A DNA stretch of 33,739 nt from Nitrospinota bacterium (GTDB taxonomy: Bacteria > Nitrospinota > Nitrospinia > JACRGO01): NCBI GenBank assembly GCA_016212295.1, contig JACRGO010000128.1, positions 1 to 33,739 on the forward strand, written 5' to 3'. The translations under genes were made by a program, and so were the position numbers. Within the stretch, counting starts at the first letter, position 1. Each line of letters opens with the position of its first letter. Shown one piece after another: positions 1-33,739 of this stretch. Below the pieces are notes generated by a model. The model was not told the origin of the DNA and ran no database searches. It was given only the letters and a program-made list of their open reading frames with translations.

Positions 1-1
1 A

Positions 2-292
2 TTGAACAGGGACATAGCGCCTGAGTTGAGCGGCAAGGAAAAGCTCATGGAAGAGGCGGGCGCGGCCGCGAACCAACTGGATTTCCTTGCCACCGAGCTC
101 CAGTTCGCGGTCATGAAGACAAGGATGCTCCCGGTTTCCACGGTATTCGGAAAATTCACCAGGGTGGTAAGGGACCTAAGCCGCTCCCTCGGCAAGGAAG
201 TGGAGTTGGCCATCACCGGGGAGGGGACCGAACTGGACAAGAATATTGTCGAGGAAATCGGCGACCCGATGGATGGACCCGGAGAAGCTTAA
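2..292 (+). pseudogene. cheA: CheA histidine kinase, 5' fragment of a broken gene (partial at window edge)
   Basis: This is the upstream piece of a chemotaxis-type histidine kinase that enters from the left edge. Visible residues are the CheA dimerisation helices (ATELQFAVMKTRMLPVSTVF) followed by the start of the ATPase domain (KNIVEEIGDPM). In intact CheA the N box, with its HxxxNxxDHG signature, comes directly after GDP. Here it is absent: the sequence jumps at about 270-275 to the part after the G1 box, the frame changes, and translation stops at 290-292. CheA phosphorylates itself on an Hpt domain and passes phosphate to receivers; without the N box it could not bind ATP. The real start lies outside the window. 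The break may be a true deletion or an assembly collapse. Confidence 0.8.
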
Positions 293-1817
293 GGCCAAGG
301 CAGTGGAAAAAGGGGTCATAACACAGGAGGAAGCGGAGGCCATGAGCCATGGACAGGCGCTGAGGCTCATATTCGCGCCGGGCTTCAGCACGGCGGAAAA
401 GGTCAGCGACGTGTCCGGAAGGGGAGTGGGGATGGATGTTGTCCGCTCCAACATAGAAAAGCTCAAGGGAGTCATCGAGTTGGAATCCGCCGTCGGCAAG
501 GGGAGTACAGTCAAGATAAAAATCCCCCTTACCCTGGCGATTCTCCCGACGCTTCACTGCAAGGTGGGGAGCGAGCGGTACGGCATTCCGCTCGCCTCGG
601 TAAAGGAAACTGTAAGGATGCCCTGTTCCGAGGTCCAGACCATACGCGGAAAAAGCGTGGTGAAGCTCCGTGAGGAAATCCTCCCCCTCGCGTTTTTAAG
701 GGAAGTCCTGGATGTGGAGTCCGCGCCCTTGCCGGAATTGTGCGTCGTCGTGCTGCAAGTCGGAGCGCAAAGGCTGGGGTGCGTGGTGGACGATACCATA
801 GGGCAGGAGGAAGTGGTGATAAAGCCCTTGGACGCCATCAAGCATATCTGCCCGACGCCGTTTTTTTCCGGGGCGGCCATCCTGGGGAACGGGACCATCA
901 CCCTTATAGTGGACGTATCGGAGTTGATGCGCTTGGTCCATGCGGGAGGAGGCCCCCAGGAAGATATATCAATTGACAATCGACAATTGACAATTGACAA
1001 TTCAAAAGACGTCTTCATGGCATTGCTGGTGGAGGACGGAGGAGCTGAACAATACGCGCTTCCCATCAAGCCCATTAAAAAAATAGAAAATATTCCCGCC
1101 AGTGAAATCGAAATCGTCGGGGGACGCAAGGTGGTGAGAAATGACGGGAATGTCCTCCCTGTGGTCCACCTTTATGACATCACCAACTTCCCTCCCTCCA
1201 AACCGGAAAGCGATGTGTATCTGGTGATCATGGGAGAAGATGCGGAAAGGACTGGCCTGGTGGTCAACGGACTCAGGGGAATAAAGCCCATTGACAGGCG
1301 GGAGGCTGAAGATTGTTTCAGTTCCGGGGGCATTGCCTTCAGCATGGTGCTGGGCGGCAGGGTGACTCTCGTCATCGCGGACGGGACTGTTTTCCAACGG
1401 TCACGGGATTATTTGAATTCGCAAAGGGCTTCCTCGGCCATGGAAGCCGCCCTGGTCTCGCAAAAGAGAGGCAGGATATTGGTGGCGGACGATTCCGCCG
1501 TGGCCAGGGAATCCATCAGGAAGTTTCTCCTTGAGAGCGGGTTTGACGTGGTCCTGGCAGTGGACGGGAAGGACGCCCTGCAAAAGCTTTCAGGGATCGA
1601 CCTCGTGGTCACGGACCTGGAAATGCCTGAGATGAACGGTTATGAACTGACCCGCGCCATAAAGAAGGAGCATCCTGGACTTCCAATAATAATGGTAACC
1701 ACCAGGGATGGAGAGGAGGACCGCTTAGAAGGGCTCAAGGCCGGGGTGGATGACTACCAAGCGAAGCTGGACGGCCTGAAGCTGGTTCACTCCGTACAGC
1801 GGCATATTAAGAGATAA
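246..1817 (+). CDS. cheA: Hybrid CheA, 3' part: ATPase remnant, two CheW-like domains, receiver
   Basis: This frame continues CheA after the deletion junction. In order: the end of the ATPase domain (MDPEKLKAKAVEKG, F box FAPGFST, G2 box SGRGVGMDVV, about residues 10-75), a CheW-like regulatory domain (about 80-235), a linker containing a repeat (243-252), a second CheW-like domain (about 255-390) and a C-terminal receiver (about 407-523). The receiver has the acidic pair (VADDS), the phospho-acceptor Asp (VVTDLEMPEMNG), Thr (MVTTRD) and a Lys (YQAKLD). CheW domains dock to receptors, and a fused receiver is typical of hybrid CheA proteins in social-motility or alternative-function clusters. 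Neither TTG 246 nor ATG 273 has a ribosome-binding site, so independent translation is doubtful. No methyl-accepting receptor is visible nearby. Confidence 0.85.
   Translation: MSRKSATRWMDPEKLKAKAVEKGVITQEEAEAMSHGQALRLIFAPGFSTAEKVSDVSGRGVGMDVVRSNIEKLKGVIELESAVGKGSTVKIKIPLTLAILPTLHCKVGSERYGIPLASVKETVRMPCSEVQTIRGKSVVKLREEILPLAFLREVLDVESAPLPELCVVVLQVGAQRLGCVVDDTIGQEEVVIKPLDAIKHICPTPFFSGAAILGNGTITLIVDVSELMRLVHAGGGPQEDISIDNRQLTIDNSKDVFMALLVEDGGAEQYALPIKPIKKIENIPASEIEIVGGRKVVRNDGNVLPVVHLYDITNFPPSKPESDVYLVIMGEDAERTGLVVNGLRGIKPIDRREAEDCFSSGGIAFSMVLGGRVTLVIADGTVFQRSRDYLNSQRASSAMEAALVSQKRGRILVADDSAVARESIRKFLLESGFDVVLAVDGKDALQKLSGIDLVVTDLEMPEMNGYELTRAIKKEHPGLPIIMVTTRDGEEDRLEGLKAGVDDYQAKLDGLKLVHSVQRHIKR
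970..1003 (+). repeat. In-frame CAATTGACAAT short-word repeat inside cheA
   Basis: Three to four copies of a CAATTGACAAT-like word lie head to tail in the linker between the two CheW-like domains and are read in frame (SIDNRQLTIDNS). The word resembles the TTGACCAATGAC words in intergenic gaps at 8501-8580 and 28437-28450. Confidence 0.75.
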
Positions 1818-1879
1818 AGAGCACGGCTGGTTATTAAGAAAAGTGAGCTAAATGGAAAAAATATGAAGAGAGAAATTTT

Positions 1880-2653
1880 TCAAATCAAACCGGCGCCTAA
1901 TCCAATCGCGATTCCAAACAACATTGCCGATACAATAATTTGAATATTTCGCATCGTGGCTTTTTTCAAGAGCTTTTTCCCGATGAACGCGCCCGTGAAA
2001 GCGGAAACTGTGGCCGCCGCTAAAAGATAAACATTATAGTTGCTCCCGGAAGGCGCGAAATGGACGGCATAGACGGATATCCGCGAGACGTCCACGATGC
2101 AGGCAATAACAACGCCGGTCGCTATGAAACTTTCCTTCTCCAAGCCGCATTTCATAAGGAACGCGCCGCGTAGCGCGCCCTGATGGCCGGAGAGCCCCCC
2201 GAAAAACCCGCTCAGGATTCCTCCAACCGGAAGAAATTTTTTGTCAAACGAAAATTTCTCGAAGTGGGGCATTATTTCGACTAAAGCAAACGCTATCATT
2301 AAAACAGCAACGACAAGTTTCACCGGCATTACCTGAAAGCCTTGATTCATCCATTGGCAGGTAATTAACGGTTTGAATTCAGACAGCCGCGACAAAGCCT
2401 GGGCTCCTAAAAACGCCGAAACCATGGCGGGAACTCCGAATCGTAGAACAATTTTTTTATTCGCCAACCTGCCCACCAAAATCAATTTAAACAAATTATT
2501 GAAAAGATGGACCATGGCGGTTGATGCGATGGCGGTAGGCAAGGGGAAAAATATCGCGAAAACCGGCATCAAAAGAGTCCCCAGGCCGAACCCAGAAAAA
2601 AAGGTCAAGCCGGAAGCAAGAAGGGCGGTTATACAAATTATCAGATAATCCAT
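1880..2653 (-). CDS. TauE/SafE family sulfite/anion permease
   Basis: A 257-residue polytopic inner-membrane protein of the TauE/SafE (formerly DUF81) family. It has about eight hydrophobic helices, the N-terminal helix with SGLTFFSGFGLGTLLMPVF, and the mid-protein GGILSGFFGGLSGHQGALRGAFL motif region typical of the family. Members export sulfite, sulfoacetate or other small sulfur anions, though substrates are rarely proven. It is the last gene of a minus-strand run; its ATG lies 6 bases after the stop of the methyltransferase gene, so the two are surely cotranscribed. It ends tail to tail with cheA, 62 bases apart. The neighbouring methanethiol methyltransferase supports a sulfur role, but the substrate is inferred. 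Confidence 0.85.
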   Translation of the reverse strand: MDYLIICITALLASGLTFFSGFGLGTLLMPVFAIFFPLPTAIASTAMVHLFNNLFKLILVGRLANKKIVLRFGVPAMVSAFLGAQALSRLSEFKPLITCQWMNQGFQVMPVKLVVAVLMIAFALVEIMPHFEKFSFDKKFLPVGGILSGFFGGLSGHQGALRGAFLMKCGLEKESFIATGVVIACIVDVSRISVYAVHFAPSGSNYNVYLLAAATVSAFTGAFIGKKLLKKATMRNIQIIVSAMLFGIAIGLGAGLI

Positions 2654-2659
2654 AGGTTT

Positions 2660-3301
2660 TTAGCCCTTTCGTCTTTTAAACCTGCAATAGATGAATTTTT
2701 GCGGCATGCCCGAGGGAGTAACGTGTAGTTCCTCCACCGCGTCCTTTAACTCGAAATTCCGTCCGATTTCCTTGGCAAGTGATTCCGGGCTGTACCGGAC
2801 GACTTCCAGCCCGCTGCACTTCGGGGGGCCGTCCAGGGCGAAAGTGGCGATGATCAGATGTCCACCCGGAGCCACTGCCAGGTTCATCACTTTCACGTAT
2901 TTCTTTCTGTCATCGGCGTCCGTAAGAAAATGAAAGACGGCGCGATCGTGCCAAAGATCAAATTTCCGATCAGGCTCGAATCCGGTGATGTCCGCCTCTA
3001 TCCAGGAAATTTTTTGGGCGTTTTTCCCAAGCCTGGATTTGGCCTGATTCAAGGCCGCCGGGGAAATATCCAGTACCGTCACGTCTTCAAATCCCTTTTC
3101 CATGAGTTTGTCCACAAGGAGAGACGCGCCTCCCCCTATATCAATGATTTTTTGAGTCCGGCCTATGCCCGCAGCCGCTATGAGATCAAGAGATTGTTTT
3201 GGATCGGCTTGATACCACCCGACCTCTGTTGGAATTTTTGTTTTATAAATTCCTTCCCAATGGTCTTTACAGTTCTTGTCCATGAGTGAGTTCTCTTTCA
3301 T
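2660..3301 (-). CDS. Class I SAM-dependent methyltransferase
   Basis: A 213-residue soluble Rossmann-fold methyltransferase. The glycine-rich SAM motif I is IIDIGGGAS (about residues 51-59), the acidic end of strand 2 is VTVLDISP, and WIEADIT and LWHDRAVFHFL mark the later motifs. The N-terminus (KDHWEGIYKTK, VGWYQ, PKQSLDLI) is characteristic of a widespread group of small methyltransferases whose substrate I do not know. It overlaps the stop of the upstream MddA-like gene by ATGA (3298-3301), which suggests translational coupling. An internal Met at codon 7 (3283) is an alternative start. Placement between a thiol methyltransferase and a TauE permease suggests a sulfur, or possibly metalloid, substrate; this is inference. 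Confidence 0.85.
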   Translation of the reverse strand: MKENSLMDKNCKDHWEGIYKTKIPTEVGWYQADPKQSLDLIAAAGIGRTQKIIDIGGGASLLVDKLMEKGFEDVTVLDISPAALNQAKSRLGKNAQKISWIEADITGFEPDRKFDLWHDRAVFHFLTDADDRKKYVKVMNLAVAPGGHLIIATFALDGPPKCSGLEVVRYSPESLAKEIGRNFELKDAVEELHVTPSGMPQKFIYCRFKRRKG

Positions 3302-4062
3302 TTACTCTTCTTTCCAGGCGACAAAAAGAGCATCGACACCCGTTTGCGATAATTTTCATAAGCCTCGCCGTGGATGTTCCGCAGGTCCCGCTCCTCCAGT
3401 TGGATGGCGATAAGAATATAAACCGTCGTTGCCGCCGCGAATAGCAAATGGCCGAAGGTCATTTTCGGCGTCGCCCAGAAAGCAATGATGAAGCCCGACA
3501 TGATGGGATGGCGGACATATTTGTAAAGGGCCGGGGTCTTGAATTCTCCAGTCGTGTATTCTTTATTGCGCAAATACAGATAGACCTGCTTCAATCCGAA
3601 AAGTTCAAAGTGGTCGATCATGAAGGTGGAAAAGAGCACGATCAACCACCCGATCCAGAAAAGTCCTGATAGAACCGGATCGAAAAAGGTATTTTCGAGG
3701 TTCCAGATCTCACCCGTCATGGGCCTCCATTGCCGGAAAAGCAAAAACAACAAGAGACTGGAGATCAGGACAAAGGTGCTGCGCTCCACCTGCTCCGGCA
3801 CTATTCGTGTCCACCATTTTTTGAAGCCCATGCGCGCCATGACACTGTGTTGTATCGCAAAAAGGCCAAGGAGCAATAAGTCGATCACGATGGCCTGCGT
3901 TAATGGAGCTTCCGGGCCGGAGTCAATGGTCTTGGATAAGACCAGGTTCCCCACGAACCCCACGGAATGCAGAAAAGCCCCGAAAAAAACCGCATAGGCC
4001 GCCACTCCGTAAATAAAAAAAATTACTCTTTTCATCCCTTTTCCCCCGTTAATTTGTGGCAT
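3298..4062 (-). CDS. mddA: MddA-like methanethiol S-methyltransferase
   Basis: An integral-membrane methyltransferase of the isoprenylcysteine methyltransferase/NnrU superfamily. It carries the MddA-type signatures GPEAPLTQA, FAIQHSVMAR, WWTRIVPEQVERSTFVL, MIDHFELFGLKQV, YVRHPIMSGF and the C-terminal LEERDL...HGEAY. About five to six transmembrane helices are visible. MddA methylates methanethiol to dimethyl sulfide with SAM, by an oxygen-tolerant route independent of DMSP. The start is ATG 4062 because an AAAGGAGG site lies 5 bases ahead; GTG 4068 overlaps that spacer. The Shine-Dalgarno abuts the stop of the barrel gene, so it probably belongs to the same operon. Family membership is firm; enzymatic specificity is inferred from motif resemblance recalled from the family. 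Confidence 0.82.
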   Translation of the reverse strand: MPQINGGKGMKRVIFFIYGVAAYAVFFGAFLHSVGFVGNLVLSKTIDSGPEAPLTQAIVIDLLLLGLFAIQHSVMARMGFKKWWTRIVPEQVERSTFVLISSLLLFLLFRQWRPMTGEIWNLENTFFDPVLSGLFWIGWLIVLFSTFMIDHFELFGLKQVYLYLRNKEYTTGEFKTPALYKYVRHPIMSGFIIAFWATPKMTFGHLLFAAATTVYILIAIQLEERDLRNIHGEAYENYRKRVSMLFLSPGKKSK

Positions 4063-4073
4063 GGACACCTCCT

Positions 4074-5357
4074 TTAAAACTCATATCTCAATTGCAGGTA
4101 AATGTTATCATTTTTTTCAAGTTGTCCGAACTGGTTCCATTTCTCACCGCCGCCAAAGATGTTCCCTCCGATTGCAGCCCAGATGCCGTCCGCAAAACTA
4201 TATTTAATTTCAGGGTTCAGCATGTAATCCCCGTCAGATGGGCTGCAGAAAGAAAAGAAAGATAGTTTTAAGGTCTGGTGCATTAGAAACTGGGTAAGCC
4301 TTATAGTTGCAAGTTGATAAAATCTTCTGTCCAATGGAAACCCTGAAGGCTGATTTTCCTTATATTCTGAATAGTTATGCATGTATTCACCATAATATTG
4401 AAGCCCTACTGTAAAATCCTCCCAAAACTGTCTTTGATAACCAATGAGAAATTTTGTCTGTGAATTTGGCACAGTATAATCATTTCCTCCTCCATCCTCT
4501 CTTGAATCATAATATCCTGCCTCAAGGCTCAAAACCCCATCCAGCGCTCTTCCCTGAAGACTTGCGCCGTAGACAGATAGTTCGGGGTAACGGAGTGTAA
4601 TCTTTGTTGGGTTAATAAGATCATCAGGGATCATATAAGGTTTTCTGAAATAGCCTCGGTAAAGATAGAGTGATGCATCAAATCCTTTTATGTCTCTGTA
4701 AACCCTTAAAGCCAATTCAGTATTTTCAAGGGTTGCGGAAGGTTCATTTTCTTCACGGCTTGTAACCGCGGGCATTGGGTCAAACATAAAAAATCTCTTT
4801 GAATCAGGGTAATCATTGGGTTCAAAAAATGGAATAACAATAATCTCAAAAGAGGCAAAATCCGGATAAACGCCGGCCTTTATTCCATCAATCCCCTTTT
4901 TCAGATATTCCAGCGGTCTTCCTGAGAAGAATGCCTCATAGTCTTTCGGAAACACATCGTTTATGAAGATTAAATCTCCCGGCCCCCATGTTATTATCTG
5001 CCTGCCAATCCGCAAATCCCATTTGGCGTCAGTGTAATCCGCATAGCCCTCTCTTATTTCAATATCCGCCTCATCATCAATGTGGCCAAAGGATGCGTCG
5101 GTCTTTATAAATAGATGGAATGGCCCTCTTGATGCATCAAGTTTTAATTGAAATCTCTCTTCCAGCCATTTGAAATCATCCCCATCAGGGTTTTCTGTTG
5201 TGCCAAAGGAATAGTTTCCCTGAAGAAAGCCGTGAATGGAAATATCAGATGCATGCGAGGAAGACAGAATGCGGAAGACAGAATACAAAAAAAAGGCAAT
5301 TAAAAAAACCTTCTTTAGTCTTCTGGCTTCCGGCCTCTGGCTTCTGTATTCCGACAT
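4074..5357 (-). CDS. Outer-membrane beta-barrel protein, partner of MMPL exporter
   Basis: A protein of about 427 residues with an N-terminal hydrophobic export signal (KKVFLIAFFLYSVFRILSSSHA, cleavage probably after SHA), many alternating amphipathic strands rich in Tyr/Phe and Asp/Asn, and a C-terminal LQLRYEF ending in Phe, as expected for Bam-dependent barrels. It contains DLRIGRQIITWGPGD, common in DUF1302-like porin-type proteins found beside MMPL and LolA-like genes. A TTG start at 5369 overlapping the previous stop is possible; ATG 5357 is the first ATG. Codons 1-20 and the signal region lie in a repeat-like tract (5257-5355). The gene is AT-rich compared with the signalling genes. 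Specific cargo is unknown. Confidence 0.78.
   Translation of the reverse strand: MSEYRSQRPEARRLKKVFLIAFFLYSVFRILSSSHASDISIHGFLQGNYSFGTTENPDGDDFKWLEERFQLKLDASRGPFHLFIKTDASFGHIDDEADIEIREGYADYTDAKWDLRIGRQIITWGPGDLIFINDVFPKDYEAFFSGRPLEYLKKGIDGIKAGVYPDFASFEIIVIPFFEPNDYPDSKRFFMFDPMPAVTSREENEPSATLENTELALRVYRDIKGFDASLYLYRGYFRKPYMIPDDLINPTKITLRYPELSVYGASLQGRALDGVLSLEAGYYDSREDGGGNDYTVPNSQTKFLIGYQRQFWEDFTVGLQYYGEYMHNYSEYKENQPSGFPLDRRFYQLATIRLTQFLMHQTLKLSFFSFCSPSDGDYMLNPEIKYSFADGIWAAIGGNIFGGGEKWNQFGQLEKNDNIYLQLRYEF
5257..5355 (+). repeat. Inverted short-word repeat overlapping the barrel gene start
   Basis: Two arms of imperfectly complementary words, GAAGACAGAATGCGGAAGAC (near 5257-5286) and CTTCTGGCTTCCGGCCTCTG (5317-5355), flank an A-rich centre. 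The tract encodes the N-terminus and signal region of the barrel protein on the minus strand. Confidence 0.55.
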
Positions 5358-5361
5358 CTTC

Positions 5362-6150
5362 TCATTCAATCCACTTCCTTGGAGCCTGTTTCAGATACCT
5401 TTCTGAAAAAAGGCTGTCTTCAATGCCAATATCATAATCTGTCTTTACGAAACCCACCTCTGTCCTGTGGCCTGTTTTAAGGTTTTTCATTGTCCTTTTT
5501 GTTACTGTCGGAAATCCCTTTACATCCTTTATCTCATCAGCAGTAAACACCCTGTGAATCTCGCCGGTTTTAGCATAATATTCTTCTTTCAACGGCAGAA
5601 AGTTTGCCTTATCAATCCATGAAAGTTTATGACTATAATCCACATCTCCTGCCTTAGGGGCGCTCGTTATTACATAGCAGTCTCTTTCTCCAAGTTTTTC
5701 TTCCCTTATGATTGCATGCGCATCATCTTCAATATCCCTTCCTGATATGTCCTCATATGTGAAATCAGAGCCAACAAAACTTGAACTCTTATCCTGCGCG
5801 GCAATCCTCCGAACCATGTTTATCGCAGGCACAAAGAGCCACCTGTCGTCATCTTTAGCAGGGTATTTATAGACCATGAACGTCATATCCTTAACATCCG
5901 CGGGCTGGAAAAAATAGATAAAATACCTCTGGTCTCCCCCTGCCTCTCCATAATTTTTCCGGAGCATGGCCATTTCCCTTATCCTCTCCTGTCCAGCCTT
6001 GCTTATGAGTTTCATCATCACCCTTGCCTTGAAATCTTTTCCGGGATAAAGAAAAACCGCCTGCGATTTTTTCATGATTTCATCTCCTGTAAAGGCAAAG
6101 GCATTCAAAGGCAAAAGCATCACGGCTAAAACAATCAAATATCGCATCAT
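5362..6150 (-). CDS. LolA-like outer membrane lipoprotein-sorting protein
   Basis: A 262-residue periplasmic protein with a clear signal peptide (MRYLIVLAVMLLPLNAFA). The body matches the LolA-like group often annotated as outer membrane lipoprotein-sorting protein (TP_0789-like domain): FKARVMMKLISKAG near the start, RYFIYFFQPADVKDMTFMVY, WLFVPAINMVRRI, GSDFTYEDISGRD, DYSHKLSWIDKANFLPLKEEYY, and TKRTMKNLKTGHRTEVGF near the end. These proteins form an open half-barrel that probably carries a lipid between the inner-membrane MMPL protein and the outer membrane. The start ATG 6150 overlaps the MMPL stop (ATGA) and has an AGGAGG site 7 bases ahead. Its gene order with MMPL and the barrel is typical of the family. 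Confidence 0.85.
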   Translation of the reverse strand: MMRYLIVLAVMLLPLNAFAFTGDEIMKKSQAVFLYPGKDFKARVMMKLISKAGQERIREMAMLRKNYGEAGGDQRYFIYFFQPADVKDMTFMVYKYPAKDDDRWLFVPAINMVRRIAAQDKSSSFVGSDFTYEDISGRDIEDDAHAIIREEKLGERDCYVITSAPKAGDVDYSHKLSWIDKANFLPLKEEYYAKTGEIHRVFTADEIKDVKGFPTVTKRTMKNLKTGHRTEVGFVKTDYDIGIEDSLFSERYLKQAPRKWIE

Positions 6151-8447
6151 CTTAAAACCTCCTGTTGTTTTTTTAGCAGCGCCCCTTTAAAAGTCCCTAT
6201 CAAAGCAGGCAGAAATATGAGGGTAACTATCCCCGCAAAGAATGCAAGAAAGCCGAAAAACAGCCCTACTGTTACATAAGGGGTGAGGGTTGCAATCGCC
6301 ATGGGAGAAAAACCAAGGGCTATGACAAGCGCATTCCTGAATATGGCAAGGGCTGGTTCGCCGCCCATTGTCCATTCCATAGCGGATTTTAAATCACCGG
6401 CTGCTTTAAACCTCTCCCTGAATCTTGATATAAAGTGTATTGCAAAATCATCGCCTAAACCGATGGCAAGGGTGGAGCATACTGCTATCGGCATATCATA
6501 TTCCTTTCCCGCAAAACCTATTAGTCCGTAACAGAATGCCACCGAAAATACAAGGGGAAGCATGCCCACAACACCCCACCAGAATGAACGGAATTGAAAT
6601 ATCATCAGGACAAAGACAACCCACCATGTCCCTATGGTTGCCTTAAGCATGCCTGTGACCATGAGTTTCTGCCATGTAATATTAAGATACGGGAGTCCTG
6701 ACCACTCTACTTTAATCCCATCCGGCGGGGGGTTTGACTTTATGTAGTCCTCCGTATATTTTACAACCCCTGTCATATCCCTGTTGTCGCCTGATTTTAA
6801 TTGAACCCATATATTCGCCTTTTTAAAAGCATAGTCAACGAAATTGTCCAGTTCATCAGGGGCTGAAGACATAAGAAAGAGAAAGAGATACTGGCCTATT
6901 GCATCTTTTTCATTAGGCAGTGTTTCGTATTTTCCGTCCTCATCATGAAGCGCATAATTTACCCTTTTTACAACATCCGCCGCGGAGGTTGTTTTTCCAA
7001 CAACGGGATTCTTCTCAAGGCGCCTCTGGAGGCGTTCTATGTAATTCATGACATCCGCCCTTTTTATATCATCCTCATGCGCGCCTTCCACAACAAGATA
7101 GGAGATATACGTCCCGCCCATCAGTTTGTTTAGTTCCCTGTCGGCAATCCTTATTGGATGCTGCTTCTTAAACCACTTTACAGGGTTATCGTTCACAACG
7201 AGTTTTGTAATGCCGTATGATGATATCGCAAGAAGGACCGCGCCAACAGTCACTACGAACATACTTTTGCCAAGGGAAAACCTTCCAATCATGGCAAGCG
7301 CCCTGCTTCCCGCCTCTTTTTTCAGGATAGGTCTCCTTTCCTTGATAAGCATGAGAACCGCGGGCAAAAAGGTCATTGAGAGCAGCCATGCAAACACAAT
7401 TCCAATGGCAACGAATACGCCGAAGACCTTCACGGGAGGTATGTCCGCTAATGCGAGGTCCGCAAAACCTACCGCGGTGGTGATTGGCGCGAAGAAAAGG
7501 GGCTTTGCCAGTTCATCAAAAACCTGAAGTATCGCGGTTTTCCTGTCATTAACCCGCGGCAGTTTTTCATAAAAGTCGCTTAAGATATGCACCGTCTCGC
7601 ATATGGCAATAGGCATCAGGAACACAGGTATCATGGATGACATTATATGGACTGTAAAGCCAGAGCCTATAAGCGCGCCCATTGTCCATGCCACGGAAAG
7701 CATGGCAACCAGCATAGGCGGTATCACAAAGGAAAGCCGTCTAAAAATGATGAAAAAGACAACCATCAAAAGGCCGCCTGCCATAGGCGCAAAAAGCCCC
7801 ATCTGCAGGAACATCTCATAGCCGAAGGTGTCTTCCGCAATAGGCAGCCCCGCCATGTAATATCTTTCAGGGCCGTCTTCTTTTTTATAAATCTCCTTTA
7901 TCTTCCCGCCCACCTCATGCGCAATTGCCTTGTTTTCCAAAGGGACGTAAATGACAACGCCTTTGCCATCGGACGAGACAAGTTTGTCTTTAAATAAGGG
8001 GTTATCAAGGACCTCTTTCTTGAGCCTATCAATATCTTCCTGTGTTTCAGGGACTTTTACCATCGGAGGCCTTACATTTAAAATCCCTTCTTTTGCCACA
8101 ACATTATTTGTAACAGTGAGACTTACCACATCGTCCGCAACAACACCTTTTATATTCAGGAGATCATCCGTAATCCTTTTTATCCTCTTAAGGCTGTCCT
8201 TATGAAATATCCCGTCATCCCTCACTATCCCAAGAACAAGAAACTCCTCTATGTTGAAGGTCTTTTTTACCTCTTTATGAAATACCCTTACAAGCTCATC
8301 ATCCCTGAGCATATTTTCAGGGTCTGTGTCTATCCGTATCTTTGAGAATTGGACAGCGAAGGGGATGGTTATGATGATTGTCAACAAGACGATAAGCCTT
8401 GGTCTGTTTACAGATAAATCAACGAGCCGCATTATTGCCTTTTTCAT
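6147..8447 (-). CDS. MMPL/RND family exporter (inner-membrane permease)
   Basis: A 766-residue RND-superfamily protein with duplicated halves: a first helix (about 15-35), a periplasmic domain with DTDPENMLRDDELV, five to six helices (about 215-370) containing the sterol-sensing-domain-like MPIAICETVHILSDF, then a second helix, periplasmic domain and helix bundle (about 595-755) with the matching LAIGLGDDFAIHFISRF. MMPL proteins use the proton gradient to export lipids, hopanoids, glycolipids or siderophores. The presence of a LolA-like protein and a barrel protein directly downstream suggests lipid export to the outer membrane. It begins an apparent six-gene operon reaching 1880. The ATG at 8447 has only a weak GGA upstream. 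The cargo cannot be told from sequence. Confidence 0.88.
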   Translation of the reverse strand: MKKAIMRLVDLSVNRPRLIVLLTIIITIPFAVQFSKIRIDTDPENMLRDDELVRVFHKEVKKTFNIEEFLVLGIVRDDGIFHKDSLKRIKRITDDLLNIKGVVADDVVSLTVTNNVVAKEGILNVRPPMVKVPETQEDIDRLKKEVLDNPLFKDKLVSSDGKGVVIYVPLENKAIAHEVGGKIKEIYKKEDGPERYYMAGLPIAEDTFGYEMFLQMGLFAPMAGGLLMVVFFIIFRRLSFVIPPMLVAMLSVAWTMGALIGSGFTVHIMSSMIPVFLMPIAICETVHILSDFYEKLPRVNDRKTAILQVFDELAKPLFFAPITTAVGFADLALADIPPVKVFGVFVAIGIVFAWLLSMTFLPAVLMLIKERRPILKKEAGSRALAMIGRFSLGKSMFVVTVGAVLLAISSYGITKLVVNDNPVKWFKKQHPIRIADRELNKLMGGTYISYLVVEGAHEDDIKRADVMNYIERLQRRLEKNPVVGKTTSAADVVKRVNYALHDEDGKYETLPNEKDAIGQYLFLFLMSSAPDELDNFVDYAFKKANIWVQLKSGDNRDMTGVVKYTEDYIKSNPPPDGIKVEWSGLPYLNITWQKLMVTGMLKATIGTWWVVFVLMIFQFRSFWWGVVGMLPLVFSVAFCYGLIGFAGKEYDMPIAVCSTLAIGLGDDFAIHFISRFRERFKAAGDLKSAMEWTMGGEPALAIFRNALVIALGFSPMAIATLTPYVTVGLFFGFLAFFAGIVTLIFLPALIGTFKGALLKKQQEVLR

Positions 8448-8476
8448 TGGTTGTCCGGATCAGGATATTTTAAGAA

Positions 8477-8611
8477 GTCCCATTTTTTCGCTTATGAATT
8501 AAAATAGTCATTGGCCAATGGCCATTTGTCATTGATATGTGGAAAGATGTCCTAATGACCAATGACTATTGACCAATGACTCTCTTTAAAGTCCACCCGA
8601 AGGGCGATAAG
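8477..8611 (+). repeat. Composite repeat unit 1: conserved ends around a CCAATGAC cassette
   Basis: The left end (CCCATTTTTTCGCTTATGAA, 8479-8498) and right end (CTTTAAAGTCCACCCGAAGG, from 8584) match the ends of the twin element at 8623-8820. The middle instead holds inverted words of the CATTGGCCAATGGCC and TAATGACCAATGAC type (8506-8580). It lies in the 383-base gap upstream of the MMPL operon. Confidence 0.7.
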
Positions 8612-8622
8612 TCCATAGTATA

Positions 8623-8820
8623 GGAATTTCCATTTTTTTAGCTTATGAATCAACGAGATGCTAAATGCAGAAGAGGAAAAAACTGAACGTCCAACGTCCA
8701 ACATCGAAGTAAGAAAAATTCATTTTACGTTTTAAATCCTTTCTTCCTTTTTCGACGTTCGACGTTCAATGTTGGATGTTCGATGTTCAATTCTTTAAAG
8801 CCCGCCCGAAGGGCGTTAAG
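8623..8820 (+). repeat. Dispersed 200-bp composite repeat, copy A
   Basis: A near-identical copy lies at 21362-21563. In order: GGAATTTCCATTTTTTTAGC, AACGAGATGCTAAATGCAGA, an inverted pair of words (GAACGTCCAACGTCC left, GACGTTCAATGTTGGATGTT right) around TTTACGTTTTAAATCC, then TTTAAAG and a small hairpin CGCCC-GAA-GGGCG. It directly follows unit 1, and the same right-end sequence closes both units. Confidence 0.85.
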
Positions 8821-8830
8821 CCCACTATTC

Positions 8831-9499
8831 TTATCCGTAAACCACGGGAAACCCCTTCGCCTCCCAATCCTGGACGCTGTCTTTTAAACGGAATGCCTTG
8901 AACCCCTTCTTGCGCATTATCTCCACGGCCTGGACGGCCAATACACAGTAAGGCCCCCGGCAATAAGCGGCTATTTCCTGTTTCCTGGACAAATTCGGCA
9001 AGTAATTTTCCAGTTCCTTCAAGGGAACCGACAGGGAGCCTTTGATATGCCTCTCCCTGTATTCCTCGATAGGGCGGACGTCCAGCAAGATGGCCGTTCC
9101 TTCCCGGACACGCTTCCATAGCGTGTCGCCGTCTATTTCTTCCATCCCCTTTTTTTCTTTCAGAAAGTCCCGGCTGATTCGCTCCATTTCCGCCAACCGG
9201 TTCTCGGCCAATATCCGCAATTGGCGCAGGAAATCACCCACTAATTGGTCCGCAAGGCGGCAGGTCACATAGAGTCCCTCTTTTTGGCTCTCCACCAGAC
9301 GCGCCGCGCGGAGGACCTGAAGATGCTGGGAGGCGTTGGCGATGGTCAGATTGGTCTCCCTGGCCAGTTCTTCCACGGTTCGCTTTCCCTGGGAGAGGAT
9401 TTCCAGGAGCTCCAATCGCTTGGGACTGGAGATTCCTTTTCCTATCCGGGAAAGTTGCTCATAAATCCGGTCTTTGAAAATCCTGTTTTGACGCCCCAT
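8831..9499 (-). CDS. ArsR-family regulator fused to a rhodanese domain
   Basis: A cytoplasmic protein of about 222 residues. The N-terminal winged-helix domain is ArsR/SmtB-like (SSPKRLELLEILSQGKRTVEELA, then recognition helix TIANASQHLQVLRAARLV). The C-terminal half is a rhodanese domain: LLDVRPIEEYRERHIKGSLSVPL, an active-site loop CRGPYC and closing WEAKGFPVV. Such fusions are thought to sense persulfide or sulfane sulfur; only one Cys (in YVTCRL) lies in the DNA-binding part. ATG 9499 is preferred over TTG 9523 because the TTG lies beyond the operator palindrome (9511-9544) and ATG has AGGG just ahead. It is on the same strand as, and upstream of, the MMPL-MddA-TauE run, which it may control. 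Confidence 0.87.
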   Translation of the reverse strand: MGRQNRIFKDRIYEQLSRIGKGISSPKRLELLEILSQGKRTVEELARETNLTIANASQHLQVLRAARLVESQKEGLYVTCRLADQLVGDFLRQLRILAENRLAEMERISRDFLKEKKGMEEIDGDTLWKRVREGTAILLDVRPIEEYRERHIKGSLSVPLKELENYLPNLSRKQEIAAYCRGPYCVLAVQAVEIMRKKGFKAFRLKDSVQDWEAKGFPVVYG

Positions 9500-9510
9500 A
9501 AACCCTGCCG

Positions 9511-9544
9511 ATAAAGTATTCAATTATTTTATTGAATACTTTAT
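9511..9544 (-). promoter_or_regulatory. Operator palindrome of the ArsR-rhodanese gene
   Basis: Perfect 14-bp arms ATAAAGTATTCAAT (9511-9524) and ATTGAATACTTTAT (9531-9544) are separated by 6 bases. The right arm covers the predicted -10 and the palindrome fills the leader, so bound repressor would block transcription. ArsR-family operators commonly contain ATTCAA-type half sites. Autoregulation is inferred. Confidence 0.8.
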
Positions 9545-9566
9545 CATGGAGGCAGGACTTTTTCAA
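9538..9566 (-). promoter_or_regulatory. Sigma-70 type promoter of the ArsR-rhodanese gene
   Basis: On the minus strand, TTGAAA (9566-9561) and TAAAGT (9543-9538) are separated by 17 bases. The -10 lies inside the right arm of the palindrome. Confidence 0.55.
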
Positions 9567-9632
9567 GAAATTAATATGAGGATATTCAAAATAGATTTTC
9601 GGGAACCATCGAAAGGCTATTGACGGAAAGAG

Positions 9633-9670
9633 AAAATGGACGGGGGCAACGGATATGCCCCGTCCATTTT
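9633..9670 (-). terminator. Rho-independent terminator after the Cys-rich gene
   Basis: Perfect 13-bp inverted repeat, AAAATGGACGGGG and CCCCGTCCATTTT, with a 12-base loop. Read on the minus strand it ends in TTTTCTCTTT, 13 bases past the stop of the Cys-rich gene. The A-rich other side makes it possibly bidirectional. Confidence 0.8.
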
Positions 9671-9682
9671 CGGAACCTGAAC

Positions 9683-9883
9683 TTACTTGTTTTTAAGTTC
9701 CTGGATTCGTTCTTCCGCGCCAGCGAGTTCTTTTTTCAACTGATCACGGTACTCTTCCAACCTTTCCTGTTCCTCTTTTGCGGATATGAAACGTCGGGAA
9801 AAACCACCGCACCCGCATCCGCAGCACCCACAGTTGCATCCCCGGCCTTCAAAAGTCTTTTGCCTTGCGCCTGGTTGACACAT
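9683..9883 (-). CDS. Small Cys-rich protein with C-terminal coiled coil (DUF5320-like)
   Basis: A 66-residue protein. Residues 16-28 form a dense cysteine cluster (CNCGCCGCGCGGF) with seven Cys in the first 25 residues; residues 36-66 form a charged coiled coil (KEEQERLEEYRDQLKKELAG region). The layout resembles small DUF5320-type proteins, but I do not claim membership. ATG 9883 is chosen because AAAGGAGG sits 8 bases ahead; the upstream GTG overlaps that site. The tail aligns with the C-terminus of the neighbouring ArsR protein: CxCGCxGxGx..F, then LxxYxxxLKxE and ERIxE. A copy of the same operator lies in front and a terminator behind. The Cys cluster suggests metal or Fe-S binding; function unknown. 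Confidence 0.8.
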   Translation of the reverse strand: MCQPGARQKTFEGRGCNCGCCGCGCGGFSRRFISAKEEQERLEEYRDQLKKELAGAEERIQELKNK

Positions 9884-9906
9884 TTTTATCACCTCCTTTC
9901 TATATA

Positions 9907-9932
9907 TTTATGTAATTAAATATATACTTAAA
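9907..9932 (-). promoter_or_regulatory. ArsR operator copy 2, before the Cys-rich gene
   Basis: Half sites TTTATGT (9907-9913) and ACTTAAA (9926-9932) are separated by 12 bases. This is the same arm sequence (one mismatch) and the same spacing as at 10385-10410 in front of the ArsR gene. Confidence 0.65.
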
Positions 9933-9953
9933 TATAAACGTAAAAAAAATCCT

Positions 9954-10373
9954 CTACTTCTTTTTGGCTTTTATTTCTATTATTCTTTCCCGGACAATCT
10001 TAATCTCATTTTTCAGTTCCTTCTCGTAATTTTTTAAAGATTCCAAACTTGCCTTCCCAGATTTCTGGTCCTTGAACCTCCCTGTGCCCCGGCATCCACA
10101 GGAACAGACTTCGTTTAATATGGACCGGCATTTTTCCAGGGCGTTCTCGTCTATTGAATAAGGTATCCAGTAGCCTTTTCTCTCGTTCCTGACCAGGCCG
10201 GCTTGCCTTAAAATTTTTAGATGCTGCGATACAGCGGCGGGGGTTATGCCAAGGGCTTCCGAAATATTATTGGCCCCAAGAGGTCCCCTGGATTTCAGTA
10301 TCTCAATGATTTTTACGCGTGTCTCCACGCCAAGCACCTTGAAAATTTCGGAAGGCTCTAAATTTATATTCAT
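9954..10373 (-). CDS. ArsR/SmtB-family regulator with Cys cluster and coiled-coil tail
   Basis: A 139-residue regulator. Residues 8-75 are a winged helix (FKVLGVETRVKIIEILKSRG, GITPAAVSQHLKILRQAGLV, GYWIPYSI wing). Residues 90-94 form CSCGC with another Cys at 82, a likely metal or thiol sensor. Residues 107-139 are a charged coiled coil absent from minimal ArsR proteins. The Cys cluster plus coil resembles the adjacent 66-residue protein. The start ATG 10373 follows a near-consensus promoter, and an operator lies between promoter and gene. The downstream Cys-rich gene, 70 bases on, carries its own operator copy. The ligand could be Zn, Cu, As or another soft metal, or an Fe-S cluster; sequence alone does not decide. 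Confidence 0.88.
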   Translation of the reverse strand: MNINLEPSEIFKVLGVETRVKIIEILKSRGPLGANNISEALGITPAAVSQHLKILRQAGLVRNERKGYWIPYSIDENALEKCRSILNEVCSCGCRGTGRFKDQKSGKASLESLKNYEKELKNEIKIVRERIIEIKAKKK

Positions 10374-10384
10374 GATTTTTTCAG

Positions 10385-10410
10385 TTTAAGTAATTTAGTT
10401 CTCACTTAAA
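10385..10410 (-). promoter_or_regulatory. ArsR operator copy 1, before the arsR-like gene
   Basis: Perfect 7-bp half sites TTTAAGT (10385-10391) and ACTTAAA (10404-10410) with a 12-base spacer, immediately downstream of the -10 element and so covering the transcription start. Confidence 0.72.
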
Positions 10411-10411
10411 T

Positions 10412-10440
10412 AGTATATAGCTCTAAAACCAGTTTGTCAA
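10412..10440 (-). promoter_or_regulatory. Consensus sigma-70 promoter of the arsR-like gene
   Basis: On the minus strand, TTGACA (10440-10435) and TATACT (10417-10412) are separated by exactly 17 bases: a perfect -35 and five of six -10 matches. The gene start lies about 40 bases downstream. Confidence 0.85.
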
Positions 10441-10536
10441 GGGAAATGAAAAACCATATTAAATACCCGAAGAAGTTTTCATTTGATTCTGTATTATAAA
10501 GGGAATAAAATGCGAGTGAAGCGTGGAAACCATTTT

Positions 10537-10752
10537 GTAACCGTTCACAGGGTTGCCATGAAAAACCAGAGAAAGCCTCATCAGCTATTTTTTTACATCC
10601 CCCTTAATCCCCCTTGCCAAGGGGGAATTAAAACCGATCCCATTTCAGGGGCGTTTCCCGTATTCCCCCTTACCAAAGGGGGACCAAGGGGGATGTTGTT
10701 TCCCCTGCAATAGAGCGTGAAGCTGTTTTTCATGACACCTCGTGAACGGTTA
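10537..10752 (+). mobile_element. MITE-like element with TIRs and 9-bp target duplication
   Basis: The 11-bp ends TAACCGTTCAC (10538-10548) and GTGAACGGTTA (10742-10752) are perfect inverted repeats. Similarity continues inwards about 20 bases (both sides contain CATGAAAAAC). The 9-base AACCATTTT stands directly outside both ends (10528-10536 and 10753-10761), as expected of a target-site duplication. The interior holds CCCCCTTGCCAAGGGGG-type words and no gene. With the ArsR promoter, it fills the 407-base gap between the ArsR and CBS genes. Confidence 0.75.
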
Positions 10753-10780
10753 AACCATTTTTTCCCAGGGAGGTAAATTC

Positions 10781-11221
10781 ATGAGACGGATAGAATATTC
10801 AACAAAACAAATTAAATTGGGGGATATGCAGGCCATCCATGTCATGGAAACCGAAGTCACTCCATGCCATGAAAATTCCACATGCGAAGCGATTGCGGAT
10901 ATCCTGGTCAGGCGAGGTTACGGAAGTCTGCCGGTAACGGACAATGAGGGTAATCTTTTAGGGATAATAACGGAATTCGACCTTTTGAAAATCCTCCAGG
11001 AGGGCAAGGAACTGGGAAAAGAAACAGTTAAGGACAATATGACCAGGGAGGTCATGTTTATTTCTCCCGAACGTCCGGTAAAAGAGGTGATAGATCTTCT
11101 TGAAGACAAACGCCTGATACGTGTTCCCGTTGTCAAGGACGGAAAACTAATTGGCATAGTCACGCGACGGGACATTCTCTATGCTGTTATGAAAGGCGCA
11201 GCGAATTATTATAATATATAA
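10781..11221 (+). CDS. CBS-domain pair protein
   Basis: A 146-residue cytoplasmic protein consisting of two CBS motifs. The first is VMETEVTPCHENSTCEAIADILVRR...GSLPVTDNEGNLLGIITEFDLL (about 21-70); the second is MTREVMFISPERPVKEVIDLLEDKRLIRVPVVKDGKLIGIVTRRDIL (about 87-138). Two CBS motifs form one Bateman module that binds adenine nucleotides and usually regulates another protein or domain. No enzymatic domain is attached, so the partner is unknown. The ATG has GGGAGG 7 bases ahead, and the MITE-like element ends about 28 bases upstream of the start, so it could supply or disrupt the promoter. Confidence 0.9.
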   Translation: MRRIEYSTKQIKLGDMQAIHVMETEVTPCHENSTCEAIADILVRRGYGSLPVTDNEGNLLGIITEFDLLKILQEGKELGKETVKDNMTREVMFISPERPVKEVIDLLEDKRLIRVPVVKDGKLIGIVTRRDILYAVMKGAANYYNI

Positions 11222-11338
11222 TAAGTGATAAGGTTATGCAAAGCCCTTTCCCGCCTTACAAAACCCGGCCTATAGATACTTACTCGCCTATTCCGGAAAT
11301 TTATCTCGCGCAAATTCTAAATAAAAATTAAAAAAATT

Positions 11339-11418
11339 CACCGCAGAGGCACAGAGGCGCAGAGATTTTTATAAAGTTCTATTGTGTTCTTTTCTCAGCG
11401 TCTTTGCGTCTCTGCGGT
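11339..11418 (+). repeat. CACCGCAGAGGC inverted repeat
   Basis: The left arm is CACCGCAGAGGCACAGAGGC (from 11339); the right arm is GCGTCTTTGCGTCTCTGCGG (11398-11417). The arms converge around a 30-base AT-rich centre in the 227-base gap between the CBS and SDR genes. Confidence 0.75.
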
Positions 11419-11448
11419 AAAAAAAATTAAATTTCAAATATCTTTCGA

Positions 11449-12990
11449 TTGCATAACTTTCCGGAAAATCAAACATCCGAGGATCAATGGCTATTCGACG
11501 GCATCGTGTACCATGACCTGCCGACCACGCCGATGCCTGAAGTCGGCACGGTTCTGGTTACAGGCGCGTCGGGGTACATAGGGGGCCGGCTGGCGCCTCA
11601 ACTCCTTGCTCGCGGTTACCATGTAAGAATCATGGTCCGGAAGGAGTCCCCGGAGCACGGAAAGCTCTGGCCCGGCGCTGAAATAGTCGTCGCGGACGCG
11701 CTGAAAAAGGACCAACTCATAAAGGCGCTTGAGGGAGTCCAGGCCGCCTATTACCTTATTCACTCCTTGCTGCTGGGTCCCAGGGAGTTTGAAACGGCGG
11801 ATTTGAAAGCCGCGGCCAATTTCAGGGAGGCCGCCGGGAAAAACAGTGTAAAGCGGATTATTTACTTAGGCGGCCTGGGCGACAGCAAAACGAGCCGGTC
11901 GCCTCACTTGCGAAGCAGGGCAATGGTGGCGGAGGAGCTTGGGGCCGGCAGCGTGCCGGTGACGATTTTACGGGCCGCCGTCATCATCGGCTCTGGAAGC
12001 GCGTCCTATGAGATCATCCACCACATGGTCATGAGGTGGCGTTTTATTTTGATTCCACGGTGGGCAAGGAACAGGTGCCAGCCAATCGGGATACGTGACG
12101 TGGTTAAATACCTGGTCGGCGTTTTGGAGACACCGGAAACCACCGGCAAATCTTTTGATATAGGCGGCAGAGACATACTGACATACGAGATCATGTTAAA
12201 AAAATTCGCCGGGATAATTAAAAAGAAAGTCTTTTTCATACCTGTCGGCCTTGCGAATATGAAATTTTACTCCTACTCGGCAAGCCTGATCACCCCGGTC
12301 CCGGCGGCAATAACCGCGGGCCTCTTTGAGGGACTAAAAGACGAGGTTATCTGCCGGAACAGGGATATCTCGAAATATATTCCCTTTGAGCCCATAACTT
12401 ATGAAGAGGCCATAATAAGGGCCCTTACCCGTGAAGAGCAGGACAAGGTGCATACCCGCTGGTCGGATTCCTATCCGCCCGCGCACGCGCTGGCCATTAA
12501 ACTTCATGAACTTGAGGGGGTCCCTACTTTTATAACCACCTATTCCATATTGTCCGACAAACATTGTTCTGACATATTTTACTCGGTTTGCAGGATCGGG
12601 GGTAAAACCGGTTGGTTCAACTCGAACTGGATGTGGAGCGCCAGGGGCCTTTTAGACAAGATACTCCTTGGCGTCGGCACCGCTCGAGGCCGGAAGAGTT
12701 ACGCCTGCCTGGCAATCAATGACGTGATTGACTTCTGGAGAGTAGAGGATATCAGGCAGGACCAGAGGGTGCTGTTGCGGGCTGAGATGAAGCTGCCCGG
12801 AATGGCCTGGCTTGAGTTTAAAATTAATAAAGAAAACGACAATACCCGCCTTTCCATAACCGCATACTTTTTCACAAAAACTCTTTTCGGAAAAATCTAC
12901 TGGTATATCTTCCACCCTTTTCACCATTTTATCTTTAATGACATTATCAGGCAGATTGTGGCATCCAGCCGTAAAGTCCACCGGGGCTGA
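11449..12990 (+). CDS. NAD(P)-binding SDR-type protein with DUF2867 domain
   Basis: A protein of about 513 residues. The N-terminal half is an atypical/extended SDR: VLVTGASGYIGGRLAPQLLARG (about 35-56) is the dinucleotide-binding loop, followed by VVADALKKDQLIKALEGVQAAYYLIHS and VKRIIYLGGLGDS. The C-terminal half matches DUF2867 (FNSNWMWSARGLLDKILLGVG, DFWRVEDI, AEMKLPGMAWLEF). This two-domain architecture is common in bacteria; the reaction is undefined. The start is uncertain: TTG 11449 gives the longest protein but lacks a ribosome-binding site, and ATG 11533 (MPEVGTVLVTGAS) also lacks one. A short GGGGC-GCCCC hairpin overlaps the stop (12983-12998). Confidence 0.82.
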   Translation: MHNFPENQTSEDQWLFDGIVYHDLPTTPMPEVGTVLVTGASGYIGGRLAPQLLARGYHVRIMVRKESPEHGKLWPGAEIVVADALKKDQLIKALEGVQAAYYLIHSLLLGPREFETADLKAAANFREAAGKNSVKRIIYLGGLGDSKTSRSPHLRSRAMVAEELGAGSVPVTILRAAVIIGSGSASYEIIHHMVMRWRFILIPRWARNRCQPIGIRDVVKYLVGVLETPETTGKSFDIGGRDILTYEIMLKKFAGIIKKKVFFIPVGLANMKFYSYSASLITPVPAAITAGLFEGLKDEVICRNRDISKYIPFEPITYEEAIIRALTREEQDKVHTRWSDSYPPAHALAIKLHELEGVPTFITTYSILSDKHCSDIFYSVCRIGGKTGWFNSNWMWSARGLLDKILLGVGTARGRKSYACLAINDVIDFWRVEDIRQDQRVLLRAEMKLPGMAWLEFKINKENDNTRLSITAYFFTKTLFGKIYWYIFHPFHHFIFNDIIRQIVASSRKVHRG

Positions 12991-13195
12991 AATGCCCCAT
13001 AATCAGGCACATTATCTTTCCATCTGCTTGTTTTCCAACCAGTCTTATCCAGGGCCGCGGCGAATAATCTTGATTTCATCTTGTTTTTCAATACGTTGGA
13101 TTAATTTTAAAAATGGTATTCATTTTGCTCTTCCTTGTAGATATGTAACTATTATTCTCCTTCATATTTTAGTTCTTCGACGTTTTTTTTATGTT

Positions 13196-13224
13196 TTTCT
13201 CCGCGTCCTTTGCGTCTCCGCGGT
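13196..13224 (+). repeat. Single arm of the CACCGC repeat family
   Basis: GCGTCCTTTGCGTCTCCGCG with flanks matches the right arm of the family at 11394-11418 and 19565-19598. I see no matching left arm in the 282-base gap, so this may be a solo or degraded copy, about 50 bases before the nirB start. Confidence 0.6.
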
Positions 13225-13272
13225 GAAAAATATTTTAGATTTCAAATCTCAAATTTTCCTTAAGGAGGCAAG

Positions 13273-15648
13273 ATGAAAAAAAAACTTGTCATAATAGGAA
13301 ACGGAATGGCGAGCGTCCATTGCGTTGAGCAACTTTTAAAACAGGCGCCGGACGCCTATGGCATCACCATTTTGTCCAGTGAAAAAACGCCCGGGTACAA
13401 CCGGATTCTCCTTGCCTCCATTCTTTCCGGAGAAAAGAGGATGGAAGAGATTGTTCTCCATGCCGAAGACTGGTATCTTGCAAATGGGATCACGCTCCGG
13501 CTTGGCCTGAATGTGGCAAAGATCCTCCGCCATAAAAAGGAGGCGCTAGCGGAGGACGGGTCGAGCCATCCTTATGACAAATTGATTATCGCAACCGGAT
13601 CTCTTCCCCTGGCCCTCAATGTCCCCGGGACCGGAAAAAAAGGGGTCTTCACCTTCCGGTCTCTCAGGGACTGCGAGTCCCTTTCAGCCTTCCCCCCAAA
13701 AGGCAAAAGGGCCGTGGTGGTAGGCGGCGGCCTGCTTGGACTGGAAACGGCGTGGAGCCTGAAAAAACTCGGAATGGAGACCACGGTGGTCCATATCAAT
13801 GGCCGGTTGATGGAAAGGCAACTTGATGAGACCTCGGCCTCCCTGCTTTTGAAAAGGCTCAGGGAAATCGGCGTCAAGGTCTTGCTTGAAAAAGAGACAG
13901 TGGAAATCCTTGGGGACGAATCCGTCCAGGGAGTGCGCTTTCAGGACGGGACCGAGCTCCTGGCCGATATTGTGGTCCAGTCCCTGGGAATCAGGCCCAA
14001 TATCGAATTGACCCGGTCCTCCGGCATCTATTGCGAGCGCGGGATCGTGGTGTCGGACGTCATGCAGACTTACGATCCTTCAGTTTACGCCATCGGCGAA
14101 TGCGCGCAGCATCGGGGCAGGACCTTCGGCCTGGTGGCCCCTATCTTCGAGCAGGGAAAAGTCCTCGCAAACCACCTTGCCGGAGAAGGGCGCCTGATAT
14201 ACCGGACGCCCCTGGTCTCCGCCAAGCTGAAGGTCCCGGGAATTGAGCTCTTCTCGGTCGGGGATTTCCATGATAACGGCCATGAAGACTCCATAAGCTA
14301 TTGCGATTTGTCCTCCGGCGTTTATAAGCGCCTCATCCTCAGCGATAACCGGATCGTGGGCGCGGTCCTGATCGGGGATTCCAGCGCGGGCCCGAGAATC
14401 TTCCAGCTTATCTCGGACCAGACCGATATAAAAGAGCATAGGGACAGGCTCCTGTTCGGGGACGGCGGCCCGGAAAAGGCGCGGGAGGCCTTTCGTATAG
14501 ACGAGATGAAGGACGATTTCATCGTATGCGGATGCGCGGGGGTGACAAAGGGGGAGATCGTCAGGGCCATTGAGGAAAAGGGGCTTTTTAAACTGGAGGA
14601 CGTCCGCCGGGAAACCGGGGCGTCCAAGTCCTGCGGAGGATGCGCTCCGTTGATAGAGCGCCTGTTGGAATCCGTTGTGGGCAGCGACTATCAAAAGGAC
14701 CGGGTCAAGCCGATCTGCGAATGCACCTCCTACACGCGGGAGGATGTGCTGAACAATATCAGGGAGAAGGACCTGGCGCGGGTGGAGGACGTGATGAAGA
14801 CCCTTGGGTGGAAGTCCGGGGGATGCGATATCTGCGGCCCGGCCGTCAATTATTATCTCACTCTTTGCCGGCCCGGCCGCTATGAAAGCGACCCGGAATA
14901 TAGTCCCCTCAATGAGAAGATGCATGCCAATGTCCAGTCCGACGGCGCCTATTCCGTGGTCCCCCGCATGTACGGCGGAGTGGCAGACGCGGCCCAGTTG
15001 AAAAGGATCGCGGAGACGGCTGAAAAATTCAAAGTGCCCCTCGTGAAATTGACCGGCGGCCAGAGGATAGCCCTGGTGGGTGTCAGGGAAGAGCAACTGA
15101 AGCCTATATGGAAGGAACTTGGGATGCCTTCAGGTTTTGCTTACGCCAAATCACTCCGCACCGTCAAGACCTGCGTCGGCCTCCCCTATTGCAGGTACGG
15201 CACCCAGAAGTCCATGGAACTGGGCATAGCCCTTGAAAAAGAACTGGAGCGGATCATGGCCCCGGCCAAGGTGAAACTGGGAGTGAGCGGCTGTCCAAGA
15301 AATTGCGCGGAGTCCGGGATCAAGGATATAGGAATAGTCGGCGTGAAGGGCGGGTGGGAAATTTATATCGGCGGAAACGGCGGAGTTAATCTGGAAAAGG
15401 CCGCGCTCCTTGCGGCCGTTCAAACAGAAGTAGAGGCCGTGGAAATCGTGAAGGCGTTCCTGCAGCTCTACCGGGAGGAGGCGGATTACATGGAAAGGAG
15501 TTCAAAGTGGATTCGGCGCTTCGGATTTGAGACAATAAAAAAAATGGCCGTTGAAAGTCCGGTGGAGAGAAAAGAGCTTGCGGAGAGGCTGGATACAGCC
15601 CTGGCCGGTTTGAAAGACCCGTGGCTTCATCAGGCTACAAAAAAATAA
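13273..15648 (+). CDS. nirB: NAD(P)H-dependent nitrite reductase large subunit (NirB-like)
   Basis: A 791-residue cytoplasmic flavo-sirohaem enzyme. Domains in order: FAD binding (IIGNGMASVHCVEQ, about 7-20), NAD binding (VVGGGLLGLE, about 148-157), two BFD-like [2Fe-2S] domains (CGCAG...CGGC about 417-457; CECTS...CDIC about 482-520) and the sirohaem/[4Fe-4S] reductase domain (TCVGLPYC near 633-640 and GCPRNC near 672-677, giving the required Cx5C and Cx3C). NirB reduces nitrite to ammonium with NAD(P)H. A GGAGG site lies 4 bases before ATG 13273. No nirD small subunit or nitrate/nitrite transporter is visible nearby. The length is slightly below usual NirB (about 810-850), but no essential motif is missing. 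Confidence 0.9.
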   Translation: MKKKLVIIGNGMASVHCVEQLLKQAPDAYGITILSSEKTPGYNRILLASILSGEKRMEEIVLHAEDWYLANGITLRLGLNVAKILRHKKEALAEDGSSHPYDKLIIATGSLPLALNVPGTGKKGVFTFRSLRDCESLSAFPPKGKRAVVVGGGLLGLETAWSLKKLGMETTVVHINGRLMERQLDETSASLLLKRLREIGVKVLLEKETVEILGDESVQGVRFQDGTELLADIVVQSLGIRPNIELTRSSGIYCERGIVVSDVMQTYDPSVYAIGECAQHRGRTFGLVAPIFEQGKVLANHLAGEGRLIYRTPLVSAKLKVPGIELFSVGDFHDNGHEDSISYCDLSSGVYKRLILSDNRIVGAVLIGDSSAGPRIFQLISDQTDIKEHRDRLLFGDGGPEKAREAFRIDEMKDDFIVCGCAGVTKGEIVRAIEEKGLFKLEDVRRETGASKSCGGCAPLIERLLESVVGSDYQKDRVKPICECTSYTREDVLNNIREKDLARVEDVMKTLGWKSGGCDICGPAVNYYLTLCRPGRYESDPEYSPLNEKMHANVQSDGAYSVVPRMYGGVADAAQLKRIAETAEKFKVPLVKLTGGQRIALVGVREEQLKPIWKELGMPSGFAYAKSLRTVKTCVGLPYCRYGTQKSMELGIALEKELERIMAPAKVKLGVSGCPRNCAESGIKDIGIVGVKGGWEIYIGGNGGVNLEKAALLAAVQTEVEAVEIVKAFLQLYREEADYMERSSKWIRRFGFETIKKMAVESPVERKELAERLDTALAGLKDPWLHQATKK

Positions 15649-15650
15649 CT

Positions 15651-15737
15651 GTTCACCGCAAAGTGGATTTTGGGGAGAAAATCTGTTTTTTGCTTTTTCT
15701 TGCCGAATTTTCCTTTGCGGCCTTCGCGTCTGCGGTA
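15651..15737 (+). repeat. CACCGC/GCGGTG inverted repeat after nirB
   Basis: The left arm GTTCACCGCAAAGTGG (15651-15666) and right arm CCTTTGCGG...CGTCTGCGGTA (15712-15737) converge across 45 bases, filling almost all of the 101-base gap before the receiver-TPR gene. Confidence 0.7.
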
Positions 15738-15749
15738 GCATATTAACCT

Positions 15750-17009
15750 ATGATCTCCATTAAAGACTATTTCAAGAACGGATACGCCCTGGTGGTGGAG
15801 GACGAGAAAACCCTTCGCAAGGCCATCGGCGACATGCTGCGGATGATAGGGATTGAACATGTCGCCGCCGCGGATGACGGCGATATCGCCCTTGCAGCGC
15901 TCAAGGACAAGAAACATCCCAATCTGGAAAGAATCCCGGAAAAGGCGCGAAACTGCTGCCTCTTTGTGTTTCTGGACTGGTACATGCCGAGGATGCCGGG
16001 CATTGACGTGGCCATGGAAATAAGAGCGGACAAGGAACTGGAGAATATTCCCATCGTGATGATAACCGCGGAAAGGAGACAGGACCGCATTATTCAGGCC
16101 ATCGCGGAAGTGGGCGTGAACGGATACCTCGTCAAGCCCTTCAGGGCCAGGGACCTGGAAGGGAAGATACTGGCCGTCATAGCGCAGAACGCGGAGCCGC
16201 CCGGCCACGCGCGGCTCATCAGCGCCGGGGAAAAGATGATGAAGGAAGGGAAGGTGGACGAGGCCATCTTCCTCCTGAACAGGGCCTTGGAGATCAAGGA
16301 GGTGAGCGCGAGGATCCATGTCCTTTTGGGGGAAGCGTATATGGAGAAAGGAGAGGCGGAAGAGGCCGAGCGGTCCTTCGGCGCGGCGATGGTGGACAAT
16401 CCGAGGTATTTGAAAAGCTACGCCGCCCTGGCCGGTCTCCTGCTGAAAGAGGGGAAAAAGGAAAGGGCGCTTTCTCCCTTGAAAAAGGCCGCGGAGATAA
16501 GCCCCAGGAACGCGGGACGGCAAGCAACGCTCGGAAAAATTTACCTGGACCTGGGAGATAAACAGGAGGCCCAAAAGTTTTTTGAAGAGGCTGTAAAGCT
16601 GGACCCCAAAAAAAGCAAGGAGGTCGCCGAGGCCTATCTGGAAAACGGGGACGCGGAACAGGCGGAAATGTACTTCCGGCTCTCCCTCCCCAAGGAAGGG
16701 GAAAAACTGACCGAGGATGAAAAGAAAGACTATGTGCATACCGCCAACCGGCTCGGCATTGCCCTGAAGAGGCAGGGCAAATTGAGGGAGGCAATTGAAG
16801 AGTACCAAAAGGCGCAAAAGCTCTCTCCTGGGGACGAGGCCATCCACTACAATCTGGGAAAGGCGCATGCCGCGCTCGCGGGCAAGGAGAAGAGGGGGGA
16901 AAACCTGAAAAAGGCCGAGGAGTGCTTCCGCAAGGCCGTGGAATTGGCGCCTGATTTCGCGGAGGCGAAGGAGGAGTTGAAAAAGCTGAAGGAGCGGCAT
17001 GAGTCATGA
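15750..17009 (+). CDS. Response regulator receiver fused to TPR repeats
   Basis: A 419-residue cytoplasmic protein. The N-terminal receiver (about 12-135) is complete: VVEDE, phospho-acceptor Asp in FVFLDWYMPRMPG, MITAE and YLVKPF. Residues 150-415 form about seven TPR helices pairs (ISAGEKMMKEGKVDEAIFLLNRAL, ARIHVLLGEAYMEKGEAEEAERSF, HYNLGKAHAALAG and others). TPR arrays bind partner proteins, so phosphorylation probably controls assembly of a complex rather than DNA binding. There is no Shine-Dalgarno before ATG 15750, which follows a repeat arm by 12 bases. The stop lies inside a CATGAGTCATGA repeat shared with the next gene's start, four bases away; the last residues (HES) are repeat-encoded. 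Confidence 0.9.
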   Translation: MISIKDYFKNGYALVVEDEKTLRKAIGDMLRMIGIEHVAAADDGDIALAALKDKKHPNLERIPEKARNCCLFVFLDWYMPRMPGIDVAMEIRADKELENIPIVMITAERRQDRIIQAIAEVGVNGYLVKPFRARDLEGKILAVIAQNAEPPGHARLISAGEKMMKEGKVDEAIFLLNRALEIKEVSARIHVLLGEAYMEKGEAEEAERSFGAAMVDNPRYLKSYAALAGLLLKEGKKERALSPLKKAAEISPRNAGRQATLGKIYLDLGDKQEAQKFFEEAVKLDPKKSKEVAEAYLENGDAEQAEMYFRLSLPKEGEKLTEDEKKDYVHTANRLGIALKRQGKLREAIEEYQKAQKLSPGDEAIHYNLGKAHAALAGKEKRGENLKKAEECFRKAVELAPDFAEAKEELKKLKERHES

Positions 17010-17078
17010 GTCATGAGCGCACGACACATAACACATGACGCACAACGCATGACTCATGACGCACAACACATGACGCAC
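16995..17078 (+). repeat. ATGAGTCATGAG / ACACATGACGCAC repeat bridging two genes
   Basis: Tandem variants of CATGAGTCATGAG and GCACAACACATGACGC span the end of one receiver-TPR gene and the start of the next. The tract offers several ATGs in different frames, and its in-frame reading would add MSARHITHDAQRMTHDAQHM to the second protein. Confidence 0.75.
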
Positions 17079-18554
17079 ATGAAACTTGAAAAACCGGTCG
17101 TCATCATTGAAAAAAGCCTGTCCGCCAAGCAGAGGCTTGTGGAGGCGCTGCGCCCCTTTTGCCCTCCCTCCGATGAAAAAATCAAAAAGGTGAAGGACCC
17201 TTCCGACGCGTTGAAAATCATCAAGGACCTGGCCGTGATCGGGGAAGGCGTGGATCTGGTTATCTCGGATTTGTTCCTGAACGAGGACATGAATATCTGC
17301 GGCCTGGTCCGGGAGATGGAAAAAATCCCCTCCCTTTGGAACACCCCTCTGGTGGTTTACACCAATGAAACTGAAGAGGCGGTTTATAACAATATCCGAA
17401 AGGATATAGTTCATCTTCCCTTCAGAATGCTTCCCAAAAGTTCGACCGTGGACGCAATCGGGGAGGCGATTTCCGGCCTGATGGCGTACAAGGTTGAAAA
17501 CCGGCATTATCTGGAACTCGAGACCAAGTTGTCGGCCTTCCGGCAAACTAAAAATATCTCCCTTCTTCCCACTGCCCTTCAGATGATCGACAAGTGCCAC
17601 AAGGAACATCCCGCGCATTGCGGTCCGGCAAGGATGAACCTCCTGAAAGGGAAACTCTATTTTGAATTCTGGAAACTCCGGAACCAGGACATGGAATCCC
17701 TCGTAGGCGAATTGCAGAAACTTTCTCCCTCGGACCCGGCCTTTGCCCGGACGGAAAAGAGCGTAAGCAACCTCGCGTCCGAGATCCGGGAGTTGAAAAA
17801 CAGCGCGGAGAGATATCTCCTGGCCGCCTACCATCTTGAACCCGAGTCCTGGGAGTGCCTCCATTCCTTTTACCATTTTTACATGGAGGACGGCGAATTC
17901 AAAAAGGCCAAGGAATATCTTTCCAGGCTGGTCGAAATCTTCCCCACCAAGACGGAATATTTTTTCAGGATGGGCAAAATCCATGAGTTCGAGGGGAACT
18001 TCTCCAACGCCATCCAATGTTACCTGGACGCCTTTCATTCCACTTTGGAGGAAGGGGTGGGCAATTTCGACGAGAACGACGTGATGGAGGTTATCGACGC
18101 CTCCCTCAATGTCGGCAGGGAGATCATGAACGAGATCGGCCTGGCGCATATCGAGGCCGGAAAGCTCGAACCCGGGTCCAAGGACCATGCAAAAGCCCTG
18201 ATGCTGAGAAAGAACAACGCCCAGATCCGGTCCGCCCTGCTCACCCTAGCCGTGAAACATCCGAAAAACGCCGATTACCTGAACAAAATCGGCATCACTT
18301 ACCGCCGCGCGGGCGACTACCCGAACGCCATTGATATGTACTCCAATGCCTTGGAGATCGACCCCGGCAATCCCAGAATCAGGGTGAACCAAGCCGTGGT
18401 CCTGGCCCTTTGCGGGACCTGGGACCAGGCCCTTAATGAGGCGAAAAAGGCGGGGACCCTCAACGACGATCCGGAGGACGCCAAGGCCATAAGCAGTCTG
18501 ATGGATATTCTCGGCAAAAAAGACCAGAAGAGGCTTTTGAAAATACTTTCCTGA
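17079..18554 (+). CDS. Degenerate receiver fused to TPR repeats
   Basis: A protein of about 491 residues from ATG 17079; the longest frame begins at 17013 but its extra 22 residues are repeat-encoded. The receiver-like domain (about 1-125) keeps the Asp (LVISDLFL) and Thr (VVYTNE) but has IEK where the metal-binding acidic pair should be, and the Lys region is unusual (PFRMLPKSS), so it may not be phosphorylated. The remainder contains TPR units (RYLLAAYHLEPESWECLHSF, KAKEYLSRLVEIFPTKTEYFFRMG, YLNKIGITYRRAGDYPNAIDMYSNALEIDP). It is paralogous in design to the gene just upstream and probably binds related partners. Neither start has a ribosome-binding site; coupling to the upstream gene is likely. 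Confidence 0.85.
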   Translation: MKLEKPVVIIEKSLSAKQRLVEALRPFCPPSDEKIKKVKDPSDALKIIKDLAVIGEGVDLVISDLFLNEDMNICGLVREMEKIPSLWNTPLVVYTNETEEAVYNNIRKDIVHLPFRMLPKSSTVDAIGEAISGLMAYKVENRHYLELETKLSAFRQTKNISLLPTALQMIDKCHKEHPAHCGPARMNLLKGKLYFEFWKLRNQDMESLVGELQKLSPSDPAFARTEKSVSNLASEIRELKNSAERYLLAAYHLEPESWECLHSFYHFYMEDGEFKKAKEYLSRLVEIFPTKTEYFFRMGKIHEFEGNFSNAIQCYLDAFHSTLEEGVGNFDENDVMEVIDASLNVGREIMNEIGLAHIEAGKLEPGSKDHAKALMLRKNNAQIRSALLTLAVKHPKNADYLNKIGITYRRAGDYPNAIDMYSNALEIDPGNPRIRVNQAVVLALCGTWDQALNEAKKAGTLNDDPEDAKAISSLMDILGKKDQKRLLKILS

Positions 18555-18566
18555 GAAAATTTTTAT

Positions 18567-18769
18567 CACCGCAAAGACGCAAAGAACGCAGAGTTATTGA
18601 CCGTCTTAAAATAAGAACACACATAAAAATTCCCCTCCCTGGAGGGGTGGCGCGGAGCGCCGGGGTGGGTTATATCAATACTATTTTGAGACGGTTAATA
18701 ATAAAAATATTCCGAGCGCGCACTGAATAGTTATAGATTTTTTTCTTTGCGACCTCTGCGCCTGCGGTG
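18567..18769 (+). repeat. Nested composite repeat: CACCGC arms around a second TIR pair
   Basis: The outer arms are CACCGCAAAGACGCAAAGAA (from 18567) and CTTTGCGACCTCTGCGCCTG (from 18745). Inside lies a second inverted pair, TTGACCGTCTTAAAATA (18597-18613) and TATTTTGAGACGGTTAA (18682-18698), matching 15 of 17. Inside that lies a CCCCTCCCTGGAGGGG hairpin (18632-18647). The composite fills the 252-base gap. Confidence 0.8.
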
Positions 18770-18806
18770 AATAGATTGTGATTTTCTGTGAAAAAAGGAT
18801 TTTAAC

Positions 18807-19481
18807 ATGAAAAAAATACTGATCATAGACGATTCAGCCATTATCCTCGAAAAAATGAAAAAATTTTTTCACGAGAGGGGCTATGGCGTCGAGGCCGCCC
18901 CGGACGGCGCCCAGGGGCTGAAAAAAATAGCAGGACAGGATTTTGACCTGGTTCTGCTGGACGTGGAGATGCCGGGGATGGACGGCTTCGAGACGTGCCG
19001 GAGGCTTAGATCGGAAGAAAAAAACAAGCTCCTCCCGCAGGTGGTCTTTTTCACCTCCAATGAGGAGCCGGCGAAAAAGGTGGAGGGACTGCAGCTGGGG
19101 GTGAGCGACTTTATCGTGAAGTCCCTCGCCTGGGAGATGCCGGACGAATTTCTCGCGCGCATAGAGGCCCATTTAAGGATATCCGGCCTCCTGCGGGAAA
19201 AGGTCGAGATTGAAAAACTCCGGATTCTTCATGCCGCCGCCGTTTCCGTGAATCACGAAATAGCGAACCCTCTTCAATGCGTGGTCTTTGCCGCGGAAAG
19301 AATAAAAAGCCTTGAAGGAGAAAATCCCAGGATGAAAAAATATTTCGACGCCATCGACTCCAATATTGAACGGATGGCCGCCATCCTCCAGGACCTGACA
19401 AACGCGGCCCAGGCCGCCACCACGGGATGCGCCGGCGGGGGAGAGATGATCGATATTATAAAATCCAAGGAAAAATCGTGA
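18807..19481 (+). CDS. Receiver joined to a DHp (HisKA-like) domain lacking the ATPase
   Basis: A 224-residue protein. Residues 1-125 form a complete receiver (IIDDS, LVLLDVEMPGMDG, FFTSNEE, DFIVKS). After a coiled linker, residues 135-205 look like a histidine kinase dimerisation/phosphotransfer domain: SVNHEIANPLQCVVFAAERI with the expected His at about 150, then a second helix (DSNIERMAAILQDL). The protein then ends without any HATPase domain. It could be a phosphotransfer intermediate served by another kinase, or a truncated kinase. AAGGA lies 8 bases ahead of ATG 18807. It sits between two repeat tracts, upstream of a full PAS histidine kinase. Confidence 0.83.
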   Translation: MKKILIIDDSAIILEKMKKFFHERGYGVEAAPDGAQGLKKIAGQDFDLVLLDVEMPGMDGFETCRRLRSEEKNKLLPQVVFFTSNEEPAKKVEGLQLGVSDFIVKSLAWEMPDEFLARIEAHLRISGLLREKVEIEKLRILHAAAVSVNHEIANPLQCVVFAAERIKSLEGENPRMKKYFDAIDSNIERMAAILQDLTNAAQAATTGCAGGGEMIDIIKSKEKS

Positions 19482-19485
19482 CAGC

Positions 19486-19598
19486 GCTATTCACCGCAAA
19501 GACGCAAAGCGCGGAGAAAAACATAAAAAAGCAGAGTATAAAAAATTCATGCGGAAAATAATAACTTTGCGTTCTTTGCGTCTGCGGTGAATAGTTAC
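19486..19598 (+). repeat. CTATTCACCGC inverted repeat
   Basis: The best-preserved pair of this family: CTATTCACCGCAAAGACGCA (from 19487) faces CTTTGCGTCTGCGGTGAATA (from 19573). The arms are complementary over about 21 bases with a two-base indel and separated by about 63 bases. It fills the 132-base gap before the PAS kinase gene. Confidence 0.8.
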
Positions 19599-19613
19599 CT
19601 CAAGTGATCTAAA

Positions 19614-21188
<1,575 letters not shown>

Positions 21189-21194
21189 AAAATC

Positions 21195-21340
21195 GTAGCC
21201 GTTCAGGGTTCAGGGTTCCAGGTTTTAGAAGCTGTCTTGGAAAAAGCATTATGGTCCGCCGCCTTGCAAGCAGCCACTGAAATCCTTAACACACCCCGGC
21301 CTGCAGCCACCCCTCTCAAGAGGGGAATTTTTCAAAGCTT
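21195..21340 (+). repeat. GTTCAGGGTTCAGGG and CCACCCCTCTCAAGAGGGG words
   Basis: After the PAS kinase the gap holds CCGTTCAGGGTTCAGGGTTC (from 21197), then ACACCCCGGCC...CCACCCCTCTCAAGAGGGG (near 21290-21328). The latter is an inverted relative of the word at 18632-18671. With copy B of the 200-bp repeat, these fill the 390-base gap before the NtrC-like gene. Confidence 0.6.
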
Positions 21341-21361
21341 GGCGGCTAATTCAATGGTATG

Positions 21362-21563
21362 GGAATTTCCATTTTTTTAGCTTATAAATCAACGAGATGC
21401 TAAATGCAGAAGAAGAAACTGAACGTCCAACATCGAACGTCCAACATCGAAGTAAGAAAAATTCGCTTTACGTTTTAAATCCTTTCTTCCTTTTTCGACG
21501 TTCGACGTTCAATGTTGGATGTTCGATGTTCAATTCTTTAAAGTCCGCCCGAAGGGCGTTAAG
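21362..21563 (+). repeat. Dispersed 200-bp composite repeat, copy B
   Basis: Nearly the same sequence as 8623-8820, differing mainly in one extra CCAACATCGAACGT unit in the left word arm and scattered substitutions. Its right end, with the CGCCC-GAA-GGGCG hairpin (21547-21559), lies only 16 bases before the NtrC-like start, and in-frame reading would extend that protein. Confidence 0.88.
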
Positions 21564-21578
21564 TTCAACTATACTTTC

Positions 21579-23015
21579 ATGAAAACCGCCAAATACCCCG
21601 TCAACCCCGTCTTGTTGGTCGATGACGAAGTTCAATTCCTGGAGAGCGCGAGCATTTTACTCCGGGCCTCGGGAATAACCAATGTCATCACCTGCGAGGA
21701 CAGCCGGGAAGTCCTGCCCATGCTGGCCGAACAGGAAATGGAGATGGTCCTGCTCGATCTCCTCATGCCCCACCTCCCGGGCAAGTCTCTGCTCCCCGCT
21801 CTGGTCCAGAAGTTTCCCTATATTCCCGTCGTTATATCGACCGCCATCGTGGACCTCCACACAGCGGTGGATTGCATGAAAATGGGCGCCGCTGACTATC
21901 TCGTCAAACCGGTTGAGGAAAACCATTTTCTGGCCACGATCAAGCGGGCCGTGGAACTGCGGGAGGTGAAAAGGGAAAACCTCTCGCTGAGGCAATCCTT
22001 GTTGTCAGGCGAGTTGAGCCGCCCGGACGCCTTCTCCGGGATCTTCACCAATGATCCGAGGATGCGTTCCGTTTTTCAATATGTGGAAAACATCGCCGCC
22101 GGTTCGCGGCCTTTGTTGATCACCGGGGAAACGGGCGCGGGCAAGGAACTCATCGCCAAGGCCGTCCACGCGCTGAGCGGCAGGCGGGGAAATTTTGTTC
22201 CCGTCAACCTGGCGGGACTCGATAACGCGGCCTTTTCCGACACCCTGTTCGGCCACGCAAAAGGGGCGTTCACCGGAGCGGACCAGGCGCGGAAGGGCTT
22301 GCTGGAATCAGCGGCGGACGGGACCTTGTTTCTCGATGAAATAGGAGACCTGGACCCGGCCTCACAGGTGAAGCTCCTCCGCCTCTTGCAGGACGGGGAA
22401 TATTATCCCCTCGGCTCCGATACCCGCAAAATCAGCAGCGCAAGGATTGTCCTGGCCACGAACAAGGATATTCAAGCCCTGGAAAAGGAAGGGAAATTCC
22501 GAAGGGATTTATATTACCGGCTGTGCTCTCATCAGGCGGACATTCCCCCCCTTCGCCAGAGAAAAGGGGACATTCCCCTGTTATTGGAACATTTTTTACA
22601 AGAAGCCGCCCATGCCCTCGGCAAAAAAAAGCCCGCGGTTCCGGGAAGGCTGATCGCCCTCCTGTCGGGATATGATTTCCCTGGAAACATCCGGGAATTG
22701 CAGGGCATGGTTTTCGACGCCATGAGCCGGTCCCTTGATGGCGTCCTCTCCATGGAAGCGTTCATGGACCATACCGGCGGGCCTCTCCTGGAGAATGAAG
22801 AAAAGAACGGGAAATCGCCGGGGAGCGGTTTGCGCCATTATTTCGAGGCGCTCGACGGCCTTCCCACCCTCAAGCAAGCCGAGGAATGCCTCGTGGAGTT
22901 GGCCCTGGAACGCGCCCAGGGAAGCCAGACCCTCGCGGCGGAAATGCTGGGCCTGACCCGCTCCGCCCTGAATAAAAGGCTGGTGAGGAAAAAAACAGAG
23001 GCGCGGAAAACATAG
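21579..23015 (+). CDS. NtrC-family sigma-54 response regulator
   Basis: A 478-residue regulator. Receiver about 8-125 (LLVDDE, MVLLDLLMPHLPG, VISTAI, YLVKPVEE); AAA+ domain about 145-375 with Walker A GETGAGKE (about 185), the sigma-54 contact loop GAFTGA (about 228-233), Walker B GTLFLDEIGD and arginine-finger region FRRDLYYRL; C-terminal Fis-type HTH with LAAEMLGLTRSALNKRL. All motifs for activating sigma-54 RNA polymerase are intact. A longer frame from 21519 would add 20 residues (MFDVQFFKVRPKGVK region) encoded by the 200-bp repeat; I prefer ATG 21579, where domain-like sequence begins. It probably pairs with the PAS kinase upstream. The HTH suits NtrC-like DNA binding. Confidence 0.92.
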   Translation: MKTAKYPVNPVLLVDDEVQFLESASILLRASGITNVITCEDSREVLPMLAEQEMEMVLLDLLMPHLPGKSLLPALVQKFPYIPVVISTAIVDLHTAVDCMKMGAADYLVKPVEENHFLATIKRAVELREVKRENLSLRQSLLSGELSRPDAFSGIFTNDPRMRSVFQYVENIAAGSRPLLITGETGAGKELIAKAVHALSGRRGNFVPVNLAGLDNAAFSDTLFGHAKGAFTGADQARKGLLESAADGTLFLDEIGDLDPASQVKLLRLLQDGEYYPLGSDTRKISSARIVLATNKDIQALEKEGKFRRDLYYRLCSHQADIPPLRQRKGDIPLLLEHFLQEAAHALGKKKPAVPGRLIALLSGYDFPGNIRELQGMVFDAMSRSLDGVLSMEAFMDHTGGPLLENEEKNGKSPGSGLRHYFEALDGLPTLKQAEECLVELALERAQGSQTLAAEMLGLTRSALNKRLVRKKTEARKT

Positions 23016-23129
23016 GCACATCATAAGATCACAGGCACAAAGGCAGAAGGGGAGATAAAGAAAAAAATAACTTTGTGCCTATGTGCCTTCTGCCTTTGCG
23101 CCTGCTTTCGCGCCTTCTGCCTTTGTGCC
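23013..23129 (+). repeat. AGGCACAAAGGCAGAAGG inverted repeat
   Basis: Left words ACAGGCACAAAGGCAGAAGG (from 23031) face TGTGCCTTCTGCCTTTGCGC (from 23083) and a further GCCTTCTGCCTTTGTGCC (23112-23129). It begins at the stop of the NtrC-like gene and ends beside the stop of the convergent HepT gene. Confidence 0.75.
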
Positions 23130-23137
23130 GTAAGTAT

Positions 23138-23590
23138 CTAAAAACCGTCCATGAACGAATTGACTTCCTTCTTGTATATCCCCCTCAGCTTTGCTGCATC
23201 CTCCAGAACAATCCTGACCTTCCTGGCGTCAAGTTCATGGGAATAGGCATGCCTGAAGAAATGCCGGAACGCCCGCAGATTATCCAACAAAATGAAGCTT
23301 TCATGCGACAGCAAGGCGGGCCGGACGCCTTGGATGGACACAGCCATTCTCTTGAGAAGTTCCACATGGTACTTGCTTTTGTCCTGGATATGGTTCTCGA
23401 ACCCATCGGCGATTATCCTGAATAAATCCTCAAAGGCGCAGTACAGGTTATGCAATTGATACCCCATGCTCTCCACCGCGGCAGCTCCCCTTTTCCGCTT
23501 CCGCTCCTCAAGCTTTATATATATGCCCTCGATCTCTATTAGTTGGGCCTCTATCTCGGCCTTCAATATAATGAATTTTTCCTTGCCCAT
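23138..23590 (-). CDS. hepT: HepT-like ribonuclease toxin (HEPN domain)
   Basis: A 150-residue helical protein with the HEPN catalytic signature RHFFRHAY (Rx4HxY) near residue 108, set in LRAFRHFFRHAYSHEL. HepT proteins are HEPN RNases, or in some systems are neutralised by AMP transfer from the partner nucleotidyltransferase to the tyrosine of this motif (type VII HepT-MntA systems). The ATG at 23590 lies inside the end of the upstream MntA-like gene (28-base overlap), so the two are translationally coupled in the antitoxin-then-toxin order. The region from about 95 to 115 is well conserved and no catalytic residue is missing. The pair is convergent to the NtrC-like gene and breaks the plus-strand signalling series. 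Confidence 0.85.
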   Translation of the reverse strand: MGKEKFIILKAEIEAQLIEIEGIYIKLEERKRKRGAAAVESMGYQLHNLYCAFEDLFRIIADGFENHIQDKSKYHVELLKRMAVSIQGVRPALLSHESFILLDNLRAFRHFFRHAYSHELDARKVRIVLEDAAKLRGIYKKEVNSFMDGF

Positions 23591-23928
23591 TTTATCCCTT
23601 CTTTCTTAATTTTTCCCGCCAGTCTTTGGCCTTCCAATTGAATGACGTCCACATCCCTCCCGATTTCCCTGGAGAGGAAAGCGATGGCCTTGAAAAAATC
23701 GCCGTCCGCCAATCCCACGAATCCTATATCAATATCGGAGTCCTGAAAAAATTTAAAGGGCTTTGACAGGGAACCGAAGATATAAGCGTCTTTAAAAGGG
23801 ACATCCTCGCTCAGCTTTTCAAGGATATTAAACAATTTTTCCAGCATCTCCAAGCGCAATGCCTCCCGCTCCCGCTTTTTTCTTTTTATGGATGCATCAA
23901 GTAATGGGGTGGGGAATTTCATGTTCAT
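23563..23928 (-). CDS. mntA: MntA-like nucleotidyltransferase antitoxin
   Basis: A 121-residue minimal nucleotidyltransferase. The active-site signature is FGSLSKPFKFFQDSDIDIGF (about 51-70), matching GSx10DxD, with a third acidic residue likely in DVDVIQL. In MntA-HepT pairs it transfers AMP to the HepT HEPN motif and neutralises it. A basic coiled N-terminus (KRKKREREALRLEMLEKL) precedes the fold. The first Met (23928) and Met at codon 3 are both possible. No clear ribosome-binding site is seen. It overlaps the toxin gene by 28 bases. The module is probably a mobile addiction or defence cassette inserted into the island. Confidence 0.85.
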   Translation of the reverse strand: MNMKFPTPLLDASIKRKKREREALRLEMLEKLFNILEKLSEDVPFKDAYIFGSLSKPFKFFQDSDIDIGFVGLADGDFFKAIAFLSREIGRDVDVIQLEGQRLAGKIKKEGIKWARKNSLY

Positions 23929-24243
23929 GCTTGCGGATTTTAAAGGATTTTTCTATTATTCTCACACAAAGCCACGAAGAACACAAAGATTTATTTCGGA
24001 TTTAAATCCCCAATCCGAAATTCCCGCCATTAAGGGGACATTTGGCCCTTCCATCAGAGACATTTGTCCCTATACATCTCCCTCCCAAATGCGGCCTTGA
24101 ACGCAAAAACCTTATTTCTCAACAGGCTGGATCGGCCAAAATGCTTTGGCACTAAAGATGCTAAAGAATAGGCGGAAGGCAGAGAGGCAGGCACAGAGGC
24201 ACAAAGTTTATTTAAACCTGAAACCTCAAATCTCAAATCCAAA
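23929..24243 (+). other. Intergenic mosaic of repeat fragments, no gene
   Basis: A 315-base gap. It contains a CACAAAGCCACGAAGAACAC word (23963), TTTAAATCCCCAATCCGAAA (24000), a GGGGACA...TGTCCC inverted pair (24034-24040 and 24065-24070) resembling insertion-element edges, a possible sigma-54 site (24147-24162), an AGGCACAGAGGCACAAAG word (24189-24206) and CTCAAATCTCAAATCC before the next start. I see no protein-coding signal. Confidence 0.6.
24147..24162 (+). promoter_or_regulatory. Possible sigma-54 (-24/-12) promoter before the receiver pair
   Basis: TGGCAC-N5-ATGCT matches the consensus TGGCAC-N5-TTGCW with one mismatch, and GG and GC are exactly 10 bases apart. It lies 82 bases before the receiver gene, and an NtrC-type activator is encoded in the same island. 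The CTAAAG words around it could instead be repeat debris. Confidence 0.4.
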
Positions 24244-24648
24244 ATGTTCCCCCAAAAAATCCTTGTTGTGGACGATGATGAGCCTCTCAGGTTCGCCTTG
24301 TCCCTCTCCCTGAAAATGTCCGGCTTCAGGCTTGAAACGGCGGGTAACGGAAGGGAGGCCCTGGACAAGATTTTGAGCGCCATTGAAGGGAAAAGCCCCT
24401 TTGATTTGTTGATTACCGACATCATCATGCCTGAGATGAACGGCCTGGAACTGGTGGAAAGACTGAGCCATGCCGGGGTTAAAATCCCGGTCCTGGTTAT
24501 GTCCGCCCATGCCAGGGGCGCGAAAATCTTCTGTCCTTTGCCGCGAAAGGGGATTGCCTGTTTTCTTGAAAAACCTTTTAACATGGAGGAAATGATCCAC
24601 AGCGTCAACCTCCTTTTGAAAAATGCAGATACTCCTGTAACGATATGA
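24244..24648 (+). CDS. Single-domain response regulator (CheY-like)
   Basis: A 134-residue stand-alone receiver with all key residues: acidic cluster ILVVDDDE, phospho-acceptor Asp in LLITDIIMPEMNG, Ser/Thr position in LVMSAHA and Lys in FLEKPF. A loop of about eight extra residues (GAKIFCPLPRKGIA) lies between beta-4 and beta-5. There is no output domain, so it probably acts as a phosphate carrier or by protein contact. There is no Shine-Dalgarno before ATG 24244; a possible sigma-54 site lies upstream. Its stop overlaps the next gene start (ATGA at 24645), making a coupled pair of receivers. Confidence 0.9.
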   Translation: MFPQKILVVDDDEPLRFALSLSLKMSGFRLETAGNGREALDKILSAIEGKSPFDLLITDIIMPEMNGLELVERLSHAGVKIPVLVMSAHARGAKIFCPLPRKGIACFLEKPFNMEEMIHSVNLLLKNADTPVTI

Positions 24649-25037
24649 ATGAAAATGAAATGAGGATTTTGATCGTGGATGATTGCGAGGAGATCCGTTT
24701 ATTAATGGAGGATCTTTTGCGGATGGATGGATATGAAAAGATCGACCTTGCGGAGAACGGGAGCGAGGCCCTGGAAAAAATCATGGAAATGGAAAGGGCC
24801 GGGGAAATTTATTCCCTTGTTATCACGGACCTGGAAATGCCGGTGATGGGCGGCTTGGAGCTTATCAAGTCGGTTCGAAACCGGAAATGCGGAATTCCCA
24901 TACTGGTTATGTCCGGCAGCATGGATGCGGAATTGAAAGAAAGGATCATGAACAGCGGCATCAATGGGTTCATGCGCAAGCCCGTTAATTTTCGCGATTT
25001 TAAAGAGACTGTCCGCGGACTTTTATTTCAAATATAG
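24645..25037 (+). CDS. Single-domain response regulator (CheY-like), second of a pair
   Basis: A 130-residue receiver with ILIVDDCEE, LVITDLEMPVMGG, LVMSGS and FMRKPV, so the metal-binding acids, Asp, Ser and Lys are all present. It overlaps the previous receiver by ATGA, implying translational coupling and roughly equal amounts. Sequence divergence between the two suggests they are not a recent duplication. No output domain is present. The gene ends exactly where a GGCACAAAGGCAGAAGGCAC repeat begins, which then runs into the next gene. Likely partners are the kinases at 19614 and 25622 or the DHp protein at 18807. Confidence 0.9.
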   Translation: MNENEMRILIVDDCEEIRLLMEDLLRMDGYEKIDLAENGSEALEKIMEMERAGEIYSLVITDLEMPVMGGLELIKSVRNRKCGIPILVMSGSMDAELKERIMNSGINGFMRKPVNFRDFKETVRGLLFQI

Positions 25038-25072
25038 GCACAAAGGCAGAAGGCACAGAGGCAGAAGGGGAG
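25037..25072 (+). repeat. GGCACAAAGGCAGAAGGCAC single-arm repeat
   Basis: A one-sided tract of the GGCACAAAGGCAGAAGG family between the second receiver and the STAS gene. It is open in the reading frame of the STAS gene back to the receiver stop, consistent with the repeat having replaced that gene's original 5' end. Confidence 0.75.
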
Positions 25073-25088
25073 GAGCTGCGGGTTCCTC

Positions 25089-25625
25089 GTGGCCGAGGAC
25101 GAGAGACTCTCCGTTTTCAGCGGATTCTGCCACGACTTCGAGAGTTTTCTGGTCCCTCTCCGGGACGGCAAGCTCCACCCAAACCCGGATGTATGCGGTC
25201 TGATCGTAAAGGGCCTGGATGCCATCGCCAATGACCTGGACCTCCTCTCCTCCGGCCAAAGGCCCGCCGGCCATGCGGACCTTCGGGAGAATTTCGCCCG
25301 GCTGTCCCTTGTATCCACGGAAATCCAAAACGGATTTCTCCTGTTCCGGGTCCTGCGGGACATCCAGGGGGGGAGCGACGCGGACAGGTTTACAGAAATC
25401 CTGACCGGGGAAATCGAGCGCAAGGGCAAAGGCGCGATAATCGTTGTCGACCTGGGAGGGGAGCGCAAACTCTCCTCCCTCTCTCTCGGCGCGGTATTGG
25501 GGTTCATGGGAAAGGTGAAGCGGGTTGTCTTCTTGCGTCCTCCCGTATTCATGCAGACGCTGATGAAACGTTTTAACCTTGAGGAACAAGGGGTCGGGAT
25601 TTGCCTTAGCCTGAATGACATATGA
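25089..25625 (+). CDS. STAS-like protein with N-terminal Hpt remnant (probably 5'-truncated)
   Basis: A protein of about 178 residues from GTG 25089. Residues 12-60 (FCHDFESFLVPLRDGKLHPN, VCGLIVKGLDAIANDLDLL) resemble the later helices of a CheA-type Hpt domain, but the preceding helix with the phospho-acceptor His is missing. Residues 105-175 (GAIIVVDLGGERKLSSLSLG, RVVFLRPP) look like a STAS domain, the fold of anti-sigma-factor antagonists. Upstream, the frame stays open only through a GGCACAAAGGCAGAAGG repeat, so the original 5' end may have been replaced by the repeat. A GGGGAGGAG site lies rather far (13 bases) from the GTG. The stop overlaps the next kinase gene by ATGA. Confidence 0.6.
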   Translation: MAEDERLSVFSGFCHDFESFLVPLRDGKLHPNPDVCGLIVKGLDAIANDLDLLSSGQRPAGHADLRENFARLSLVSTEIQNGFLLFRVLRDIQGGSDADRFTEILTGEIERKGKGAIIVVDLGGERKLSSLSLGAVLGFMGKVKRVVFLRPPVFMQTLMKRFNLEEQGVGICLSLNDI

Positions 25626-27157
25626 AATTTATTTTTCCTTTTCGATCCATAAACGGGCTCCTGAACGGCATTATCTTTCTGACCGTCGTCTTGCCTCTCA
25701 TCGCGTCCGGCGTCATTTATTATTACATTCAGAAGGGAGAGGTGGACTCCTCCGCCATCAATGCGGCCGGGAAACAAATTATGTTGATCCAGGAAATCAC
25801 CAAACACGCCTATGAGGGTTTTTATGCCGCCAAAAACGTTTCCGGGCCTATCGCCGGGCACATCGCGGAATATGAGCTTATCCTCTCTTCCCTGGAAAAG
25901 GGAGGCGTCGTTTCCGGGAAATCCATTCCCAAGGCGCCCTTGGAGGCCAGGGGTCTGCTGGAGAAAAACAGAAGCGAATGGGAGCAGTTCAAGGAGCGGG
26001 CAAAAATCTTGGCGGCTATGGCCCCAAATGATCCAAGGGGAGGAGAGGCCGTTCAATATATCCATGAAAAAAACCACTCCCTGTCCGCTTTAAATAATCA
26101 AATCATGGAAACCCTGGAAAGGCGTTTGAGACGGGATATGGAAAAATTCAAAAGACGCATCCCCTTTTTATTATGCAAAAACATAGCCATGTTCGCCGTG
26201 GGTTTTTTTCTATTCCGGAAGAGAATGATAGAGCCTCTTCAAGCCATTTTCAGGTCCGCTTCGGAAGTGTTGCGGGGAAAGGGAAAATCCTTGTCCTTGC
26301 CGGGCCATTCGGCCATAGAGCTGGAAATCCTGGTGGAAACCGTGAACCTGGCCATGAAATCCGTTCAGGAAAACGCGGAACTGCAATTCAAGCTGGCGGA
26401 AGAGAAAGTGAGACGGGAAAAAGAAAAAGACACCTTGAAACTTGCCCGCATCGGGGACTGCGTCGGACAAATAACCCACGACATGAGCAATCCTCTTAGC
26501 ATCCTGAATCTTATTTTGCCGGGAACGAAAACGCTCAGTGAACAATGCCAGGCGGATTTAAATGTTCCATGCCGTCTTCATGAAAAAATAGACAAGGCCT
26601 GCGTCCAGGTGAAAAGAATTAAAAGGATGGTGGGGGAAATCCTTGATCTGGCCAGGGGCGAAGGGGTAACGTTAAGGCGTGAGGCCGTCCATTATGGGGA
26701 GTACTTGAAAAATATGGCCGCCCATATCAGGGAAGTCTTTTCGGAGAAAAATCTCCACTGCGAGGTCGTCCTGCGGCCCGCGTTTCAGGGGAATGTGGAA
26801 TTGGATCCGGAACGGTTCGGGAGGATAATAGAAAACCTGGTGATCAACGCCGGAAACGCCCTCTCTCAAAAATCGGGCGGCGTTGTTGAAATATCCTCCC
26901 ATGAGGAGGACTCCATGGTGGTTACCGTTGTGTCGGACAACGGCCCAGGGGTCCCGGCGGAAATCAGGGAAACGCTCTTTTCCGAGGGAACGCCCTGCCT
27001 GAAAAGGAAAAAGGGTTACGGGCTCTTGATTTGCAGGGAAATGACGGAACTGCACGGCGGGTACATTGATTGCTCCACTTCGGACGCAGGCGCGGCTTTT
27101 TCCGTGAGAATCCCGAAAAAAATAAATTTCACCGCAAAGGACGCGGAGAAAAAATGA
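25622..27157 (+). CDS. Membrane histidine kinase with periplasmic sensor
   Basis: A 511-residue sensor kinase. TM1 is about 14-36 (IIFLTVVLPLIASGVIYYYI) and TM2 about 180-198. The periplasmic part starts with AAGKQIMLIQEITKHAYEG, reminiscent of PilJ-type/helical-bundle sensors. A HAMP-like stretch follows (IEPLQAIFRSASEVLRGKG), then a coiled coil, DHp (IGDCVGQITHDMSNPLSILN, His about 285) and HATPase (NLVINAGNAL, SDNGPGVP, KGYGLLICREM). It starts in an ATGA overlap with the STAS gene. The last dozen residues (NFTAKDAEKK) are read from a TTCACCGCAAAGGACGCGG repeat, which supplies the stop codon. Its partners are probably the receivers on both sides. Confidence 0.88.
   Translation: MKFIFPFRSINGLLNGIIFLTVVLPLIASGVIYYYIQKGEVDSSAINAAGKQIMLIQEITKHAYEGFYAAKNVSGPIAGHIAEYELILSSLEKGGVVSGKSIPKAPLEARGLLEKNRSEWEQFKERAKILAAMAPNDPRGGEAVQYIHEKNHSLSALNNQIMETLERRLRRDMEKFKRRIPFLLCKNIAMFAVGFFLFRKRMIEPLQAIFRSASEVLRGKGKSLSLPGHSAIELEILVETVNLAMKSVQENAELQFKLAEEKVRREKEKDTLKLARIGDCVGQITHDMSNPLSILNLILPGTKTLSEQCQADLNVPCRLHEKIDKACVQVKRIKRMVGEILDLARGEGVTLRREAVHYGEYLKNMAAHIREVFSEKNLHCEVVLRPAFQGNVELDPERFGRIIENLVINAGNALSQKSGGVVEISSHEEDSMVVTVVSDNGPGVPAEIRETLFSEGTPCLKRKKGYGLLICREMTELHGGYIDCSTSDAGAAFSVRIPKKINFTAKDAEKK
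27130..27155 (+). repeat. CACCGCAAAGGACGCGGAG single arm inside the kinase 3' end
   Basis: One arm of the CACCGCAAAGACGC family, read in frame as the C-terminus of the membrane kinase. No second arm follows in the 15-base gap before the next gene. Confidence 0.7.
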
Positions 27158-27172
27158 AAACGCCATTATAAA

Positions 27173-28309
27173 ATGCAAAGAAAAATCCTGATAGCGGAAG
27201 ACGAAAACTTAACGGCGGAGCTCGTAGCGGATATTCTGGGGGAGCTAGGATACCTCGTGAGGACCGCCCCGGACGGTGCAGTGGCCCTGGAGCTTTTCAA
27301 CCGGGAGGATTTCGACCTCCTGGTGACGGATATCCAGATGCCAAGGATGAACGGCCTTGACCTGATAAAAAATATCCGGGAGACGCCCAAGGGAAAAGAA
27401 ATGGCAATAGTGGTGGCCACCGCTTACGGCCAGGCTGAATACGCCATCAAGGCCGTGGAACTCGGAGTCATCCACTTTTTGCTCAAGCCCTTTGAGGTCC
27501 TTGAACTGAAAAGGACAGTGTCGCATTGCATGGAAATCATCACGCTGCGAGAGGCCAAAAGGAAAATGGAGCGCGAGAAGGACCTGGACCTCCGGGAAGC
27601 GGCATACGTCCAGAAAACGTTCATGATGCCGGAAGAGGAAGCCGTGAAAATCGCCCGGGACGCCGGCCTGGACCTGGCGGTCTTGTACCGTCCGTACCTC
27701 CATACGAGCGGGGATTTCATCTGGGTAAAAAAAATCGATTCCAACAGGGCGGCCATCCTTTTGTTGGACGTTTGCGGCCACGGGACGGCGGCGGCGATGA
27801 TCGGAGTGCGGCTGTTTAATTTTATCAACTCCATGGATCCGGCCGGTATTTCGCCGAAGGATTTTCTGTCGTTGATGCACAGGGACGCCTTGACAATGAT
27901 GCCCAAGGGCCGTTTCGTGGCCTGCGCTTACGCGGTTTACGACGGAAAGGAAAAAAATATCACTATCGCGAACGGAGCCAACCCGGCCCCCATGAACGGG
28001 CTGACCGGGGAGGAAATCCCGGTTTTCGGCGCCCCACTCGGCCAAAGGGCGGACGTCAGGTTCAGCGAGACAACCATCCCTTTCCCGCCCGGCGCCAGGG
28101 TCCTGTTGTTTTCAGACGGGATCGTGGAGGCACAGAACCCGCCGGACGAGATGTACGGAGAAGAAAGGCTTTCCAACTTACTGAAGGATTCCATTGACCT
28201 GCCCATCGGGGAATTAAAGAGGGAAATCGCCGCTGATCTGGAAATCTTCTGCGAGGGCCGGAGAGTGGAGGACGACGTGACGGTCCTGATTCTGGAGGCG
28301 GGAAAATGA
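27173..28309 (+). CDS. Receiver fused to SpoIIE/PP2C-type phosphatase (RsbU-like)
   Basis: A 378-residue cytoplasmic protein. The receiver (about 1-122) is complete: IAEDE, LLVTDIQMPRMNG, VVATAYG and FLLKPF. A coiled linker follows, then a PP2C phosphatase (about 165-375) with metal-binding motifs SGDFIWV, LLDVCGHGTAAAMIG, FSDGIVEAQNP and VEDDVTVLIL. Such enzymes dephosphorylate a STAS anti-anti-sigma protein and trigger partner switching when the receiver is phosphorylated. Candidate substrates are the STAS proteins at 25089 and 29105; the antagonistic kinase is the HATPase gene next downstream. No Shine-Dalgarno precedes ATG 27173. Confidence 0.93.
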   Translation: MQRKILIAEDENLTAELVADILGELGYLVRTAPDGAVALELFNREDFDLLVTDIQMPRMNGLDLIKNIRETPKGKEMAIVVATAYGQAEYAIKAVELGVIHFLLKPFEVLELKRTVSHCMEIITLREAKRKMEREKDLDLREAAYVQKTFMMPEEEAVKIARDAGLDLAVLYRPYLHTSGDFIWVKKIDSNRAAILLLDVCGHGTAAAMIGVRLFNFINSMDPAGISPKDFLSLMHRDALTMMPKGRFVACAYAVYDGKEKNITIANGANPAPMNGLTGEEIPVFGAPLGQRADVRFSETTIPFPPGARVLLFSDGIVEAQNPPDEMYGEERLSNLLKDSIDLPIGELKREIAADLEIFCEGRRVEDDVTVLILEAGK

Positions 28310-28312
28310 TAA

Positions 28313-28452
28313 GACAGAGGCACAAAGGCAGAAGGCACAGAGGCACAAAGAAGGGGCGAATGATTATTCGCCCGTACTGGTTTTTATCTTCCCCTTCTGC
28401 CTTTGTGCCTCTGTGCCTTCTGCCTTTGTGCCTGGCAATTGACCAATGACGA
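28313..28452 (+). repeat. Nested repeat: GGCACAAAGG arms around an 8-bp palindrome
   Basis: Left words (GGCACAAAGGCAGAAGGCAC, from 28319) face GCCTTCTGCCTTTGTGCC (28417-28434). Between them lies GGGCGAAT-GATT-ATTCGCCC (28354-28373), a perfect 8-bp hairpin repeated at 28900-28919. A TTGACCAATGAC word (28439-28450) follows. Confidence 0.85.
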
Positions 28453-28484
28453 ATCACAAGGAAATCCAAAACACGGAGGCCGCC

Positions 28485-28853
28485 ATGGACGCCTTTCAGG
28501 ATTATTTTTCGCGGGAGGTGGCGCGGCCCCTTTTCCCGTCCGACACGGAGGCCTCGGACACGGTCGAGACCCTGCTCAATGAGGCCCTTATCAACGCCTG
28601 GGAGCACGGGAACGGAAAGGACCCCGCGAAGCGCATCTTCGTGGCCTGGCAAATTCTGGAAAATAATGGCATAAAAGTGTCAGTGAGGGACGAGGGGCCG
28701 GGCTTTTCCCCGCCGGGCCTCAATTGCCCCCAGGCGCCGCCTGTCTCACGAAGACGCGGACGCGGGCTTATCATCATATCGGAATTCGCGGACTCAATAA
28801 GCTTCAACAAGGAAGGAAACGAGTTGACCTTTGTCTTCAAGGGAGAAGGGTAA
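28485..28853 (+). CDS. RsbW-like HATPase anti-sigma/serine kinase
   Basis: A protein of about 122 residues consisting only of a GHKL ATPase fold. N box NEALINAWEHGNG, G1 DEGPGFSP and G2 RRRGRGLIIISEFAD are intact, and the fold ends with ISFNKEGNELTFVF. Stand-alone domains of this type are RsbW/SpoIIAB-like serine kinases that phosphorylate STAS antagonists and bind sigma factors, but no sigma factor is encoded here. ATG 28485 has CGGAGG 5 bases ahead and is preferred; an in-frame ATG at 28446 lies inside a CCAATGAC repeat without a ribosome-binding site. It could also serve a DHp-only protein such as the one at 18807. Confidence 0.88.
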   Translation: MDAFQDYFSREVARPLFPSDTEASDTVETLLNEALINAWEHGNGKDPAKRIFVAWQILENNGIKVSVRDEGPGFSPPGLNCPQAPPVSRRRGRGLIIISEFADSISFNKEGNELTFVFKGEG

Positions 28854-28856
28854 CCG

Positions 28857-29060
28857 TTCAGGGTTCTGGGTTGAAAGATCGTCAAACACGGCAATGTAAG
28901 GGCGAATGATTATTCGCCCCAACAAGGGTTTTAATGAAAATCCACATGGGTAAGCGGGTTTTGGAGATAAACGTGGATACAGGGCTTTCTAAACCCTGAA
29001 CATCGAACCCTGAACCCAGAACCTTGAACTCAGAACCTTGAACCCGTGAACGGACACGGA
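28857..29060 (+). repeat. Nested repeat: CCGTTCAGGGTTC arms around the same palindrome
   Basis: The left word CCGTTCAGGGTTCTGGGTTG (from 28855) faces a run of AACCCTGAAC/GAACCTTGAACCC words (28987-29050) ending GTGAACGG. The interior contains the second GGGCGAAT-GATT-ATTCGCCC palindrome (28900-28919). It fills the gap before the STAS gene; only the purine-rich leader at 29085-29104 looks like ordinary 5' sequence. Confidence 0.8.
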
Positions 29061-29104
29061 GAAGGCAAATAAAGCCATTAATTTTAAAAGAAGGAGAGAA
29101 ACAG

Positions 29105-29518
29105 ATGACGGGAAAATGTTTTCAAGGGTTTTTGGTAGTTTTAGGGTTGGACGTCAATGAAGAAAACGCCAGGGAGGAGCTTCGGGTATTGAGGGACAAC
29201 CTTGTCAGGTTCACGACGGATTTCGCGCTTTTGGAAAAAGAGAAGAACATTTATCTCATCATCAACCTCGCGCCCTTCAACGTGGTGTCCTCCACCTTTT
29301 TCGGAGACATAGGCGCGACCCTCGACGTTGAACAGGTCAAGCTCATCGGACTTTGCGGCATGCGGCCCACGGTCAAGAAGATCGCCCAGAGGATGGGCGT
29401 CATACAACCTGGAAACGGGGGGACGGCCCCCACTCAGAATATCCAGGACAATCTTCACAAGATCAGAGCCTTTGACTCCCTGGAAGAGGGGTTCAAGGCG
29501 TTGATCGTGTCGGAATAA
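29105..29518 (+). CDS. STAS-domain protein (RsbV-like anti-anti-sigma candidate)
   Basis: A 137-residue protein whose core looks like a STAS domain: NIYLIINLAPFNVVSSTFFGDIGATL occupies the strand-helix region where antagonists have DLSxVxFxDSSGL, and LIGLCGMRPTVKKIAQRMGV matches the later helix (lvGvxpxvxxxlxxxG). The usual phospho-Ser position appears to hold Ser-Ser-Thr (VVSSTFF). With the RsbW-like kinase and SpoIIE phosphatase upstream, it completes a partner-switching trio. The start is well supported by AAGGAGAG about 7 bases ahead of ATG 29105. It could alternatively act as a structural scaffold, as in stressosomes. No sigma factor follows. Confidence 0.75.
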   Translation: MTGKCFQGFLVVLGLDVNEENAREELRVLRDNLVRFTTDFALLEKEKNIYLIINLAPFNVVSSTFFGDIGATLDVEQVKLIGLCGMRPTVKKIAQRMGVIQPGNGGTAPTQNIQDNLHKIRAFDSLEEGFKALIVSE

Positions 29519-29525
29519 AAAAAAG

Positions 29526-29588
29526 TAATCGTTCCGGGTTCAAGGTTCCCAGTTCCGGGTTTTAACCCTGAACCCTGAACGGTGAACC
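29526..29588 (+). repeat. GTTCCGGGTTCAAGG / AACCCTGAACCCTGAACG inverted repeat
   Basis: GTTCCGGGTTCAAGGTTCCC faces AACCCTGAACCCTGAACGGT in the 86-base gap between the convergent STAS and small coiled-coil genes. It may act as a terminator-like hairpin. Confidence 0.75.
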
Positions 29589-29604
29589 TTCCGGCTTTGC
29601 CGGC

Positions 29605-29874
29605 TTAGAGCAGTTTAACCAACGCGGAGATGAAGCCGGCCTGCGCTGCCAGCATGGCCGCCACCCATTTGATGATATCCGCTTTTATGGATGATTCTAA
29701 TTCCTTCAGGCGGAGGTCAAAATGTTTTTCAAGTTCTTTTAAGTCTCGTTTCGTGGCAAGCCGTTCTTCTATGCTTTCCCGGAAGACCCCGGCTATTTCT
29801 TTTGCGGCTTTTTCGGATAAATCGGCGTCCTTGAGCCGTTCATATATCCTTAATGTGTCAAAGATTGTTTCCAT
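29605..29874 (-). CDS. Small coiled-coil protein with C-terminal membrane helix (DUF1640-like), long copy
   Basis: An 89-residue protein. Residues 1-65 are charged and helical (IYERLKDADLSEKAAKEIAG, ERLATKRDLKELEKHFDLRL), and the end is a hydrophobic helix IIKWVAAMLAAQAGFISALVKLL. The layout resembles DUF1640/CCDC90-like proteins common in bacterial genomes, often as small multicopy families. The function is unknown; a membrane-anchored coiled-coil assembly is plausible. A shorter relative lies at 32215-32355 on the same strand, with a nearly identical promoter. The ATG at 29874 is 6 bases from the -10 element, implying a leaderless transcript. The two copies bracket the three-receiver kinase gene. 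Confidence 0.85.
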   Translation of the reverse strand: METIFDTLRIYERLKDADLSEKAAKEIAGVFRESIEERLATKRDLKELEKHFDLRLKELESSIKADIIKWVAAMLAAQAGFISALVKLL

Positions 29875-29880
29875 GGTCTT

Positions 29881-29910
29881 AGTATATTGGCTGTTTTATG
29901 GAGATGTCAA
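29881..29910 (-). promoter_or_regulatory. Consensus promoter of the long coiled-coil gene, leaderless start
   Basis: On the minus strand, TTGACA (29910-29905), 18 bases, TATACT (29886-29881). Only 6 bases separate TATACT from ATG 29874, so transcription should begin at or next to the start codon. The arrangement is the same at 32362-32391. Confidence 0.8.
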
Positions 29911-29964
29911 ATGGCGCGCCGCGCTTCGCGGCTTCGCGTGAAAATAATAAAAGGAGATAATTTC

Positions 29965-32220
29965 ATGCAAGAAAAAACTGTTTCATTCTGCGAGCATCTG
30001 GTGGAAAAGGGCCTGATCACCACGGAACAACTGGAAAAGGCCATGGCCCTCCAAAACAAGGGGAGGCTCCTGGGGGCCATCGCCATTGAAATGGGCCTGA
30101 TCTCCAGCGACGACACCTTGAAAATCCAGGAACTCCAGGAGGAAAAGGAGATTCCCTTTGGAGAGGCGGCCATTTCCCTGGGATTCATCACGAGCAACCA
30201 GTTGAAATTTCTCCTGGATATACGCCTCAGAAAAAAGACGCGGATCGGGGACATCCTGGTCAAGGAGGGGTTTCTGAAAAAAGAGATATTGTATGACGAG
30301 TTGATGCGTTTCGAAAAAGCGCGGAGGCGCGTGGAGAAGATTTTAATCTGCGATTCCTCCTCCCTGCTCAACTCCCTGTTGAAGAAACGGCTTGAGGCGT
30401 ATGACTTCCGGACATTCACCTGCGAGGACCTCCATGAAGCCGGAAAACTTATCCTGTCGGAGAAACCGGACCTGGCGATCTTCGGAGACGTGCTTGAGGA
30501 AGCCGCCGGCAGGGAAGCCGCCTCCAAACTTTTTTCCAGGCCGGACCTGGCGGAACTCATAGTCGTTTTTTTCGCGTCGGAGATCGACTCCAGTCTGGTC
30601 GACGAGGCGTTCGAGGCGGGCATCCAGCATATTTTCCAGAAACCGATAATGGAGTATGAATTGCTGAATGTAATCTATTCCCTGGAGCGGCTGGAAAAGA
30701 AAAAAAGGAAGGAGAAAATCCTCGTGGTGGAAGACAGCGACATGATCCGGCAGATCATGGTCCGGGAACTCAAGAAGCACGGGTACACCGTTTTCCAGGC
30801 CGCGAGCGGGGAGGACGGACTGGACCTGGCCAGGAAGGAAATGCCGGACCTCATCACCATGGACATCGTTTTGCCGGGGATCGACGGATACGAGTCATGC
30901 AAGAGGCTGAGGAACGACCCGGAGACCCACGACATACCAGTGGTCATCATCACCAAATGCAATTCCCTGGAGGAGAGGGTAAAGGGTTTTGAAGCCGGGG
31001 CCATCGAGTATTTCGTCAAGCCCTTCGCCCCGAACCAGCTTGCCGGTTATGTCAACATGCTCTTTGAGACCCAAAAGGCGAGGCGGAAGGAAAAAATCGT
31101 GGTCATCGAGGACAACGCCGCCACCCGGCATATCGTCAAGCACATCCTGGCCAAGCAGGGGATACACGTCATCGCCGCCCATGGCGGGGAAGAAGGCATG
31201 GAAATAATAAAAAGAACCATGCCGGACATGGTCTTGACCGATCTTTATATGCCCGGCATTGACGGGTTCGAGGTGCTGAGGCGGCTCAGGAAATCCAGGG
31301 AGACCAGGCATATCCCCTGCGTCCTCCTGACCGGGTCCAGGGAACGGGAGGACGTGATCAAGGGCTTGGCCAGCGGGGCGAACGACTATATCGTCAAGCC
31401 CTTTGACGAGGAAGAACTCCTGGCCAGGGTCATCAATCTGTTGACCGGCAAGAAACTTCTTGACGAAGTGAGGGAGTCCAACGCGAAACTGAATTTGCTG
31501 AACGAGGAGTTGAAGGAAAAAAATCTGGACCTGGAAAGGCTGCACGAGGAGAAAGAACGGTTTTATTCGATCCTTACCCATGACCTCCGCGCCCCCCTGG
31601 CCTCCATAATCGGCTTTTCAAAACTTCTCGGCGGCGAACTCGCGGACAGGGAAGACAAAAGCATATTGGATCAAATCAAGGCCATAAAATCCGCCGGGGA
31701 ACGGCAATTGGCCACCATTGAGGACACCCTGGAAATATTCCACATCGAGAGCGGGAAAAAGCTGAAAAAGGAAAAGGGGGACCTTGCGGACGCGATTCAC
31801 GAGGCCATCCAGACGATTTCACATGAGACGGCCATGAAGGGAATCGAGGTGTTTGTCAACGGCCAGCCTTTCCCGTTCAAAGGGGACTCGCCCCTGGACT
31901 GCGCCTTCAACAGGCTGAAAATCATCAGGGCTGTGGAGAACCTGCTCTCCAACGCCGTGAAATACGCGGCGGCCAGGATCGATGTGGCTTATAGGGCCGG
32001 GGAGGGGTGCGTGGAGGTGAGCGTATGCGACGACGGCAAGGGCGTCCCGGATGAGTACAGGGAAAAAATCTTCGAAGATTTTTTCCAGATTCCCGGGAGC
32101 AAGAAGGGGACCGGGCTGGGCCTGAGCAGCGCCAGGAGGATCGTGAAGGCCCACGGCGGCAGGATTTGGGTGGACTCCCGGCCGGGCCGGTGCGTCTTTT
32201 GTTTTACTTTGCCTTTATAG
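29965..32220 (+). CDS. Three-receiver hybrid histidine kinase with MshEN-like N-terminus
   Basis: A 751-residue soluble protein. Residues 1-130 contain repeats of the type LVEKGLITTEQLEKAM and RIGDILVKEGFLKKEILYDEL, resembling MshEN/GspE N-terminal modules, some of which bind c-di-GMP. Receiver 1 (about 125-240) looks degenerate (ICDSS, FGDVLEE, FQKP). Receivers 2 (about 251-365; VVEDS, TMDIVLPGIDG, IITKC, FVKPF) and 3 (about 378-490; VIEDN, LTDLYMPGIDG, LLTGS, IVKPF) are complete. A coiled coil, DHp (SILTHDLRAPLASIIGF, His about 539) and ATPase (NLLSNAVKY, DDGKGVP, GTGLGLSSA) follow. Start ATG 29965 has AAAGGAGAT ahead; the longer frame from 29887 lacks this. The stop overlaps the convergent short coiled-coil gene by 6 bases. 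Confidence 0.92.
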   Translation: MQEKTVSFCEHLVEKGLITTEQLEKAMALQNKGRLLGAIAIEMGLISSDDTLKIQELQEEKEIPFGEAAISLGFITSNQLKFLLDIRLRKKTRIGDILVKEGFLKKEILYDELMRFEKARRRVEKILICDSSSLLNSLLKKRLEAYDFRTFTCEDLHEAGKLILSEKPDLAIFGDVLEEAAGREAASKLFSRPDLAELIVVFFASEIDSSLVDEAFEAGIQHIFQKPIMEYELLNVIYSLERLEKKKRKEKILVVEDSDMIRQIMVRELKKHGYTVFQAASGEDGLDLARKEMPDLITMDIVLPGIDGYESCKRLRNDPETHDIPVVIITKCNSLEERVKGFEAGAIEYFVKPFAPNQLAGYVNMLFETQKARRKEKIVVIEDNAATRHIVKHILAKQGIHVIAAHGGEEGMEIIKRTMPDMVLTDLYMPGIDGFEVLRRLRKSRETRHIPCVLLTGSREREDVIKGLASGANDYIVKPFDEEELLARVINLLTGKKLLDEVRESNAKLNLLNEELKEKNLDLERLHEEKERFYSILTHDLRAPLASIIGFSKLLGGELADREDKSILDQIKAIKSAGERQLATIEDTLEIFHIESGKKLKKEKGDLADAIHEAIQTISHETAMKGIEVFVNGQPFPFKGDSPLDCAFNRLKIIRAVENLLSNAVKYAAARIDVAYRAGEGCVEVSVCDDGKGVPDEYREKIFEDFFQIPGSKKGTGLGLSSARRIVKAHGGRIWVDSRPGRCVFCFTLPL

Positions 32221-32355
32221 CAATTTAACCAGAGCGGAGATGAGGGCGGCCTGCGCCACAAGCATGCCCGCCACCCATTTTATGATGTCTGCCTTTGCTT
32301 CGGATATTTTAAGCTCAATCCGCTTTTCAAGCTCTGTGTCGAACGCCGTTTCCAT
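32215..32355 (-). CDS. Small coiled-coil/membrane-helix protein, short internally deleted copy
   Basis: A 46-residue protein (METAFDTELEKRIELK, then ISEAKADIIKWVAGML, ending ISALVKLL). Both ends match the 89-residue protein at 29605-29874 (METxFDT at the front, KADIIKWVA...ISALVKLL at the back), while the central region with the LATKRD motif is missing. It therefore looks like an internally deleted paralogue that keeps frame, stop and promoter. The stop overlaps the end of the three-receiver kinase by 6 bases, convergently. A consensus promoter lies 6 bases before the ATG, as in the long copy. The conserved start, frame and promoter argue that it is expressed rather than debris. Confidence 0.75.
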   Translation of the reverse strand: METAFDTELEKRIELKISEAKADIIKWVAGMLVAQAALISALVKLL

Positions 32356-32361
32356 GCTTTC

Positions 32362-32391
32362 AGTATATTGGCTGTTTCATGGGGATGTCAA
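32362..32391 (-). promoter_or_regulatory. Consensus promoter of the short coiled-coil gene, leaderless start
   Basis: On the minus strand, TTGACA (32391-32386), 18 bases, TATACT (32367-32362), then 6 bases to ATG 32355. The spacer is nearly identical to that of the long copy (both contain AAACAGCCAA). Confidence 0.8.
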
Positions 32392-32403
32392 TAAAAAAAT
32401 TGA

Positions 32404-32542
32404 TCCAGACGCAGAGCCGCTAAGGTAAATATGTGAATTTTGGGTTTTGGATTTTGGATTTTGGATTGCGGATCGCGGATCGCGGATTTAAAATCTGAAA
32501 TCCCCAATCCAAAATTTCCTTCGCGTTCTTCGCGGCTTTCAT
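32404..32542 (+). repeat. Nested repeat: CAGACGCAGAGCCGC arms around TTTTGGATTGCGGATC words
   Basis: Outer ACGCAGAGCCGCTAAGG (32409-32425) faces CCTTCGCGTTCTTCGCGGCT (from 32518). Inside, GGTTTTGGATTTTGGATT and GCGGATCGCGGATCGCGG (32441-32485) face TGAAATCCCCAATCCAAAAT (near 32497-32516). It fills the gap before the haem-type kinase gene. Confidence 0.75.
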
Positions 32543-32560
32543 TAATTTCAGCCAAAACCC

Positions 32561-33739
32561 ATGTCCTCCTTCAAAAAAGAACGCATCTTTCTGATCGGCT
32601 TGTCATTTTTAGCGGCCCTAATGGTCTGCGAGGCTCTGGAATACCGCCAACTTCTGCGCCTCACGGTCCGGAATTCCAGGGACCAGTCCCTTTTACTGGC
32701 CCGCCAGATAGGAAATTTCGCGCATGAACTCATTATCAGGAGCAAGGAAGGAGGGGCGGCCATTGACGACTACCTTGAAAAATATGAGTTCCAGGAAGGG
32801 ACAAAAATCAGGGTTATCCACAGTCCTTCCCTGAACGCCGAGTATGGAGCGGAGCCGGACGAACAGCCGGAAACCGGGCATGAAAAACAATCCTTGTCTG
32901 ACGGGAAACCCAGGGACTGGGAAACGGAAGATTTTTTCGCCGCCCTCACCCCTTTGCCGGCCGAACCGCGCTGCCGGGAATGCCACCATCTGCCGGACGG
33001 CTCCGGCGGACCGGTCCCTGTCGGGTACGTCATCGGCCTGCTGGAGGCCAAGGTCTCCAAAAAACACATGATGGCGGCAAGGGCCGGCCTTATCCGCCAT
33101 AAAGTTCTTGCAGCCGCCTTGCTGGCCTTCCTGGTTTCAACTTTTCTGGCCAACCTTTATTACGCCGAAAGGACGCTGAGGGAGTCCGAGCTGAAATATC
33201 GCTCGCTCATCGAAACCGCCAACGACGCTATATTCGTGGCGGACGCAGACACGGGAATAATTTCCGGCGCCAACAGGAAAGCCGGGGAATTGCTTGGCCT
33301 GCCCGTGGATAAGATCGTCGGAATGCACCAGTCCGGTCTCCCTCCCAAGGAGGAGGCGGAACGTTACAAGGAGATATTCCAGGAACATATCCGGACAGGA
33401 AGGGCAATTACCGCCGACCTGTTCGTGCGCCGCGGAGATGGCGGCAAAATCCCCGTGGATATCAGCGCTAGCGTTTGCGAGCTGGCCGGTAAAAAGGTCA
33501 TTCAGGGCATATTCCACGACATCACGGAGCGCAGGAAGAGGGAAGAAAAAATCAAACACAGCCTCGGTATAGAAAAATCCTTGTCAGGCATATCCAATAT
33601 CTTTGTCTCCAACCCTCACCCGGATTTTCATCTTGTGTTGCAATTTCTTGCGGCGGCTATTCCCGTCAACCGCGCCTATATCTTTCTCTTCAGGGAAAAA
33701 GAGGGGAAAATGGATAATGTCCATGAGTGGCGCGACGCG
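32561..33739 (+). CDS. Membrane sensor histidine kinase with periplasmic CxxCH motif (partial)
   Basis: The first 393 residues of a protein that runs off the window. TM1 is about 8-22 (IFLIGLSFLAALMVC) and TM2 about 183-203 (VLAAALLAFLVSTFLANLYY). The periplasmic loop contains CRECHH (Cys138, Cys141, His142), a c-type haem attachment motif, followed by GYVIGLLEAKV, a layout like single-haem or Tll0287-type sensor domains. A PAS domain follows (about 210-325, ELKYRSLIETANDAIFVADA to IFHDITERRKREE), then the start of what may be a GAF domain (SLSGISNIFVSN, INRAYIFLF-like). The kinase core is presumed to lie beyond 33739. It could sense oxygen, NO or redox state. ATG 32561 has no strong ribosome-binding site and follows a nested repeat. 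Confidence 0.8.
   Translation, partial: MSSFKKERIFLIGLSFLAALMVCEALEYRQLLRLTVRNSRDQSLLLARQIGNFAHELIIRSKEGGAAIDDYLEKYEFQEGTKIRVIHSPSLNAEYGAEPDEQPETGHEKQSLSDGKPRDWETEDFFAALTPLPAEPRCRECHHLPDGSGGPVPVGYVIGLLEAKVSKKHMMAARAGLIRHKVLAAALLAFLVSTFLANLYYAERTLRESELKYRSLIETANDAIFVADADTGIISGANRKAGELLGLPVDKIVGMHQSGLPPKEEAERYKEIFQEHIRTGRAITADLFVRRGDGGKIPVDISASVCELAGKKVIQGIFHDITERRKREEKIKHSLGIEKSLSGISNIFVSNPHPDFHLVLQFLAAAIPVNRAYIFLFREKEGKMDNVHEWRDA

Follow-up and report, generated by a model that had tools for sequence, protein, structure and literature searches.

The window, that is, the whole stretch of DNA analysed, comprises 33,739 nt from a Nitrospinota bacterium. Its minus strand carries a gene for a 139-residue ArsR/SmtB-type regulator followed, after a spacing of 70 nt, by a gene for a 66-residue cysteine-rich coil protein of a kind we call type B. 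Both genes were found where the initial annotation had placed them, each with a plausible start. Because a promoter precedes the regulator and an inverted repeat follows the small gene, the two form a compact unit, with the following features in the direction of reading:

10412..10440, minus strand: regulator promoter, TTGACA-17-TATACT, sigma-70-like and strong (11/12 consensus)
10386..10409, minus strand: operator 1, TTAAGT-N12-ACTTAA (12/12), beginning 2 nt after the regulator -10
9954..10373, minus strand: ArsR/SmtB-type regulator, 139 aa; winged helix, CxCGC and C-terminal helix, from HTH_5, NF033788 and the AlphaFold model
10092..10106, minus strand: codons of the regulator Cys cluster C90-S-C92-G-C94, at the end of helix alpha5
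9960..10046, minus strand: regulator C-terminal helix, residues 110-138, homologous to the helix of the small protein
9908..9931, minus strand: operator 2, TTAAGT-N12-ACATAA (11/12), in front of the small gene
9892..9897, minus strand: Shine-Dalgarno sequence of the small gene, AGGAGG, 8 nt before the ATG
9683..9883, minus strand: type B Cys-rich coil protein, 66 aa, ATG at 9883
9806..9838, minus strand: small-protein Cys cluster C16-N-C-G-C-C-G-C-G-C-G26, from the alignment and a low-confidence model
9689..9781, minus strand: small-protein helix, residues 35-65, pLDDT >90 for most of the helix
9633..9672, minus strand: long inverted repeat (core stem 9643-9661), a likely terminator that ends the two-gene unit

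The regulator matched HTH_5 in the Pfam scan (3.4e-14) and NF033788, the NCBIfam model for ArsR/SmtB metalloregulators (82.4 bits; cut-off 55), and its fold matches include CzrA, SmtB and ArsR as well as the SqrR structure 6o8k. In the AlphaFold model, helix alpha5 spans residues 76-89 with the cysteine cluster at its end; C90, C92, G93 and C94 are invariant across 70 aligned regulators. The small protein carries six cysteines inside residues 16-25. It had no Pfam or NCBIfam match above cut-off, and no metallothionein family in either library matched the scanned proteins of type B or of the related kinds defined below, B-prime and type A. Viral contigs scanned with the small protein and its alignment yielded no relative, and a plasmid scan gave no match to the small protein; with both scans empty, there was no sign of the gene as phage or plasmid cargo.

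Directly downstream of the unit, at 8831-9502 on the minus strand, lies a gene for an ArsR-rhodanese fusion, matched by both HTH_5 and Rhodanese, which is possibly a sulfur-linked regulator. Beyond it, positions 4074-8447 of the same strand encode three proteins: an MMPL-type RND transporter, one of 262 aa that no NCBIfam model matches, and an outer-membrane protein of DUF1302-like kind. The last resembles a protein encoded near the regulator in five of the loci surveyed below (L021, L034, L060, L074 and L078), and L166 has an MMPL-like gene close to the pair. Upstream of the unit, at 10590-10700, are short C-rich/G-rich inverted repeats (CCCCCTTAATCCCCCTTGCC...CAAGGGGG); similar runs occur upstream of the regulator in L009.

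According to the initial annotation, the end of the regulator and the small protein share a cysteine-cluster and coil tail, aligned almost without gaps. The shared tail was confirmed: aligning residues 90-137 of the regulator with residues 16-66 of the small protein gives 22 identities over 54 columns, although the wording on gaps was slightly generous, since the linker contains two. The alignments have in common the hydrophobic spacing L..Y...L...L..V/I...I. The similarity, moreover, exceeds what composition alone would give. When the Cys part and the coil part were shuffled separately, each keeping its composition, 1 of 20,000 shuffles reached the observed score; with the Cys part left intact, 6 of 20,000 did so. 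Profile-profile comparison by HHalign of ten small proteins with 53 long regulator tails gave a probability of 97.85%, E = 6.6e-13 and a score of 60, far above the 100 column-shuffled controls (score <=18).

Searches of whole genomes led to the same two families. When the bacterium's own genome was searched with the small protein, the regulator tail was the sole credible match besides the query itself (E = 0.0013), the next two having E-values of 0.57 and 0.61. An HMM built from type B only and run over 49 whole genomes, with E-values calculated per genome, recovered nine type-B genes and 30 other matches, every one of the 30 in a frame of regulator length (134-156 aa). In the fetched loci, which comprise 10,345 ORF stretches, the type-B profile found regulator ORFs and smaller Cys proteins of the same loci. 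With split profiles, the helix carried most of the signal, detecting regulators from E = 1.7e-5; the Cys part alone placed them at E = 0.35 or worse, which is not significant, so that it is the helix and the full-length profile that support the claim of homology. As judged from sequence, the regulator tail and the small protein are homologous. That two coil-rich, cysteine-rich sequences are merely neighbours by chance might be argued from the single-pair comparison, in which BLASTP of the two proteins alone gave E = 4e-5 with only the coil aligned (14/33). Chance is refuted, however, by the genome-wide profile searches, which yield nothing but the small-protein and regulator families, by the HHalign E-value, and by the conservation of both gene pairing and operator described below; we allow it scarcely any probability.

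The small protein had further been described as a stand-alone copy of the sensing tail. The homology in that description holds, but the direction of copying is unproved, because small coil proteins remote from any ArsR are similar to the type-B protein too (HHalign E = 1e-24 against type B and 7e-10 against the regulator tail). Excision of the small protein from the regulator would be no more likely than fusion of a small coil protein onto it.

The pairing recurs in other genomes. A collection of 84,980 species genomes was scanned with an alignment of this regulator family, so that the results apply to this family, not to ArsR proteins in general. The scan returned 80 loci, 79 with enough sequence. 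A CxCGC-type small ORF with a Shine-Dalgarno sequence lay within 700 nt of 69 of the 79 regulators, as compared to 1 of 238 control genes taken from the same loci. The majority of partners belong to type A, which is about 27-55 aa long and coil-less, with CGCGC and a Lys-rich stretch. Type B, the kind found in the window, occurs at 9/80 loci; L047 and L052 have both types. At Nitrospirota loci the space between regulator and small gene holds a further gene, for a third small protein with a coil, B-prime. Strict type B was present in 11 of 395 genomes surveyed from the phylum of L052's genome, a set that overlaps partly with the first; all 11 genes adjoin a CxCGC ArsR, and an acyl-CoA dehydrogenase-like gene sometimes intervenes. 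In the window's own phylum, the CxCGC DNA pattern alone revealed no further pair; its other matches were in unrelated frames. Looser coil relatives include two that are His/Cys-rich with no ArsR in view (L152, L154) and two that are DUF5320-like (L164, L165). At the near-identical loci L057 and L059 the regulator lacks CxCGC, and the partner position holds a Cys-free ORF, MATKKAKKPAKKVAKKVVKKKK, in a similar Shine-Dalgarno context; this loss in both partners counts as one event.

Several other genes recur around the pair. An acyl-CoA dehydrogenase-like gene or its remnant stands between or beside the two genes in ten loci (L021, L022, L044, L051, L053, L144, L146, L147, L149 and L162), and a gene for a SelD-like (selenophosphate synthase-like) protein, identified by sequence, recurs nearby with one for a TauE/SafE-like permease (L024, L036, L074 and L078). 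In L170 (224-840) and L171 (1007-1623) the regulator is of a second type, a PadR that carries N-terminal cysteines; directly after it come a small Cys/His coil protein, which is a type-B coil relative, and an ABC transporter. A CopD-like gene lies near the pair in 29/80 loci (a representative matched PF05425 with E = 4.9e-9). The CopD-like neighbours hint at copper, short of proof, since CopD-like proteins are not known to have a settled function.

Operator 1 is the only perfect copy of its motif in the 3.74-Mb genome. Operator 2 is one of four single-mismatch copies, the other three lying inside ORFs or at their 3' ends. Across the survey, an operator matching at least 10 of 12 positions was present in 58/69 intergenic regions between regulator and small gene (~1.8% expected) and in 51/76 regions upstream of the regulator (~2% expected). 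These two promoters account for 65 of the 71 strong sites in 550 kb of loci; among the six that remain, two stand before B-prime genes, one before an acyl-CoA dehydrogenase-like gene of the same unit and one before a small ORF that is degenerate. L044 has a strong operator before its acyl-CoA dehydrogenase-like gene. In most relatives the operator touches or overlaps the -10 of the promoter. A dyad operator overlapping the promoters of the regulator's own gene and its target is a trait that the unit shares with ArsR/SmtB systems, and as a putative binding site it ties the small gene to the regulator by sequence.

Taken together, the pairing and the operator suggest a sense-and-sequester module against toxic metals that is unannotated and widespread among bacteria. 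Our preferred reading of the window, to which we assign a probability of roughly 0.65, is that of an autoregulated thiol-metal sensor repressor that would control a metallothionein-like sink in the manner of SmtB and SmtA, the two genes making up a self-contained metal-stress unit. Repressors of the ArsR type release DNA when metal fills a site. The proposed order of events is as follows: the regulator, as an ArsR/SmtB-type repressor dimer, would bind TTAAGT-N12-ACTTAA, an operator recognized by comparison, after its own -10 and before the small gene, and so repress both genes. The CxCGC site at the end of alpha5 would then take up a thiophilic metal or metalloid, for example Cu(I), As(III) or Cd(II), and the repressor would be released, as expected from other ArsR proteins. 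The small protein would next be made in quantity and its Cys cluster would sequester the metal; finally, by competing for metal, it would allow the repressor to rebind. Its helix probably dimerises it, which would bring two Cys clusters into one multi-thiolate site, and homodimerisation of this kind would be a simpler role for the protein than mixed coils. In most relatives the shorter, coil-less CGCGC peptide may do the same job, often beside a CopD-like membrane protein.

The paired loss of CxCGC in L057 and L059, a single event, counts in favor of this sense-and-sink reading; the low confidence with which the Cys part of the small protein was modelled is a point against the sink. A metal store controlled by the regulator was among the roles first suggested for the small protein, and it fits the shared operator in front of the small gene. 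The storage function itself, as a regulated thiolate sink, would follow by analogy with AfArsR and AzuR.

The other suggested role, as a decoy or co-sensor, has fared less well. Here the small protein would form hetero-coils with the regulator tail, either pulling the regulator off DNA or handing it metal. True homology of both Cys cluster and helix would suit such contact, as would the common hydrophobic spacing and the co-localisation and co-regulation of the genes. Yet 37 of 45 coil regulators have no coil partner, and mostly have a coil-less CGCGC protein instead, whereas in L090 a coil partner adjoins a coil-less regulator. Regulators linked to type B are no more B-like than the rest; a closer similarity of paired regulator tails to the small proteins was sought and not found. 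A coil partner accompanies 8/45 coil regulators as compared to 1/33 short regulators (Fisher p = 0.07, uncorrected for kinship), and on the regulator tree, built from 92 columns and with many unresolved forks, the coil represents one change (support 82/84) and type B is scattered. Given these mismatches between coil and coil-less members of the pair, which run in both directions, the hetero-coil idea is disfavoured and we regard it as unlikely. A broader version, in which small protein and repressor tail are interchangeable metal-binding coil modules in mixed complexes and the product of the operon titrates its own sensor, is likewise improbable; if true, a repressor and its sink would be built from the same part.

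Two further readings dispense with the store. The small protein might be a shuttle that delivers metal to an exporter, whether the CopD-like membrane protein or some other, as the frequency of CopD-like neighbours would allow. Small scaffolding metal-binding proteins of the PacL1 type do partner exporters (PMC9374683), and CupA, a chaperone, obtains its copper from the repressor CopY (PMC5646241). No CopD-like gene adjoins the pair in this window, however, and most loci have none within 4 kb; a shuttle is in our judgment not a probable explanation. The pair might instead sense thiol or redox signals (persulfide, oxidant). ArsR-family sulfide and redox sensors exist, among them RexT (PMC8960804), SqrR is among the fold matches, and the ArsR-rhodanese fusion is adjacent. 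But the CxCGC and CGCGCC clusters are unusually thiolate-dense for a redox switch, and metal-handling, CopD-like neighbours recur, which leaves redox sensing very unlikely.

The nearest regulators by identity (~70%) come from a Scalindua bin and from Desulfobacterota/Deltaproteobacteria bins, and the matches found in the window's own phylum are short-tailed and only 45-52% identical. Because the closest relatives thus belong to other phyla, the pair was probably acquired by horizontal transfer, with the qualification that bins can be mis-assigned. The small proteins themselves constitute an unannotated family, thiol-rich and ~30-70 aa long, easy for gene callers to miss and absent from the family libraries searched. 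The operator connects this family with a single clade of metal sensors, present in sulfate reducers, Nitrospirota, Nitrospinota and other bacteria, and allows the regulon to be predicted from sequence. A sensor that has the same module as its regulated product is an unusual case.

Related arrangements are known. In Synechococcus, the ArsR/SmtB repressor SmtB controls the metallothionein SmtA. In Anabaena, the ArsR-family repressor AzuR, which uses an alpha5-type site, controls the metallothionein NmtA via a 12-2-12 inverted repeat (PMC8790569). The window resembles both systems in its ArsR-type winged helix and in the promoter of its small Cys-rich gene, which has an inverted-repeat operator. 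Unlike theirs, its small protein is matched by no metallothionein model and has the same tail as the regulator, whose own site, CxCGC, lies where alpha5 ends. Regulator and small gene stand in tandem, each with its own operator, whereas azuR is not encoded next to nmtA. AfArsR, in which three C-terminal cysteines bind As(III), likewise has its cysteines grouped within a single chain, in a short C-terminal segment (PMC11212059); its motif is NCCHGTRDC and not CxCGC, and it is not known to have a homologous small partner. The DUF5320 family (PF17253) is similar in being made up of small proteins with a C-terminal helix of comparable pattern; however, the window's 66-aa protein did not match it, and the distant PadR-linked relative of the type-B coil scored 21.7 bits (E = 4.6e-4), below the family cut-off of 27. 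CopY of the pneumococcal CopY/CupA system is not ArsR-type, and its proteins are unrelated to the window pair. The likeness is one of arrangement, a repressor and a metal-binding protein being encoded together in one operon (PMC5646241).
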